NCBI RefSeq assembly: GCF_002813635.1
Contig: NZ_CP016382.1
Location: 496,001-560,000, forward strand
From: Spiribacter roseus
Lineage (GTDB): Bacteria > Pseudomonadota > Gammaproteobacteria > Nitrococcales > Nitrococcaceae
Length of the DNA stretch: 64,000 bases
Direction of reading: 5' to 3'
Shown here: piece after piece, positions 1-64,000 of the stretch
How positions within the stretch are numbered: position 1 is the first letter of the stretch
How the letters are laid out: each line of letters opens with the position of its first letter
Translations under genes and position numbers: made by a program
Notes under the pieces: model-generated
Seen by the model: only the letters and a program-made list of their open reading frames with translations
Told to the model about the DNA's origin: nothing
Database searches by the model: none

Positions 1-614
1 ACGAAATCGGCGACATGCCGATCGCGCTTCAGACCCGACTGCTGCGGGTCCTCCAGGAGCGCACCGTCCTGCCGGTGGGTGGCGGTCAGCCCCGGGCGGT
101 GGACTTTGCGCTGGTCAGCGCCACTCATTGCGATCTGGCAGCCCGGGTCAAGGCCGGTGCGTTTCGCGCCGACCTTTACTACCGGCTGTGCGGATTGCGG
201 ATCGAATTGCCGCCGCTGCGCCGGCGCAGCGATCGTGAGGCGCTGATCGACCGGCTTCTGGCCGAGGAGGATCCCATGGCGACGCTTTCGCCGGATGCCC
301 GCGCCCGGCTTCTCGCCTATTCATGGCCCGGTAATCTGCGTCAGTTGCACAGCGTCATGCAGACGGCGCTGGCGTTACGCCGACCGGGCGCGCCGGTGAC
401 ACGGGCGGATCTGCCTGATGTCCTCCTGGAGGCGGACGTCGGAAACATGTCGGCTGAGGCCTGTCCGGATACCGACCTTCGGGCCATGGAACAACGCCAT
501 ATTCAGGCGGCACTGGTGGAGCACGGCGGTAACGTCAGTCGCGCCGCGCAGTCGCTGGGCATCAGTCGCAGCACGCTCTACCGGCGCATTGGTTCCTCCT
601 CCCGGGGAAAATGA
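1..614 (+). CDS. Sigma-54-dependent Fis-family transcriptional activator, C-terminal part
   Basis: The gene enters from the left edge, reading in frame from base 3, and about 203 codons are visible. The first residues EIGDMPIALQTRLLRVLQE are the conserved region of the AAA+ domain that couples ATP hydrolysis to sigma-54 RNA polymerase. FRADLYYRLCGLRIELPPLR follows and is the usual sensor/arginine-finger segment. The last 35 residues (HIQAALVEHGGNVSRAAQSLGISRSTLYRRIG) are a Fis-type helix-turn-helix. The sensory domain lies outside the window, so the signal is unknown. The sequence style resembles AcoR-type regulators, which is a family resemblance and not proof of an acetoin role. A gap of 40 bases separates it from smc, which is functionally unrelated. 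Confidence 0.9.
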   Translation, partial: EIGDMPIALQTRLLRVLQERTVLPVGGGQPRAVDFALVSATHCDLAARVKAGAFRADLYYRLCGLRIELPPLRRRSDREALIDRLLAEEDPMATLSPDARARLLAYSWPGNLRQLHSVMQTALALRRPGAPVTRADLPDVLLEADVGNMSAEACPDTDLRAMEQRHIQAALVEHGGNVSRAAQSLGISRSTLYRRIGSSSRGK

Positions 615-654
615 GTATCTTGAATGCTGCACGGCAACAGGGACGCCCGCGTGG

Positions 655-3600
655 ATGCGGCTCAGTAAAATCCGCCTGAGCGGTTTCAAATCCTTCGTCG
701 ACACGACGCCGGTCGCGCTGGGCTCGGGCATCACCGCCATCGTCGGCCCCAACGGCTGTGGCAAGTCCAACATCATCGATGCCGTGCGCTGGGTCATGGG
801 CGAGCGGTCGGCCAAGCATCTGCGTGGCGGCTCGATGGCCGATGTCATCTTCAGTGGATCCGGCAGCCGCAAACCCGTGGGGCAGGCCAGTATCGAGCTG
901 GTGTTCGACAATGCCGACGGTTCACTGGGCGGGCAGTACGCCGGGTTCAGCGAGATCGCCATCCGCCGTCAGGTCAACCGCGACGGGCAATCGGCCTATT
1001 TTCTCAACGGCAGCCGCTGTCGGCGTCGCGATATCACCGATGTCTTCCTGGGGACCGGGCTCGGGCCCCGCAGCTACTCGATCATCGAGCAGGGCACCAT
1101 CTCGCGACTGATCGAGGCGCGCCCCGAGGCACTCCGCGGCTACCTCGAAGAGGCCGCCGGGATCAGCCTGTACAAGGAACGGCGCCGCGAGACCGAGCGG
1201 CGGATCCGCGATACCCGCGAGAACCTCGAGCGGCTCGATGACATGCGCGCCGAGGTCGCCCGCCAGCTCGACCGGCTCAATGATCAGGCCCGGACGGCCG
1301 AGCGCTACCGCCAGTTGAAAGCCGATGAGCGTCAGTGTCATGCCGAGCTGACCCTGCTGCGTATCCGCCAGCTCGAGGCTGAACAGGCCGATCTGCAGAC
1401 CCAGCGAGCTGATGCCGAGACCGCCCTCGAGGCACGCCTGGCGGAACAGCGGCGCTGCGAGCGCGGGATGGAATCGGTGCGCGCCGAACAGACCGCGGCG
1501 AGTGATCACCTGAATGCCGTGCAGGCCGAGTACTACGAACTCGGATCGACGCTGGCCGCCCTCGAGCAGCGTATCCGCCACGACCAGGAGACGCTCAGCC
1601 AGAGCCGCCAGGCCCTTGAGCAGACACGGGCCGCCATCGCTGAGAACGACCGTGCCCTCAGTGACGACCGTGATGAACGTCAGACGCTGACGGCGACCAT
1701 CGACACCGAAACGCCGGCGCTCGCCGCCGCTGACCAGGCCCTCGCGGAGGCCGAGCAGACCGTTGCGACAGCGGGCGCCCGCCTCGATGAAGCCCGCGAG
1801 CAACGCGATGCGGTGGGGCAGGAACACGCCGAGGCTGAGCGCCGGATGCAGCTCGAGCAGACCCGGATCGATCAGCTCGAGGCCCGCGTCGCCGATCAGG
1901 ACCGGCGTCTGGCGCGCATTGCCGAGGAACTCGATCTGCAGGCGGGCGAGGACGCTTCCGCCGACGCCACCGACCGTGCCGATATCGAGGCGCTGGTGGC
2001 CGATCGTGAACCGCTGGACGCCCGTATTGCGGCGGCCGATACGCAGCTGGCCGCGGCGGCCGAGGAGCGCCAGTCGCTGGATGCCCGGATCGATGAGCAG
2101 CGCTCGCGGCTGAACGCCTGCGAAGCCCGGCGCGAATCGCTGCAGACCCTCCAGGACGAGGCCCTGGGCCGGCATGACGAAATGGCCCGCTGGCTGCAGG
2201 CCCAGGGGCTTGAAGGACATCGGCGCCTGGGGGATCAGCTTGCCGTGGCGCCTGGCTGGGAAATGGCGGTGGAGTGGGCCCTGGAGCGCGCGCTGGAGGC
2301 CGTGGAGGCCGGCGACGCCGACCCGGACACGCCCCAGGCCGGCGAGGTGATGCTCTTCAGTGCCGTACCCGGGGCCGACGCCCCGCCCGATTCGCTGGCC
2401 GCGAAGGTGGCGGGTCCGGCCGCGGTGACCGATCTGCTGGCCCGTATCCGGACGGCGGATAGCCGGGCCGAGGCGCGCGGCTGGCTGAGCCGCCTTGCGC
2501 CGGGCGAGTCGGTGATGACCGCGGATGGGGCGTGGTATGGCCATGGCTGGCGGCGTCTGCGCGCCACCGCGACCGATCCGGAAGCCGGCGTGGTGGCGCG
2601 GGGCCGGGCCATCGAGGCCGTCACCGCCGAGATTGCCGGGGCGCGGCATGCCCTGGATGATCTCATGAGCCGGCGGGAGGCCACCGATGCGCGCAGCGCC
2701 GACGCAAAGGCCGACCGGCAGCGGGCGGTGGAGGCCCGTCAGAGCCTGGATCAGGCACTCGCCGCGGCACGCGCCCGACAACAGGCGGCCATCGATCAGC
2801 AGCGGGCAAAGGCTGAGCAGCGCCAACGGCTGATGCGCGAGCGCACGGAGCTCACCGAGTCGCGGGATGAGGCGCGCGCGGCCATCGACCGGGCCGTGGC
2901 CGAGCGCGATGCCGCCCGGGTTCAAGTGCAGTCCGCCCGTGATCGACGGATCCCCCTGGATGAAGCGCTGGACACCGCCCGGGCGGGCCTGGAGCGCGCC
3001 CGGGCGGCGGCCGCGGCGGCCCGCGATCAGCGCCAGGCGGTCGCCCTGCGTCTGGAGCGGGCCGAGACCGCGCGGCAGTCACGGGATCAGGCCATCGCCC
3101 GGTTGGCCGCCCAGGCCAGCGAGTTGCAGCAACGCGCCGATGAACTGCAGGCCACCATCGACGCCCTGGGTGACCCGGACGCCACCCGGGCGAATGAGCG
3201 GCAGTCGCTACTGAGCCGTCGGGCCGAGCGTGAGAGCGCCCTCGAGGCGGCCCGTCGGCGTCTTGATGATCAGGCCGCCATGCTGCGCCAGCTCGACACC
3301 GAGCGATCGCTGGCGGAGCAGGCGGTGCGCGAGCGACGTGAGACCCGCGATGGCCTGCGCCACCGCGAGGTTGAGGTGGAGGCACGGCTTGCCGACCGGC
3401 GTGAGCAGTTTGCCGCGCTGCCGGTGGACGGCGAGGCCATCGCCGGGGCGTTGCCGGAGGACGCCGATGAATCGGCCTACATCGGCGAGCTCGAACGCCT
3501 TGCCGCGGCCATTGATGCACTGGGGGCGATCAATCTCGCGGCCATTGACGAGCAGGCCACGCTGGCCGAGCGCAAGACCTATCTAGACGACCAGCAGGCC

Positions 3601-4140
3601 GACCTGAGCGCCGCCCTCGAGACGCTGGAGAACGCCATCCAGCGCATTGACCGCGAGACGCGGAGCCGTTTCCGGGCCACGTTTGACGAGGTCAACGCCG
3701 GGCTGCAGCGGCTTTTCCCGACGCTGTTCGGCGGCGGCGAGGCCTATCTCGAGATGACTGAAGCGAATCTGCTCGAGACCGGCGTCACCCTGATGGCTCG
3801 ACCGCCCGGCAAGCGCATCAGCAACATCCATCTGCTCTCCGGGGGCGAAAAGGCGCTGGCGGCGGTGGCGCTGGTGTTCGCCATCTTCGAGCTCAACCCC
3901 GCCCCGTTCTGCATGCTCGATGAGGTCGATGCCCCATTGGACGAGGCGAATGTGGGGCGTTTCTGCGATCTGCTGCGCAGCCTGTCGGATCGCGTCCAAT
4001 TCATCGTGATCACGCACAATAAGGCCACCATGGAGGCAGCCAGCCACCTGGCCGGGGTGACAATGGCGGAACCGGGGGTCTCGCGGCTGGTGGCCGTGGA
4101 CGTCGAGGCGGCCGTGGAAATGACCGCCGGCGAGACTTGA
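655..4140 (+). CDS. smc: Chromosome segregation ATPase SMC
   Basis: SMC of the condensin complex with ScpA and ScpB, both encoded about 6 kb downstream (10428-11767). The product is 1161 aa, the normal length. Residues 1-40 carry the N-terminal ATPase half with Walker A GPNGCGKS at about 31-38. Two long Ala/Glu/Arg-rich coiled coils flank a hinge at roughly residues 518-655. The C-terminal ATPase half has the ABC signature LSGGEKALAAVALVF near residue 1060 and Walker B FCMLDEVDAPLDEAN near 1085. The reading frame is open back to base 418 inside the preceding regulator. I chose ATG 655 because MRLSKIRLSGFKSFVD is the standard SMC N terminus. Confidence 0.96.
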   Translation: MRLSKIRLSGFKSFVDTTPVALGSGITAIVGPNGCGKSNIIDAVRWVMGERSAKHLRGGSMADVIFSGSGSRKPVGQASIELVFDNADGSLGGQYAGFSEIAIRRQVNRDGQSAYFLNGSRCRRRDITDVFLGTGLGPRSYSIIEQGTISRLIEARPEALRGYLEEAAGISLYKERRRETERRIRDTRENLERLDDMRAEVARQLDRLNDQARTAERYRQLKADERQCHAELTLLRIRQLEAEQADLQTQRADAETALEARLAEQRRCERGMESVRAEQTAASDHLNAVQAEYYELGSTLAALEQRIRHDQETLSQSRQALEQTRAAIAENDRALSDDRDERQTLTATIDTETPALAAADQALAEAEQTVATAGARLDEAREQRDAVGQEHAEAERRMQLEQTRIDQLEARVADQDRRLARIAEELDLQAGEDASADATDRADIEALVADREPLDARIAAADTQLAAAAEERQSLDARIDEQRSRLNACEARRESLQTLQDEALGRHDEMARWLQAQGLEGHRRLGDQLAVAPGWEMAVEWALERALEAVEAGDADPDTPQAGEVMLFSAVPGADAPPDSLAAKVAGPAAVTDLLARIRTADSRAEARGWLSRLAPGESVMTADGAWYGHGWRRLRATATDPEAGVVARGRAIEAVTAEIAGARHALDDLMSRREATDARSADAKADRQRAVEARQSLDQALAAARARQQAAIDQQRAKAEQRQRLMRERTELTESRDEARAAIDRAVAERDAARVQVQSARDRRIPLDEALDTARAGLERARAAAAAARDQRQAVALRLERAETARQSRDQAIARLAAQASELQQRADELQATIDALGDPDATRANERQSLLSRRAERESALEAARRRLDDQAAMLRQLDTERSLAEQAVRERRETRDGLRHREVEVEARLADRREQFAALPVDGEAIAGALPEDADESAYIGELERLAAAIDALGAINLAAIDEQATLAERKTYLDDQQADLSAALETLENAIQRIDRETRSRFRATFDEVNAGLQRLFPTLFGGGEAYLEMTEANLLETGVTLMARPPGKRISNIHLLSGGEKALAAVALVFAIFELNPAPFCMLDEVDAPLDEANVGRFCDLLRSLSDRVQFIVITHNKATMEAASHLAGVTMAEPGVSRLVAVDVEAAVEMTAGET

Positions 4141-4194
4141 GTTGAGACAGGTGGCGTTGCAACCTGACAGGGATATGGGGGAACGGAACTGGGA

Positions 4195-6989
<2,795 letters not shown>

Positions 6990-6992
6990 ACG

Positions 6993-7865
6993 TCAGCCGT
7001 TGTCGGGCTGGGCCCAGGCCGCCTCGTAGTCGATGTCGGCCTCCTCGCGCAGGCTCCCGAGCTCGGCCTGGATGCGCTCGTTGACGATGCTCATGCGCAG
7101 CTGACCCGCCACGTCGGAAAACGCGGGCGCGTCGGTCTCACGGGTGTCATCAAGCCGGATGACATGAAAGCCGAAGCGCGTTTCCACGGGCTCGTCGGTC
7201 ACCTCACCGGGCTCGAGTTCGGCGACGGCCGCCGAAAACGGCTCGACCATGTCACCCGGGGCAAACCAGCCCAGATCGCCGCCATCCCGCGAGGTGCCAT
7301 CCTCGGAGTACTGCCCCGCGAGCTCGACGAACGCCTCGCCGCTGTCGAGCCGGTCGATCAGGGCGGCCGCCTGCTCGCCATCCGAGACAAGGATATGCCG
7401 GGCCTTGTACTCGCGCGGGGCTTCCCCGCCATAGATCTCATCGTAGCGGTCGCGCAGCACCGACTCGGCCACCGGCTCGGTCTCGGTGAGCTGACGCACA
7501 AAGCCCTGGGCCAGGGTGCGGCGGCGATCGTTGTTGAGCTGCGCGGCGACGTCCGGGTTTTCATCGATGCCCGCGGCGTCACCGGCCTGGGCGAGCAGCA
7601 TCAGGTTGATGATCTCCTCGAGGAACTGACGGCGCTGCGGCGGCGGGATCTCGGACTGGCCCTGAGTCTGCTGTGAGACCAGCTGATCGAGCTCGCGGGC
7701 GGTGATGGTCTCGCCATTGATCTCGGCAAGCACCTCGACCTCGGCGCTGTCCGCGCCATCGGCCGATTCCTGAGCCTGGGCCATGCCCATTCCGGCGCCA
7801 AGGGCGAGGGCGGGCAGGGTCAGGCGAAGGGCGGTAAGGGGACTGAATGACATTGTAGTACTCAT
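6993..7865 (-). CDS. Periplasmic parvulin-type peptidyl-prolyl isomerase
   Basis: Probable periplasmic folding factor of the PpiC/SurA type. The 290-aa product starts with a signal peptide (about 1-31, ending AQAQ). An N-terminal helical chaperone-like region follows (about 40-150). The parvulin domain is at about 153-245, with YKARHILVSDGEQA, GDLGWFAPGDMVEPFS and TRFGFHVIRLDD. Its start overlaps the bolA-like stop by 4 bases, and it is the last gene of the yciI-bolA-ppiC run. It is shorter than SurA (about 430 aa) and has one parvulin domain, so a PrsA/NifM/PpiC-like role is more likely than SurA itself. Confidence 0.9.
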   Translation of the reverse strand: MSTTMSFSPLTALRLTLPALALGAGMGMAQAQESADGADSAEVEVLAEINGETITARELDQLVSQQTQGQSEIPPPQRRQFLEEIINLMLLAQAGDAAGIDENPDVAAQLNNDRRRTLAQGFVRQLTETEPVAESVLRDRYDEIYGGEAPREYKARHILVSDGEQAAALIDRLDSGEAFVELAGQYSEDGTSRDGGDLGWFAPGDMVEPFSAAVAELEPGEVTDEPVETRFGFHVIRLDDTRETDAPAFSDVAGQLRMSIVNERIQAELGSLREEADIDYEAAWAQPDNG

Positions 7866-8173
7866 TGGCTTTCGGGGGATTGGGAGCGGGCCTCGGCGGG
7901 CGTCAGCGCCTCGATGCTGAGGGCGTGGATGCAGTCATTGCGCATCGCATCCCCCATCGCGTCGTAGACCAGACGATGCCGCTGGAGGCGACGCCGGCCG
8001 GCGAAGTCGTCGCTGACGATCCGCAGGCTGTAGTGGCCGCCACCGGCCTGGGCGCCGGCGTGGCCGGCATGCCGATGGCTGTCATCCTGGACCTCGAGCG
8101 AGTCGATGGACAGGCTGTGTTCCAGTCGCGACCGGATCATGGCCGGCCGCTCGCTGCGCGGGACATCACTCAT
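7862..8173 (-). CDS. BolA family protein
   Basis: The 103-aa protein has the BolA/IbaG fold: [15 protein letters not shown] followed by [27 protein letters not shown] and a C-terminal helix containing IHALSIEAL. BolA proteins bind a 2Fe-2S cluster together with monothiol glutaredoxins and act in iron-sulfur trafficking and stress response. The histidines in DDSHRHAGH fit the cluster-ligand region. It overlaps yciI upstream and the parvulin gene downstream by 4 bases each, so all three are probably one transcript. Family membership is clear; whether it is BolA proper or another subfamily is not decided here. Confidence 0.9.
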
Positions 8174-8469
8174 GGCAGCACCTTTTTAAACGGCTTGACG
8201 GTGACGGCGCGGTAGACCCCTGCGGCGACATAGGGGTCGGCGTCGGCCCAGGCCCGGGCGCTCGCCAGCGAGTCGAACTCGGCGATCACAACGCTCCCGC
8301 TGAAGCCCGCCTCGCCCGGGTCGTCGGCATCGATGGCCGGGTTGGGGCCGGCCACGAGCAGACGGCCGTCATCGCGAAGCTGCCGGAGCCGCTCGAGATG
8401 CGCGTCGCGGGCACCGGCCCGACGCTCGCGGCTGTCGCTCACGTCTTCACTGATAATCGCGTAGTACAT
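8170..8469 (-). CDS. YciI-like protein
   Basis: A 99-aa protein of the YciI superfamily (ferredoxin-like alpha/beta barrel), beginning [13 protein letters not shown]. It has the family pattern of an N-terminal strand, a helix with [21 protein letters not shown], a strand [12 protein letters not shown] and a C-terminal [19 protein letters not shown]. The function of the family is not settled. The reading frame is open upstream to 8541, but ATG 8469 is preceded by GGAAG at suitable spacing and gives the conserved N terminus. It heads the minus-strand yciI-bolA-ppiC run and is divergent from yciO. Confidence 0.88.
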
Positions 8470-8539
8470 AGGCTTCCGTTCGTTAAACTGTCGGGACGCT
8501 ATCATAACTGGGTGCGGTGGACACCCGAGGAGTTGCCCC

Positions 8540-9163
8540 ATGAGTCAGTATTTCGAGATTCATCCGCGAACCCCGCAGCCCCGGCTCACCCGGCGCGCCG
8601 TCGAGATCCTCCGCGATGGCGGAGTGATCGTCTATCCCACCGGCACCACCTATGCGCTCGGCTGTGCGATGGGCGAGAAGGCCGCCGTCGACCGCATCCG
8701 CCAGCTGCGTGGGCTTGAGGAGCGCCATCACTTTACCCTGGCCTGTCGCGATCTCTCGGACATCGGCAGCTATACCCGCCTGGACAACACGGCGTTCCGC
8801 CTGCTCAAGGCCCATGTCCCGGGCCCCTACACCTTTGTGCTGCGGGCCACTGCCGAGGTCCCCCGCCGGGTGCAGCACACCCGCCGTAAAACCATCGGCA
8901 TCCGTGTGCCGGATCACCCGGTGGCCCAGGCGCTGCTCGAGGCGCTGGGCGAACCACTGACCACCAGCACACTGCTGCTGCCCGGCGAGACCGATCCCAT
9001 GACCGATCCGGTGGACATGCGTGAGCGCCTCGGCCGCCAGGTGGATGCCATCATCGATGCCGGTTCCGGCGGGCTCGAACCGAGCACGGTGGTGGATCTC
9101 AGTGGCGAGCGGCCCGAAGTGATCCGGCGTGGCGCCGGTGATGCACACGTTTTCGAGGGCTGA
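8540..9163 (+). CDS. yciO: YciO-type member of the YrdC/Sua5 family
   Basis: A 207-aa YrdC-fold protein that resembles E. coli YciO from end to end, starting MSQYFEIHP and containing [34 protein letters not shown] and [10 protein letters not shown]. YrdC/Sua5 enzymes make threonylcarbamoyl-AMP for tRNA t6A. YciO is a paralogue with weak or uncertain activity in that pathway, so I do not call it TsaC. A GAGGAG ribosome-binding site lies 7-12 bases before ATG 8540. It is followed 44 bases later by trpS, which is the gene order seen in other gammaproteobacteria. Confidence 0.9.
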
Positions 9164-9207
9164 TCGGCTATGATGGGGGCCAGTCAACGGTCTATGCGGA
9201 GGTCACC

Positions 9208-10431
9208 TTGAGCCAATCGCCAGCGAGTCGCGATCGCATCCTCTCGGGCATGCGCCCCACCGGGCGCCTGCATCTGGGGCACTACCACGGGGTCCTGCGC
9301 AACTGGACCTCGCTGCAGGCCTCCCACGAGTGCTTTTTCTTTGTCGCCGACTGGCATGCGCTGACCACGGCCTACGAAAACCGCGAAGTGATCTCGCAGA
9401 GTGTCTGGGACATGGTGGTGGACTGGCTCGCCGCCGGCGTCAATCCCAATCTCTCGACGCTGTTCATCCAGTCACGGGTCATGGAGCATGCCGAGCTGCA
9501 TCTGCTGCTCTCGATGATCGCCCCCCTGGGCTGGCTGGAGCGGGTGCCGACCTACAAGGATCAGATCGCCGAGCTGCGGGACCGGGACCTGGCGACCTAC
9601 GGGTTCCTCGGCTACCCGGTGCTGCAGAGTGCCGACATCCTGATCTATGGGGCGAGTGGCGTGCCGGTGGGCGAGGATCAGGTCTCGCACGTCGAGCTGA
9701 CCCGTGAGCTGGCGCGACGGTTCAACCATCTGTTTGGTCGCGAGCCCGGGTTTGCCGAAAAAGCCGAGGCGGCCATCGCCAAGATGGGCAAGAAACACGC
9801 CCGGCTCTATCGATCGCTGCGGCGGCGCTATCAGGAGGCCGGCGATGGCGAGGCGCTCAGCGAAGGTCAGGCGCTGCTCGAGAATCAGCAGAACCTGACC
9901 ATCGCCGACCGCGCTCGTCTGGCCGGTTACCTCGACGGTGGCGGGCGCAGCGTACTCACCGAGCCCGAGGCGCTGCTCACCCGGGCGCCGCGCATGCCGG
10001 GCCTGGATGGCCGGAAGATGTCCAAGTCCTACGGCAACACCCTGTCCCTGCGCGAATCGGACGCCGACATTGATCGCAAGATCCGCACCATGCCCACCGA
10101 CCCGGCGCGGGTGCGGCGGAACGATCCCGGCGAGCCCGAAAAATGTCCGGTGTTTGATCTGCACAAGGTCTACGCCGATGACGCCACGCGGCGCTGGGTC
10201 GAGGAGGGCTGCCGGTCGGCGGGCATTGGCTGTCTCGACTGCAAGAAACCCCTCATCGACGCGGTCCAGGCCGAGGTGGCGCCGATCCGCGAGCGGGCCG
10301 CCGAGCTTGAGGCCGATCCCGATCATGTCCAGCAGATCATCAACGATGGCTGTGACCGGGCCCGCCACGTGGCCCGCGACACGATGAAGGAAGTCCGCTC
10401 GGCCATTGGACTGGACTACCGCCAGCGATGA
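9208..10431 (+). CDS. trpS: Tryptophanyl-tRNA synthetase
   Basis: Class I aminoacyl-tRNA synthetase that charges tRNA-Trp. The 407-aa product has the HIGH-type motif LHLGHYHG near residue 22, a tryptophan/AMP binding core (PVLQSADILIYGA, VPVGEDQVSHVELTRELA) and the KMSKS loop as GRKMSKSYGNTL at about 270. It is longer than the E. coli enzyme (334 aa) and matches the longer form found in many proteobacteria. The start is TTG 9208, six bases after a GGAGG ribosome-binding site (9198-9202); no ATG precedes the conserved N terminus. Its stop overlaps the scpA start. Confidence 0.96.
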   Translation: MSQSPASRDRILSGMRPTGRLHLGHYHGVLRNWTSLQASHECFFFVADWHALTTAYENREVISQSVWDMVVDWLAAGVNPNLSTLFIQSRVMEHAELHLLLSMIAPLGWLERVPTYKDQIAELRDRDLATYGFLGYPVLQSADILIYGASGVPVGEDQVSHVELTRELARRFNHLFGREPGFAEKAEAAIAKMGKKHARLYRSLRRRYQEAGDGEALSEGQALLENQQNLTIADRARLAGYLDGGGRSVLTEPEALLTRAPRMPGLDGRKMSKSYGNTLSLRESDADIDRKIRTMPTDPARVRRNDPGEPEKCPVFDLHKVYADDATRRWVEEGCRSAGIGCLDCKKPLIDAVQAEVAPIRERAAELEADPDHVQQIINDGCDRARHVARDTMKEVRSAIGLDYRQR

Positions 10432-11228
10432 GCATTGCGACGGTGCGGGGCGAGCCCTATGAGGCGCTGCCCCACGATCTCTACATCCCGCCGGATGCCC
10501 TCGAGGTGTTCCTCGAGACCTTCGAGGGGCCGCTCGATCTGTTGCTGTACCTCATCCGGCGGCAGAATCTGGACATTCTCGATATCCCCATCGCCCGCAT
10601 CACCGATCAGTACATGCACTACGTTGAGCTGATGAGCGACCGGCGCCTGGCGCTGGCGGCGGAATACCTGGTGATGGCCGCCATGCTCGCCGAGATCAAG
10701 GCGCGCATGCTCATGCCGCGGGCACCCCATGAGGATGATGACGGGGACGACCCCGATCCGCGCGCTGAGCTGGTGCGGCGGCTGCGCGAGTACGAGCAGT
10801 TCCGGGCGGCCGGCGAGCGGATCGATCAACTGCCGCGGGTGGCGCGGGATGTGTTCCCGGCCCAGGCCGGTCACCCCCCGGCAGCGGCCACCCGACCCGA
10901 GCCGCCGCTGGCGCTCGATGAACTGTTCGACGCCTTTGCCGCGGTCATGGCGCGGGCCGATCTGAATACCCATCACGCGGTCCGCCGCGAAGCCCTGTCG
11001 GTGCGCGAGCGCATGACCGGGACGCTGGCCCGGCTCCAGAGCGAGCGGTTTGTGCCACTGACTGAACTGCTCGATGCGCGCGAGGGGCGCGCCGGTGTGG
11101 TGGTGACCTTTCTGGCCGTTCTCGAGCTGCTCAAGGATGCGCTGCTCGAGATCGTCCAGTCCGAGGCGTTCGCCCCGCTGTACCTGCGCGCCCGGGGCAC
11201 GCAGGCGTCTGGCGCTGAGACGGCATGA
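10428..11228 (+). CDS. scpA: Segregation and condensation protein A
   Basis: Kleisin subunit that bridges the SMC heads in the bacterial condensin complex. The 266-aa protein carries the typical N-terminal helical region FEGPLDLLLYLIRRQNLDILDIP (SMC neck binding), followed by YLVMAAMLAEIKARMLMP and an acidic linker. The C-terminal winged-helix region contains VVTFLAVLELLKDALLEIVQSE (SMC cap binding). It overlaps trpS upstream and scpB downstream by 4 bases each, so the stoichiometry of ScpA and ScpB is probably set by coupled translation. Confidence 0.95.
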   Translation: MSIATVRGEPYEALPHDLYIPPDALEVFLETFEGPLDLLLYLIRRQNLDILDIPIARITDQYMHYVELMSDRRLALAAEYLVMAAMLAEIKARMLMPRAPHEDDDGDDPDPRAELVRRLREYEQFRAAGERIDQLPRVARDVFPAQAGHPPAAATRPEPPLALDELFDAFAAVMARADLNTHHAVRREALSVRERMTGTLARLQSERFVPLTELLDAREGRAGVVVTFLAVLELLKDALLEIVQSEAFAPLYLRARGTQASGAETA

Positions 11229-11767
11229 GCGCGGCGAGCGAACCCGCGCCGGAGGTGATCCTCGAGGCCGCTCTGCTCGCCGCCGGGACGCCGCTGGATC
11301 TAGCGCAGCTGCAGGCCGTGTTCGGCGATGATCCGCCGGATCGTGCCAGCCTCGAGGCGGCCCTGGCACGGCTTGAGGCGCAGCTCGCCGACCGCGGTGT
11401 GGAGCTCTGCCGGGTCGCCGGCGGCTGGCGGCTGCAGGTGCCCGAGCGCTGCGCTCCATGGGTGGCCCGATTGTGGGAGGAAAAGCCCGCGCGCTATTCC
11501 CGGGCAGTGCTCGAGACGCTGGCCATCATTGCCTATCGACAGCCTGTGACGCGGGCCGAGATCGAGGTGATCCGTGGTGTCCCGCCGAGTACCACAATCA
11601 TGCAGACACTCCAGGAGCGCGGCTGGATCCGGGTGGCCGGCCATCGGGACAGCCCCGGCCGGCCGGCGGTGTTCGCCACCACCCGCGATTTTCTGGACCA
11701 TTTCAATCTTGCCAGCCTCGATGAATTGCCCACATTGACCGAACACCCGGAACAGGGGAGCGAATGA
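11225..11767 (+). CDS. scpB: Segregation and condensation protein B
   Basis: ScpB forms dimers that bind ScpA in the SMC complex. The 180-aa protein has two winged-helix domains. The first starts ILEAALLAAGTPLDLAQLQAVF, and the second contains the family hallmark VLETLAIIAYRQPVTRAEIEVIRGV and the TRDFLDHFNLASLDELP tail. It overlaps scpA and rluB by ATGA at its two ends. Together with scpA and the distant smc it completes the condensin set in this window. Confidence 0.95.
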   Translation: MSAASEPAPEVILEAALLAAGTPLDLAQLQAVFGDDPPDRASLEAALARLEAQLADRGVELCRVAGGWRLQVPERCAPWVARLWEEKPARYSRAVLETLAIIAYRQPVTRAEIEVIRGVPPSTTIMQTLQERGWIRVAGHRDSPGRPAVFATTRDFLDHFNLASLDELPTLTEHPEQGSE

Positions 11768-12564
11768 CCTCGGAGAAACTGCAGAAAGTCCTGGCCCGCG
11801 CGGGCATCGGCTCGCGCCGCGAGATGGAGCGCGTCATCGACGAGGGGCGCGTCGAAGTCGACGGCCGGCGGGCGAGCCTTGGCGACCGTGTCGACGAGCG
11901 GGCGCGGATCCGCGTCGATGGCCGGGTGGTGGGCGCTGTCGCGCGCAGTGCCGGCGAGCGCCAGGTCATCGCCTACCACAAGCCCACCGGCGAGGTGGTC
12001 ACGCGTCATGATCCCGAGGGCCGGCCCACCGTCTTTCGGCGCCTGCCGCGGCTGCGCAGCGGGCGCTGGTTGTCGGTCGGCCGCCTCGATATCAACACCT
12101 CGGGGTTGCTGCTGTTCACCAACGACGGCGAGCTGGCCAACCGGCTGGCCCATCCCTCGTATGAAATGGTGCGCGACTACGCGGTGCGCATCTTCGGGTC
12201 GGTGGACGACTCGATCTGCCGGCGGTTGCTGGCCGGCGTCGAGCTGGATGACGGTCGGGCGGCCTTCGAGTCGCTGCAGCCACTGGATCATGGCGAGCAG
12301 GCGAATTCCTGGTACCGCGTGCGGCTGCGTGAGGGCAAGAATCGGCTGGTGCGGCGGCTATGGGAATCCCAGGGTGTGCAGATCAGCCGGCTGATCCGCG
12401 TCCAGTACGGCCCCTATGAAATGCCGCCGCGGCTGCGCGAGGGCCAGATTCAGGCCTTCACCGCCGGCGAGGTCCGCGATCTGGCCCATCGCGTCGGCCT
12501 GGCCGAGGCCAACGCCGGTGACGGCGACCGTCGCCCCCGCGCCCACCGTCGTAACCGCTCATGA
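11764..12564 (+). CDS. rluB: 23S rRNA pseudouridine 2605 synthase RluB
   Basis: Isomerises a uridine of helix 93 in 23S rRNA to pseudouridine. The 266-aa protein has an N-terminal S4 RNA-binding domain (residues about 3-50, EKLQKVLARAGIGSRREMER) and the RluB/E/F catalytic motif GRLDINTSGLLLFTNDG with Asp109 as nucleophile. The downstream YRVRLREGKNRLVRRLW and GPYEMPPRLREGQ are also typical. The basic C-terminal tail (GDGDRRPRAHRRNRS) is common in RluB. The scpA-scpB-rluB order is widely conserved. It overlaps the next gene by 4 bases. Confidence 0.93.
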   Translation: MTSEKLQKVLARAGIGSRREMERVIDEGRVEVDGRRASLGDRVDERARIRVDGRVVGAVARSAGERQVIAYHKPTGEVVTRHDPEGRPTVFRRLPRLRSGRWLSVGRLDINTSGLLLFTNDGELANRLAHPSYEMVRDYAVRIFGSVDDSICRRLLAGVELDDGRAAFESLQPLDHGEQANSWYRVRLREGKNRLVRRLWESQGVQISRLIRVQYGPYEMPPRLREGQIQAFTAGEVRDLAHRVGLAEANAGDGDRRPRAHRRNRS

Positions 12565-13235
12565 GCGCGCAGCCACGCGGCCTGCCGGCCCTGCTGGATC
12601 GGCTTACCCGGGCGTTCGGCCCCCAGCAGTGGTGGCCGGCCGAGAGCGCCTTCGAGGTGCTGGTCGGCGCCGTGCTCACCCAGAACACCGCCTGGCGCAA
12701 CGTCGAGACCGCCATCGCCCGACTCCGGGCCCGGGACTGGCTGTCGCCATCGGCCATCGTCAACGCACCCGTCGATGAGCTGCGGGAGTGCCTGCGCCCG
12801 AGTGGCTATTACAACGTCAAGACCCAGCGCCTGCGCGCCGCCTGCGAGACCTGGCTGGCACTGGGCGGTGAGGCGGGGATCGACGCGATGCCCACTACGA
12901 CGGCTCGGGCCGAGCTGCTGGCGGTCAGGGGACTGGGGCCGGAGAGCGTCGATGACGTCCTGCTCTACGGTTTTCACCGCCCGGTGTTCGTGGTGGATGC
13001 CTACACCCGGCGGATCTTCTCACGGGTTGGCGTGGTGCCGGCGAGCATCGGCTATGACGATCTTCAGGCGGCCTTCGAGGCCGAACTGCCGCGCGATGCG
13101 GCGCGCTTTAACGAGGCCCACGCACTGATCGTGAGCGTGGGCAAGGACTACTGCCGGCCGCGGCTGCCGCGCTGCAGCGCCTGTCCGCTGCAGCCGGCCT
13201 GCGATCACGGCCGCAGCCAGCTGGACGGGACCTAG
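12561..13235 (+). CDS. Endonuclease III-like DNA glycosylase (HhH-GPD, 4Fe-4S), possibly MagIII type
   Basis: A 224-aa HhH-GPD base-excision glycosylase. It has LVGAVLTQNTAWRNVE near residue 35, the hairpin GLGPESVDDVLLYGF, the catalytic Asp in VFVVDAYTRRIF, and a C-terminal 4Fe-4S cluster motif C-x6-C-x2-C-x5-C (CRPRLPRCSACPLQPAC). In Nth the hairpin carries the Schiff-base lysine (GVGRKTA); here that position is Glu (GLGPES), so beta-lyase activity is not expected. That pattern fits the endonuclease III-like 3-methyladenine glycosylases (MagIII). The substrate is inferred. It is the last of five translationally coupled genes and its stop overlaps the convergent gene by 4 bases. Confidence 0.88.
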   Translation: MSAQPRGLPALLDRLTRAFGPQQWWPAESAFEVLVGAVLTQNTAWRNVETAIARLRARDWLSPSAIVNAPVDELRECLRPSGYYNVKTQRLRAACETWLALGGEAGIDAMPTTTARAELLAVRGLGPESVDDVLLYGFHRPVFVVDAYTRRIFSRVGVVPASIGYDDLQAAFEAELPRDAARFNEAHALIVSVGKDYCRPRLPRCSACPLQPACDHGRSQLDGT

Positions 13236-13705
13236 CGCTCGTAGGTGCCGATCAGGCGGCTCATGCCGATCACATGCGGCTCGACCTGTTCGAGGAACTG
13301 GCGCATGGTCAGCCCGGGCTCGAGCTGCAGGGCCTGATCAAGCGCCAGCACCCAGAAGTAGTAGTGATGCACGCCGTGTCCTTCGGGGGGCATGGGCCCG
13401 CCATAGGTCTGACGCCCGAAGTCGGTCACCCCGTGGGTGTAGGCCTCGCTGCCTTCCTCGAGCGAGGTCACATCGTGGGGGATGTTGTAGTAGACCCAGT
13501 GGACGAAGCCGTAGCTTCCGGGATTGACCAGCGGTGCATCGGGATCGTGGCAGATGACCGCAAAACCCTGCGTGCCTTCGGGCGCGCCGGTCCAGTGAAG
13601 CGCCGGTGCAATGTCTTCACCCTCGCCGGTATAGCGCACCGGAATGGGCTGATGGGGGCCGAACGCGTTACTGCGCGCCTGCATGGCCGATAGGGCAAAT
13701 CCCAT
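13232..13705 (-). CDS. YbhB/YbcL (PEBP, Raf kinase inhibitor-like) family protein
   Basis: A 157-aa bacterial phosphatidylethanolamine-binding-protein homologue. It shows the family ligand-site segments APALHWTGAPEGTQGFAVICHDPDAP (Asp-Pro-Asp-Ala-Pro) and FVHWVYYNIP, plus the region YGGPMPPEGHGVHHYYFWVLAL, which carries the conserved G-x-H and Y-F pattern. No signal peptide is evident. The role of bacterial members is unknown. ATG 13705 is preceded by GGAG at good spacing. Its stop codon overlaps that of the convergent glycosylase gene. Confidence 0.9.
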   Translation of the reverse strand: MGFALSAMQARSNAFGPHQPIPVRYTGEGEDIAPALHWTGAPEGTQGFAVICHDPDAPLVNPGSYGFVHWVYYNIPHDVTSLEEGSEAYTHGVTDFGRQTYGGPMPPEGHGVHHYYFWVLALDQALQLEPGLTMRQFLEQVEPHVIGMSRLIGTYER

Positions 13706-13783
13706 GGGGTTATTCTCCAGTCCCGTTCAAATGTTGCGCATGCTTGCACTTCCACCGGCCTTGTCACAAGCCTGCAATCTCTG

Positions 13784-14545
13784 TCAGCGCGAGACCCGGT
13801 ACATGGCGCCATTGGCCGGCGTCGCCGTCGGATCGACAAGCGTCGCCACGGCCCGGGCAGCGGTTTCGGCCGTGGGTACTTCATCGACCGTCTCACCGGT
13901 AAAAAGTTGTCGCCGCAGCGTGGACTGGATGGCCCCGGGGTCGACGCTGCAGCTGATCACCGGATGCGCCGCGGAATACTCGGCCGCCAGCGTGGCCGCC
14001 AGCCCCTCCACCGCCCATTTACTCACCCCATACGCCCCCATCGCCGCCTGACCGCTGCGCCCGGCCGCATCGGAGATGAAGATCACCCGGCCCTGACTGT
14101 CGCGCAGCAGACCGAGGAGCGCCTGGGTCAGCAGGAAAGCGGCGTTGATGTTGACATGCAGGCATTTGAGCCACGCCTGCGGGTCGTAGAGGCCCAGTGG
14201 CGAGGGCGACCCGAAATCCGCCGCCGCATGCACCACCGTATCGACTCCGCCCAGGGATTCGGCCAGACGGTCGGCCAGCTCGGCATAGTCATCCGGTCCG
14301 GCGCCCATCAGATCCAGCGGGTAGAGCGCCGGCTGACCATGGCCGGCCGCCTCGATGCGGTCATGAAGCGCTTCCAGCCCGTTCAGTGATTTATCGAGCA
14401 GCACCGTATCGGCGCCCTGCGCGGCCAGCTGCTCGGCCAGCGCACTGCCCAGCGCCCCCGCGGCGCCGGTGACGAGGATGCGCTGCCCGGACAGGCGGGT
14501 GGGATCGAGGGTGGCATCGGCGGGGGCAGACAGGGGCTGGTTCAT
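13784..14545 (-). CDS. SDR-family oxidoreductase, YciK-like
   Basis: A 253-aa short-chain dehydrogenase/reductase. The cofactor site is ILVTGAAGALGSALAEQLA near residue 24, the structural motif is VHAAADFG (NAG-like), and the catalytic set is Ser in FISDAAG followed by YGVSKWA (Tyr-x3-Lys). The YSPAG-like C terminus and overall sequence resemble E. coli YciK, whose substrate is not known. The second gene of the pair (14542-15411) overlaps its start by 4 bases, and gph and ubiG lie just upstream. A ubiquinone or lipid-related role is possible from context only. Confidence 0.88.
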   Translation of the reverse strand: MNQPLSAPADATLDPTRLSGQRILVTGAAGALGSALAEQLAAQGADTVLLDKSLNGLEALHDRIEAAGHGQPALYPLDLMGAGPDDYAELADRLAESLGGVDTVVHAAADFGSPSPLGLYDPQAWLKCLHVNINAAFLLTQALLGLLRDSQGRVIFISDAAGRSGQAAMGAYGVSKWAVEGLAATLAAEYSAAHPVISCSVDPGAIQSTLRRQLFTGETVDEVPTAETAARAVATLVDPTATPANGAMYRVSR

Positions 14546-15411
14546 GTTGAGGAGTACTCCGGAAGCGGATGGACTTTGTGCGGACGCCGCGCGGTCCGCC
14601 AGGCGAGCCAGAGCTTGCGCAGCGGCGTCAGATGGACCTGGCGCTCGGCCACGGCATAGCCGTCGGCGGCCATGTCGTCCAGCAGGCGCCGGTGCAGCAC
14701 TGCCAGCACCAGCCCGTAGGCCTGTGCCGGCCGCGCCGAATAGGGCAGTCGGGTGATGGCGCTGTCCAGAAACTGCCGCGCGCGGTTGCCCTGATGGGTC
14801 AGCAGGCTGCGCACGGCATCCGCCTGATCGGCCGCCAGCAGATCCTCGCTGCCAAGCCCGCTCAGGGTGAGTTCGTCTTCGGGAATGTACAGCCGACCGG
14901 CGCGGACGTCCCGGCGCAGGTGGCGCAGCATGCGCGTGAGCTCAAGCCCCATGGCGAGGTCGTGGGCGAACGGCGCCGCCTCGAGGCCACTCGAGCCCGT
15001 CATCCGCCAGGCCAGATCCGCCACCGCGCCCCCGGCACGATGGCAGTACAGCGTGAGCTCGCGCAGCGTCGGGTAGCGCCCGTACTCGAGGTCCATGCGG
15101 CTCGCCTCGATCACCTCGCCGAGCCCGTCCATCTCCAGCTGATGGGTCTGGAGGGCGGGGAGCAGGGCCTGACTGACGGGATGCCGCGGCGCTCCCGCGG
15201 CGAGCCGTTCGAGCTCCTCCTGCCACCAGTTGAGCTTGACCGCGCCCACCCCCGGGTCGCTGACCTCGCGGGGGATCTCGAGCACCTCGGCGCGATAGGC
15301 GGCCAGGGCGGCCAGGCCGTCGCGCGCCGCCGGCGGTGCGAACAGCAGGGCGTAATAGGTGCTTGAGCCGTCCGGCGCGACCTTGCGCCGGCAGTATTCG
15401 ACCGGTTCCAT
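14542..15411 (-). CDS. Squalene/phytoene synthase-fold protein, NDUFAF6-like, active site degenerate
   Basis: A 289-aa member of the trans-isoprenyl diphosphate synthase head-to-head family. In true synthases two DxxxD motifs bind Mg-diphosphate. Here the first is replaced by YRAEVLEIPREVSD (no DxxxD), followed by VKLNWWQEEL, a pattern seen in the NDUFAF6-like branch that includes a mitochondrial complex I assembly factor. The second motif region reads RMLRHLRRDVRAGRLYIPEDEL and is also atypical. Catalysis is therefore doubtful. It lies between gph/ubiG and the YciK-like gene in one minus-strand run, with a 4-base overlap downstream. No other carotenoid or hopanoid gene is nearby. Confidence 0.82.
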   Translation of the reverse strand: MEPVEYCRRKVAPDGSSTYYALLFAPPAARDGLAALAAYRAEVLEIPREVSDPGVGAVKLNWWQEELERLAAGAPRHPVSQALLPALQTHQLEMDGLGEVIEASRMDLEYGRYPTLRELTLYCHRAGGAVADLAWRMTGSSGLEAAPFAHDLAMGLELTRMLRHLRRDVRAGRLYIPEDELTLSGLGSEDLLAADQADAVRSLLTHQGNRARQFLDSAITRLPYSARPAQAYGLVLAVLHRRLLDDMAADGYAVAERQVHLTPLRKLWLAWRTARRPHKVHPLPEYSST

Positions 15412-15414
15412 AAT

Positions 15415-16122
15415 CTAGACCGCGATGGCTTGACGGTGGGGCGCTGCCGGATCGGCCACCCAGCGCAGCAGCTCGGCGGGCTGGCCGATCAGGCCATCGG
15501 CACCCCAGTGCTCGACATGATCGTCGCCACTCAGGTAGCCGTAAAGCGCCACCACGGTCAGCGCGCCGGCCTGATGGCCGGCGCGGATGTCGCGCTCGGT
15601 GTCGCCCACCACCAGACAGGCCGAGGCGGGCAGATCAAGCTGCCGGGCCGCCTCGGTGATCTGGTAGGGATGGGGCTTGCGCCGCGCCAGGTCGTCGCCG
15701 GTGACCACGCAGGCCGGCCGGCCGGCATAGCCCAGATCCGCCAGCAGCGGAGTGGTCAGCCAGCCCGGCTTATTGGTGACGATGCCCCAGGGAATGGCCG
15801 CCGCCTCGAGGGCTTGCAGGGTTGCCTCCATGCCTGCATAGGGGCGTGTGCGGCGACTGACCGATTCGGCATAGATCGCCAGAAACCGCTCGCGCAGGGC
15901 ATCGAACCCGGCATCGCCGGGATGACGGTTGAAGCCGCGGGCAATCATCGGGATGCTGCCGTGCCCGACCGCATGCAGGAATTCCGCATCGGCCATCGGC
16001 GCCAGTCCCTGTTCGCCGCGCAGCCGGTTGAGGCTGTCGATCAGATCCGGTGCCGTGTCGAGCATTGTCCCGTCCAGGTCCAGCAGCACGCCATGAGCGC
16101 GCTCCCCGGTGGCGGCCGTCAT
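15415..16122 (-). CDS. gph: Phosphoglycolate phosphatase-like HAD hydrolase
   Basis: A 235-aa HAD-superfamily phosphatase with motif I LLDLDGTMLDTAPDL, motif II IVTNKPG, motif III lysine in RRKPHPYQI and motif IV VVGDTERDIRAGHQAG. The cap domain is the helical Gph type. It overlaps ubiG by 4 bases, the classic ubiG-gph arrangement of gammaproteobacteria, where the product removes 2-phosphoglycolate formed during DNA repair or photorespiration-like metabolism. MupP-like phosphatases are close relatives with the same ubiG linkage, so MurNAc-6-phosphate is an alternative substrate. Confidence 0.88.
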   Translation of the reverse strand: MTAATGERAHGVLLDLDGTMLDTAPDLIDSLNRLRGEQGLAPMADAEFLHAVGHGSIPMIARGFNRHPGDAGFDALRERFLAIYAESVSRRTRPYAGMEATLQALEAAAIPWGIVTNKPGWLTTPLLADLGYAGRPACVVTGDDLARRKPHPYQITEAARQLDLPASACLVVGDTERDIRAGHQAGALTVVALYGYLSGDDHVEHWGADGLIGQPAELLRWVADPAAPHRQAIAV

Positions 16123-16835
16123 GGCGCCTCCGGGCGGTGGCAGTGGGCGAGGTAGTTGACCGAGGTGTCGCCGCCCGGCGTGTACTCGCGGCTGATCGGG
16201 TGGTAGTGCAGGCCGGTCAGATCGCGCAGCTGCAGCCCGGCCTGGCGCCCCCAGCGGCCGAGCTCGGCCGGGCGGATGAACGCGCTGGCATCATGGGTGC
16301 CCCGCGGCAGCAGGCCGAGGACCCGTTCCGCCGCCACCACCGCCAGCAGCCAGGCCCGGGTATTGCGGTTGATCGTCGAGAAGAACACCGACCCGCCGGG
16401 GCGCACCAGCCGGGCGCAGGCCCGGACGATGGCGGCCGGGTCGGGGACGTGCTCGAGCAGCTCGAGACAGATCACCCGGTCGAATTCGCCGGGCTGGGCC
16501 TCGGCGAGGGACTCGGCCGCCATGCAGCGGTACTCGATGTTCGGGAACTGCCCGCGGGCGTGACGCGTTGCCACCTCGAGGCTGTCGGCGGCCAGGTCGA
16601 TACCCACCACCGACTGCGCGCCGCGTGCCGCCAGCCCCTCGCTCAGCAGTCCCCCGCCGCAGCCCACATCCGCAACCCGCTGGCCGCGGATCGGCCCGCT
16701 GTGACGCTCGATATAGTCAAGCCGCAGCGGGTTGATGGCATGCAGCGGGGCGAAGGGGCCTTCCGGGTCCCACCAGGCGTCCGCGGCGTCGTCGAATTTG
16801 GCGATTTCATCCGCGTCCGCGTTGTGCTCGCGCAT
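16119..16835 (-). CDS. ubiG: Ubiquinone O-methyltransferase UbiG
   Basis: A 238-aa class I SAM methyltransferase that catalyses both O-methylations in ubiquinone synthesis. It begins in the UbiG style with EIAKFDDAADAWWDPEGPFAPLHAINPLRLDYI. It has the SAM motif VADVGCGGGLLSEGLA, the acidic VVGIDLA and the post-motif RVICLELLEHVPDP. Later NRNTRAWLLAVVAAERVLGLLPRGTHD matches the UbiG C-terminal signature. The frame is open upstream to 17060, but ATG 16835 gives the conserved N terminus. A second UbiG-like gene occurs at 41217-41927; this copy is the better match to the canonical enzyme. Confidence 0.95.
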   Translation of the reverse strand: MREHNADADEIAKFDDAADAWWDPEGPFAPLHAINPLRLDYIERHSGPIRGQRVADVGCGGGLLSEGLAARGAQSVVGIDLAADSLEVATRHARGQFPNIEYRCMAAESLAEAQPGEFDRVICLELLEHVPDPAAIVRACARLVRPGGSVFFSTINRNTRAWLLAVVAAERVLGLLPRGTHDASAFIRPAELGRWGRQAGLQLRDLTGLHYHPISREYTPGGDTSVNYLAHCHRPEAP

Positions 16836-16950
16836 GGGGCCTGTCCGTTCGTGGTCCGCTAAAATAATGCTGTCATGGTAGCACGGCAGCGCCTGTCGGC
16901 GCCGGATATGGGATACTGCCGGCTTTACCCGCAATGCAGGAGTCATCGCC

Positions 16951-17514
16951 ATGAAAGCCCTTCCCCTGAGTCTCGCCCTGGCCGCCGCGATCGGCACCGG
17001 CGCGGCGGGCGCCGCCAACCCGCAGGTGGTTTTCGAGACCACCGCCGGCGACATTCGCATCGAGCTGTTCCAGGACGACGCACCGGTGACCGTCGAGAAC
17101 TTTCTCGGCTATGTCGATGATGGCTTCTATCGCGGGACCATCTTCCACCGGGTGATCCCCGACTTTGTCATCCAGGGCGGCGGCTTCACCGCCGGGCTTG
17201 AGCGCAAGCCCACCCGTGAGCCGATCGTCAACGAGGCCGACAACGGCCGCCTGAACGAGCGGGGCACCCTGTCGATGGCGCGCACCCGCGACCCCGACAG
17301 TGCGACGTCGCAGTTCTTCGTCAATCTGTCCGACAACGCCTTCCTCGATCATGGCGAGCGCGATTTCGGCTATGCCGTCTTTGCCCGGGTCATCGATGGC
17401 ATGGCGGTGGTGGATCGCATCGCGGCGGGCGAGACCGGGCGCCGTAACGGCATGGCCGATGTGCCGGTGGAACCCGTGGTGGTGGAGGCGGCACGGCGGG
17501 TGGATGGCGACTGA
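16951..17514 (+). CDS. Periplasmic cyclophilin-type peptidyl-prolyl isomerase
   Basis: A 187-aa cyclophilin with a signal peptide (residues 1-22, ending GAAGA). The isomerase domain has [36 protein letters not shown], with the catalytic Arg in FHRV, then [19 protein letters not shown] and [13 protein letters not shown]. It corresponds to PpiA of E. coli. The upstream 115 bases separate it from divergent ubiG and include an AT-rich patch (about 16858-16872, gctaaaataatgctg) that may hold promoters for either side. AGGAG lies just before ATG 16951. Confidence 0.93.
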
Positions 17515-17608
17515 GCGTCGCCGCGCCGCCGCCGTGCCGCGGCCGCCCGCGCGTGTTAGACTAGTGGCTTAATCATAGCGAATTCTACGACGGTCGAGAC
17601 CCCCCGCC

Positions 17609-20173
<2,565 letters not shown>

Positions 20174-20214
20174 GCCCCTCCGATACGCAGTCAATCAATC
20201 AGCGGGAGCGCATT

Positions 20215-21297
20215 ATGTCGCGTGTATACAACTTCAGCGCGGGGCCCGGGACGTTACCGGAACCCGTCCTGCGCCAGGCCGCCGAGGAAATGCTCGACTG
20301 GCACGGCACCGGGATGTCGGTGATGGAAATGAGCCATCGCGGCAAGTCCTTCGTGTCCATCGCCGAGCGGGCCGAGGCCGATCTTCGTGAACTCCTCCAG
20401 GTGCCGGACAACTACCGGGTGCTGTTCCTGCAGGGCGGTGCCACGGCACAGTTCTCCGCAGTGCCCCTGAACCTGATCGGCGATGCCTCGAGCGTCGACT
20501 ATGTCAACACCGGCAGCTGGTCGAAAAAGGCGATCGCCGAGGCGCGCAAGTACACGGCGGTCAACGTGGCGGCCGAGGGGGGCAATGGTGATCCCATGGC
20601 CATTCCGCCGCAGGCCGAGTGGCAGTGCGATCCCAACGCCGCCTATCTGCACTACTGTGCCAACGAGACCATTACCGGCGTCGAGTTCCCCGAGATCCCG
20701 GATGCCGGTGACGTGCCGCTGGTCAGCGACATGTCGTCGACGTTCCTGTCCCGGCCGCTGGATGTCTCGCGGTTCGGCGTGATCTACGCCGGCGCCCAGA
20801 AGAACTTCGGTCCCGCGGGACTGACCGTGGTGATCGTCCGGGATGACCTGCTGGATCGTGCCAGCGCCCAGGTGCCGGCGATCTGGGACTACCGGCGCCA
20901 GGCCGAAGCCGATTCCATGCTCAATACGCCGGCCACCTACAGCCTCTATATCGCCGGCCTGGTTTTCCAGTGGCTCAAGGACGAGGGCGGGCTGGCCGCG
21001 ATGGGCGAGATCAATCGCCGCAAGGCCGCCAGGCTCTATGAGGCGATCGATGCCTCGGCGTTTTACCGCAACCCGGTGGCCCCGGATGCACGCTCGTGGA
21101 TGAACGTGCCGTTCGTGCTGGCCGATGATTCGCTGGACGCGACCTTCCTCAAGGAAGCGAGTGCGGCCGGGCTGGAGACCCTCAAGGGGCACCGCTCGGT
21201 AGGCGGCATGCGTGCCAGCATCTACAATGCGATGCCCGAGGCCGGAGTGGATGCCCTCATCGACTTCATGGCCGATTTCGAGCGACGCCACGGATAA
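20215..21297 (+). CDS. serC: Phosphoserine aminotransferase
   Basis: PLP enzyme of serine and pyridoxal phosphate synthesis that transaminates 3-phosphohydroxypyruvate. The 360-aa protein begins [16 protein letters not shown], the canonical SerC start. It has [21 protein letters not shown] (phosphate binding) and the PLP lysine in [17 protein letters not shown]. The C-terminal [17 protein letters not shown] is also typical. GGGAG lies about 8 bases before ATG 20215. It is the first of the serC-serA-pheA-tyrA-aroA-cmk run and is followed by serA after only 9 bases, so serine synthesis is co-located. Confidence 0.97.
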
Positions 21298-21306
21298 TCG
21301 AGAAAA

Positions 21307-22473
21307 ATGTACAAGATCCTGACATTCAACAATATTTCCACCCGCGGACTCGAGCGCCTGCCGCGCGAGCGGTTCGAGGTCTCCTCCGAGATCCAGCACC
21401 CCGATGCGGTGCTGCTGCGCTCCGCCAAGCTCCACGACTGGGCGGTGCCTGACACGCTCAAGGCCGTGGGTCGGGCCGGTGCCGGCGTCAACAACATCCC
21501 CATGGCGGCGATGAACGAGCGCGGCATCCCGGTGTTCAACGCCCCGGGCGCCAACGCCAACGCGGTCAAGGAGCTGGTGCTGGCCGGCATGTTCCTCGCC
21601 GCGCGCAACATCTGCCCCGCCTGGGCCTTTGCCCAGACGCTTGAAGGCGATGATGCCGCGATGAACAAGGCGGCCGAGGCCGGTAAGAAGCAGTTCACCG
21701 GCTTCGAACTGCCCGGGCGCACGCTGGGCGTCATCGGCCTTGGGGCGATTGGCGTCAGCGTCGCCAACGCCGCCGCCGCGCTGGGCATGAAGGTGGTGGG
21801 CTACGATCCCAAGATCACCGTGCGCAGCGCCTGGAATCTCGAGTCGGGGGTATACCGGGCGCAGAGCGTCGACGAGGTGATGACCGCCTCTGACATCGTC
21901 ACCCTCCATGTGCCCGAGGTGGATGAAACCCGCGGCATGATCAACGCCGCGCGCCTGGCGGCTTCGCGCGAAGGTCAGGTCCTGCTCAACTTTGCCCGCG
22001 CCGGCATCGTCGATGACGACGCCATCATCAAGGCACTGGACGAGGGTCGGCTGAGCCGCTACGTCTGCGACTTCCCGGCCGCGGCGCTCAAGGGCCACGA
22101 TGGCGTGGTGGCACTGCCGCACATCGGCGCCTCGACGGATGAGGCCCAGGAAAACTGCGCGATCATGGCGGCCGACGAGGTCCGTGACTTCCTCGAGACG
22201 GGCAACGTCACCAACGCCGTCAACTTTCCCGAGCTCATTCTGCCGCGCAATGCCGGGGGCGACCGCCTGACCGTGGTCAACGCCAACGTCCCCAATATGC
22301 TCGGGCAGATCTCCTCGGCGCTGGCCGAGGCGGGCCTCAACATTGACGACATGTACAACAAGTCGCAGGGCGAACTGGCCTACAGCGTCGCCGATGTCGA
22401 CGGCACGATCCCGCCAGCGGTCATCGAGCGCCTGCAGGGCATTGATGGCGTGCTCATGGTTCGGGTCATCTAG
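21307..22473 (+). CDS. serA: D-3-phosphoglycerate dehydrogenase
   Basis: The 388-aa NAD-dependent dehydrogenase catalyses the first step of serine synthesis. It has the nucleotide-binding motif LGVIGLGAIGVSVAN near residue 145, the catalytic Arg in LLNFARAGIVDDDAI, and the catalytic His in ALPHIGASTDEAQENC. A C-terminal ACT domain (about 315-388, LTVVNANVPNMLGQISSALA) suggests allosteric control. The short N-terminal domain and 388-aa length fit the compact bacterial form rather than the longer type with an extra domain. It sits between serC and pheA; in many relatives serC is followed directly by pheA, so this is an insertion or local variant. Confidence 0.94.
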   Translation: MYKILTFNNISTRGLERLPRERFEVSSEIQHPDAVLLRSAKLHDWAVPDTLKAVGRAGAGVNNIPMAAMNERGIPVFNAPGANANAVKELVLAGMFLAARNICPAWAFAQTLEGDDAAMNKAAEAGKKQFTGFELPGRTLGVIGLGAIGVSVANAAAALGMKVVGYDPKITVRSAWNLESGVYRAQSVDEVMTASDIVTLHVPEVDETRGMINAARLAASREGQVLLNFARAGIVDDDAIIKALDEGRLSRYVCDFPAAALKGHDGVVALPHIGASTDEAQENCAIMAADEVRDFLETGNVTNAVNFPELILPRNAGGDRLTVVNANVPNMLGQISSALAEAGLNIDDMYNKSQGELAYSVADVDGTIPPAVIERLQGIDGVLMVRVI

Positions 22474-22495
22474 CGACTGACAACGGGGGGCGAGC

Positions 22496-23578
22496 GTGAA
22501 CGACGAAACGCTGAAGCGCATCCGGGCGCGCATTGACGGCATTGATGACCAGATCCTGGCGCTGATCAATGAGCGGGCCGCGGCGGCGGCCGAGGTGGCC
22601 GGTGCCAAGCAGGCCGCCGGCGAGTCGGCGGATTTCTACCGTCCGGCGCGCGAGGCGGAAGTCCTGCGGCGGCTCCGCGATGCCAACCCCGGGCCGCTCA
22701 ACGATGGCGACGTCACGCGTCTGTTCCGCGAGATCATGTCCTCGTGCCTGGCCCTGCAGCGTCCCCTGACCGTGGCCTTTCTGGGGCCTGAGGGCACCTT
22801 CACCCAGGAGGCGGCCCTCAAGCACTTCGGCCACTCCGTCGACAGCCGGCCCATGGACAACATCGATGCGGTGTTCCGCGAGGTTGAGTCGGGGGAAGCC
22901 GCCTATGGCGTCGTGCCGGTGGAAAACTCCACCGAGGGCATGGTCACCCACACCCTCGACCGACTGCCGTCCTCGCCGCTGCAGATCGTCGGCGAGGTGG
23001 AGATGCCGGTGGTGCACAGCCTCGCCACCCGTGCCGCCGATGTCGCCGGCATCCAGCGTGTCTACTCCCACAGCCAGGGGCTTGCCCAGTGCCGGTCATG
23101 GCTCGATCGCCACCTGCCGGCGGTGGATCGCATCCCGGTGGCAAGCACCGCCGAGGCGGCGCGGCTGGCCAGCCTCGATGACAGCGCGGCGGCCATCGCC
23201 TCCGAGGCGGCCGCTGAGCGTTACGAGCTGCCCATCCTGCAGGCGGCCATGCAGGACGGATCGCGTAACGCGACGCGGTTTCTGGTGCTGGGCCGCGAGA
23301 GCCCGGAACCCACCGGCGAGGACAAGACCTCACTGGTCATCGCCCGGGAAAACCGCCCCGGCGGACTGGCGGGGCTGCTCGCGCCGCTGGCGCGGTACGG
23401 GCTGAACATGACCCGGCTCGAATCCCGGCCATCGCCGGAGGGCATGTGGGAGTACGTGTTCTTCGTCGATCTGCTGGGGCATGCCGAGGATCCCGATCTC
23501 AAGCGCGCGCTGGGCGAGATGCAGAAACTCGCCAGTCTGCTCAAGGTGCTGGGTTCGTATCCGCGCTCGGTGGTCTAG
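22496..23578 (+). CDS. pheA: Bifunctional chorismate mutase/prephenate dehydratase
   Basis: The P-protein of phenylalanine synthesis, 360 aa, with three domains. The AroQ chorismate mutase (about 1-90) contains IDGIDDQILALINERAAAAAEVAGAK. Prephenate dehydratase (about 96-275) begins VAFLGPEGTFTQEAAL and ends with the NATRFLVLG (TRF) motif. The ACT regulatory domain (about 280-355) has RPGGLAGLLAPLARYGLNMTRLESRP and confers phenylalanine feedback in the family. The start is GTG 22496 after a G-rich site (caacggggggcgag). In many relatives hisC lies between pheA and tyrA; here tyrA follows after 9 bases. Confidence 0.96.
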   Translation: MNDETLKRIRARIDGIDDQILALINERAAAAAEVAGAKQAAGESADFYRPAREAEVLRRLRDANPGPLNDGDVTRLFREIMSSCLALQRPLTVAFLGPEGTFTQEAALKHFGHSVDSRPMDNIDAVFREVESGEAAYGVVPVENSTEGMVTHTLDRLPSSPLQIVGEVEMPVVHSLATRAADVAGIQRVYSHSQGLAQCRSWLDRHLPAVDRIPVASTAEAARLASLDDSAAAIASEAAAERYELPILQAAMQDGSRNATRFLVLGRESPEPTGEDKTSLVIARENRPGGLAGLLAPLARYGLNMTRLESRPSPEGMWEYVFFVDLLGHAEDPDLKRALGEMQKLASLLKVLGSYPRSVV

Positions 23579-23587
23579 GGCGCGCGC

Positions 23588-24466
23588 TTGAATACCGAGC
23601 CACAACGGATCTGTCTGGTCGGCGTCGGCCTGATCGCCGGGTCGCTCGGGCTGGCGCTCAAGCGCGCTGGCGTCACCGAGCGGATCACCGGCCTTGGGCG
23701 CGATCCGCAGCGTCTGGCCCGGGCCCGGGCCGTCGGCGCCATCGACCACGCCACCACCGACCCGGCCGAGGCCCTGGCCGACGCCGAACTGCTGGTGCTG
23801 GGGGTGCCCCTGGGTGCCACCGCGACGGTGATACGCGACCTCAAACCCCATCTACGCGATGACCTGGTGATCACCGACGTGGGCAGCGCCAAGGGCTGTG
23901 TCGTCGACGACCTGCGCACCGTCCTCGGCGGGCTGCCTGCGGGGTTCGTGCCGGGTCATCCCATCGCCGGCACCGAGCATAGCGGCGTCGAGGCGGCATT
24001 CGCCGAGCTGTTCGATGGCCGCCGGGTCATCATTACGCCGTTGGAATCCAGTGCCGGGGCGGCGGTCAGCGCCGTCGACTGGCTCTGGCGCCAGGCCGGC
24101 GCCGAGGTGACGGCCATGTCGGTCGCCCACCACGACCGGATGCTGGCGATCACCTCGCACCTGCCGCACCTGCTCGCCTTCGGCCTGGTGGATATGCTGG
24201 CCCAGGACCCGGACCATGAGGAGATCCTCGGCTACGCCGCCGGTGGATTCCGTGACTTCACCCGCATCGCGTCCAGCGACCCGGTGATGTGGCGGGACAT
24301 CTGTCTGGGTAATCGTGACGCGGTGCTCGAGGCGCTGGGCCATTTCCGCCGCGACCTCGAACAGCTGACCGAAAAAGTCGAGGCGGCCGATGGCGCCGGG
24401 CTTGAAGGGGTGTTCCGCCGCGCCAAGGCGACCCGCGACGCCCACAAACATGGATTTGAGCGCTGA
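23588..24466 (+). CDS. tyrA: Prephenate dehydrogenase
   Basis: A 292-aa NAD(P)-dependent prephenate/arogenate dehydrogenase for tyrosine synthesis. It has the Rossmann motif LVGVGLIAGSLGLAL at residues about 10-24, the active-site segment FVPGHPIAGTEHSGVEAAFAELF, and SVAHHDRMLAITSHLPHLLAF. It is of the single-domain TyrA type with no mutase domain, and its C terminus lacks an obvious ACT domain. The start is TTG 23588; no ATG gives the conserved N terminus and the ribosome-binding site is weak (aggg). It lies 9 bases after pheA and 19 before aroA. Confidence 0.93.
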   Translation: MNTEPQRICLVGVGLIAGSLGLALKRAGVTERITGLGRDPQRLARARAVGAIDHATTDPAEALADAELLVLGVPLGATATVIRDLKPHLRDDLVITDVGSAKGCVVDDLRTVLGGLPAGFVPGHPIAGTEHSGVEAAFAELFDGRRVIITPLESSAGAAVSAVDWLWRQAGAEVTAMSVAHHDRMLAITSHLPHLLAFGLVDMLAQDPDHEEILGYAAGGFRDFTRIASSDPVMWRDICLGNRDAVLEALGHFRRDLEQLTEKVEAADGAGLEGVFRRAKATRDAHKHGFER

Positions 24467-24485
24467 TGCAGTCACGGACACGATC

Positions 24486-25814
24486 ATGACGGAAAAGACC
24501 GAACGCCGGTTCATCGTGGAGCCGGGCGGGGCCCTGAGCGGCACGTTGCAGGTTCCCGGCGACAAGTCGATCTCGCACCGCGCGGTCATGCTCGGCGCCA
24601 TCGCTGAGGGCGAGACCACCGTCAGCGGCTTTCTGGACGGGGATGACGCCATGGCCACCCTCGCCGCGATGCGCGCCCTGGGGGTCGCCATCGACGGGCC
24701 CGAACAGGGGCGGCTGCGTATTCAGGGGGTCGGATTGCGGGGGCTGCAGGCCGCCGCCGGGGCGCTGGATCTGGGCAACTCGGGCACCTCCATGCGGCTG
24801 CTCGCCGGGCTGTTGGCCGGCCAGCGGTTTGCCAGCCGACTGGTGGGGGATCGCTCGCTGATGAAACGGCCCATGCGCCGGGTGACTGAACCGCTGGCGC
24901 GGATGGGGGCGAGCATCCACACCGAGCCCAGCGGGACCGCCCCGTTGGTGATCGAGCCGGTGGCCGCCCTCGAGGGCATCGACTACCCACTGCCGGTGGC
25001 AAGCGCCCAGGTCAAATCCGCGCTGCTGCTGGCCGGGCTGTACGCGAGCGGCGAGACCCGCGTCACCGAGCCCGCCGTCACCCGTGACCACACCGAGCGG
25101 ATGCTCGAGGCCTTCGGCGCGGATGTCCGCGTGGCCGGGTCGCAGGTCAGCGTGCGCGGGGGCGACAGCCTGCAGGGCGGCGCGGTCGTGGTCCCCGGCG
25201 ATATCTCCTCGGCGGCCTTCTTCCTGGTCGGCGCGTCGATTGCCGGGACGGGGCCGCTGACACTGACCAACGTCGGGCTCAATCCCACCCGCACCGGCGT
25301 CATCGACATCCTCCGGCGCATGGGGGCGCGGATCCACGTCGAGTGCGAGCGCAGCGGTGCCGGCGAACCGGTGGCCACGGTGACCGTTGAACCGTCGCGG
25401 CTGCAGGGCATCGCGATCCCGCCCGACCGCGTGCCGCTGGCGATCGACGAGTTCCCGGCCCTGTTCATCGCGGCGGCCTGCGCCGAGGGTGAGACCACAC
25501 TGACCGGGGCCGAGGAGCTGCGGGTCAAGGAAAGTGACCGCATCGCGGTCATGGCCGATGGGCTCGGTGCGCTCGGCATCCAGGCCGAGCCGACGCCCGA
25601 CGGGATCCGCATTGTCGGCGGTCCGGTGCGTGGCGGTCACATCCAGGCCCGGGGCGATCATCGCATCGCCATGGCCTTTGCCATGGCCGGACTGGTGGCG
25701 GATGCGCCGATCACCATCGATGGCTGCAGCGAGGTGGATACGTCGTTTCCCGGGTTCGTCGACCGCGCCCGCGAGGCGGGCCTGCGGATCCGCAGCGAGG
25801 AGGGAGGGGCATGA
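24486..25814 (+). CDS. aroA: 3-phosphoshikimate 1-carboxyvinyltransferase (EPSP synthase)
   Basis: Sixth step of the shikimate pathway. The 442-aa protein has [21 protein letters not shown] near residue 20 (PEP and shikimate-3-phosphate binding), [17 protein letters not shown] near 97, and [15 protein letters not shown] with [11 protein letters not shown] near the C terminus. The [11 protein letters not shown] version of the glycine loop differs from the LGNAGTAMRPL of the E. coli enzyme and resembles the Pseudomonas/Bacillus type. The frame is open back to 24390; ATG 24486 ([15 protein letters not shown]) gives the usual start, although its ribosome-binding site is poor. It overlaps cmk by 4 bases. 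Confidence 0.95.
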
Positions 25815-26491
25815 CGGAGCATTCCGCGGTCATCACCATCGACGGCCCCGGCGGTGCCGGCAAGGGCACGATCGCCCGGGCGCTCGCGCAACGGCTGGGT
25901 TTTCATCTCCTCGACAGTGGGGCCATCTATCGGCTGCTGGCACTGGCGTCGCTGCGGGACGGGATCGCACCGGACGATCTGGCGGGCCTGACCCGGCGCG
26001 CCGAACAGCTGGACATCGATTTCCGGACCGACGGCGAGCACGCGGGGGAGGCCGTACTTGACGGCCAGCCCGTGGCCAACGCCATCCGCGATGAGGCCTG
26101 CGGCGAGCGCGCCTCGGTGCTGGCCGCGCTGCCACCGGTGCGCGAGGCACTCAAGGCACGCCAGCGGGCGTTCCGCCAGCCCCCCGGACTGGTCGCCGAC
26201 GGGCGCGATATGGGGACCGTCATCTTCCCCGATGCACCGGTCAAGATCTTCCTGACCGCGAGTGCCGAGGAGCGGGCGCGCCGGCGGCATAAGCAGTTGA
26301 TGGAACAGGGTGTTACTGCTAGTCTCGACGATCTTCTGACAGAGCTGAAGGCTCGTGACGCCCGCGATTCGCAGCGTCAGACGGCGCCGCTCAGACCGGC
26401 AGAAGACGCGGTCACCGTGGATACGACCGGGGCGTCGATCGACACGGTGGTCCAGACAGTGATGGAGCAGGCCAGGGCCTGTCTCCAGTAG
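25811..26491 (+). CDS. cmk: Cytidylate kinase
   Basis: Phosphorylates CMP and dCMP. The 226-aa protein starts with a P-loop [20 protein letters not shown] and has the family segments [46 protein letters not shown] and [24 protein letters not shown]. It overlaps aroA by ATGA. A strong terminator hairpin follows 2 bases after its stop and separates it from rpsA, so cmk is the end of the aromatic operon while rpsA has its own promoter or depends on readthrough. Confidence 0.96.
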
Positions 26492-26493
26492 GG

Positions 26494-26521
26494 GGTGCCG
26501 CCGGAGCGGCGCCGTTTTTTT
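26494..26521 (+). terminator. Rho-independent terminator after cmk
   Basis: An 8-bp stem (GGTGCCGC, 26494-26501; GCGGCGCC, 26506-26513; one G-T wobble) with a CGGA loop is followed by G and seven T at 26515-26521. This is a textbook intrinsic terminator. It lies between cmk and rpsA, which are cotranscribed in part in E. coli. Confidence 0.88.
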
Positions 26522-26567
26522 CAGCAACCAAATGGATCGGCCTGTCGATCCCGGATCAAATCATCCC

Positions 26568-28250
26568 ATGAGCGAAAGCTTTGCAGAACTTTTCGAAGAG
26601 AGCCTTGTACAGACCGATATGCGGCCGGGCTCCATTGTCACCGCCCAGGTGGTCGCCATCGACGGCGAGGACGTTGTTGTCAATGCGGGACTGAAGTCCG
26701 AGGCGGTCATCCCGCTTCGTCAGTTCACCAATGAAAACGGCGAAGTCGAAGTCAGCGTCGGTGACGAGGTGGAAGTCGCCCTCGACGCGGTCGAAGACGG
26801 GAGTGGCGAAACGCGCCTGTCCCGCGAGAAGGCCAAGCGCGCCCGCGCCTGGCGGGTACTCGAGGCGGCCTACGAGAACAGCGAGACCGTCAACGGTCAG
26901 ATCAGCGGCAAGGTCAAGGGCGGGTTTACCGTCGATCTCGGGCATATCCGCGCCTTCCTGCCGGGCTCGCTCGTGGACATCCGGCCGGTGCGCGACACCA
27001 CGTATCTCGAGGGCAAGGATCTCGAGTTCAAGGTGATCAAGCTCGACGCCCGCCGCAACAACGTGGTCGTGTCGCGCCGTGCGGTGGTCGAGGAAGAGTA
27101 CAGCGCCGAGCGTGAAGCGCTGCTCGAAAAGCTCCAGGAAGGCCAGTCCATCAAGGGCATCGTCAAGAACCTCACGGACTACGGCGCATTCGTCGATCTG
27201 GGGGGCATCGATGGCCTGCTGCATATCACCGATATGGCCTGGCGTCGCGTCAAGCACCCGTCCGAGGTGGTGGACGTCGGCCAGGAGATCGAGGTCAAGG
27301 TCCTCAAGTTCGACCGCGAGCGCAACCGCGTCTCGCTGGGCCTCAAGCAGCTGGGCGAGGATCCGTGGGAGGCCATCGCGCGCCGCTACCCGGAAAGCAG
27401 CCGGGTGGTGGGCAAGGTCACCAACATCACCGATTACGGTGCGTTCGTCGAGATCGAAGAGGGCGTCGAGGGCCTGGTCCACGTCTCCGAGATGGACTGG
27501 ACCAACAAGAACGTCAACCCGGCCAAGATGGTGTCGGTGGGCGACGAGGTCGAGGTGATGATCCTCGACATCGACGAGGAGCGCCGCCGTATCTCGCTGG
27601 GCATGAAGCAGTGCCAGCCCAACCCGTGGGATGAGTTCGCCGCCACCCGCAACAAGGGTGACCGTGTGACCGGTACCATCAAGTCGATCACCGACTTCGG
27701 TATCTTTGTGGGGCTCGAGGGTGGCATCGATGGTCTGGTGCACCTCTCGGACCTGTCCTGGAGCGACGCCGGCGAGGAGGCGATCCGCGACTTCCAGAAG
27801 GGCGAAGAGGTCGAGGCGGTCGTGCTGTCGGTGGACCCGGAGCGCGAGCGCATCAGCCTCGGCGTCAAGCAGCTGGCGCAGGATCCGGTGTCGCAGTGGG
27901 TGGCCAACCATCCCAAGGGCACCGTGGTCACCGGGACGGCCAGCGAAGTCGACGCCAAGGGCGTGGTCGTGGATCTCGACGAAGAGGTGCAGGGCTATGT
28001 CCGCGCCGCCGATCTGGCACAGGAGCGCACCGACGACGCGCGCTCGCTGGTCAGCCAGGGCGACGAGGTCGAGGCGAAGGTGATGGCGGTCGACCGGCGC
28101 AATCGCATGATCAGCCTGTCGGTCCGGGCCAAGGACCAGCAGGATGAGCGTGAGGCGCTTGAAGGCTTTGGCAGCACCGGCGCGGCCGGTACGACGACGC
28201 TGGGCGATCTGCTCAAGGAGCAGATGGGTGACCGCGGCAACGACAGCTGA
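26568..28250 (+). CDS. rpsA: 30S ribosomal protein S1
   Basis: The 560-aa protein matches E. coli S1 in length and has six S1 (OB-fold) RNA-binding domains. Repeated cores read [92 protein letters not shown] and [16 protein letters not shown]1 binds mRNA and supports translation initiation. The frame is open to 26532, but ATG 26568 ([13 protein letters not shown]) is the conserved start. No clear Shine-Dalgarno sequence precedes it, as in E. coli rpsA, where S1 represses its own mRNA; the same control is likely here by analogy. Confidence 0.97.
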
Positions 28251-28266
28251 AGCCGTCGGCAGTGTG

Positions 28267-28296
28267 GGTGGCGCGCCGCAGCGACGGCGTGCCACC
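28267..28296 (+). other. Long hairpin between rpsA and ihfB
   Basis: A 12-bp stem (GGTGGCGCGCCG, 28267-28278; CGGCGTGCCACC, 28285-28296; one G-T wobble) closes a 6-base loop. No T-tract follows (ggcaccgtaacgg), so it is not a standard intrinsic terminator. It could be an RNA stabiliser, a processing site or a weak attenuator limiting readthrough from rpsA into ihfB. Confidence 0.5.
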
Positions 28297-28322
28297 GGCA
28301 CCGTAACGGGGGTTGAGTCGCC

Positions 28323-28631
28323 ATGACCAAGTCCGAACTGATTGACCGGATTGCTGGCCAGCAACAGCAACTCGCTCAGCGGGATGTCGAGCTGGCCGTC
28401 AAGACGCTGCTCGAGCAGATGAGTGAATCCCTCGCCGGCGGCGAGCGTATCGAGATCCGCGGGTTCGGGAGTTTCGCTCTCCACCATCGCCCGCCCCGCA
28501 TCGGCCGTAATCCGCGCACGGGAGAGCCGGTTTCCCTGCCCGGCAAGTATGTCCCGCACTTCAAGCCCGGCAAGGCGATGCGCCAGCGTGTCGATGAAAG
28601 TGGGCGGCGGTCCGCGGGGGAGGACGCATGA
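28323..28631 (+). CDS. ihfB: Integration host factor subunit beta
   Basis: A 102-aa HU/IHF-family DNA-bending protein. It begins [14 protein letters not shown] and has the DNA-arm region [47 protein letters not shown], including the Pro at the arm tip that intercalates DNA. The position after rpsA and before lapA identifies it as the beta subunit (himD). The partner IhfA is not in this window. It overlaps lapA by 4 bases. Confidence 0.96.
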
Positions 28632-28921
28632 AACGCCTGATCGTCCTGCTGCTGGCGCTCATCGTGGTGGCGCTGGGCCTGAGCTTTGCCATGCTCAACT
28701 CCGAGCCGATCACCCTTGATTTCTACCTCGGGGCGCTCTCGCTCCCGGTATCACTCTGGCTGGTGCTGGCCCTCGCGGTCGGTGTTCTGCTGGGCCTGGG
28801 CTCGGCATTGGGGATCCTCACCCGCCAGCGCTGGCAACTGAAACGGCTTCGGCGCGAGGCTGCCTCGTCGCGCGAAGAGGTCTCGGAACTACGCAAGTTG
28901 CCGCTCCGGACCCACAACTGA
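28628..28921 (+). CDS. lapA: LapA (YciS) inner-membrane protein
   Basis: A 97-aa DUF1049/LapA protein with two membrane helices (residues about 2-22, [20 protein letters not shown], and about 38-63, [24 protein letters not shown]) and a basic cytoplasmic tail with a short coiled-coil-like end ([20 protein letters not shown]). In E. coli LapA works with LapB in control of lipopolysaccharide synthesis through FtsH-dependent turnover of LpxC. It overlaps ihfB and is followed by lapB after 2 bases. Confidence 0.92.
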
Positions 28922-28923
28922 CC

Positions 28924-30093
28924 ATGTGGCAGGCGCTCTGGCTGCTGCTCCCGCTGGCAGCCCTGTCCGGTTGGTGGATCGGCCACCGGTCGACGCGGTC
29001 GGGATCACCCACTCCCCGCCTGCCGGCGGATTACTTCCAGGGCCTCAATTACCTGCTCAACGAACAGCCTGATCGGGCCATTGAAGTGTTCACCCGCATG
29101 GTCGAGGTGGATTCCGAGACCGTTGAGACGCACCTGACCCTGGGCAACCTGTTTCGCCGGCGGGGCGAGGCCGACCGGGCGGTGCGCATCCACCAGAACC
29201 TGATCGCGCGCCCCTCGCTGGCTCCCGAGCAGCGTGCGGCGGCGTTGCTGGAGCTGGGTCGTGACTATCTGGCTGCGGGCCTGCTGGATCGGGCCGAGAC
29301 CCTTTTCATTGAGGCGAAGGAGTTCCCCGGGTTCCGGGTCCAGTCACTCCAGTCGCTGCTCGAGATCTATCAGCAGGAGGGCGAGTGGGAGGCGGCGATC
29401 GCGACCGCCCAACGGCTGCAGCGCGCCGACGGACGCAGCCTGCAGACGGAAATGGCGCAGTTTGCCTGCGAACAGGCCGAGCGCCTGCGCCGCCAGCATG
29501 GCGACCCGTCAGCCATTCGCCAGATCCTGCGCCGGGCCACCCATCTCGATCGCAACTGTGTGCGAGCGTCGCTGCTAAAGGCCGACCTGGAGCGGGATGA
29601 GGGGCGTTGGCGGTCGGCGATCAAGGCTTGCCAGGCCGTCAAACATCAGGATCCCGACTACATCCCGGAGGCGCTGCCGCGACTCGAGGCCGCCTGCCTG
29701 GCCATCAACGACCGCCGCGGCTATCGCGATGAGTTGAAGCGCCTGCTCGATCGCCAGCCCACGGTCTCAGTGATCCTAAATCTGAGCGAGCTGATCGAGG
29801 CCGACGAGGGGCGTGAGGCGGCCGTGGAGTTTCTCGCGACGCAGCTCCGCGAGCGCCCCTCGGTGCGCGGCCTCAATCGGCTGATCGAGCTCAATATCCA
29901 GGACGATGACATGGACCCGCGCCGCCAGCGTGATCTGACGGTCCTGCGGGAGCTCTTCCAGGCCCTGCTCGCCGACCGGTTGCCGTACCGCTGCGTGAGC
30001 TGCGGGTTCGAGGGCCGTCAATTGCACTGGCAGTGCCCCAGCTGCCGCGCCTGGTCCACCATCAAGCCGCGTCGCGGACTGGAGGGAGAATGA
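28924..30093 (+). CDS. lapB: LapB (YciM), lipopolysaccharide assembly protein
   Basis: The 389-aa protein has an N-terminal membrane anchor (about 3-19), a cytoplasmic array of TPR repeats (for example [49 protein letters not shown]), and a C-terminal rubredoxin-type metal site [10 protein letters not shown]...WQCPSCRAW with two CxxC pairs. In E. coli it directs FtsH to degrade LpxC and so balances lipopolysaccharide against phospholipid. The lapA-lapB-pyrF order is conserved. The stop overlaps pyrF by 4 bases. Confidence 0.95.
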
Positions 30094-30815
30094 ACCCTGC
30101 GCCAAGCCTGATCGTTGCGCTCGATTACGACGATCCCGCCGCCGCCCGCCGCCTGGTGGATACGCTGCCGGTCGGGCGGTGTCGTCTGAAAGTGGGCAAG
30201 ACGCTGTTCACCCGGGCCGGTCCGGCGCTGATCGAGGAATGGACCCGCGCCGGTTGGGAGGTCTTCCTGGATCTGAAATTCCACGACATTCCCAACACGG
30301 TTGCCGGGGCCTGCCGGGCCGCGGCCGATCTGGGTGTCTGGATGGTCAACGTCCATGCCCTCGGCGGGCCGGCGATGCTGGCCGCGGCGCGGGCGGCGCT
30401 TGACGCGCGCTCGGGGCCGGCGCCACTGCTGACGGCGGTCACTGTGCTCACCAGCCACGACCAGGCCACCCTGGATGCCATTGGGCTGCGCGGGACACCC
30501 GCCGATGCGGTGGCCCGGCTCACGGGGCTGGCCACCGCCGCCGGTCTGGATGGTGTGGTCTGCTCCGGCGAAGAAGCCGCCGCGGTGCGGGACCAGGCCG
30601 GGGCGGGCTTTCGGCGGGTAACCCCCGGGGTGCGCCCGGCGGACGCGGCCCGGGGTGATCAGCGCCGGGTGCTGACGCCCGCCGGCGCAATCCAGGCCGG
30701 GGCGACGGATCTGGTGGTGGGCCGGCCCATCACCGGGGCCGCCGATCCGGCACGGGCCGTTGAAACCCTGGTCTCTGAGATACAGCTCACAGCAGGGGCT
30801 ATGGATGGGGCCTAG
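30090..30815 (+). CDS. pyrF: Orotidine 5'-phosphate decarboxylase
   Basis: Final step of UMP synthesis. The 241-aa TIM-barrel enzyme begins [20 protein letters not shown]. It has the catalytic Asp-x-Lys-x-x-Asp motif as [13 protein letters not shown], substrate-binding [16 protein letters not shown], and the phosphate site [20 protein letters not shown]. The start is ATG 30090, overlapping the lapB stop and preceded by GGAG. The lapAB-pyrF linkage is the normal gammaproteobacterial one. Confidence 0.96.
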
Positions 30816-30851
30816 GCTTCGGGTGTCATTAGCCCAACCAAGGAGCCTGCT

Positions 30852-31118
30852 ATGACTGTTTCGCGTTCCCTCGGCCTGCTGGCCGCTTCCAGCCTGATCG
30901 CCGGCGCCGCCGTCGCCAACATTGATCCCGTCAACGTCAATGAGGCGGGCATCGACCGTCTTCAGCAGCTCAACGGGGTGGGCCCCGCGACTGCCGAAGC
31001 CATCATCCAGGACCGGGAGGAGAACGGGCCTTTCGAGCGCATTGACGCCATGACCCGGGTCAACGGCATCGGCGCGGCCACCCTCGAGAGTCTGCGCGAG
31101 TCGGTGACCCTCGACTGA
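30852..31118 (+). CDS. Small exported ComEA-like helix-hairpin-helix protein
   Basis: An 88-aa protein with a signal peptide (residues about 1-22, ending GAAVA) followed by a single tandem helix-hairpin-helix unit: VNVNEAGIDRLQQLNGVGPATAEAIIQDREENGPFERIDAMTRVNGIGAATLESLRE. This is the DNA-binding half of ComEA, which binds incoming DNA during transformation, without the membrane anchor and SLBB part found in Gram-positive ComEA. Such short forms are common next to housekeeping genes in proteobacteria, and some support natural transformation. AAGGAG lies 7 bases before ATG 30852. No other competence gene is adjacent. Confidence 0.88.
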   Translation: MTVSRSLGLLAASSLIAGAAVANIDPVNVNEAGIDRLQQLNGVGPATAEAIIQDREENGPFERIDAMTRVNGIGAATLESLRESVTLD

Positions 31119-31151
31119 GCCTCGACCCGCAATCACTCATGCCCAGCCACC

Positions 31152-31186
31152 GCCGGCAGGCCTGACAGGTCTGCCGGCTTGGTTTA
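31152..31186 (+). terminator. Probable intrinsic terminator after the ComEA-like gene
   Basis: A 12-bp stem closes on a 3-base loop: left arm 31152-31163 (GCCGGCAGGCCT), loop GAC, right arm 31167-31178 (AGGTCTGCCGGC), with one G-T wobble. A modest T-rich tail, TTGGTTTA, follows. It sits between the ComEA-like gene and galU. The tail is imperfect, so termination strength is uncertain. Confidence 0.6.
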
Positions 31187-31232
31187 TGCTCCGCACCAGA
31201 ACAACAAGTGTCCAACAGGGAGAGTAGTGGCA

Positions 31233-32111
31233 ATGACTCAGCGAGTGTGCAAAGCGGTTTTCCCGGTTGCCGGTCTGGGAACGCGTTTCCTGCCGGCGAC
31301 CAAGGCCAATCCCAAGGAAATGCTGCCGGTCGTTGATAAGCCACTCATCCAGTACGCCGCCGAAGAGGCGGTGCGGGCCGGTATCGAAACCCTGATTTTC
31401 GTGAACGGGCGCAATAAGCGCAGCATTCCGGATCATTTCGACAAGGCCTACGAGCTTGAGACCGAGCTCGAGGAGTCGGGCAAGCTCGAGCGCCTTGAAG
31501 CGGTCCGCAACATCGTCCCGCCCGAGGTGGCCTGCATCTATATCCGTCAGTCCGAGGCGCTGGGTCTCGGCCATGCGGTGCTCTGCGCCGAGCCGGTGGT
31601 GGGCGACGAGCCGTTCGCCGTCATTCTTGCGGACGATCTGATCGATGATGATCGCAACGGCGGCTGCCTCGCCCAGATGGTGGAGCGCTACGACGAACAG
31701 GTCGCGAGTATTCTCGGTGTCGAGCGTGTGCCGCCAGAGCGCACGGACCGCTATGGCGTCGTGGATACCGAGGCGGTATCGCCGCGTCTGGGCCGGTTGA
31801 AAGGCATTGTCGAGAAGCCTGACCCGGCGCGGGCGCCTTCCAATCTGGGCGTTGTCGGCCGTTATGTGCTCGATGGCCGTATTTTCGAGAAACTCCGTGC
31901 CACCGCGCCCGGTGCGGGTGGCGAGATACAGCTCACCGATGCCATCGCCGCGCTCATGCAGGATGCCCCCGTTTTCACCTATGAGTTCGAGGGCACCCGC
32001 TATGACTGCGGGGACAAACTCGGCTATCTGCAGGCCACCGTCGAATTCGGGGTCAAACACCCCGAATTCGGCGAGGCGTTCGCCCGCTATCTGACCGAGC
32101 GTGACGCCTGA
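31233..32111 (+). CDS. galU: UTP-glucose-1-phosphate uridylyltransferase
   Basis: Makes UDP-glucose for envelope polysaccharides. The 292-aa protein begins [42 protein letters not shown], the GalU nucleotide-binding signature. It also has [28 protein letters not shown] and the C-terminal [21 protein letters not shown]. The frame is open from a TTG at 31179, but ATG 31233, preceded by GGGAGAG, gives the standard start. It is convergent with the barrel gene 15 bases downstream. Confidence 0.96.
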
Positions 32112-32126
32112 CGGACCTGTCGCCGC

Positions 32127-33452
32127 CTAGAAGCTGTATCGAAGTCGCAGGTAAAGGTTGCTGTTATCTTCGAGCTGCGTGTGAAAGGTCCAGTCATCCT
32201 CGCCGCCGAACAGGTTGGCGCCGGCGGTGCCGGTCAGTGAATCACTGAAGCGGTACTGCGCCCGGGGCCGGAGGTAGTAATCGGCGTCCGAGGGTGAGTA
32301 GAAGGTGAACATCGACAGGGTCAGATCCTGTCGTGGGCTCTGCCAGGTGATGCGGTTGGTCAGCAGATGCCGGTATTCGTCAGGCGCATAGCGCCGCTGT
32401 TGCCGCGGCAGGGCGGCGAGCAGGGCGTCGTGGTCCTGGATCCACTCCAGCGAGTACTGCCAGCCCAGGGTCAGATCCGAGAGCGGCTCGCTCTCGTATC
32501 CCGCCAGCCAGCGCCACTGGTCGTTGGGCCGGTCCGGGTCCCGGCCGCTATCGTCCTCACCGTGGTAATAGGCGGTCTCCACGTTGCCGATCCCGCCGAG
32601 GACCGGCGCACGGACGCTTGCCCCCAGGGATGACAGACGCGGGAAGTAGGCCCGGCCGTCGGCATCCCGGGCGCTCGGCTGATTGTCGAACCCGTGGTAG
32701 GCGTAACCCGCCACTTCCACGCCGTTCAGCGTCTGGTACAACCGCAGGGCCAGTTCGCTGTCGCCACCGAAGTCATCGCGATCGCGTGGATCGAGCTTGG
32801 GTGGCGCCGCCACCCGTCGACCCGCCTGTGGACTGAAATAGGACAGGCGCTCGCCGGTGATGAACCGGTTGGGGACCGCCCGGGGCATCCAGACAAAGTC
32901 GACGTTCAGTGGGCCGAACCAGGAGAGCTTCAGCGCGTCCGTGGGGGCTTTCAGATACTCGTCGCTGCGGCCGCTGAAAAACGCCACATAGTCCTTGGGG
33001 AACAGGTCGTTGAGGAAGACCAGATCACCGGTGCCCCAGGTGATGATCTGGCGACCCACGACGACGTCGGTCTGCGCGGTCAGCCGGCCGGCCAGATTGG
33101 CTTCGCGCAGGTCGCCGCGGCCGCCGTCCTCGACCCCGTCGAGCCAGACATCGCCCTTCAGGTTGGCGGTGTAGTCGCCCAGCCGACGCTCGCCTTCCAG
33201 CTGCAGGCGCGTCTCGGCCAGGGTGAAGTCGTCATTGACGGCCGGGTCGGACTGCAGGCGGGGCGCCACCGCCCCCTCGATGAATCCATACCACTGCCAG
33301 CCGGTCTGCTCCTCGGCCCAGGGGTCGCCTCCCCAGCCCTCGTCGTCCCAGCCCTCATCGGTGTCCTGGGCGCCGGCGAGTGCCGGTGCCAGTCCGCCCA
33401 GAGCGATGAGCAGAACCAGCCTTGCGGCGATGGGTCGTGCTGTGTGGAGCAT
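32127..33452 (-). CDS. Outer-membrane beta-barrel protein of an MMPL/LolA-like operon
   Basis: A 441-aa exported protein: signal peptide (about 1-28, ending ALAGAQ), a short acidic Trp-rich segment (DEGWDDEGWGGDPWAEE), then about 370 residues of alternating strands typical of a beta-barrel. It ends in aromatic Phe (NLYLRLRYSF), the usual outer-membrane targeting signal. The middle contains VVVGRQIITWGTGDLVFLNDLFPKDYVAFFSGR. ATG 33452 follows AGGAGG with 8 spacer bases. It is the last gene of the MMPL/LolA-like operon and probably the outer-membrane component. The substrate is unknown. Confidence 0.8.
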   Translation of the reverse strand: MLHTARPIAARLVLLIALGGLAPALAGAQDTDEGWDDEGWGGDPWAEEQTGWQWYGFIEGAVAPRLQSDPAVNDDFTLAETRLQLEGERRLGDYTANLKGDVWLDGVEDGGRGDLREANLAGRLTAQTDVVVGRQIITWGTGDLVFLNDLFPKDYVAFFSGRSDEYLKAPTDALKLSWFGPLNVDFVWMPRAVPNRFITGERLSYFSPQAGRRVAAPPKLDPRDRDDFGGDSELALRLYQTLNGVEVAGYAYHGFDNQPSARDADGRAYFPRLSSLGASVRAPVLGGIGNVETAYYHGEDDSGRDPDRPNDQWRWLAGYESEPLSDLTLGWQYSLEWIQDHDALLAALPRQQRRYAPDEYRHLLTNRITWQSPRQDLTLSMFTFYSPSDADYYLRPRAQYRFSDSLTGTAGANLFGGEDDWTFHTQLEDNSNLYLRLRYSF

Positions 33453-33471
33453 GAGCGATGGCCTCCTGCAC

Positions 33472-34269
33472 TCAGTCCCGGCGCAGCCATTGCCGTGGCG
33501 GGTTACGCAGCGAGCGCTCGCTGAAGATGTCCGCCGGCAGGCCAATGTCGTATTCCGAATAGCGGAACTGGGTGACGGTATAGCCGCCGCTGTCCAGATC
33601 CGTCATGCGCGTCTCGGTCCCGGTGGGGTAGCCGTCGATGGTCTCCACCTCGGTGATCTCCATGCGCCGGTACACCTCGCCGTCCTCGCGCTCGTATTCG
33701 GTGCGCATGGGCAGCAGGGTGTCGCGGTCGATGCGTGTGCGGTAGCGCGCGAACGCCACCGCCGCAGGATCGCGCGGCGTGCTCTCGATGATATAGGCGT
33801 CGTCGGTGGTCTCGATCAGGGCATGGCGGTCCTCGCCAACACCGCGCCCGGAAATGTCCTCGTAGTAGAAATGCGAGCCGACAAAGCTGGTCCGCTTGTC
33901 GCCCGCGGCGATGCGCTTGACCAGATCCAGGGCCGGCAGATACAGCCAGCGATCATCACTCTCGCCGACGTGCTTTTCCACACGAAAGACCGTGCCGCGG
34001 ATATCCGCCGGGCGGCTGAACACCACCAGATAGCGCTGATCGCCGCCATCCGCGACGTCCTGACGCAGCAGCGTGAACTGCCGGCGCTGCCGATTGCCGT
34101 CGCCATCGACGATCATCATACGGGCCGCGGAACGACCGTCGTCGCCGGCGTAGTAGGACGCCTCGTTGGCGGCCTCGACGATTGCGGTGGCATCGGTCAT
34201 CTGGGCCTGAGCCGCGCCGGTCAGCAGGCCGGCGGTCAGTACCAGGGCAAGTCTGAGTGCAGGCGTCAT
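33472..34269 (-). CDS. Periplasmic LolA-like outer-membrane lipoprotein-sorting protein
   Basis: A 265-aa periplasmic protein with a signal peptide (about 1-22, ending AAQAQ). The body matches the LolA-like family found next to RND/MMPL exporters: RSAARMMIVDGDGNRQRRQFTLLRQD, YLVVFSRPADIRGTVFRVEKH and DRWLYLPALDLVKRIAAGDKRTSFVGSHFYYEDISGR. This fold binds acyl chains in LolA, so carriage of a lipid or hydrophobic cargo between the exporter and the outer membrane is a fair inference. It overlaps the MMPL gene by 4 bases and precedes the barrel gene by 19. Confidence 0.85.
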   Translation of the reverse strand: MTPALRLALVLTAGLLTGAAQAQMTDATAIVEAANEASYYAGDDGRSAARMMIVDGDGNRQRRQFTLLRQDVADGGDQRYLVVFSRPADIRGTVFRVEKHVGESDDRWLYLPALDLVKRIAAGDKRTSFVGSHFYYEDISGRGVGEDRHALIETTDDAYIIESTPRDPAAVAFARYRTRIDRDTLLPMRTEYEREDGEVYRRMEITEVETIDGYPTGTETRMTDLDSGGYTVTQFRYSEYDIGLPADIFSERSLRNPPRQWLRRD

Positions 34270-36866
34270 GAGTGCACCTCCGTCGAGTCATCGGTGTGGG
34301 GGGCGGCATCCGGCATGAACTTCGATCGCCCGAGGGACAGGATCGCCGGCAGCAGGACAATCGAGGCCAGGGCCGAGACGGCCATGATACTCGCCAGGAA
34401 GATGCCGACCGTGTTGTAGGGCACCAGTGGCGCCGCCAGCAGGGGCGTAAAGCCCAGCGCGACCACGATGGCGTTGCGGCTGATCGCTCGGGCGGGTTCG
34501 CCCAGCACCGATCGCATGCTCTCCATGAACCGGCCGGTGCGCCGATAGGCCTCGCGGCTGCGCTCGATGAAGTGGATGGCGAAGTCCACCGACAGACCCA
34601 GCGTCAGCGACGAAAGCACCGCGATGGGCATGTCATACGCCTTGCCAATCAGCCCGATGACGCCATAGATCAGCGCGATGCTGACGGTCATCGGGATCAT
34701 GGCCAGCAGGCCAAAGCGCAGTGACCGGAACAGCGCCAGCATCATGATCGCCACCATGACCCAGGCAATCGCCAGACTCTGGGCCATGCCTTTGACCATG
34801 GCGTCCTGCCAGACCACGTTGATGTAGTTCAGACCGCCCCAGCTCATGCTCACGCCCTCGGGCAGGGGGTTCTCGGCCACATAGGCCTGAGCGCGTTCCA
34901 CCACGGCCTGCATGTCCTGATTGTCACCGCTCGAGAGCTGCAGCCAGAGATTGGCCGCCTGGTAGTCCTGCGTCACCATCCGCCACAGATCGTGCGGGCG
35001 GTGTGAGCCCTGAAAGCTCAGCAGCGTCTGGGCGACGCCCCGGCGCGAATCCGGGATGCGATAGTCCGCTGACTCGCCACTGCGCAGTTCGCGATAGACG
35101 GTCCGCACCAGGTCGGTGAGGCTGTTGACCTTGCCCACCTCGGGGGATTCCACCAGCGCCTGCTCAAAGTCGGCCATGTAGCGCAGCACTTCGGGGCGCT
35201 GGAAGTAATTCAACGCGCCGCGGGTCTCATCCACGGCCGTGAGCAGTGACTCCCAATAGGGAACGGCGGCCTCGTCGGCGGTGAACACCCGATCCGAGAG
35301 ATCCGAGCCGAGCGCCTCGAGCTCGGCCTCGAAGGTCTCGCTATCCGCCCGTGCCGATGCCTGCATCCGCTCCCACGGGGCCTGCAGCGAGACGCCTTCC
35401 TGCGCGGCGTCATCGATGATTGAACCGGCGGTCTCGCGCAGGCGCTCGGGGGCGTCTTCGGCGACATCCGATTCAAGCCGCAGATAGGCGCTGTAGGTGC
35501 CGGCAAAGTGCTCGTTGAGCACCCGGTCGGCCACCCGGATGCGGTGATCCGACTGAAACCAGCGGACCGGGTTGTCGTTGACGGTGATCTGGCTGATGCC
35601 ATAGCCGGCGATGATGATCGCGATCACCGATCCGCTCACGACCCATTTGGCATGCCGCAGCGCCAGTCCACCCAGCCCCTGCAGACCGCGGGCAAGGGGT
35701 GTGTGCTCCGGGTCGCGGCGCTGGCTCGCGGCCTGCATGGCGGCCAGCCGCTCGGGCCGGAGGCTGACCACATAGGCGGGGATGAACACGATGGTGAGGA
35801 TAAACGCCAGGATGATGCCCGCTCCGACGAACAGCCCGAACACCTGCACCGGCGGAATCGGGGTGAACGCCAGGGAGGCGAAGCCGATGCCCGAGGTGAT
35901 CGAGGTGTAGAGCATCGGCGTGAACAGGTGACCCATGACATCCTTCATGGTCTCGCGCGCGCCCCGTTCGGGCCGATAGCGGTCCGCGAACTCGCTGATG
36001 ATATGGACCGAGTCGACCACCGCGATGGGCATGAGAAAGATCGGGATCATCGAGCTCATGATATGCACGGTATAGCCCATGCCGATCAGTGCCCCCATGG
36101 TGGTGAGCACCACGGCGAAGGCCATCAGCATGGGCGCCGCGACCAGCGTGACCGAGCGGAAGAATCCCCACATCAGGGCAAAGATCACCAACGCCGCCAG
36201 CGGGGCGGAGATGGCCATCTGGATGAACATCTCGACGCCGAAGGTATCTTCGGCCACTGGCAGGCCGGTGATGTGGTATTCATCACTGCTGTCGAGTCCG
36301 GCGATCAATTCTTCGATCTCGCCGGCAATACGATGGCTCTGATCCTTGGACTCGATGGGCACGTAGAGCGTGGTGGCCTCGCCGTCGCCCGAGATGAGCG
36401 TGTCGCGGAACAGCGGCAGATCGAGCGTGGCCTCGCGGATGCGGTCGGCGCCGGCCTGGGTGGTCGGCGGGGTGTTCATCATCCATTCGAAGCGGATGGT
36501 GCCAGGGCCGGCCTGGGCGATATTATCGACGGTGGCCAGGGAGAGCAGGTCGCGGCGGATCACTCCGTCGATTTCCGCCACCGAATCGCTGAGCGAATGG
36601 ACGGCCGCCAGCGAGCGCGGGTTGAACACGCCTTCTTCGCGCTGTTCATTGACCACACCCACGACAATCATGTCATGGAGGTTGAACTGGTCCTTGATCG
36701 CGTTGTGGCGCACCCGATCGGGCTGGTCGGCCGGCAGCATGTTCTCGGGGTCGGTATCGATCTGGATGAGCGGGATCAGGGCCGTGCCGACGAGGGTGAG
36801 CAGCAACGTGGCCATAAAGACCATTCGCGGGTGGTGCATGGCAAGACTGGCAATCCGGCGACCCAT
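34266..36866 (-). CDS. MMPL/RND-family exporter
   Basis: An 866-aa inner-membrane transporter with RND topology: one helix near the N terminus, a large periplasmic domain, a bundle of five to six helices (about 210-400), a second periplasmic domain (about 440-690), and a second bundle (about 700-850). Conserved acidic residues lie within helices in both halves (AVVDSVHIISEFADRYR and LGLSVDFAIHFIERSREAYRR), which fits proton-driven transport of the MmpL/HpnN type. ATG 36866 follows AGGAG. It is the first gene of a three-gene operon with the LolA-like and barrel genes and is divergent from an ArsR-type regulator. Confidence 0.9.
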   Translation of the reverse strand: MGRRIASLAMHHPRMVFMATLLLTLVGTALIPLIQIDTDPENMLPADQPDRVRHNAIKDQFNLHDMIVVGVVNEQREEGVFNPRSLAAVHSLSDSVAEIDGVIRRDLLSLATVDNIAQAGPGTIRFEWMMNTPPTTQAGADRIREATLDLPLFRDTLISGDGEATTLYVPIESKDQSHRIAGEIEELIAGLDSSDEYHITGLPVAEDTFGVEMFIQMAISAPLAALVIFALMWGFFRSVTLVAAPMLMAFAVVLTTMGALIGMGYTVHIMSSMIPIFLMPIAVVDSVHIISEFADRYRPERGARETMKDVMGHLFTPMLYTSITSGIGFASLAFTPIPPVQVFGLFVGAGIILAFILTIVFIPAYVVSLRPERLAAMQAASQRRDPEHTPLARGLQGLGGLALRHAKWVVSGSVIAIIIAGYGISQITVNDNPVRWFQSDHRIRVADRVLNEHFAGTYSAYLRLESDVAEDAPERLRETAGSIIDDAAQEGVSLQAPWERMQASARADSETFEAELEALGSDLSDRVFTADEAAVPYWESLLTAVDETRGALNYFQRPEVLRYMADFEQALVESPEVGKVNSLTDLVRTVYRELRSGESADYRIPDSRRGVAQTLLSFQGSHRPHDLWRMVTQDYQAANLWLQLSSGDNQDMQAVVERAQAYVAENPLPEGVSMSWGGLNYINVVWQDAMVKGMAQSLAIAWVMVAIMMLALFRSLRFGLLAMIPMTVSIALIYGVIGLIGKAYDMPIAVLSSLTLGLSVDFAIHFIERSREAYRRTGRFMESMRSVLGEPARAISRNAIVVALGFTPLLAAPLVPYNTVGIFLASIMAVSALASIVLLPAILSLGRSKFMPDAAPHTDDSTEVHS

Positions 36867-36895
36867 GAGTGCTCCTGATCCTTGAAAGAAATCTC

Positions 36896-36921
36896 ACTAT
36901 ATGCGTACATGCTCACATAGT
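36896..36921. promoter_or_regulatory. Dyad operator between the MMPL operon and arsR-type gene
   Basis: An inverted repeat ACTATATG (36896-36903) and CACATAGT (36914-36921) matches in 7 of 8 positions with a 10-base spacer. It sits in the 68-base intergenic region between divergent starts. The AT-rich half-sites stand out in GC-rich DNA and fit the imperfect palindromes bound by ArsR/SmtB-family dimers. Confidence 0.6.
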
Positions 36922-36934
36922 AAAGGAGTCAGCC

Positions 36935-37270
36935 ATGCCGGATATTGATCCCCAGCGCCCCGAGACCATGGAGCTCATCGCCCAGTACTTCCGGGTGCTG
37001 GGTGACGCCCAGCGTCTGGGCATCCTCCACTGTCTGCAGGATGGCGAACGCACGGTGGGCGAGATCGCGACGCACACCGGCGCAAGCCCTTCCAATGTCT
37101 CCAAGCACCTCGCCACGCTGCGGGCCGCAGGGCTTGTCGGGCGTCGCCAGGCCGGCAATCGCGCCTATTTCGAGATTACCGCGCCGTTCATTTTCGACCT
37201 CTGCGACATCGTCTGCAGTGGCGCCCGCGAGCGGCTCGCCCGCGAACAGGCCAACCTCCCCGCGCCCTGA
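36935..37270 (+). CDS. ArsR/SmtB-family transcriptional regulator
   Basis: A 111-aa winged-helix repressor. It has MELIAQYFRVLGDAQRLGILHCLQDGERTVGEIATHTGASPSNVSKHLATLRAAGLVGRRQAGNRAYFEI, the ArsR core with the recognition helix at PSNVSKHLATL. The metal-binding cysteine pair ELCVCDL of ArsR/SmtB is absent at the recognition helix. Two cysteines occur near the C terminus (LCDIVCSGA), so sensing may be of another ligand, or redox as in BigR/SqrR-type members. AAAGGAG precedes ATG 36935. The dyad just upstream and the divergent MMPL operon are its likely targets. Confidence 0.9.
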   Translation: MPDIDPQRPETMELIAQYFRVLGDAQRLGILHCLQDGERTVGEIATHTGASPSNVSKHLATLRAAGLVGRRQAGNRAYFEITAPFIFDLCDIVCSGARERLAREQANLPAP

Positions 37271-37341
37271 TCCGCCATCGGCGGCCGAGTTTCGGTATAC
37301 TGGCCGATCCATCGAAACAAAGCCGTCGAGGGATGCTGCCC

Positions 37342-38412
37342 ATGGCCGATCCAGCCGTCGGTTCCCCGCGAACCGAATCCGCGATCCGCGTGGACGCCGC
37401 GAGCAAATCGTTCGAAAAGGGCGTCCGGGCCGTCGATGCCGTCGATCTTGAAGTCGGCGCGGGGGAGTTCTTCACGCTGCTGGGACCCTCGGGCTGCGGC
37501 AAGACGACGTTGCTGCGACTGCTGGCCGGGCTCGAACAGCCCGACAGCGGGCGCATCACCATCGGCGGACAGGTGATGGACGGCGTCCCGCCGCACCGGC
37601 GCAGTGTGAACACCGTGTTCCAGTCGTATGCGCTGTTCCCGCATCGCAATGTCCGGCGCAATATCGGCTTTGGCCTCGAAATGCGGGGGACGGACGCCGG
37701 CGAGATCGACGCGCGCACCCGGCGCATGGCCGAACTCATTGGCATCGACGGGCTGCTCGACCGCGAAGTCGCGCAGCTGTCCGGAGGGCAGCGCCAGCGC
37801 GTCGCCCTGGCCCGGGCGCTGATCAATGAGCCCGATGTGCTGTTACTCGACGAGCCGCTGTCCGCCCTGGACGCCGATCTGCGCGGGCGGCTGCAGCTCG
37901 AGCTTAAGCGTCTCCAGCGGCGGTTGGGCATGACCTTCGTGTTCGTCACCCACGACCAGCAGGAGGCCATGGTGATGAGCGACCGCATGGCGGTGCTTGA
38001 TGCCGGGCGGATCGTTCAGGTGGGCCCGCCCGATGCCATCTATGAGGCACCGGCGGCGCTGTTCGTGGCGCGCTTCATGGGTCATCAGAATTTCGTCCCC
38101 ATTCATGGCCGCGACGCGGCGGGCGTCGATACCCCGCTGGGGCGCCTTGAGGGCGCATTCGGCACGGGCGATCATCTGCTGCTGCGCCCCGAGACCATCC
38201 GCCTGGGTGACGAGGCGCAGACGGTCCCCAACCGTTTCGAGGCAACCGTCGAGGAGCGGCTCTACCGGGGCGAGACCACCGAGTATCGCCTGGCCTGCGG
38301 GGGGCTGCGACTGCTGGCGAGTCGCGCCAACCGCGGCCAGCCGGAGCACCAGGTGGGCGAGACCATCCGCGTCGGCGTCTCACCGCGTGGCACCGCCACC
38401 GTTTCAGATTAG
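37342..38412 (+). CDS. potA: Polyamine ABC transporter ATP-binding protein
   Basis: A 356-aa importer ATPase. It has Walker A LGPSGCGKTTLLRLLAG, the Q-loop FQSYALFPHRNVRRNIGFGLEMRG, signature LSGGQRQRVALARAL, Walker B VLLLDEPLSALD and the switch His in FVTHDQQEAM. A C-terminal TOBE domain (about 275-350) is typical of the PotA/MalK class. Two ATGs are possible at 37333 and 37342; the second has GAGGG at 9-base spacing and is preferred. A TATACT box at about 37298 upstream could be the -10 of the operon promoter. Four pot genes follow one another closely. Confidence 0.92.
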   Translation: MADPAVGSPRTESAIRVDAASKSFEKGVRAVDAVDLEVGAGEFFTLLGPSGCGKTTLLRLLAGLEQPDSGRITIGGQVMDGVPPHRRSVNTVFQSYALFPHRNVRRNIGFGLEMRGTDAGEIDARTRRMAELIGIDGLLDREVAQLSGGQRQRVALARALINEPDVLLLDEPLSALDADLRGRLQLELKRLQRRLGMTFVFVTHDQQEAMVMSDRMAVLDAGRIVQVGPPDAIYEAPAALFVARFMGHQNFVPIHGRDAAGVDTPLGRLEGAFGTGDHLLLRPETIRLGDEAQTVPNRFEATVEERLYRGETTEYRLACGGLRLLASRANRGQPEHQVGETIRVGVSPRGTATVSD

Positions 38413-38425
38413 GAGGCCGCATCGA

Positions 38426-39316
38426 TTGTCCGGACTGCGTCGCGATACCCGCTATCTGCTGGCGACCACCGCCCCCGGGGTGTTTTTCATTGTTGTCTTC
38501 CTGGTCCTGCCCAGCGCCTATCTGGTCGCCATGGCATTCCTCAGTAATGGACCGTACGGTCTGCCCACCGCGCCGCTCACGCTGGATGCGTTCCGCGAGC
38601 TGGCCGGCTTCGGGTTCCTCGGCTGGTCGCCCGGCAACCTCTACACACTGATCCGCTCGGTCTGGCAGAGCCTGCTCGCCACCGCCATCGTGATCGTCAT
38701 CGCCTATCCGGCCGCGTACTTCATCAGCCGCCAGCCGGTGCGCTGGCGGGCCGTCATGCTGCTGGCGGTGGTGGTGCCGTCGTGGACCAATCAGGTGATC
38801 CGCTCGGTGGGCTGGATGAATATTTTCGCGCCGGACACCGTGGTCTCGGACCTGGCGGTGCGCGTGGGACTGACCGAGCCGCAGATGGGGCTCTTCCCCT
38901 CGCAGTTCGCGGTGATCGTGGGCCTGGTCTACAACTTCCTGCCGTTCATGGTGCTGCCGCTCTACGCGGCGTTCGAGCGCCTCGACACCGAGCAGGTCGA
39001 GGCCGCCCGTGATCTGTTCGCCTCGCCGGTGGCCGTGTTCCGGCATGCGGTCTTTCCGCAGACCCTGCCCGGGCTGATGGCCGGCACGGTGCTCGTGGCG
39101 ATACCGGCGTTTGGTATGTACGTGGTCACCGAGCTGCTCGGGGGTGGCAAGGCCACCATGATCGGCAACCTGGTGGCGCGGCAGTTCGTCCAGGCCAGCA
39201 ACTGGCCACTGGGCGCCGCTGGCGCGATCATCATGATCGTGGTGACGCTGGTGGGGCTCAAGGTGCTGCGCGACCTGGGCCGGCGCGTCGGCGGTGACCG
39301 TGAGGTGCTGCTATGA
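38426..39316 (+). CDS. potB: Polyamine ABC transporter permease, PotB type
   Basis: A 296-aa permease with about six membrane helices. The EAA loop is VEAARDLFASPVAVFRHAVFPQTLPGLMAG, which contacts the ATPase. The N-terminal helix LLATTAPGVFFIVVFLVLPSAYLVAMAF and the SVWQSLLATAIVIVIAYPAAYFISR segment match PotB/PotH. The start is TTG 38426, preceded by AGGAGG at 9 bases; the frame is open much further upstream inside potA, but that stretch is not homologous. It overlaps potC by 4 bases. Confidence 0.91.
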   Translation: MSGLRRDTRYLLATTAPGVFFIVVFLVLPSAYLVAMAFLSNGPYGLPTAPLTLDAFRELAGFGFLGWSPGNLYTLIRSVWQSLLATAIVIVIAYPAAYFISRQPVRWRAVMLLAVVVPSWTNQVIRSVGWMNIFAPDTVVSDLAVRVGLTEPQMGLFPSQFAVIVGLVYNFLPFMVLPLYAAFERLDTEQVEAARDLFASPVAVFRHAVFPQTLPGLMAGTVLVAIPAFGMYVVTELLGGGKATMIGNLVARQFVQASNWPLGAAGAIIMIVVTLVGLKVLRDLGRRVGGDREVLL

Positions 39317-40140
39317 CCGCCCGGGCAATGGACCGCGGCCTGCGGGTGTTCTGGTATCTGCTGCTGGCGTTTCTCTACGCGCCGCTCGCGGTGGTGGTGT
39401 TCTACTCGTTCAACGCCATCAACTCATCGGCGCGTTTCGCCGGGTTTTCGCTGACCTGGTACCGGCAGCTGTTCAGCAACGATGCCATCATCGGGGCGCT
39501 GCTCAACACCGTGGCGCTTGCGCTCACCTCGTCGCTGATCGCCATCGTGATCGGCGGGATGCTGGGCTACGGGTTCTACCGCTACCGGCTGCGACGGCTC
39601 AGCTGGCTGATCTGGCTGATCTACCTGCCCATGGTGATGCCCGACATCATCTTCGGCATCGCCGAGATGATCTTTTTCATCGCCATCGACGAGCGCCTTG
39701 GCATTCTGGCGCCGGGGCTGGGCACCATGATCATCGCCCATGTCACGTTTCAGGTGCCGTTCATCGCGCTGCTGGTCAATGCCCGGTTGCTGGCGCTCGA
39801 CCCGCAGCTGTTCGAGGCGGCGCAGGATCTCTACGCCGCGCCCTGGCAGCGTGCCCGCTTTTTTCTGCTGCCGGTGCTCTCGCCGGCGATCGTCTCGAGT
39901 TTCCTGCTGGCGTTGACATTGTCCATCGATGACTTTGTCATCAGCTTTTTCACCGCCGGCCCGGAGAGCACCACACTGCCAATCTATATCTGGAGTGCCA
40001 TCAAAAAAGGGGTGACGCCCGAGGTCAACGCCATCGCCACGCTCATGATTGGCAGCGTTTTTCTCATGGCCCTGATCAGCCTGGTCGTCCAGCGACGGCC
40101 ATCGGCCTCATCCACCACCAACAGGAGCGCCTCATCATGA
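39313..40140 (+). CDS. potC: Polyamine ABC transporter permease, PotC type
   Basis: A 275-aa second permease with about six helices. It begins FWYLLLAFLYAPLAVVVFYSFNAINSS, in the PotC/PotI style, with the EAA loop LFEAAQDLYAAPWQRARFFLLPVLSPAIVSS and LALTLSIDDFVISFFTAGPESTTLPIYIWS, which is a strong PotC/PotI signature. It overlaps potB and potD by 4 bases each, so the four subunits are made from one coupled message. Confidence 0.92.
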   Translation: MTARAMDRGLRVFWYLLLAFLYAPLAVVVFYSFNAINSSARFAGFSLTWYRQLFSNDAIIGALLNTVALALTSSLIAIVIGGMLGYGFYRYRLRRLSWLIWLIYLPMVMPDIIFGIAEMIFFIAIDERLGILAPGLGTMIIAHVTFQVPFIALLVNARLLALDPQLFEAAQDLYAAPWQRARFFLLPVLSPAIVSSFLLALTLSIDDFVISFFTAGPESTTLPIYIWSAIKKGVTPEVNAIATLMIGSVFLMALISLVVQRRPSASSTTNRSASS

Positions 40141-41210
40141 CGCATCCAACGCTCAGGGCGGGTCTGCTCGCCACCACCCTCGCCACCGCTGCGGGGTCCG
40201 CCAGCGCCCAGTTCGAGGGGGAGACCCTTTATCTATTCAACTGGTCGCAGTACATGGATCCGGCGATCATCCAGCAGTTCGAAGATCGCCATGGTGTCGA
40301 GGTCGTCCGCAATTACTTCAACTCCAACGGCGAGCTGTTCGCCAAACTGCAGGCCGGTGGCGACAGCCAGTACGACGTCATCGTGCCGTCGAATTATTAT
40401 GTCCCGCGGCTGATCAACAGCGACCTGGTGCAGCCGCTCGATCACGATCGGCTGCCTAATCTGGATAACCTGATGGACGCCTTCCTGGACCCGGCCTTTG
40501 ACCCGGGCAACGAATACAGCGTTGCCTACCAGTGGGGCACCACGGGCTTGGTCTACGACGAGTCCGCCCTTGGCGATGTCCCCAACAGCTGGTCGGTCCT
40601 GTTCGACCCGACGGTCAACCCGGATGCCCCGTTCGCGGTGCCCGAGGACGCGCAGGTGAGTCTTGGGGCGGCCTGCGCCTATCAGGGCGAGGGCTATGAC
40701 TGCACAGGCCGGGATGCCCTGGAGGCGGCGGCCCGTGAAGTGCTCGACGCCAAGCAGCGCGACAACTTCGCCGGCTTTGTCCAGGGTACGCCCATTCTCC
40801 AGCAGCTCGTGCGCGGCTCGGTCGCCGCCGGGATGACCTTCAACGGCGATTACCTGTTCTACAAGAGCGAGGACCCGGAAGGCTTCGAGGATATCCGCTT
40901 CGTCATCCCCGAAGAGGGGGCCGAGCGCTGGGTGGATAACATGATGATCCCCGCCAACGCGCCCAATCCCGAACTCGCGCACGCCTTCATCAACTATATC
41001 CTCGAGGCCCGGATCGGCGCCCAGCTGTCCAACTGGAACTACTACTCAAGCCCCAATGCAGCGGCGCTGCCCATGCTTGATGCGGTGTTGCAGGAGCCGC
41101 CGATCCTACCCACCGATGAGCAGATGGAACGGCTGACCTTCATCCCCAGCCTGCAGGGTGAATCGCTCGAGTTCCTCCAGCAGATCTGGCGCGAGGTTGA
41201 ATCGCGCTAG
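40137..41210 (+). CDS. potD: Polyamine ABC transporter periplasmic binding protein
   Basis: A 357-aa binding protein with a signal peptide (about 1-24, ending GSASAQ). The mature part starts FEGETLYLFNWSQYMDPAIIQQFEDRHGVEVVRNYFNSNGELFAKLQAGGDSQYDVIVPSNYYV, the PotD/PotF pattern with conserved Trp and acidic residues for polyamine amines. NNMMIPANAPNPELAHAFINYILE is also typical. Whether spermidine (PotD) or putrescine (PotF) is preferred cannot be told here. Two cysteines (AACAYQGEGYDC) may form a disulfide. Confidence 0.91.
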   Translation: MTHPTLRAGLLATTLATAAGSASAQFEGETLYLFNWSQYMDPAIIQQFEDRHGVEVVRNYFNSNGELFAKLQAGGDSQYDVIVPSNYYVPRLINSDLVQPLDHDRLPNLDNLMDAFLDPAFDPGNEYSVAYQWGTTGLVYDESALGDVPNSWSVLFDPTVNPDAPFAVPEDAQVSLGAACAYQGEGYDCTGRDALEAAAREVLDAKQRDNFAGFVQGTPILQQLVRGSVAAGMTFNGDYLFYKSEDPEGFEDIRFVIPEEGAERWVDNMMIPANAPNPELAHAFINYILEARIGAQLSNWNYYSSPNAAALPMLDAVLQEPPILPTDEQMERLTFIPSLQGESLEFLQQIWREVESR

Positions 41211-41216
41211 TCCCGG

Positions 41217-41927
41217 TCAGTCAGTGTCGTCCACCGGCCGCCGGGCAGTGCCCATGTAGAGGATCGCGGTCAGTGGCAGACGGCCAAAGGTCAGGTCCCC
41301 GCGGCGGTTGATGCCGCGGGGACCAAGGCCGGTGAACGATCCCGCCTCAAGCCCGGCGCCGGCGAGTGCCGTGCGCAGTTCGGTCGGCTTGATGAACAGC
41401 GCCGGGTCGTGGGTGCCCCGGGGCAACAGCCGCAGGATATCTTCGGCGACCGTAATGGTGGCGAGCCGCGCCAATGGGTTGCGGTTGATGGTATCGAACA
41501 GAAACAAGCCGCCGGGTCGGAGCACGCGGTAGACCTCCGCGAGCACCTGATCGAGGTCCTGCACGTGCTCGAGGACATCAACGCAGACCACGGCGTCAAA
41601 GCCCTGATCGGGGTAGGGCAGGGCCTCACCAACGCCGGTGGTGTAATCAATGGCCCGCCCCTCGGCCCGGGCATGCTGCTCAGCCGCGTCGATGGCTCGT
41701 GCGGCCGGGTCGATGCCGCTCACACGGGCGCCGCGGTCGTCCAGTGCCTCGGCCATGAATCCGCCGGCGCAGCCCAGATCGAGTACGGCGCGGTCGCGCC
41801 AGTCGATCTGCCGGTCCATCCACGCCAGTCGTCCCGGGACCAGGTTTTTCAGGGTTCGCACCCAGCGGATGTCGTCTGACCACCACTGATCGGCGACGTC
41901 GTCATAAAGGGCCAGATTATTGCGCAT
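41217..41927 (-). CDS. UbiG-like class I SAM methyltransferase (second copy)
   Basis: A 236-aa methyltransferase clearly related to UbiG: NNLALYDDVADQWWSDD at the N terminus, SAM motif VLDLGCAGGFMAEALDDRGARVSGIDPA, VCVDVLEHVQDLDQVLAEVYRVLRPGG, and the UbiG-like FDTINRNPLARLATITVAEDILRLLPRGTHDPALFIKP. The genuine ubiG is at 16119-16835 beside gph, so this copy may act on another substrate. ATG 41927 follows GAGGA at 5 bases. It overlaps the membrane methyltransferase gene by 11 bases, so the two are probably made together. Confidence 0.87.
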   Translation of the reverse strand: MRNNLALYDDVADQWWSDDIRWVRTLKNLVPGRLAWMDRQIDWRDRAVLDLGCAGGFMAEALDDRGARVSGIDPAARAIDAAEQHARAEGRAIDYTTGVGEALPYPDQGFDAVVCVDVLEHVQDLDQVLAEVYRVLRPGGLFLFDTINRNPLARLATITVAEDILRLLPRGTHDPALFIKPTELRTALAGAGLEAGSFTGLGPRGINRRGDLTFGRLPLTAILYMGTARRPVDDTD

Positions 41928-42738
41928 TGTGATCCTCGCCTCGGCGGTGCAATCGGGGTAGGGCATAGGGTACGGCGTTTTTGTAGCGCGCGAAGCGCTC
42001 GCCGTAGCGCGCGGCAAAGCGACGCTCTTTCAGCCGCGGTGCCAGCAGGCAGTAAGCCGTGTAGCTGATGGCCAGGAACAGCTGATCCGGCGTCCACACC
42101 GGCACCGTCCAGAGTGTGAGGGCGAAGGCCACATAGATCGGCTGGCGGATCACCCGAAAAAGCCCCTGCGTCGGCATATCGGGGAAGCGGGGTTTGATGC
42201 GGGCCAACAGAGACATCCATCCCAGCGCGCCCGACTGAACCTCGACGCCGGCGTCGAAGCTTGCCTTGGTGAGCATCAGCCAGGCCAGTCCGTAGGTCGT
42301 GACGATTAGCCAGAAAACCATGCCCTCAGCGCGCCACCAGACGATGCCGCTGGGCGTCCAGAGCGTGAAAAGCGCCAGCAACTGCAAAGCCGCGATCAGG
42401 GCATAAGTGGTGGTCGCGAGGGTGCCGCCGTGGGGGCCGGGGATCAGCCGTGTGAGCCATCGCCCGCCCCGGCGGGTCAGCAGCAGGGAGTGAGCCAGTG
42501 GGAACTGCAGGATCAGCAGCGCGTTGACGCCCCAGGCCCAGGGTTGGGGGATACGCCCGAAGGTCGCGCTCATGCCGTTGAACATGGCGATCATCATGGC
42601 AAGCACACCGCCGGCAAAAGCAAGATGTGTCACGATACCCATACCGAGTGCCAGGGCGACGCGGCCCTTGCCGGGCGGCGGGCGTAGCGCTGCACCCATC
42701 AGCTGCAACATTCCGGCGAGACGCGGGTCCCAGCGCAT
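41917..42738 (-). CDS. ICMT/MddA-like integral membrane methyltransferase
   Basis: A 273-aa membrane protein with about six helices. The C-terminal half matches the isoprenylcysteine carboxyl methyltransferase superfamily, including NnrU-like and methanethiol S-methyltransferase (MddA) proteins: QGLFRVIRQPIYVAFALTLWTVPVWTP, then TAYCLLAPRLKERRFAARYGERFARYKNAVPY. The usual SAM-binding RHPxY reads RQPIY here. ATG 42738 is preceded by CGGAG. MddA would make dimethyl sulfide from methanethiol, but the family covers many substrates and the His to Gln change argues for caution. Confidence 0.8.
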   Translation of the reverse strand: MRWDPRLAGMLQLMGAALRPPPGKGRVALALGMGIVTHLAFAGGVLAMMIAMFNGMSATFGRIPQPWAWGVNALLILQFPLAHSLLLTRRGGRWLTRLIPGPHGGTLATTTYALIAALQLLALFTLWTPSGIVWWRAEGMVFWLIVTTYGLAWLMLTKASFDAGVEVQSGALGWMSLLARIKPRFPDMPTQGLFRVIRQPIYVAFALTLWTVPVWTPDQLFLAISYTAYCLLAPRLKERRFAARYGERFARYKNAVPYALPRLHRRGEDHNAQ

Positions 42739-42775
42739 GCACTCACTCCGTTAAAAACATGAGAGAAGGCGAAGG

Positions 42776-43345
42776 ATGACACAGGAGCGGCATGACTGGG
42801 CCGAATCGCTGGATGGACTGCTCGAGCAGGCCTGGAAGCGACTTGGCCGCGGAGTGGCTGACCGGCGGGCGGCGGCGCGGCATCCCACACTGGCGACGGT
42901 TGATACCAACGGCTGGCCTCAGGTGCGGACGGTGGTGCTGCGGGGCGCGGACCGGGCGGCCTCACAGCTGCGCGTATATACCGATCGAAAAGCAGGCAAG
43001 GTTGCCGACCTCGCGGCGGCGCCCCGGGCGGCGGTGCATGTGTGGGACCAGACGGCGCACCTGCAGATCCGGGTGATGGCTGAGGCCGTGATCCACACCG
43101 GGACGGCCGTTGAGTCGATCTGGAGTGGGCTTTCGGCGCATGCGCAGCGCTGCTACGGCTTTCAGCCGGCGTCTGGCCTGGCCATTACCGATGCGCTGGA
43201 TTATGCCGTCTGGCCCCAGCCTGAAGATTTCGCGGTCATCGAGCTGAACGTCGTTTACCTCGAGGCGCTGCACCTCGGCCATCGCCATCGGCGCGCGGGG
43301 TTTGATCGCCGTCGGGATTGGGCGGGGCAGTGGCTGGTGCCCTAG
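42776..43345 (+). CDS. Pyridoxamine 5'-phosphate oxidase-like FMN-binding protein
   Basis: A 189-aa split-barrel flavoprotein of the PNPOx-like group. It begins with a helix WAESLDGLLEQAWKRLGRGVADRRAAARHPTLATVDTNGWPQVRTVVLRG, followed by LRVYTDRKAGKVADLAAAPRAAVHVWDQTAHLQIRVMAEA and WPQPEDFAVIELNVVYLEALHLG. It lacks the C-terminal dimerisation end of true PdxH, so it is better viewed as a PNPOx-like FMN protein of unknown substrate. It is divergent from the membrane methyltransferase gene, with only 37 bases between starts, and GAAGG precedes ATG 42776. Confidence 0.87.
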   Translation: MTQERHDWAESLDGLLEQAWKRLGRGVADRRAAARHPTLATVDTNGWPQVRTVVLRGADRAASQLRVYTDRKAGKVADLAAAPRAAVHVWDQTAHLQIRVMAEAVIHTGTAVESIWSGLSAHAQRCYGFQPASGLAITDALDYAVWPQPEDFAVIELNVVYLEALHLGHRHRRAGFDRRRDWAGQWLVP

Positions 43346-43406
43346 GGCGGGGGCGCAGTGCGCTGGATTGTGTGTGCCCTCGGTGTCGATATCATCGCGG
43401 GCAACC

Positions 43407-43952
43407 TCAGACGTCCGAACCGTCAATCACCTCGACACCTGCTTTTCCGTCATTGTTGTAGCGGATACGCGCCAGTCGTTCGCCATCCGGTCGGGAATAG
43501 TCCCAGCAATAGGTGTACGAGGTCGAACCGCAGTCTGTCGCTGACGAAGCCACCCATCCAGTTTCTTCTAGACCGCCAATGGAATCCGCGATGGGAATAT
43601 CGAGGAATAGGTTCCAGAGCTTCTCGCTGCGACGATCCCCAAAGCCGTCAATGCCGCTTGTAGCCACGGGAGCACTGCCTGGTTCGCCCTCGATGCATAC
43701 CCGGCCGTCCTGCGGTGGGTAGTAATAGGCAATACCGCCACATCCGGTGGTCTGCGCGGTATGTGAGCGGGCGACATGGCTGTCAACCGCGCTACTCAAC
43801 GCCCGTGCCGTACTCGTGACTTCAGCATCAACACTGAGCCCTTGAACGCGCGGAACGGCAATCGCGGCCAGGACACCCAGCACGGCGAGGACGACGACCA
43901 GCTCGACAAGGGTGAATCCACGGCTTGGTTCACTGCCACAATGCAATTTCAT
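43407..43952 (-). CDS. Type IV pilin/pseudopilin-like protein
   Basis: A 181-aa prepilin. A short positively charged leader ends at Gly before the class III cleavage site PSRG/FTLVELVVVLAVLGVLAAIAVPR, with the +5 Glu needed for assembly. The C-terminal part is a Cys-containing globular head (TTGCGGIAYYYPPQDGRVC... and DCGSTSYTYCWDYSRPDG), with two likely disulfide pairs. The frame is open to an ATG at 43979 that has AAGG one base before it, while ATG 43952 gives a normal 12-residue leader; the start is uncertain. No pilus assembly genes are nearby, so it depends on machinery elsewhere. Confidence 0.85.
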   Translation of the reverse strand: MKLHCGSEPSRGFTLVELVVVLAVLGVLAAIAVPRVQGLSVDAEVTSTARALSSAVDSHVARSHTAQTTGCGGIAYYYPPQDGRVCIEGEPGSAPVATSGIDGFGDRRSEKLWNLFLDIPIADSIGGLEETGWVASSATDCGSTSYTYCWDYSRPDGERLARIRYNNDGKAGVEVIDGSDV

Positions 43953-44042
43953 GGCACGGTGGGTAACTGTCACCCTCATGCCTTGTCAATAGACATCTTG
44001 GAAATACAGTTTCTTGGGGAAGGAGTGAGCGCTTGTTCGGAA

Positions 44043-44117
44043 TGGCTCCCCGGGACGGATTCGAACCGCCGACCAAGTGATTAACAGTCACTCGCTCTAC
44101 CACTGAGCTACCGGGGA
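44043..44117 (-). tRNA. tRNA-Asn (anticodon GTT)
   Basis: Read on the minus strand, a 75-base cloverleaf includes an encoded CCA end. The acceptor stem TCCCCGG pairs with CCGGGGA, the discriminator is G, and the D-arm TAGCTCAGTGGTAGAGC is standard. The anticodon loop is CTGTTAA with GTT. The T-arm GGCGGTTCGAATCCGTC is also standard. Confidence 0.97.
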
Positions 44118-44139
44118 ATCGCTCTCTAGCTCGCTGCGT

Positions 44140-44167
44140 AGTCTAGCGTTTTACGCCGCGCCGTCAA
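44140..44167 (-). promoter_or_regulatory. Sigma-70 promoter of tRNA-Asn
   Basis: On the minus strand, TTGACG (44167-44162) and TAGACT (44145-44140) are spaced by 16 bases. This places transcription start near 44133, about 16 bases before the mature tRNA. The -35 box lies in the loop and arm of a 10-bp hairpin (44154-44178). Confidence 0.65.
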
Positions 44168-44178
44168 CCGGCGCGGCG
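44154..44178. other. 10-bp GC hairpin between aspartate aminotransferase and tRNA-Asn
   Basis: CGCCGCGCCG (44154-44163) pairs perfectly with CGGCGCGGCG (44169-44178) around a TCAAC loop. It starts 15 bases past the aminotransferase stop. No T-tract follows on either strand, so if it ends transcription it is not a classic intrinsic terminator. It overlaps the tRNA-Asn -35 box. Confidence 0.5.
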
Positions 44179-44192
44179 CATCAAAACGGGGC

Positions 44193-45383
44193 CTACCCGC
44201 GCCCGAAGGCGCCCTCGAGGCGATCCATCGCCTTTTCCAGATTCTCCATGCTGGTGGCGAAGGAGATCCGGGCATGGCCGGGCGCACCAAACGCCGTACC
44301 GGGCACCAGGGCCACGTTGGCCTCGGCGATCAGATGCTCGGCGAGCGCCGTGTCGGTATCCACGCCGTCGATGGCAGCAATGGCACCGCTGACGTCGGGG
44401 AACGCATAGAAGGTGCCGTCTCCGGCGATGCAGCTCACGCCTTTCATGGCATTAAGCCGCTTGACGACAAAGTCATGGCGCTCGCGGAATGCCTTGACCA
44501 TGGGCCCGATCACGCCCTGATCTCCATTGAGTGCTGCAACGGAAGCGGCCTGCGAGATCGAGCTGGCGTTGGAGGTGCTCTGGGACTGGATCTTTTTCAT
44601 GGCACCGATGACGTTCGCGGGGCCGGCGGCATAGCCGATGCGCCATCCGGTCATGGCATAGGCCTTGGAGACGCCGTTGACGACGACCGTGCGCTCAGCC
44701 AGATCCGGGCAGACCATGGCGATGTTGCTGAACGGCTCGTCGGTCCAGAGGATCGGCTCATAAATGTCGTCACTGGCAATGAGCAGGTCGGGGTGGCGGC
44801 GCAGGACCTCGCCCAGTGCTTCGAACTCGGCCCGGCTGTAGGCGGTCCCAGTGGGGTTGGAAGGACTGTTGAGGACCACGATCCGGGTGCGGTCGGTGAT
44901 GGCGGCCTCTAGCTGTGCCGGCGTGATCTTGAAGCGCTGCGACTGATCAGCCTCGATGATCCGGGGGACACCATCGGCGAGCAGCGCCATGTCCGGGTAT
45001 GACACCCAGTAGGGGGCCGGGATGACCACCTCGTCGCCACTGCCAAGCACCGCCATGAACAGGTTATAGAGGCTCTGCTTGGCGCCAGAGGACACCAGGA
45101 TCTGGTTGGCGTCGTACTCGAGGCCGTTGTCGCGCTCGAACTTTGCCTGAATGGCCTGCTTGAGGGCCGGCGTGCCGTCGACCGGGGTGTAGCGGGTCTG
45201 ACCGGCCTGGATCGCCTGCACCGCGGCGGCGCTGATATGATCAGGGGTATCAAAATCCGGTTCGCCGGCACCCAGACCGATGATGTCGTGACCGGCCGCG
45301 CGCATTTCCGCGGCGCGGGCCGTGACCGCCATGGTCGGGGAAGGCTTCACGCGCCCGACGCGCTCAGAGAGTTCAATAGCCAA
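44193..45383 (-). CDS. Class I aspartate aminotransferase
   Basis: A 396-aa PLP-dependent aminotransferase of the bacterial Ib type. It begins ELSERVGRVKPSPTMAVTARAAEMRAAGHDIIGLGAGEPDFDTP. It has LVSSGAKQSLYNLFMAVLGSGDEVVIPAPYWVSYPDM, NSPSNPTGTAYS, the PLP lysine in VNGVSKAYAMTGWRIGYAAG, and the substrate Arg in GHARISFATS. The start is TTG 45383, six bases after GGAGA; no ATG gives the conserved N terminus. The open frame runs on upstream across the region antisense to uvrB, which is not coding. It can also serve prephenate or aromatic transamination, relevant because no hisC is present in the aromatic cluster. Confidence 0.93.
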   Translation of the reverse strand: MAIELSERVGRVKPSPTMAVTARAAEMRAAGHDIIGLGAGEPDFDTPDHISAAAVQAIQAGQTRYTPVDGTPALKQAIQAKFERDNGLEYDANQILVSSGAKQSLYNLFMAVLGSGDEVVIPAPYWVSYPDMALLADGVPRIIEADQSQRFKITPAQLEAAITDRTRIVVLNSPSNPTGTAYSRAEFEALGEVLRRHPDLLIASDDIYEPILWTDEPFSNIAMVCPDLAERTVVVNGVSKAYAMTGWRIGYAAGPANVIGAMKKIQSQSTSNASSISQAASVAALNGDQGVIGPMVKAFRERHDFVVKRLNAMKGVSCIAGDGTFYAFPDVSGAIAAIDGVDTDTALAEHLIAEANVALVPGTAFGAPGHARISFATSMENLEKAMDRLEGAFGRG

Positions 45384-45449
45384 GGATGGTCTCCGTTTTT
45401 TTACCGTTTGCCGCGATGATACGCCAAACATGACAGGGCCTGCATTGCC

Positions 45450-47483
45450 ATGACTGACGAGACACTGCGTTTTCAGCTGCAGAGTGACTTCGAGCCCGCC
45501 GGTGATCAGCCGGCGGCCATCGAGACCCTCGCCAACAGCCTGCACGCCGGCCACCCGCATCAGACCCTGCTGGGGGTAACCGGGTCGGGCAAGACCTTCA
45601 CCATGGCCAGCCTGATCGCCAAAGAGCAGCGCCCGGCGGTGGTGCTCGCGCCCAACAAGACCCTGGCCGCGCAGCTCTACGGCGAAATGAAGGCGTTTTT
45701 CCCCAACAACGCCGTCGAGTATTTCGTCTCGTACTACGACTACTACCAGCCCGAGGCCTATGTGCCGTCCTCGGACACTTTCATCGAGAAGGATGCCTCG
45801 GTGAACGAGCACATCGAGCAGATGCGCCTGTCGGCCACCAAGGCGATCATCGAGCGCCGCGACACCATCATCGTCGCGTCGGTGTCCTCGATCTACGGGC
45901 TGGGTGACCCCACCGCCTATCTCGAAATGGTGCTGCATCTCGAGGTGGGGGAGTCCGTCGATCAGCGCCGGATCCTGCGCCGGCTGGCGCAGTTGCAGTA
46001 CGCGCGCAATGACTATGACTTCGCCCGCGGCAACTATCGGGCCCGGGGCGATGTCATCGATATCTTCCCGGCCGAGTCCGAGGACGAAGCGGTGCGCGTC
46101 GAGCTGTTTGATGACGAGATCGAAAGCCTCGCCTGGTTCGACCCGCTGACCGGCGAGGTCCTGCGTCGGGTCCAGCGGCTGACCGTCTATCCCAAATCCC
46201 ACTATGTCACGCCCCGCGACACGGTGCTGAGCGCGGTGGAGAAGATCAAGGTCGAGTTGAAGGAGCGCCTCGAGCAGCTCCAGGGCGCCGGCAAACTGCT
46301 CGAGGCCCAGCGCCTTGAGCAACGCACCCGCTTTGATCTTGAGATGATGCAGGAGCTCGGCTACTGCAACGGCATCGAGAACTACTCGCGCTATCTGTCG
46401 GGACGCGGGCCGGGCGAGGCGCCGCCGTGCCTGTTCGATTATGTGCCGGATGACGCCATGCTGTTCATCGATGAATCGCATGTCACGGTCTCGCAGGTGG
46501 GCGGCATGTACCGCGGCGACCGGGCCCGTAAGGAGACGCTGGTGGAGTATGGCTTCCGGCTGCCTTCGGCACTCGACAATCGGCCCCTGAAGTTCGAGGA
46601 GTTCGATACCATCGCGCCGCAGCGCATCTATATCTCGGCGACGCCCGGGCCCTATGAAAAGCAGCATTCCTCGGCGGTTGCCGAACAGGTGGTGCGGCCC
46701 ACCGGCCTGGTGGATCCGGCCATCGATGTGCGCCCGGCCAGCACGCAGGTCGATGATGTGCTCGGCGAGATCAATGAGCGCAGCCGGGCTGGCGAGCGCG
46801 TGCTGGTGACCACGCTCACCAAGCGCATGGCCGAAGATCTCACCGAATACCTGGCGGAAAACGGCGTCCGGGTTCGCTACCTGCACTCGGATATCGACAC
46901 CGTCGAGCGTACCGAAATCATCCGTGACCTGCGGCTGGGGGCGTTTGACGTGCTGGTGGGCATCAACCTGCTGCGCGAGGGACTGGATATCCCGGAGGTT
47001 TCACTAGTGGCCATCCTCGATGCCGACAAGGAGGGTTTCCTGCGCGCCGAGCGCTCCCTGATCCAGACCATTGGCCGGGCGGCGCGCAACGTCAACGGCC
47101 AGGCCATTCTGTATGGCGATCAGATGACCGATTCGATGAAAAAGGCCATCGACGAGACCGAACGACGGCGCGAGAAACAGATCGCCCACAACGAGGAACA
47201 TGGCATCACGCCCCAGGGCATCCAGAAGGCCATCGCCGATGTCATGGAGCGGGGCGGGGCGAGCGCGCCGGACAGTGCCGAGCACTACGCGCAGGTTGCC
47301 GACGAGGCCAAGGCCTATGCCGATCTGAGCACCGCCCAGGCGGTCAAGCGCATCAAGGAGCTGGAGCAGAAGATGCACCAGCACGCCCGCAACCTCGAGT
47401 TCGAGGAAGCCGGCAAGCTGCGTGACGAGGTCAAGCGGCTGCAGCGTCATGCGCTGGGTGAACCCGACCGGGACAGTGCGTGA
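45450..47483 (+). CDS. uvrB: Excinuclease ABC subunit B
   Basis: Nucleotide excision repair helicase-like protein that verifies damage and loads UvrC. The 677-aa product begins [20 protein letters not shown] and has Walker [14 protein letters not shown] and the beta-hairpin region [23 protein letters not shown]. Motif II is LFIDESHVT and motif [16 protein letters not shown]-terminal UVR domain (about 633-668, [26 protein letters not shown]) binds UvrC. The start region is divergent from the aminotransferase gene. Its stop overlaps the nrtR start by 4 bases, which couples a repair gene with an NAD regulator. Confidence 0.97.
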
Positions 47484-48469
47484 TCGAGCTCGACCAGCGC
47501 GCCAGTCCCGCCACGGTCGATCTGACGGCGGTCATCGTCGCCATGATCGACGGCGAGCCCTGCATCCTGACCGTCCAGTCCGGGCCGGGTGAGCCCGATA
47601 CGCTGCCCTGCGGGCCCCTGCAGCCTGATCACCGGACACTCCAGGCGGGCCTGCGCAGCTGGGTGGAGTACCAGACCGGGCTGCGGCTCGGTTACATGGA
47701 GCAGCTCTATACCTTTGCCGACCGCAACCGGGCCGGCGGCGATGACGGCCCGCCGGAACAGGACGTTCGCCCCGTCTCGGTGGCCTATCTGGCCCTGGTT
47801 CACGACGCTGATCCGCAGACCGGCCGCGCGACGGCCTGGCAGCCCTGGTATGACTATCTGCCCTGGGAGGACTGGCGCACCCAGCGTCCGCCGGTGGTCG
47901 ATCGACTGCTCGCGGCGCTGGCCGACTGGCGGGATCAGGCGCCCAGCGCGCCCAAACGCCGACGGCGGGCCGAACGGCTGCGCCTGACCTTTGCCAATGG
48001 CTCGACGCCCTGGGACGAGGAGCGCTCGCTGGAGCGTTATGAGCTGCTCTATGGCGCGCGGCTGGTGGCGGAGGCGTGGCACGACGAGGGCGCCGAGCCA
48101 CCGGAATCCGTGGCGACGCGCGTTGATCAATCCATGGCGACGGATCACCGTCGCATCCTGGCAACGGCCATGGGCCGGCTGCGGGGCAAGATCAAATACC
48201 GCCCGCTGCTCTTTGAGCTGATGCCGCCCACTTTCACCCTGCTGCAGTTGCAGCGCACCGCCGAGGCACTGTCCGGGACGCGGCTGCACAAGCAGAACTT
48301 CCGCCGCCTGGTGGAGCGCCAGCAGCTGGTTGAGGCCACGGGCCAGCATGAAACCCGCACCGGCGGGCGGCCGGCAAGGCTGATGCGGTTTCGACCAGCC
48401 GTCACCCTCGAGCGCCCGGCCCCGGGGGTGGGCATCAAGACGGGCGCTCGCAGCACCCACCGCTATTGA
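47480..48469 (+). CDS. nrtR: NrtR-type NAD biosynthesis regulator (Nudix-like plus winged helix)
   Basis: A 329-aa protein with an N-terminal Nudix-fold domain (about 10-150) and a C-terminal winged-helix DNA-binding domain (about 215-300, [42 protein letters not shown]). NrtR regulators bind ADP-ribose or related NAD metabolites through a Nudix domain that no longer hydrolyses. Here the Nudix box reads [17 protein letters not shown] and then VEYQTGL, lacking the REx2EE core, so it should be inactive. [10 protein letters not shown] is typical of NrtR. It lies directly before nadABC, with two matching dyads in between. A start codon GTG at 47480 overlaps uvrB. Confidence 0.88.
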
Positions 48470-48486
48470 TTGAACTCTGCCCGCGG

Positions 48487-48511
48487 GCTTATGCTCCAAC
48501 TCAGCATAAGC
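48487..48511. promoter_or_regulatory. NrtR operator candidate 1 upstream of nadA
   Basis: A perfect 9-bp inverted repeat, GCTTATGCT (48487-48495) and AGCATAAGC (48503-48511), with a 7-base spacer. It lies 18 bases past the nrtR stop and 51 bases before nadA. A second site with the same geometry follows at 48531-48553. Confidence 0.72.
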
Positions 48512-48530
48512 GGGATTTTGTTGACGCCAA

Positions 48531-48553
48531 TAATGCTCAGATCGAGCATAAGG
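48531..48553. promoter_or_regulatory. NrtR operator candidate 2 overlapping the nadA leader
   Basis: TAATGCT and AGCATAA (7-base spacer) repeat the core ATGCT-N7-AGCAT of the upstream site. The centres are 42 bases apart, four DNA turns. The right half runs into the AAGGAG ribosome-binding site of nadA, so binding here would also cover the start of transcription or translation. A TTGACG at 48521-48526 between the two sites is a possible -35 box. Confidence 0.68.
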
Positions 48554-48561
48554 AGCGGTTC

Positions 48562-49539
48562 ATGGCAGAGGTAATGGAGCAGACGGCCGCGGCCGAGCAG
48601 CGTTTGAAGGACGTGATTCCGCCCATCGAATGGCCCGCGCTGGAGCCCGACATCGATGCCATTCACCGCCTCAAGGCTGAACGCAACGCCGTCATTCTGG
48701 CCCACAACTATCAGACCCCCGAGATCTTCCACGGCGTCGCGGATATTGTCGGCGATTCCCTGGCGCTGGCGCGCCGGGCGGCCGAGACCGATGCCGATGT
48801 CATCGTCCAGGCCGGGGTGCACTTCATGGCGGAGACCTCGAAGCTGCTCTGCCCCGAGAAGACCGTGCTGATTCCGGATCTGGCGGCGGGCTGTTCGTTG
48901 GCCGAATCGATCACCGCCGCCGATGTGCGGGCACTGCGCGAACGCCATCCCGGGGTGCCGGTGGTCACCTACGTGAACACCTCCGCGGCGGTGAAGGCGG
49001 AATCGGATATCTGCGTGACCTCGGGCAACGCCGTGGCCGTGGTGGAGTCACTCGGCGTCGACCGGGTGATCTTTCTGCCGGATGAGTACCTTGCCCACTA
49101 TGTCGCGCTGCAGACCGATGTCCAGATCATTGCCTGGCAGGGCCACTGCGAGGTGCACGAGCGGTTCACCGGCGACGAGATCCGCGCCTACCGCCAGGCC
49201 CACGATGACCTGATGGTCATCGCCCATCCCGAGTGCCCGCCGGATGTGCTCGACGCCGCCGACCAGGTGGGCTCGACCGCGCAGATGATCCACGCGGTCA
49301 AAACCCGCCAGCCGCGACGGGTGTTGATGGTCACCGAGTGCTCGATGAGCGATAACGTGGCGGCCGAAGTGCCCGAGGTGGAATTCGTGCGGCCCTGCAA
49401 CCTGTGTCCGCACATGAAGCGCATTACCCTGCCAAAGATCCGCCAGGCGCTGGAGCAGCTTGCCCCGCGCGTCGAGATTGACCCCGGCGTGGCGGATCGC
49501 GCCCGTCAGGCGGTCACACGGATGCTGGCGGTCCAGTGA
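48562..49539 (+). CDS. nadA: Quinolinate synthase
   Basis: Condenses iminoaspartate with dihydroxyacetone phosphate to quinolinate. The 325-aa protein has three repeated alpha/beta domains with [26 protein letters not shown]. The three conserved 4Fe-4S cysteines are in AAGCSLAES (about 111), [11 protein letters not shown] and [24 protein letters not shown] and HPECPP are further matches. ATG 48562 follows AAGGAG; the frame extends upstream to 48466 but that would start across the operators. It overlaps nadB by 4 bases. Confidence 0.96.
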
Positions 49540-51098
49540 GTCGGGTTGCGGCCACGTCACCCCCAGTGATTGTCGTGGGGGCGGGGATCGCCGGGCTGGC
49601 GACGGCGCTACGGCTTGCACCGCTGCCGGTGCGGGTACTGACCGCCGGTGCCCTGCGCGAGAACACCGCCACGGCCTGGGCGCAGGGCGGCATTGCCGCC
49701 GCGCTGGGCCATGACGATGCCCCGGCCCTGCATCAGGCAGATACCGAGGCCGCCGGCGTCGGGCTGGTGGATCCGGTGGTTGCCCGGGCGGTCACGGCGG
49801 CCGCACCCGAGTGTCTCGCGCAGCTCGAGCAGTGGGGCGCGCGCTTTGATCGCACCCCCCAGGGCGATTGGGCGCTGGGCCTGGAGGGCGCGCATCGCCG
49901 GCGCCGCGTCGTGCATGTCGGCGGCGACGGCAGTGGTGTGGCGATCCTCAACGCGCTGATCCAGCAGGTCCGTTCCACGCCGTCCATTACCGTGTCCGAG
50001 AATACGCCGGTCAACGGCCTGCTGGCCGACGCCGGCGGCGTCCATGGCGTACGACTGGCGGAGGGGGCATTGCCGGGCCGCGCCGTGGTGCTGGCCACCG
50101 GCGGGCTGAGTGGGCTCTACGCCGAGACCACCAACCCCCTGGGCGCCGTGGGCGCGGGCATTGCGATGGCGGCCCGCGCCGGCGCGGGCGTCACGGATGC
50201 CGAGTTTGTTCAGTTTCATCCCACAGCCATGGCCGTGGGGCGCGATCCCATGCCGCTTGCCACCGAAGCGCTTCGCGGCGAGGGCGCGACCCTGGTCAAT
50301 GGCGCTGGCGGGCGGTTGATGGCCGATACGCCGGGCGGTGATCTGGCGGCGCGCGATGTGATCGCCCGGCGGATCCATGCGGCGTTGGCGGCGGGCGATC
50401 GGGTCTACCTGGACGGGCGCCGCGCGATTGGCAGCGCCTTCGCCGAGCGCTATCCATCGGTGCATGCCGCCTGCCGCGCGGCCGGCATCGATCCGGCCAC
50501 CCAGTTGATTCCGATCCGGCCGGCGGCCCATTACCACATGGGCGGCATCGTGGTTGATGACCGGGGACGGAGTGACCTGCCCGGCCTCTGGGCCTGCGGC
50601 GAAGTGGCCTGCACCGGGCTCCACGGCGCCAATCGCCTGGCCAGCAATTCCCTGCTCGAGGGGCTGGTGTTCGCGCGTTGGATTGCCGAAGACATTGCCG
50701 CATCGCCCGTCCGCTCAGTGGTGGATGCCGGCGATGGACCGACGCCGCCCACCGCGACGGTCCCTACCGCGTCACGGGTCGCACCGTGGATCCGGGCGCT
50801 GATGAGCCGCTCGGTAGGTGTGGTCCGGGATAACGACGGGCTGGCGCAGGCAATCGATGCCCTCTCGGCCGTGGCGTTTGATCGCGACGATCCGCAGCGC
50901 GACCATGCGCTGACCGCGCTTTTCGTCGCAACGGCGGCGCAGCGGCGCTGCGAGAGCCGGGGCGGGCACCTGCGCCGGGACTTTGCCGACACGCAGTCGC
51001 CGCCGCCAACACGGCAGGCGCTGACGCTCGCCGCGCTGTGCCCGCAGCCGCCGGCGACCTGCGAGCCGCTGGTAGCGGCAGGCGGGCCGGTCCGATGA
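49536..51098 (+). CDS. nadB: L-aspartate oxidase
   Basis: FAD enzyme that oxidises aspartate to iminoaspartate for NadA. The 520-aa protein begins with the FAD motif [18 protein letters not shown]. It has [14 protein letters not shown] and [16 protein letters not shown], the flavin segment [25 protein letters not shown], and the catalytic region [51 protein letters not shown]. The start is GTG 49536 overlapping the nadA stop. It ends overlapping nadC by 4 bases, giving a three-gene coupled operon. Confidence 0.96.
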
Positions 51099-51955
51099 GT
51101 CGTGTGGCACTGACACAACCCGGCCTTGAACCGCTGATCCGGGCGGCGCTTGCCGAGGATCTGGGCCGGGCGGGGGACATCACCAGCAATGCGGTCATCC
51201 CCGCCGATACCCCCATGGAGGGGGTCGTGCGCAGTCGCGAGGCCGGGCGAATCGCCGGAGCGGAGGCGGCGGCAATGGCCTTCAACCTGGTGGACGGGGC
51301 GGTGAACGTCGCCGTGGCACAGCCCGACGGGGCGCGGGTCGAAGCCGGCACAACCGTGCTGTCGGTGGACGGTCCGGCCCACGCGATCCTCGCGGCGGAG
51401 CGTGTCGCCCTCAACCTGCTCTGTCATCTCAGTGGGATCGCCACCGCCACCGCAGCGCTGGTCGACGCGGTGGCGGACTGGCCCGCCCGCATCGCCTGCA
51501 CCCGCAAGACCACGCCGGGCCTGCGGTCACTGGAAAAGCAGGCCGTGCGCGCCGGCGGTGGGGTCAATCACCGCTTTGGGCTCGATGATGCAATGCTCAT
51601 CAAGGACAACCACATCGCCGTGGCCGGGGGGATTGCACCGGCACTGGCGCGGGCCCGCGCGGCGGCAGGGCATCTGGTGAAAATCGAGATCGAGGTCGAC
51701 ACCCTGGATCAGCTCGATGAGGCGCTCGCCGGCGGGGCGGATGCGGTGCTGCTGGATAATATGGACCCGGCCACGCTGGCGGCGGCCGTGCGGCGGGTCG
51801 ATGGCCGCGCCGTCACCGAGGCGTCGGGCCGTGTCAGCCGCGACACGGTGGCCGCGGTGGCGGCCAGTGGTGTCGATATCATCTCGGTGGGTGCGCTGAC
51901 CCACAGTGCGCCGATCCTCGACCTTGGCCTTGATGCCGAGCCCGCCGGGGCGTAA
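51095..51955 (+). CDS. nadC: Nicotinate-nucleotide pyrophosphorylase (carboxylating)
   Basis: Converts quinolinate and PRPP to nicotinate mononucleotide. The 286-aa protein has [76 protein letters not shown] (Arg/Lys/His active-site set), [16 protein letters not shown] and [24 protein letters not shown] 51095 overlaps nadB. It ends immediately before the convergent dld gene with no gap, so a shared terminator region is not obvious. Confidence 0.96.
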
Positions 51956-53650
51956 TCAGCCCTCGGCGGGGCGGCCGTAGTAAGGATCGCGGGGCAGCTT
52001 GCCGACCCCGGGGTTGAAAGTGTTGGTCGGGTCGAGACGGCGGTAGAACGCGGCCAGCGGTGGCTTGGCCGGATACAGATGCCCGACATTGTGCTCCGCC
52101 GGGTATTCCGCGCCCCGCGCATCGAGGATCTCGAGCATTTTCGCCTTGTGGGCCGCCACATCGGCGCCCTTGCGGAATACATAGTCCTGGTGGAACACGT
52201 TGCAGAAGAAATGCCCGTAGTAGAGCCGGTGCACCAGGTCGCGGCTGATCGATTCGGGCAGTTCCTCAAACCAGTCCCGATCGTTGCGCGCGAGGGCGAT
52301 GTCCAGCGCCAGGATGTCCTCGACCTCGTCGTGATGGATGGTCTGGTAGCGCACGCCCGCTCCGGCCGCCGCAAAGCGATGCAGCATCGCCCGCTCGGCC
52401 TCGTCCGCGGTGCAGCGGAACCACGCCTCGGGGAAGCACTCGTCAAGAAACCCCTCGGTCTCCTCGACCATGTCACCGTTCACCCGCAGGATCAGGTGAT
52501 GCTCGAAGCGGTCGCGCCACTCCACCACCCGCGCCGGTAGCGGATCCGGCAGCAGCCGCGAGAGGCGCTGGAGGACGTGATCAGTGATCGGGTCGGGGAG
52601 CAGCGGCAGCGGGCGGAACAGCCGGTCGATGCGGTTTTTGAGGGCGAACGCCCTGGGTAGCCGCGCCGTGCCGAGTTTCTTGATGATCAGAAAGCTGTCC
52701 TTGCCGTAGCGCCGCGCCACGTCGAACAGCTCGCGGTGCAGGTACTCGGCGGTGATCGGCAGTTTGCTCGCCTCGCGCAGGAACCGCGCGCGGAACTGTG
52801 CGAGCTGCGCGGTATCGTTGCTGCCGATGTAGTAGGTGCGCACGTCCGACTCCTGCTCGAAGGTGTCCATGCGCACGGCGAACACCATGACCTTGCCGGC
52901 GCTGCCGGATGCCCCGTAGAGCAGGCGCGGGTCGTTATTGAATCGTGCCGCGCCGGGTTCATCGGCCCCGCGGATGATCTCGGGATAGCCATCGTCGCTG
53001 GCCTTGCCGGCGTGCCAGTCCACGTCCTCGGGCCGGTAATCACCGCGCTCGAGGCGATCGAGGATGGTTTCGGGGGTGTCACCGAGTGCCACCCCCAGCT
53101 CGTTGATCAGCTCAAGCTCACCGTGCGCGTTGACCCGGGCATAGACGGCGAGCTCGGTGTAGGCGGGCCCACGCCGGCAGAGTGCGCCTCCGGAGTTGTT
53201 GCAGACACCGCCCACCACGGTGGCGCCCAGCGACGTCGAGCCGATCACCGAATGCGGCTCACGCCCGTACGGCGCGAGGGTCTGGGTGAGCTCGAACAGG
53301 GTGGCCCCGGGCAGGGCGATGGCCTGCTCGGCGTCGCCGAGCAGCTGCAGGCCTTTGATGCGCATCGCGTTGATGGCAACGGCCGGGCGGTCGTAGTGGT
53401 CCTTGGGGGTCGAGCCCTCGGTCAGGCCGGTGTTGGCCGCCTGCGGCACGATCACCGCGCCGGCCTCGACCGCCGCCTGGGTGCAGTGCCAGAGCTCAAC
53501 CAGTGAGCCCGGATGCACCACCGCCACCACCTCACCGCTGCCCGAGCGGTAGCCTGTGCGGTAAGGCCGCGTCGCCGCCTCGTCGGTCAGTACGTGTTCG
53601 GCGCCGGCGATCGCCGTCAGGCGCTCGATCATTGCCTGGGTCTGGCTCAT
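51956..53650 (-). CDS. dld: Quinone-dependent D-lactate dehydrogenase
   Basis: A 564-aa FAD-dependent D-lactate:quinone oxidoreductase, close in length to E. coli Dld (571 aa). The FAD-binding domain has VIVPQAANTGLTEGSTP and GSTSLGATVVGGVCNNSGGALCRRGPAYTELAVYARV. The middle cap and membrane-binding region includes LFDVARRYGKDSFLIIKKLGT and basic helices (RIDRLFRPLPLLP). The C-terminal HNVGHLYPAKPPLAAFYRRLDPTNTFNPGVGKLPR is highly typical. GGGAGG precedes ATG 53650. It is the last gene of the lactate permease operon. Confidence 0.95.
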   Translation of the reverse strand: MSQTQAMIERLTAIAGAEHVLTDEAATRPYRTGYRSGSGEVVAVVHPGSLVELWHCTQAAVEAGAVIVPQAANTGLTEGSTPKDHYDRPAVAINAMRIKGLQLLGDAEQAIALPGATLFELTQTLAPYGREPHSVIGSTSLGATVVGGVCNNSGGALCRRGPAYTELAVYARVNAHGELELINELGVALGDTPETILDRLERGDYRPEDVDWHAGKASDDGYPEIIRGADEPGAARFNNDPRLLYGASGSAGKVMVFAVRMDTFEQESDVRTYYIGSNDTAQLAQFRARFLREASKLPITAEYLHRELFDVARRYGKDSFLIIKKLGTARLPRAFALKNRIDRLFRPLPLLPDPITDHVLQRLSRLLPDPLPARVVEWRDRFEHHLILRVNGDMVEETEGFLDECFPEAWFRCTADEAERAMLHRFAAAGAGVRYQTIHHDEVEDILALDIALARNDRDWFEELPESISRDLVHRLYYGHFFCNVFHQDYVFRKGADVAAHKAKMLEILDARGAEYPAEHNVGHLYPAKPPLAAFYRRLDPTNTFNPGVGKLPRDPYYGRPAEG

Positions 53651-53672
53651 GGATCTGTCCTCCCGGCCGCGT

Positions 53673-54839
53673 TCAGTCGGCCCAGCGTCCGGCAAAGTCC
53701 TCGGGCACATGCAGGATGTTGCGGTCGACGGCATTGATATCGCGATGGCCACACAGCGCCATGGTCGTATCAAGCTCCTTGTGCAGCACCTCGAGGGATC
53801 GGGTGACCCCCTCCTGGCCCATGGCGCCCAGGCCGTACACCCAGGCCCGGCCGATCATGACCCCGTCCGCCCCCAGCGCCAGGGCCTTGAGAATATCCTG
53901 GCCCGAGCGGATGCCTGAGTCGAAGTACACCTCCATGCGATCACCCACCGCGGTGATGATGTCCGGCAGCACCCGAATACTGCTGAGTGCCCCATCGAGC
54001 TGGCGTCCGCCGTGGTTGGATACGACGATGGCATCGGCCCCCAGTTCGGCGGCGCGTTCGGCATCCTCGCGGTTCATGATGCCCTTGAGCACCACCTTGC
54101 CACCCCACATGTCCATGAGCTGTTTGACCCGATCCCAGTCGAGGGAGTGATCGAACGCCTCGGCGGTCCAGGAGGACAGCGAGCTGGAATCGGTGACGCC
54201 CTGGGCATGACCGACCACATTGCCGAAGGTGCGCCGCCGGGCGCCCAGCATCTCCAGCCCCCACGACACCTTGGTGGCGAGGTTGGCGATGGACTTGATG
54301 GTGAGCTTGGGCGGAGCGCTCAGCCCGTTTTTCAGGTCCTTATGGCGCTGGCCCTGCACCTGCAGGTCCAGCGTGATGACGATGGCCGAGCAGTTCGCCG
54401 CCCGGGCCCGCTCCATGAGCCGGCGCATGAAGTCATCATCGGACAGTGTGTAGACCTGGAACCAGAAAGGCCGGGTGGTTTCCGCCGCCACATCCTCGAT
54501 CGAGCAGATGGACAGCGTCGAGAGCGTGAAGGGCACGCCGAAGTCCTCGGCCGCCTTGGCGGCGAGGATTTCGCCGTCCGCGTGCTGCATGCCGGTCAGG
54601 CCCACCGGGGCCAGTGCCACCGGCATGCTCACGGTCTCGCCAAGCATCTGGCTTTCGGTGGTGCGCCGGGTCATGTCGATGGCCACCCGCTGACGGAAAT
54701 AGATCGACCGGAAGTCGCTGGTGTTCTCCTCGAACGTCTGCTCCGACCAGCTGCCGGTCTCGCAGTAGTCGTAGAACATCTTCGGCACCCGGCGCCGGTA
54801 GATGCGCTTCAGATCGTCAATGCAGGTGATAACCGCCAC
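53673..54839 (-). CDS. lldD: FMN-dependent L-lactate dehydrogenase
   Basis: A 388-aa alpha-hydroxy-acid dehydrogenase that oxidises L-lactate to pyruvate. It begins ITCIDDLKRIYRRRVPKMFYDYCETGSWSEQTFEENTSDFRSIYFRQRV, has MPVALAPVGLTGMQHADGEI, FWFQVYTLSDDDFMRRLMERA and VITLDLQVQGQRHKDLKNG. The catalytic His-Arg set is in VVSNHGGRQLDGALSSI, followed by MEVYFDSGIRSGQDILKALALGADGVMIGRAW. The start is GTG 54839, preceded by GGAGG at good spacing and 1 base after the permease stop. L- and D-lactate are therefore both usable. Confidence 0.94.
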   Translation of the reverse strand: MAVITCIDDLKRIYRRRVPKMFYDYCETGSWSEQTFEENTSDFRSIYFRQRVAIDMTRRTTESQMLGETVSMPVALAPVGLTGMQHADGEILAAKAAEDFGVPFTLSTLSICSIEDVAAETTRPFWFQVYTLSDDDFMRRLMERARAANCSAIVITLDLQVQGQRHKDLKNGLSAPPKLTIKSIANLATKVSWGLEMLGARRRTFGNVVGHAQGVTDSSSLSSWTAEAFDHSLDWDRVKQLMDMWGGKVVLKGIMNREDAERAAELGADAIVVSNHGGRQLDGALSSIRVLPDIITAVGDRMEVYFDSGIRSGQDILKALALGADGVMIGRAWVYGLGAMGQEGVTRSLEVLHKELDTTMALCGHRDINAVDRNILHVPEDFAGRWAD

Positions 54840-54840
54840 G

Positions 54841-56670
54841 TCATCGGCCTCCGCGATTGGTGAGCATGAATGCCAGCACAACCCCCAGAAAACCGAGCCA
54901 TCCGGCGTACCAGAAGTTCGTGCCACCGGTGATGATCGCCATTCCCAGCAGACCCGCGGCGATCATGTAATAGGCCATGGGGATCAGGGTCTTGCGGATG
55001 ACATCGCCTTCCCGACCCAGCAGGCCCACGGTGGCGGACGCCGCGACCACGTTGTGCACGGTCACCATGTTGCCACCCGCGCCGCCGACCGCCTGGAGCG
55101 AGACGACCATCGAGGCGCCGAACGAACCCAGACCGATCTGCTCGGCCGTGGAGATCTGGAAGAACGAGAACATCATGTTGCTGATGGTGTTACTGCCCGC
55201 CAGGAAAGCACCCAGTCCGCCCACCGTGGGAGCGAACAGGGGCCACAGCTGGCCGGTCAGCGCAGCGACGCCCTGGGCAAGCATCTCGGGCATGCTCGCC
55301 ACCTGATCGAGGGTGCCCATGGGGATGCCGCTGGCCAGTGCCGACTGAATGGCACCCACCGTGTCGTGGCCGTCCGGCGCGGAGTTGATGAACACCTGCA
55401 CCATGGGCACCGCAAAGATCAGTGCCGAGCCGGCCGACACGATGGTCCGGCCGGCGGTCTTCCAGGCGCGGCCATAATCGCCATGGGTCCACATCTTGTG
55501 GAGAAAATAGGTGATCAGCGAGGTGACCAGCAGCACGAAGCCCGGCAGATACAACGGCTGCGAGGCGGCGGTAATGCCCGAGCCGAAGACGTTGGGGATC
55601 GCCAGGGTCACGGCATCGGCGCGCAGCGCATCGGTGACCGGCGGAATCACACGGGTGATGACCAGCAGACCGGCAACGATGATGTAGGGCATCCACGCCT
55701 GCAGCTGCGAGAGCGGCTGATTTTCGTCACGCGTGGGCTGCGTCGCATCCTGCAGCGAGCTGATCCACTCGGGCTGCCAGTGTTCGCGGGGCTCGAACTC
55801 GAAGGTGTCCTTCGGCAGAAACCAGCCACGACGCGCCGCCGGGATGACGATGCCAAGCCCGATCAACCCGCCGATCAGTGCCGGGAACTCCGGACCCAGC
55901 AGGGCGGCGACGGCGTAGTAGGGCACCACAAACACGACGCCCGCGAACAGGGCGAATTTCCAGGCGCGCAGGCCTTCGACGAACGAGCGATTGGCGCCGA
56001 AAAAGCGCGTGAGCATGCCCACCATGATCAGCGGGATGAAAACCCCCACCAGCGCGTGGAGCAGCGCGACCTGCATGCCGATCTGGTCAAGGTACTGGGC
56101 ATAGGGGATGCCGGCCGCCTCGACCATGCGATCGGTCACCGACTGGTCGGACAGCCCGGCGTTGACCCCGACGATGATCGGCGTGCCGATGGCGCCGAAG
56201 GAGACCGGCGTCGACTGGATGATCATCGCCGAGACCACCGCCGCCATGGCGGGAAACCCGAGGGCGACAAGCAGCGGCGCGGCGATGGCGGCGGGTGTAC
56301 CGAACCCCGAGGCGCCCTCGATCAGCGCGCCGAACAGCCAGGCAACGATGATGGCCTGGACGCGCCGGTCGGGCGAGATGTCCTGGAAACCCTTCTGTAT
56401 CACGCTGATCGCGCCGCTCTCGCGGAGCGTGTAGAGCAACAGAATGGCGCCAAAGACGATAAAAAGGATGTTGAGGGCGGTGACGACCCCGTTGACCGAT
56501 GCACCGGCCACGATATTCAGATCGGTTCCCCAGAAGCCAAGGGCCACGGCCACCGCGACGGCATAGGCCAGTGGCATGGCGTACTTGGCCGGCCAGCGCA
56601 GCATCACCAGGAAAACGGCGACGGTCACCAGCGGCAACAGCGCCATGAGAACGATCAGCGCCAGGTTCAT
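54841..56670 (-). CDS. lldP: L-lactate permease (LctP family)
   Basis: A 609-aa integral membrane lactate/glycolate:H+ symporter with about 13-14 hydrophobic helices. It has the family cores [56 protein letters not shown] and [24 protein letters not shown] six bases upstream is possible, but ATG 56670 has GGAGG at 9-base spacing. The leader (56671-56780) contains a GTGCCC/GGGCAC hairpin at 56715-56729 of unknown role. It heads the lldP-lldD-dld operon, which has no linked regulator gene. Confidence 0.94.
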
Positions 56671-56780
56671 GGCCAATCTCCTCCAGTCAGACGTTCGTTT
56701 TTTCTGTCTCGTCAGTGCCCGCAGGGCACCTTACTCAGTCCCAACCGGCATAGTCTGCAGATCCTGCGCACAGGCTGCAA

Positions 56781-57527
56781 TCAATGCGGGATGAGCGTCT
56801 GGAAGGCGAACATCCCCATGAAGGCCAGCACGATGACGATACCGACGCCCGAGGCGGTCAGTCCCTTGTTGGCATCCGGGATCATCTCGGCAAAGACCAT
56901 CCAGATCATCGCCCCGGCCGCCAGTCCCAGGCCAATGGGCAGGAACGGCTCGAACACCGACACGAACAGATAGGCGGGAATGGCCATCAGTGGCTGCGGC
57001 AGGCTTGAGAACACCGACCAGCCGGCCGCCTTCCACACCGATACGCCCCGCGGCACCAGGACCAGGGCGATGGCAAGCCCCTCGGGGATGTTGTGAATGG
57101 CGATGGCCGTGGTGATGAACACGCCCAGCTCCTCACCGCCACCATAGGCCACGCCCACGCCGATTCCCTCGGCGAAGGAATGGATGGTCATGATGCCGAC
57201 GATCATCAGCGCCTTGCGGGCATTGGCGCCCTGCAGATCGCCAATGTCCGGGGTGTCATGCTGATCCACCCAGCGATCGGCCAACACCACCAGCACCAGG
57301 CCACTGCCGATGCCGATCAGGGTGCGCCAGGCGTCCAGGGTGTTGCCCTCGGAGACCAGACTGTGACTGGCCGCGAGCATGAGCCCCGCGGCCAAGGCCG
57401 CACCAATCGCCAGCCAGCGATCGCCGACCCGGTGCGCGAAAGCGAGGGGAAAGGCGCCGATCCCGGTGGTGATCGCGGTGATCAGCGCGGCGATGAACAC
57501 GGTGAGTAGCGAGACTTCCATAGCCAT
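56781..57527 (-). CDS. ZIP-family divalent metal transporter
   Basis: A 248-aa transporter with eight predicted helices. The metal-binding helices read MTIHSFAEGIGVGVAYGG (HSFAEG) and AIAIHNIPEGLAIALVLV (HNIPEG), the ZIP signature. A third conserved segment is AGAMIWMVFAEMIPDA. No long His-rich loop is present. Zinc is the usual substrate, but iron or manganese is possible. Three in-frame ATGs lie at 57536, 57527 and 57521; 57527 has the best distance from the AGG upstream. An AT-rich dyad 22-55 bases upstream may be a metal-regulator site. Confidence 0.9.
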   Translation of the reverse strand: MAMEVSLLTVFIAALITAITTGIGAFPLAFAHRVGDRWLAIGAALAAGLMLAASHSLVSEGNTLDAWRTLIGIGSGLVLVVLADRWVDQHDTPDIGDLQGANARKALMIVGIMTIHSFAEGIGVGVAYGGGEELGVFITTAIAIHNIPEGLAIALVLVPRGVSVWKAAGWSVFSSLPQPLMAIPAYLFVSVFEPFLPIGLGLAAGAMIWMVFAEMIPDANKGLTASGVGIVIVLAFMGMFAFQTLIPH

Positions 57528-57548
57528 GGGCGTCATCCTGAGGATCGC

Positions 57549-57582
57549 GTTATCAGTTTGGAACTATTGCAAATATGATAAC
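57549..57582. promoter_or_regulatory. AT-rich dyad upstream of the ZIP transporter
   Basis: GTTATCA (57549-57555) and TGATAAC (57576-57582) form a perfect 7-bp inverted repeat around a 20-base AT-rich spacer. The site lies 22-55 bases upstream of the transporter start, in DNA far more AT-rich than its surroundings. It overlaps any plausible promoter, so a repressor site is likely. The half-sites resemble the GTTATA core of Zur boxes only partly. Confidence 0.45.
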
Positions 57583-57633
57583 GGACAGCTCAGGCGATCC
57601 GAGTGACGAAGTCACAGAGAAGGCAATCTCCGC

Positions 57634-58287
57634 TCACCCATCGAGGCGGATGAAAAACCCCGGGCCGGTCTGGTCAAAGCCCTCGCCGGCCTGGCGGAAG
57701 CTCACCGGCCCATCGAGCCGGTCTTCGTAGACCAGATGCGCCTCGTCGGCCACGGCCGCCGACGGAGCGATGAGCCGGGATGAGCGTCCGGTGACCGTCA
57801 TGACGGTGGGGTGGTATTGCGCCATATCCAGCTCGAAATTCACCGCGGCGAGCGCCTCACGCATCGCCTCAAACTGCTCGCCGGCCTGCAGAGTGACCCG
57901 ATGGAGCCCGTTGAACGTGCGCGACTCGGTCAGCGAGAGGTAATAGGCATCACGCGCCGTGCGTGAGGTCCGCACCGGGATCTCGCCCTCAATCGTCACT
58001 TTCAGCCCGCCATCGACGTTCTCGCGTGAGAAATCCGAGATGTCCATGTACTCATCCAGTACGCTCCAGACATCGTCGACCTGCGCGCTCTGGCGGGTAT
58101 TCAACGGGCGGTCATGGGTGAAAACGGCCTGGAACTCGGCCACGACCTCGTTGCCCGCGAGCGCCGAGCGCAGCTGAGTGCTGTTGACGGTCAGTTCAAC
58201 CTCATCCGCCCGGCAGCCGGCCAGCGCGATGGCCACGGCGCTCAGCATGAGAATGCGTCGGGTGCTGCGATGGATCATTGCGAGCAA
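57634..58287 (-). CDS. Predicted lipoprotein of unknown function
   Basis: A 217-aa lipoprotein. Its signal peptide has a basic start (RSTRR), a hydrophobic core ILMLSAVAIALAG and the lipobox ALAGC, followed by RADEVELTVNSTQLRSALAGN. The mature domain (about 190 aa) alternates strands with no motif I recognise. Asp follows close behind the lipid-modified Cys, though not at +2. A TTG start at 58287 has GGAGG at 6-base spacing; an ATG at 58278 is the alternative. It is divergent from the exported hydrolase gene, with 63 bases between the two starts. Function unknown. Confidence 0.75.
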   Translation of the reverse strand: MLAMIHRSTRRILMLSAVAIALAGCRADEVELTVNSTQLRSALAGNEVVAEFQAVFTHDRPLNTRQSAQVDDVWSVLDEYMDISDFSRENVDGGLKVTIEGEIPVRTSRTARDAYYLSLTESRTFNGLHRVTLQAGEQFEAMREALAAVNFELDMAQYHPTVMTVTGRSSRLIAPSAAVADEAHLVYEDRLDGPVSFRQAGEGFDQTGPGFFIRLDG

Positions 58288-58350
58288 TGGACACCTCCAG
58301 TGGTGACTGCGTTTATCATGGTGACCCGTCATCCGGCACAGGGAGCCTTC

Positions 58351-59421
58351 GTGAAGCACGATACACGCCCAGGTTGTCTGGCGGCGATGATGGGCCTCGC
58401 GCTCACCACGGCCGTGACGGCGTCTGAGCCGGGGCTGCGCCTCGCCCCCGACGCGCTGCGCCAATCCTCCGAGCCGCCCACGGAATCATTCAGCGTGCAC
58501 GAGGCCACGCCGCATCGTCTGGTCACGCCGGATGATACCGCGCTGCCGCTGAGACGCTGGGGCCCGGCGCCCGAGGCCGGGGAATCACCCGAGGCGGTGG
58601 TGCTCGGGCTGCATGGATTCAACGATCATGCGGGTGCTTTTGTGGCCACCGCCGCAGCGCTCGTGCCAGAGGGCATTGCCGTGTACGCCTATGACCAGCG
58701 CGGCTTTGGCGCGACCGGGTCACGCGGTGACTGGCCCGGCACCGGCGCGCTGGTCAGCGACGCACGCTGGGCGTTGGGATCACTCCAGCGCCGCTACCCC
58801 GACACCCCCATCGTCGTGATGGGGTTGAGCATGGGCGCGGCCGTAGCGACACTCGCGCTGGACGATGCGCCGTCGCTCCAGCCGGAAGCGGCCGTGTTGG
58901 TCGGGCCGGCCTTCTGGGGCCGTTCGGCCATGCCCGGCTATCAGCGGTTCGCCCTGTGGGCCGCCGAAAGGATGGCGCCGGAGCTGCGGGTCAGCAACGA
59001 ATGGATCGGCATTGAGCCGAGCGACGATCAAGCCGTGCTGCAGGCACTTGAGGCCGATCCGCGGTGGATTGGCGCACCAACGCTTGAGGCGATTGCCGGC
59101 GTCAGTGATCTCATGGATCAGGCGCTCCGCGGCGCCTCCGGGTTCAATGGCCCCGCCACACTTATTCAGTACGGCACCGCGGATGAGGTCATTCCCCCGG
59201 CGGCGGTCTGCGCGCTGCTCCGGGCCCTGCCCGACGACGCGCCCTGGCGCGCCGCCCTCTACCCCGAGGGTTATCACATGCTCACCCGCTATACCGGCGC
59301 TGCGGCCGTGCTTGCGGACATCCGCCGGTTCATCGCCGATCCGGATGCCGTGCTGCCGTCCGGCGAGGGGCTTGAGCCGGCCGCCGCCCGGCGAGCTGTG
59401 TGTCAGTCAGCAGACGGCTGA
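58351..59421 (+). CDS. Exported alpha/beta hydrolase, lysophospholipase-like
   Basis: A 356-aa hydrolase of the monoacylglycerol lipase/lysophospholipase group. It has an N-terminal signal segment (CLAAMMGLALTTAVTAS), a cap-preceding LGLHGFNDHAGAFVATAAAL (oxyanion HGF), AYDQRGFGATG, the nucleophile elbow VVMGLSMGAAVATL (Ser), the acid in QYGTADEVIPP and the catalytic His in PEGYHMLTR. Its location is probably periplasmic or outer-membrane. The start is GTG 58351, five bases after AGGGAG; the frame is open further upstream across the divergent lipoprotein gene. Confidence 0.85.
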   Translation: MKHDTRPGCLAAMMGLALTTAVTASEPGLRLAPDALRQSSEPPTESFSVHEATPHRLVTPDDTALPLRRWGPAPEAGESPEAVVLGLHGFNDHAGAFVATAAALVPEGIAVYAYDQRGFGATGSRGDWPGTGALVSDARWALGSLQRRYPDTPIVVMGLSMGAAVATLALDDAPSLQPEAAVLVGPAFWGRSAMPGYQRFALWAAERMAPELRVSNEWIGIEPSDDQAVLQALEADPRWIGAPTLEAIAGVSDLMDQALRGASGFNGPATLIQYGTADEVIPPAAVCALLRALPDDAPWRAALYPEGYHMLTRYTGAAAVLADIRRFIADPDAVLPSGEGLEPAAARRAVCQSADG

Positions 59422-59432
59422 AGTAGCGGCGT

Positions 59433-59744
59433 TCAGAAGCGCTCGGCGCGGAGGACCTCGCAGTCGGCGACACTGACCACGCCAATATGGCGATCCACCA
59501 CCTCAAAGGCGGCATCAAGCAGCGAGTCGACCCGCTCGGGGCGGACGATGCAGACCACGTTGACCATGCCCCCCGCCCGGCTGACCTGTCCCTCGCCGCT
59601 CCAGTGCCCGGACCGGCCCGAGCCACCAAGGACGGGCAGCACACTGAATCCGGTGACGCCTGCCTTGATGAGCGCCGCGCTCAGGCGGTCCTCCATGATC
59701 GACTCGATGATGATTTCGACGCGTTTTGCCTTGTGAGTCTGCAT
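59433..59744 (-). CDS. SbtB-like PII-family regulator
   Basis: A 103-aa PII-like trimeric signal protein. It has the ferredoxin-like fold KRVEIIIESIMEDRLSAALIKAGVTGFSVLPVLGGSGRSGHWSG, where the Gly/Ser/Arg-rich segment is the T-loop. The C terminus reads VSVADCEVLRAERF. In cyanobacteria SbtB binds adenine nucleotides including cAMP and controls the bicarbonate transporter SbtA. The cyanobacterial C-terminal extension with the CGPxGC redox loop is missing here. It starts 5 bases after sbtA, with GGAGG overlapping the sbtA end. The pair identifies it. Confidence 0.87.
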   Translation of the reverse strand: MQTHKAKRVEIIIESIMEDRLSAALIKAGVTGFSVLPVLGGSGRSGHWSGEGQVSRAGGMVNVVCIVRPERVDSLLDAAFEVVDRHIGVVSVADCEVLRAERF

Positions 59745-59748
59745 GGCA

Positions 59749-60729
59749 TCAGCCTCCGGTCAGGGTCTGTGACAGGGCCAGATAGATCGGTATCCCCAGC
59801 GTTAGGTTGAACGGAAAGGTTACACCCAACGACAGAGTCAGGTAGATCGAGGGATTGGCCTCGGGCAGCGCCACGCGCATCGCGGCCGGCACGGCGATGT
59901 AGGAGGCCGACGCGGCGAGGGTCATGAACAGCAGGACGCCGCCAGTGCTCAGCCCCAGCGCTAGGCCGGCCGCCAGTCCGAACAGCGAGCCGATCAGCGG
60001 CATGACCACCCCGAAGGCGAACAGCCCCGCCGTCAGGACCGACTTCGCCTCGCGCAGGCCGCGTCCGGCCACCAGTCCCATGTCGAGCAGGAATAGGCAG
60101 AGCATGCCCTGGAAGGGTTCCTCGATGAACGGGGCGATCATCGCCATGCCCTCGTCGCCGGTGATCCCGCCGATCAGAAACGATCCCACCAGCAGGACAA
60201 TGGAGCCATTGAGCAGGATTTCACGGACCAGCCCCTGCTCCATTTCTCCGGACTGCTGGCCGGAGCGGGCGATGATCCACAGCGCCGATAGAATGGCCGG
60301 CGCCTCCATCACCGCGGCAACCGCCACCATGTAGCCCTCGGGCGAGAGCCCCGCCGACTCCGCCACCGAGGTGGCCGCGACGAAGGTCACGATCGAGATC
60401 GAGCCGTAATGCCCGGCGACGGCCGCGGCGTCGGTGACCGAGAGTCGCGACATCACCCGCAACAGGCCGAACGCCACCAGCGGGAGGACGAACGACAGGA
60501 TGATCCCGGCGACCAGCGAGAGAACCAGCGTGGCATCGACACCGTGATTGGCGACGCTCGCGCCGCCCTTGAAGCCGATCGCAAACAGCAGATAGACCGA
60601 CAGGCCCTTGGCGATGGCCTCGGGGATGGACAGGTCCGATCGCGCGAAAGCCGCCGCGACGCCGAGCACAAAGAAAAGAATGATCGGCGAGGTGAGGTTG
60701 TCCGCCGCCAGCGCCAGGGTGCCTTCCAT
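59749..60729 (-). CDS. sbtA: SbtA-type sodium-dependent bicarbonate transporter
   Basis: A 326-aa membrane protein with about ten helices, matching the SbtA (DUF897) family. It has NLTSPIILFFVLGVAAAFARSDLSIPEAIAKGLSVYLLFAIGFKGG near the start, AAVAGHYGSISIVTFVAATS in the first half, and MTLAASASYIAVPAAMRVALPEANPSIYLTLSLGVTFPFNLTLGIP in the second half, which is the SbtA signature. Cyanobacterial SbtA imports bicarbonate with Na+. In a non-photosynthetic gammaproteobacterium it may supply bicarbonate for carboxylases in alkaline or saline water. GAGG precedes ATG 60729. Confidence 0.9.
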   Translation of the reverse strand: MEGTLALAADNLTSPIILFFVLGVAAAFARSDLSIPEAIAKGLSVYLLFAIGFKGGASVANHGVDATLVLSLVAGIILSFVLPLVAFGLLRVMSRLSVTDAAAVAGHYGSISIVTFVAATSVAESAGLSPEGYMVAVAAVMEAPAILSALWIIARSGQQSGEMEQGLVREILLNGSIVLLVGSFLIGGITGDEGMAMIAPFIEEPFQGMLCLFLLDMGLVAGRGLREAKSVLTAGLFAFGVVMPLIGSLFGLAAGLALGLSTGGVLLFMTLAASASYIAVPAAMRVALPEANPSIYLTLSLGVTFPFNLTLGIPIYLALSQTLTGG

Positions 60730-60817
60730 ATCTGCCTCGTGGTTGTCTCAGGATCGGGCATCGTCTGAACCGTTGCGAAGCCTACCTGATTATGGGGTAA
60801 CCGCCTATGCACAGGCA

Positions 60818-60839
60818 CAGGGGCACAAGTAATCCCCTG
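60818..60839. promoter_or_regulatory. Dyad in the sbtA upstream region
   Basis: CAGGGG (60818-60823) and CCCCTG (60834-60839) are a perfect inverted repeat with a 10-base spacer, in the 193-base region between sbtA and the small membrane protein gene. Nearby AT-rich stretches (gattatggggtaacc, taggattaacgctatg) may hold promoters for both directions. A regulator site is plausible but untested. Confidence 0.35.
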
Positions 60840-60922
60840 GTACGATAGGATTAACGCTATGTGGATACAGCGCGACACCGGACTGGCCCGCGGGCGCGGG
60901 GGCCGACACTAATGGGGGAGCG

Positions 60923-61144
60923 ATGATCGCCGATCGCAGTCTTTGGCTGGGGGTACTGCTGGGTCTGCTTGGCGGGGTGCGGGTCTGGAGCATGGCGGCG
61001 AGTGGTGCCGCGTCGCTGCCCCATATTCTGGCTGCGCTGACGGTGCTGGTGCCGCTGACGCTCTTCGGGGTGTTTCTACGCCGGGCATGGCCGGCTGGGC
61101 TGGCGCTCGCGATCGTGGTGGCGATTGAGCTGTCCCTGGCCTGA
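60923..61144 (+). CDS. Small two-helix membrane protein
   Basis: A 73-aa hydrophobic protein with two predicted helices (about 7-27, LWLGVLLGLLGGVRVWSMA, and about 34-70). It starts ATG 60923 with GGGGGAG at 3-9 bases upstream. I do not recognise a family. It is divergent from sbtA and its high hydrophobicity and proper ribosome-binding site support it as real. A role related to sbtA is possible by location only. Confidence 0.55.
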   Translation: MIADRSLWLGVLLGLLGGVRVWSMAASGAASLPHILAALTVLVPLTLFGVFLRRAWPAGLALAIVVAIELSLA

Positions 61145-61157
61145 GCCATCAACGGGT

Positions 61158-61188
61158 GGAGTGACGCAGCGCATGACTGCGCCACTCC
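61158..61188. other. Hairpin between convergent genes
   Basis: GGAGTG-A-CGCAG (61158-61169) and CTGCG-C-CACTCC (61177-61188) form an 11-bp stem with one mismatch and a 7-base loop, between the small membrane protein and the outer-membrane protein genes. There is no T-tract on either strand. It may limit transcription from both sides. Confidence 0.4.
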
Positions 61189-61204
61189 GAGGCCCGCAGA
61201 GCCG

Positions 61205-61750
61205 TCAAAAGTAATAGTTGGCCCCGACGGTAATGCCCGTTACCTCGTAGTCGGACTCGTCAAAGTATTGCGCCCATTCGATGTAACCACTGATGGTTTC
61301 CGTTGCGCCGAACTCTGCGCCGATGCCATACGAAAAGTCGGTGTCGTCACTGTCGACACTGAGGTCAGTGCTGTCCACCGAGGCTGAGATCTCACCGTAG
61401 GTAAAACCGGCGAGGCCGTATAGCGAGAAGCGCGATGCAAGGGGGAGATGGGCAACTCCGTACACGCCGGCTAACTGGTCGACATCCAGATCCAGGTCCG
61501 TCCCACTGACAGTAACGTCGTCGCTATTCAATCCGAACCCGAGCCGCCCCTCGATGGCGATGTTGTCTGTGACACCATAGCCGAGGCGACCGACTAGCGC
61601 CGTTGGTTCAGCATCGGGCAGGCCGTCCTCTTCGTAACTCACCATTGAGAACCCACCGCCGAGATAAGTATCGCCTCGATCAACCGCGAGGGCAGGCGCT
61701 GTGATACCGCCGATCATCAGTGAAAGAGGAATAAGTGTTGCAATGCGCAT
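61205..61750 (-). CDS. Small outer-membrane beta-barrel protein (OmpA/OmpW-like fold)
   Basis: A 181-aa protein with a signal peptide (about 1-22, ending APALA) and eight likely strands, for example DTYLGGGFSMVSYEE, TALVGRLGYGVTDNIAIEGRLGFG, FSLYGLAGFTYGEI and FSYGIGAEFGATETISGYIEWAQYF. It ends in ITVGANYYF with the C-terminal Phe expected for outer-membrane insertion. Strongly acidic loops (DSDDTDFS, VDSTDLSVDS) suit a halophile. The size fits opacity/OmpX-like porins. AGGAG precedes ATG 61750. The frame upstream is open to 62038 but is not coding. Confidence 0.85.
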   Translation of the reverse strand: MRIATLIPLSLMIGGITAPALAVDRGDTYLGGGFSMVSYEEDGLPDAEPTALVGRLGYGVTDNIAIEGRLGFGLNSDDVTVSGTDLDLDVDQLAGVYGVAHLPLASRFSLYGLAGFTYGEISASVDSTDLSVDSDDTDFSYGIGAEFGATETISGYIEWAQYFDESDYEVTGITVGANYYF

Positions 61751-61773
61751 GACTGCTTCTCCTTTTGCGGGTG

Positions 61774-61793
61774 TTTTGGACCAAAGTCCAAAA
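61774..61793. promoter_or_regulatory. 8-bp perfect dyad upstream of the outer-membrane protein
   Basis: TTTTGGAC (61774-61781) and GTCCAAAA (61786-61793) pair perfectly around a 4-base loop, 24 bases upstream of the outer-membrane protein start. In RNA it would be a 5'-UTR hairpin just before the AGGAG site; as DNA it could be an operator. Confidence 0.5.
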
Positions 61794-61837
61794 ACATGGT
61801 CGCTGCGAAATGCGACAGCTCGCGACGGAGTAATGAC

Positions 61838-61852
61838 TGGCACCTTGCATGC
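61838..61852 (+). promoter_or_regulatory. Candidate sigma-54 promoter of the betaine methyltransferase
   Basis: TGGCACCTTGCATGC matches the -24/-12 consensus TGGCACN5TTGC in all but one position, with GG and GC spaced correctly. The predicted start is near 61864, about 49 bases before the methyltransferase ATG. It is close to consensus but a single weak site. Confidence 0.35.
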
Positions 61853-61912
61853 GATAAGCGGATGGTTGCAGGGGGAATGACAGGCTGACTGCCTGAGCGA
61901 CAGGAGACGATG

Positions 61913-62752
61913 ATGAGTGAAAAACGCTACAGCGCCGCGGTCCAGACTGCGCATGATTACTACGATAGCGAGGACGCCGACAATTTCTATGCGCTTGTAT
62001 GGGGCGGCGAAGACATCCATGTCGGTCTCTACGACCATCCGCAGGAGGCCATTGACACCGCAAGCCGTCGCAGTAATCAGGTCATGGCCGAGCTGACCCC
62101 CGGACTCAATGCCGATACGCGGGTCATCGATCTGGGGTCAGGCTATGGGGGTGCGCTGCGCTACCTTGCTCGCCACTATGGCTGCTCGGGCGTCGGCCTG
62201 AATCTCAGCGCGCGGGAAAATGCGCGTGCACGGCGCCAGAATGCCGAGCAGGGCCTCGCCGAGCGCATCGAGATTGTCGGTGGCAATTTCGAAGACGTGC
62301 CCTACGCCGATGGCAGTTTTGATGTCGTACGCTCGCAGGAGGCGTTCCTGCATAGTGGTGACCGGCGCCGCGTGATGGAGGAGGCGGTGCGCATCCTGCG
62401 CCCCGGCGGAATCCTCATCTTCACCGATCCGATGCAGGCGGATGACCGCAGCAATGAGGGGCTGCAGCCCATTCTTGATCGCCTGCACCTTGAATCGCTC
62501 GGTTCACCGGCTTTCTATCGAGACACGCTCGAAGCCCTCGGCCTTGAAGAACTCAACTTTGATCAGCGAGGCGAAATGATCGCCGCGCATTACGGGCGGG
62601 TGCTTGAGGTCCTGACAGACGAGGAACCGCAGATCGCCCAGGCCGTGAGCACGGCGTACATCGAACGCATGAAGCGCGGCCTGCAGCATTGGGTGGATGG
62701 GGGCCATCGCGGCGACCTGACCTGGGGCATTTTCGTTTTTCGTAAGCCCTGA
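61913..62752 (+). CDS. Sarcosine/dimethylglycine N-methyltransferase
   Basis: A 279-aa class I SAM methyltransferase very similar in style to the halophile enzymes that methylate sarcosine and dimethylglycine to glycine betaine. It has AHDYYDSEDADNFYALVWGGEDIHVGLYDHPQEAI, SAM motif VIDLGSGYGGALRYLARHYGC, VRSQEAFLHSGDRRRVMEEAVRILRPGGILIFTDPMQADD and the tail AYIERMKRGLQHWVDGGHRGDLTWGIFVFRKP. Betaine is an osmoprotectant. The partner glycine/sarcosine methyltransferase is not in this window. ATG 61913 has AGGAG at 6 bases; an ATG 3 bases earlier is possible. Confidence 0.93.
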   Translation: MSEKRYSAAVQTAHDYYDSEDADNFYALVWGGEDIHVGLYDHPQEAIDTASRRSNQVMAELTPGLNADTRVIDLGSGYGGALRYLARHYGCSGVGLNLSARENARARRQNAEQGLAERIEIVGGNFEDVPYADGSFDVVRSQEAFLHSGDRRRVMEEAVRILRPGGILIFTDPMQADDRSNEGLQPILDRLHLESLGSPAFYRDTLEALGLEELNFDQRGEMIAAHYGRVLEVLTDEEPQIAQAVSTAYIERMKRGLQHWVDGGHRGDLTWGIFVFRKP

Positions 62753-62767
62753 TGGCGGGGATTTCGC

Positions 62768-63523
62768 GTGTCCACGTACGAACGCCTCAATGCCGAGGCA
62801 TTGATCCTTCGCAAGCAACAGATCCTTGTGCTGACCCTTGTGACGATACCGGTCGTGGTGGTGGCTTATGGCCTGGCGGACCGTGCCGTACAGGGGCTGA
62901 CCCAGGGCGCGGTCGCGATGGTGATCACTCCCGGAATGGCTCATGGCGCCCTGCTGCTGGTGTCCCGGCGGTATCGCGCGGCCTGTCAGCGCGCCTCGGC
63001 GATCCGCGCCGAGGTCAGAACGCTTGAGCAGGCCCTGGCCGCGCGCTTTGGCGCATACCGCCGCCGGCGGCAGGGAGAGTCGTTTAAAAAGGCGTACGGG
63101 TTTGCGGGGCGGGATGTCCCGAGCCTGGAGGAGGCGCTTGCCGTGGGCATGTACCGCGAGGGCCGTGAGGTCTTTGTGACGGCCTTCGTGCGCCAGGGCG
63201 TGGTGGTTCGGGCGACGGCGTCAATCGGGTCCCGGTATCGGTGCCGGCCGGCCGACGACCCGGCGAAGTGGCGCGATCACCTGGATCGACTGGGTTGCGA
63301 CGAGGTCCGTCAGTATCACAACCATCCCGTCCACGAGGGTGGAACAGCGCCCTCGGCCGGCGATACGCGAAGCAGCCGGCAGCTGAAGAAGTTGCTGGGG
63401 CCCCACTCGCACAAGCTGCGCTCGTTCATTGTCTTCTGGAATCGACCGGGCGAATGGCGGGTCATTGAATACGATGATCGGGGCGGTCATTGGGACCACT
63501 TCGAGTTCGATATCGCGCATTAA
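62768..63523 (+). CDS. Membrane-anchored JAB/JAMM (RadC-like) domain protein
   Basis: A 251-aa protein with two N-terminal membrane helices (about 18-36 and 46-66), a coiled, basic linker (about 68-110), and a C-terminal JAB/MPN-type domain. The metal motif reads YHNHPVHEGGTAPSAGD, giving His184, His186, Ser196 and Asp199 (H-x-H-x9-S-x2-D, as in RadC HNHP...PS..D). A Glu upstream (EGREVFVTAF, about 131-134) could be the catalytic acid. JAMM proteins are zinc isopeptidases, or of unknown function in RadC. No ubiquitin-like or E1/E2 gene is near. The start is GTG 62768, 15 bases after the methyltransferase stop. Activity is not known. Confidence 0.75.
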   Translation: MSTYERLNAEALILRKQQILVLTLVTIPVVVVAYGLADRAVQGLTQGAVAMVITPGMAHGALLLVSRRYRAACQRASAIRAEVRTLEQALAARFGAYRRRRQGESFKKAYGFAGRDVPSLEEALAVGMYREGREVFVTAFVRQGVVVRATASIGSRYRCRPADDPAKWRDHLDRLGCDEVRQYHNHPVHEGGTAPSAGDTRSSRQLKKLLGPHSHKLRSFIVFWNRPGEWRVIEYDDRGGHWDHFEFDIAH

Positions 63524-63550
63524 AAAACCGCCGGCGGGTGGCCGGCGGTT
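63522..63550 (-). terminator. Rho-independent terminator of the phasin gene
   Basis: A perfect 10-bp stem (63526-63535 with 63541-63550) has a 5-base loop. On the minus strand it is followed by six T (63527-63522), the arrangement for the phasin transcript. On the plus strand no T-tract follows, so it does not serve the JAMM gene in the same way. Confidence 0.88.
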
Positions 63551-63584
63551 CGCGGTGTTCCGGATTGTGGTCCGGAGGGGCGTT

Positions 63585-63983
63585 TTAGTTACCCTTGGTC
63601 GCCTTCTGGGCGGCCGAGACGGTCTCTTTGGCGGTCTCCGAGGCGCTCTGGGCGCTGGACTCGACCAGCTTGCGGGCCTCGTTGGCAAAGTCCTGATTCA
63701 GGGCCACGACCTTCTCACCGTCCGCCTTGACGCGCTCGCCCAGGTTCTTGGCGGCTTCCTGCTGCTTCTCGGCGTACTGCTGAAGCGCGGTCGGGTCCTT
63801 GATATCCAGCGCGGCGCGGGCCTGCTGCATACCAAGATCGGTGTAGGTACGTGCCGCCTCAATCTGGGCATCCATCACCTTCTGGGTGTAGTCCATCGCC
63901 AGCTTGGCGTAGCTGCGGCTCGGGCCCATGAAAAGCTTCTCGGCCTGCTCGGTGTACTTGGTAAACATATCGGTATTCATCAT
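63585..63983 (-). CDS. Phasin-family protein
   Basis: A 132-aa amphipathic helical protein of the phasin family (phasin_2 type). It reads MFTKYTEQAEKLFMGPSRSYAKLAMDYTQKVMDAQIEAARTYTDLGMQQARAAL and has a Gln/Ala/Lys-rich C-terminal coil ending in QSASETAKETVSAAQKATKGN. Phasins coat polyhydroxyalkanoate granules, and this suggests storage polymer synthesis elsewhere in the genome. GAGG precedes ATG 63983; an ATG at 63980 is also possible. No polymerase gene is visible before the right edge. Confidence 0.88.
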   Translation of the reverse strand: MMNTDMFTKYTEQAEKLFMGPSRSYAKLAMDYTQKVMDAQIEAARTYTDLGMQQARAALDIKDPTALQQYAEKQQEAAKNLGERVKADGEKVVALNQDFANEARKLVESSAQSASETAKETVSAAQKATKGN

Positions 63984-64000
63984 GTCGTCCTCATCGGTCG

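Follow-up and report, generated by a model that had tools for sequence, protein, structure and literature searches.

NadQ (COG4111) is reported to be a Nudix-like, ATP-responsive regulator, going by the title of a 2022 study by Minazzato as cited in later work (PMC11452294). In NrtR, Pfam recognises a NUDIX domain, and the effector is ADP-ribose. The NadQ family was named by comparative genomics, with the operator consensus ttATRCTCannntGAGYATaa, and nadABC is its core target in alphaproteobacteria, some betaproteobacteria and some gammaproteobacteria (PMC5343134). NrtR also controls nadABC in some bacteria, such as mycobacteria (PMC6800001). The mycobacterial NrtR motif, GTTTTCGA-N7-TCGAAAAC, is unlike the dyads of Spiribacter described below, while the C-terminal winged helix of NrtR is homologous to that of Spiribacter NadQ. 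The same domain is matched by AraR of Bacteroides (PF19368, 5bs6), a member of the NrtR family that controls arabinose use and whose significant similarity to Spiribacter NadQ is confined to the C-terminal domain.

We analyzed a stretch of 64,000 nucleotides from Spiribacter roseus (the window), in which two dyads lie in front of nadABC. This locus adds one more case to the known NadQ switch, and its paired layout is general. With the NadQ regulon it shares the full-length regulator sequence, the operator consensus, the nadQ-nadABC order and the presence of two operators before nadA; it differs in having the operators 42-43 bp apart, a spacing unique to the genus in our sample, and in lacking a terminator between them.

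Identity of the regulator

The regulator gene (47480-48469, plus strand, GTG start) encodes a protein of 329 amino acids that, judged by its sequence, is NadQ and not NrtR. Residues 11 to 317 match the crystallised NadQ (7q91-7q94, with 7q91 entered as 'NADQ transcription factor') at E=3.7e-82, whereas the NrtR and AraR structures show a significant match only in the C-terminal winged-helix part. The Pfam family NrtR_WHD (PF21906) is matched at residues 245-304 (E=9e-19), and NUDIX (PF00293) gives nothing even with E values as high as 1 allowed; PF21906 is likewise present and PF00293 absent in the NadQ proteins of genomes G008 and G009. With the NCBIfam NtrR model, which describes an ADPR-responsive repressor, the protein reaches 59 bits where 400 are required, and the match covers the wHTH part only. 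Twelve aligned NadQ proteins show no variation in the winged-helix region or in several blocks of the N-terminal part, and the nearest named nadQ, from an uncultured Spiribacter, is 90% identical.

An earlier note on this DNA had taken the regulator for NrtR, an identity that the full-length match to NadQ, the missing Pfam NUDIX domain and the low NtrR score overturn. Its description of a degenerate Nudix domain plus a winged helix holds for the winged helix; the Nudix part is not found by Pfam, but the region is covered by the match to the NadQ crystal structures. Since both the regulator and its motif are of the NadQ type, ADP-ribose is probably the wrong test ligand. By analogy with NadQ, for which ATP is the reported effector, the relevant test system shifts from NrtR with ADP-ribose to NadQ with ATP.

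The GTG start of nadQ overlaps the stop codon of uvrB (47480-47483), which suggests that nadQ is translationally coupled to uvrB.

Operator pair and nadABC leader

Read directly from the window, dyad 1 is GCTTATGCTCCAACTCAGCATAAGC (48487-48511) and dyad 2 is TAATGCTCAGATCGAGCATAAGG (48531-48553), both between the end of the regulator gene (48469) and the nadA start codon (48562). They have the core ATGCT-N7-AGCAT in common (48491-48507 and 48533-48549), and their centres, at 48499 and 48541, are exactly 42 bp apart, as first described. In the whole genome (1,930,413 bases) the exact core occurs only in the two dyads, and the reversed control pattern has zero matches. For a tighter pattern, ATRCTCNNNNNNAGYAT, shuffles of the 64 kb window predict 0.08 occurrences, and none of them yielded as many as were seen. 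Compared with the published NadQ core, operator 1 on the promoter side (TTATGCTCCAACTCAGCATAA, 48489-48509) has one mismatch and operator 2 on the gene side (TAATGCTCAGATCGAGCATAA, 48531-48551) has none; neither is assigned a strand. The dyads are a regulator's operator pair before nadABC, as had been proposed, with the motif type changed from NrtR to NadQ; the protein that recognises them is presumably the neighbouring Nudix-like, winged-helix one. A wider regulon search of the Spiribacter genome gave, among the matches listed, at least one core mismatch in every other site, and the one-mismatch NadQ-type sites listed for the genome include no pairs. Upstream of nadQ itself, no NadQ site with fewer than two core mismatches was seen.

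Profile matches bear out the nadA-nadB-nadC order after the dyads, with all three genes on the plus strand: nadA, quinolinate synthase (48562-49539, ATG start; PF02445, E=6e-114; TIGR00550), nadB, L-aspartate oxidase (49536-51098; NF005701, E=1e-193), and nadC, quinolinate phosphoribosyltransferase (51038-51955; TIGR00078, E=2e-95). The Shine-Dalgarno element of nadA, AAGGAG (48550-48555, plus strand), abuts operator 2 and shares two bases with it (48550-48551), so that the overlap with the ribosome-binding site reported earlier exists but is only marginal.

The best promoter candidate in Spiribacter is a putative sigma-70 element, TTGATT-18-TATGCT (48466-48495, plus strand), whose -10 would lie inside the left half of operator 1. 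TTGATT/G and the 18-bp spacer recur in each of the four Spiribacter genomes that have nadQ, even in one where the nadQ stop codon does not overlap the candidate. A promoter scan of the window returned no consensus promoter and also missed TTGATT-18-TATGCT, which is weak by consensus. Another candidate, TTGACG-17-GAGCAT between the operators, was rejected because none of the other three Spiribacter genomes retains TTGACG there.

Conservation in Spiribacter and exchange in its family

Alignment of the relatives shows that both dyads are kept wherever Spiribacter keeps the regulator and nadABC: the four nadQ-bearing genomes retain operator 1, operator 2 and AAGGAG, with spacings of 42, 42, 42 and 43 bp. 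The 21-22 bp that separate the operators, on the other hand, diverge. Operator 2 abuts the nadA Shine-Dalgarno element, itself conserved, in five of five aligned family members. The genes nadQ, nadA and nadC co-occur in exactly the same four of the 14 Spiribacter genomes. De novo NAD synthesis is accordingly patchy across this set (G000, G009-G021), and a match to the nicotinate phosphoribosyltransferase family above the Pfam cut-off is found in all 14 genomes. A clean empty nadQABC site was not found in the Spiribacter genomes lacking nadABC, where the flanking oxidase gene is differently neighboured in G010 and G014.

Four other genera of the family (g2, g3, g4 and g6) encode a shorter protein directly before nadA. 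Two such proteins were scanned, and both contain NUDIX (5e-12 and 4e-13) together with NrtR_WHD; going by the domains of these two examples, the proteins are true NrtR. Spiribacter and genus g5 have NadQ with paired dyads instead. Five NrtR-type nadA leaders from the four genera (L088-L092) contain neither a long intergenic dyad nor a NadQ-type site. Therefore, with dyads missing from the NrtR leaders and paired in the NadQ leaders, the two systems are separate. At L088-L092 a true NrtR gene occupies the place of NadQ before nadA, an exchange of regulators at the same operon.

NadQ sites across the phylum

We searched the nadA upstream regions of 83 genomes, comprising 78 nadQ-bearing genomes from across the phylum and five of the family of Spiribacter. 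In 80 of them the 350 bp before nadA contain a site with no more than a single mismatch, whereas 0.0024 are expected per shuffled region. Two sites precede nadA in 53 of the 83 NadQ genomes, representing 24 genera. The layout, which the earlier note had regarded as specific to this locus, is thus the norm for NadQ, and its spacing and promoter geometry are now described across lineages. Spacings cluster by lineage—22-30, 33-34, 42-43, 55-59, 62-76 and 104 bp—and those of 42-43 bp are found in Spiribacter only. NadQ loci as a family do not follow a rule of same-face spacing, since phasing at 10.5 bp gives a Rayleigh p of about 0.12 over 35 partly related values. The four-turn spacing on one helix face, also put forward earlier, holds inside Spiribacter but gives way to no clear phase elsewhere.

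The two sites of a pair are of unequal quality: the upstream site is imperfect in 50 of the 53 pairs (one or two mismatches), and the downstream site is perfect in 44. By eye, the upstream site overlaps the promoter in several lineages, where TTGAC immediately precedes it and the right half of the site (for instance, TAGCAT) takes the -10 position; in other lineages the promoter apparently lies just upstream of the first site or, in Methylobacterium, between the operators. Kiloniella and relatives (L050, L046, L049, L043, L044) have three NadQ-type sites before nadA, spaced by about 36 and 58 bp.

Proposed regulation of nadABC

We regard it as highly probable, on comparative grounds, that the locus is a one-operon NadQ regulon in which dimers on both dyads would repress nadABC and ATP would relieve the repression. 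NadQ, encoded just upstream, would bind as one dimer per 21-bp dyad. On operator 1 it would sit over the promoter's -10 region. On operator 2 it would obstruct either the first steps of elongation or access to the beginning of the leader. The effector, ATP as reported for NadQ, would bind the Nudix-like N-terminal domain and release NadQ from the DNA, allowing transcription of nadABC. Simple ATP-relieved repression of this kind appears the most likely mode.

A refinement of the NadQ explanation is that in Spiribacter, though not as a rule of the family, it is important that the two NadQ dimers bind cooperatively or with looping; we think this rather unlikely, and the confidence placed in it overlaps with that placed in the NadQ explanation itself. 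The spacing of 42-43 bp, held while the sequence between the sites diverges, speaks for such cooperation. However, it is held in four genomes of one genus only, the short leader itself may set the distance from promoter to start codon, and relatives have out-of-phase spacings.

Much less probable is an ADP-ribose-responsive NrtR system, with cooperative same-face binding at four turns as its specific design. The regulator does end in an NrtR_WHD domain, the spacing is constant in the four Spiribacter genomes, and a further genus of the family has a spacing of 63 bp, or six turns. The NUDIX and NtrR results argue against it, as does a full-length match that belongs to NadQ, with similarity to NrtR mainly in the wHTH. 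A four-turn design is further at odds with the spacings elsewhere (22-28, 30, 33-34, 55, 59, 62-76 and 104 bp), which show no convincing phase. The least probable reading makes the dyads RNA hairpins, operator 1 a terminator and operator 2 a structure masking the ribosome-binding site, and not protein sites: operator 1 with GGGATTTTGT scored terminator-like, but G021 and G009 do not retain the T run that follows operator 1, the motif sequence is fixed across lineages without free compensatory changes, and an Rfam search of nine nadA leaders found no known RNA element.

Terminator-like hairpins between distant operators

Among 28 genomes with NadQ operators at a distance of 50-110 bp, 17 have a terminator-like hairpin with a T run behind it in the interval, on the nadA strand. 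The hairpin and T run are found in most members of 10 of the 13 long-spaced genera, whereas shuffles of the interval predict 3.2 genomes and 1.8 genera. These genomes are not an independent sample, and the hairpin criteria were set after examples had been seen. Under the same criteria, equal-length stretches just upstream score in 3/28 genomes and the opposite strand in 1/28, which ties the hairpin to its place and its strand. Hairpin-bearing nadA upstream regions include L175, L185, L186, L193, L134, L172, L155 and L197. A literature search limited to open-licence papers found no published report of a hairpin between the operators. The window has no such hairpin, as the 21-bp interval is too short to leave room for one.

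The inter-operator hairpin is a possible attenuator. More tentatively, nadA leaders may combine two layers of control, namely paired operators and, if these are 50-110 bp apart, a terminator, so that early termination is also set, either by NadQ bound to the downstream operator or by the RNA of the leader; Spiribacter might then represent a reduced version depending on two dimers held four turns apart. If real, the terminator would mean that many alphaproteobacteria also control NAD synthesis by attenuation, a layer so far unrecognised. By eye, a short GGCC(T)-like element is often present between the T run and operator 2, for example in L134, L186, L188, L193 and L197.
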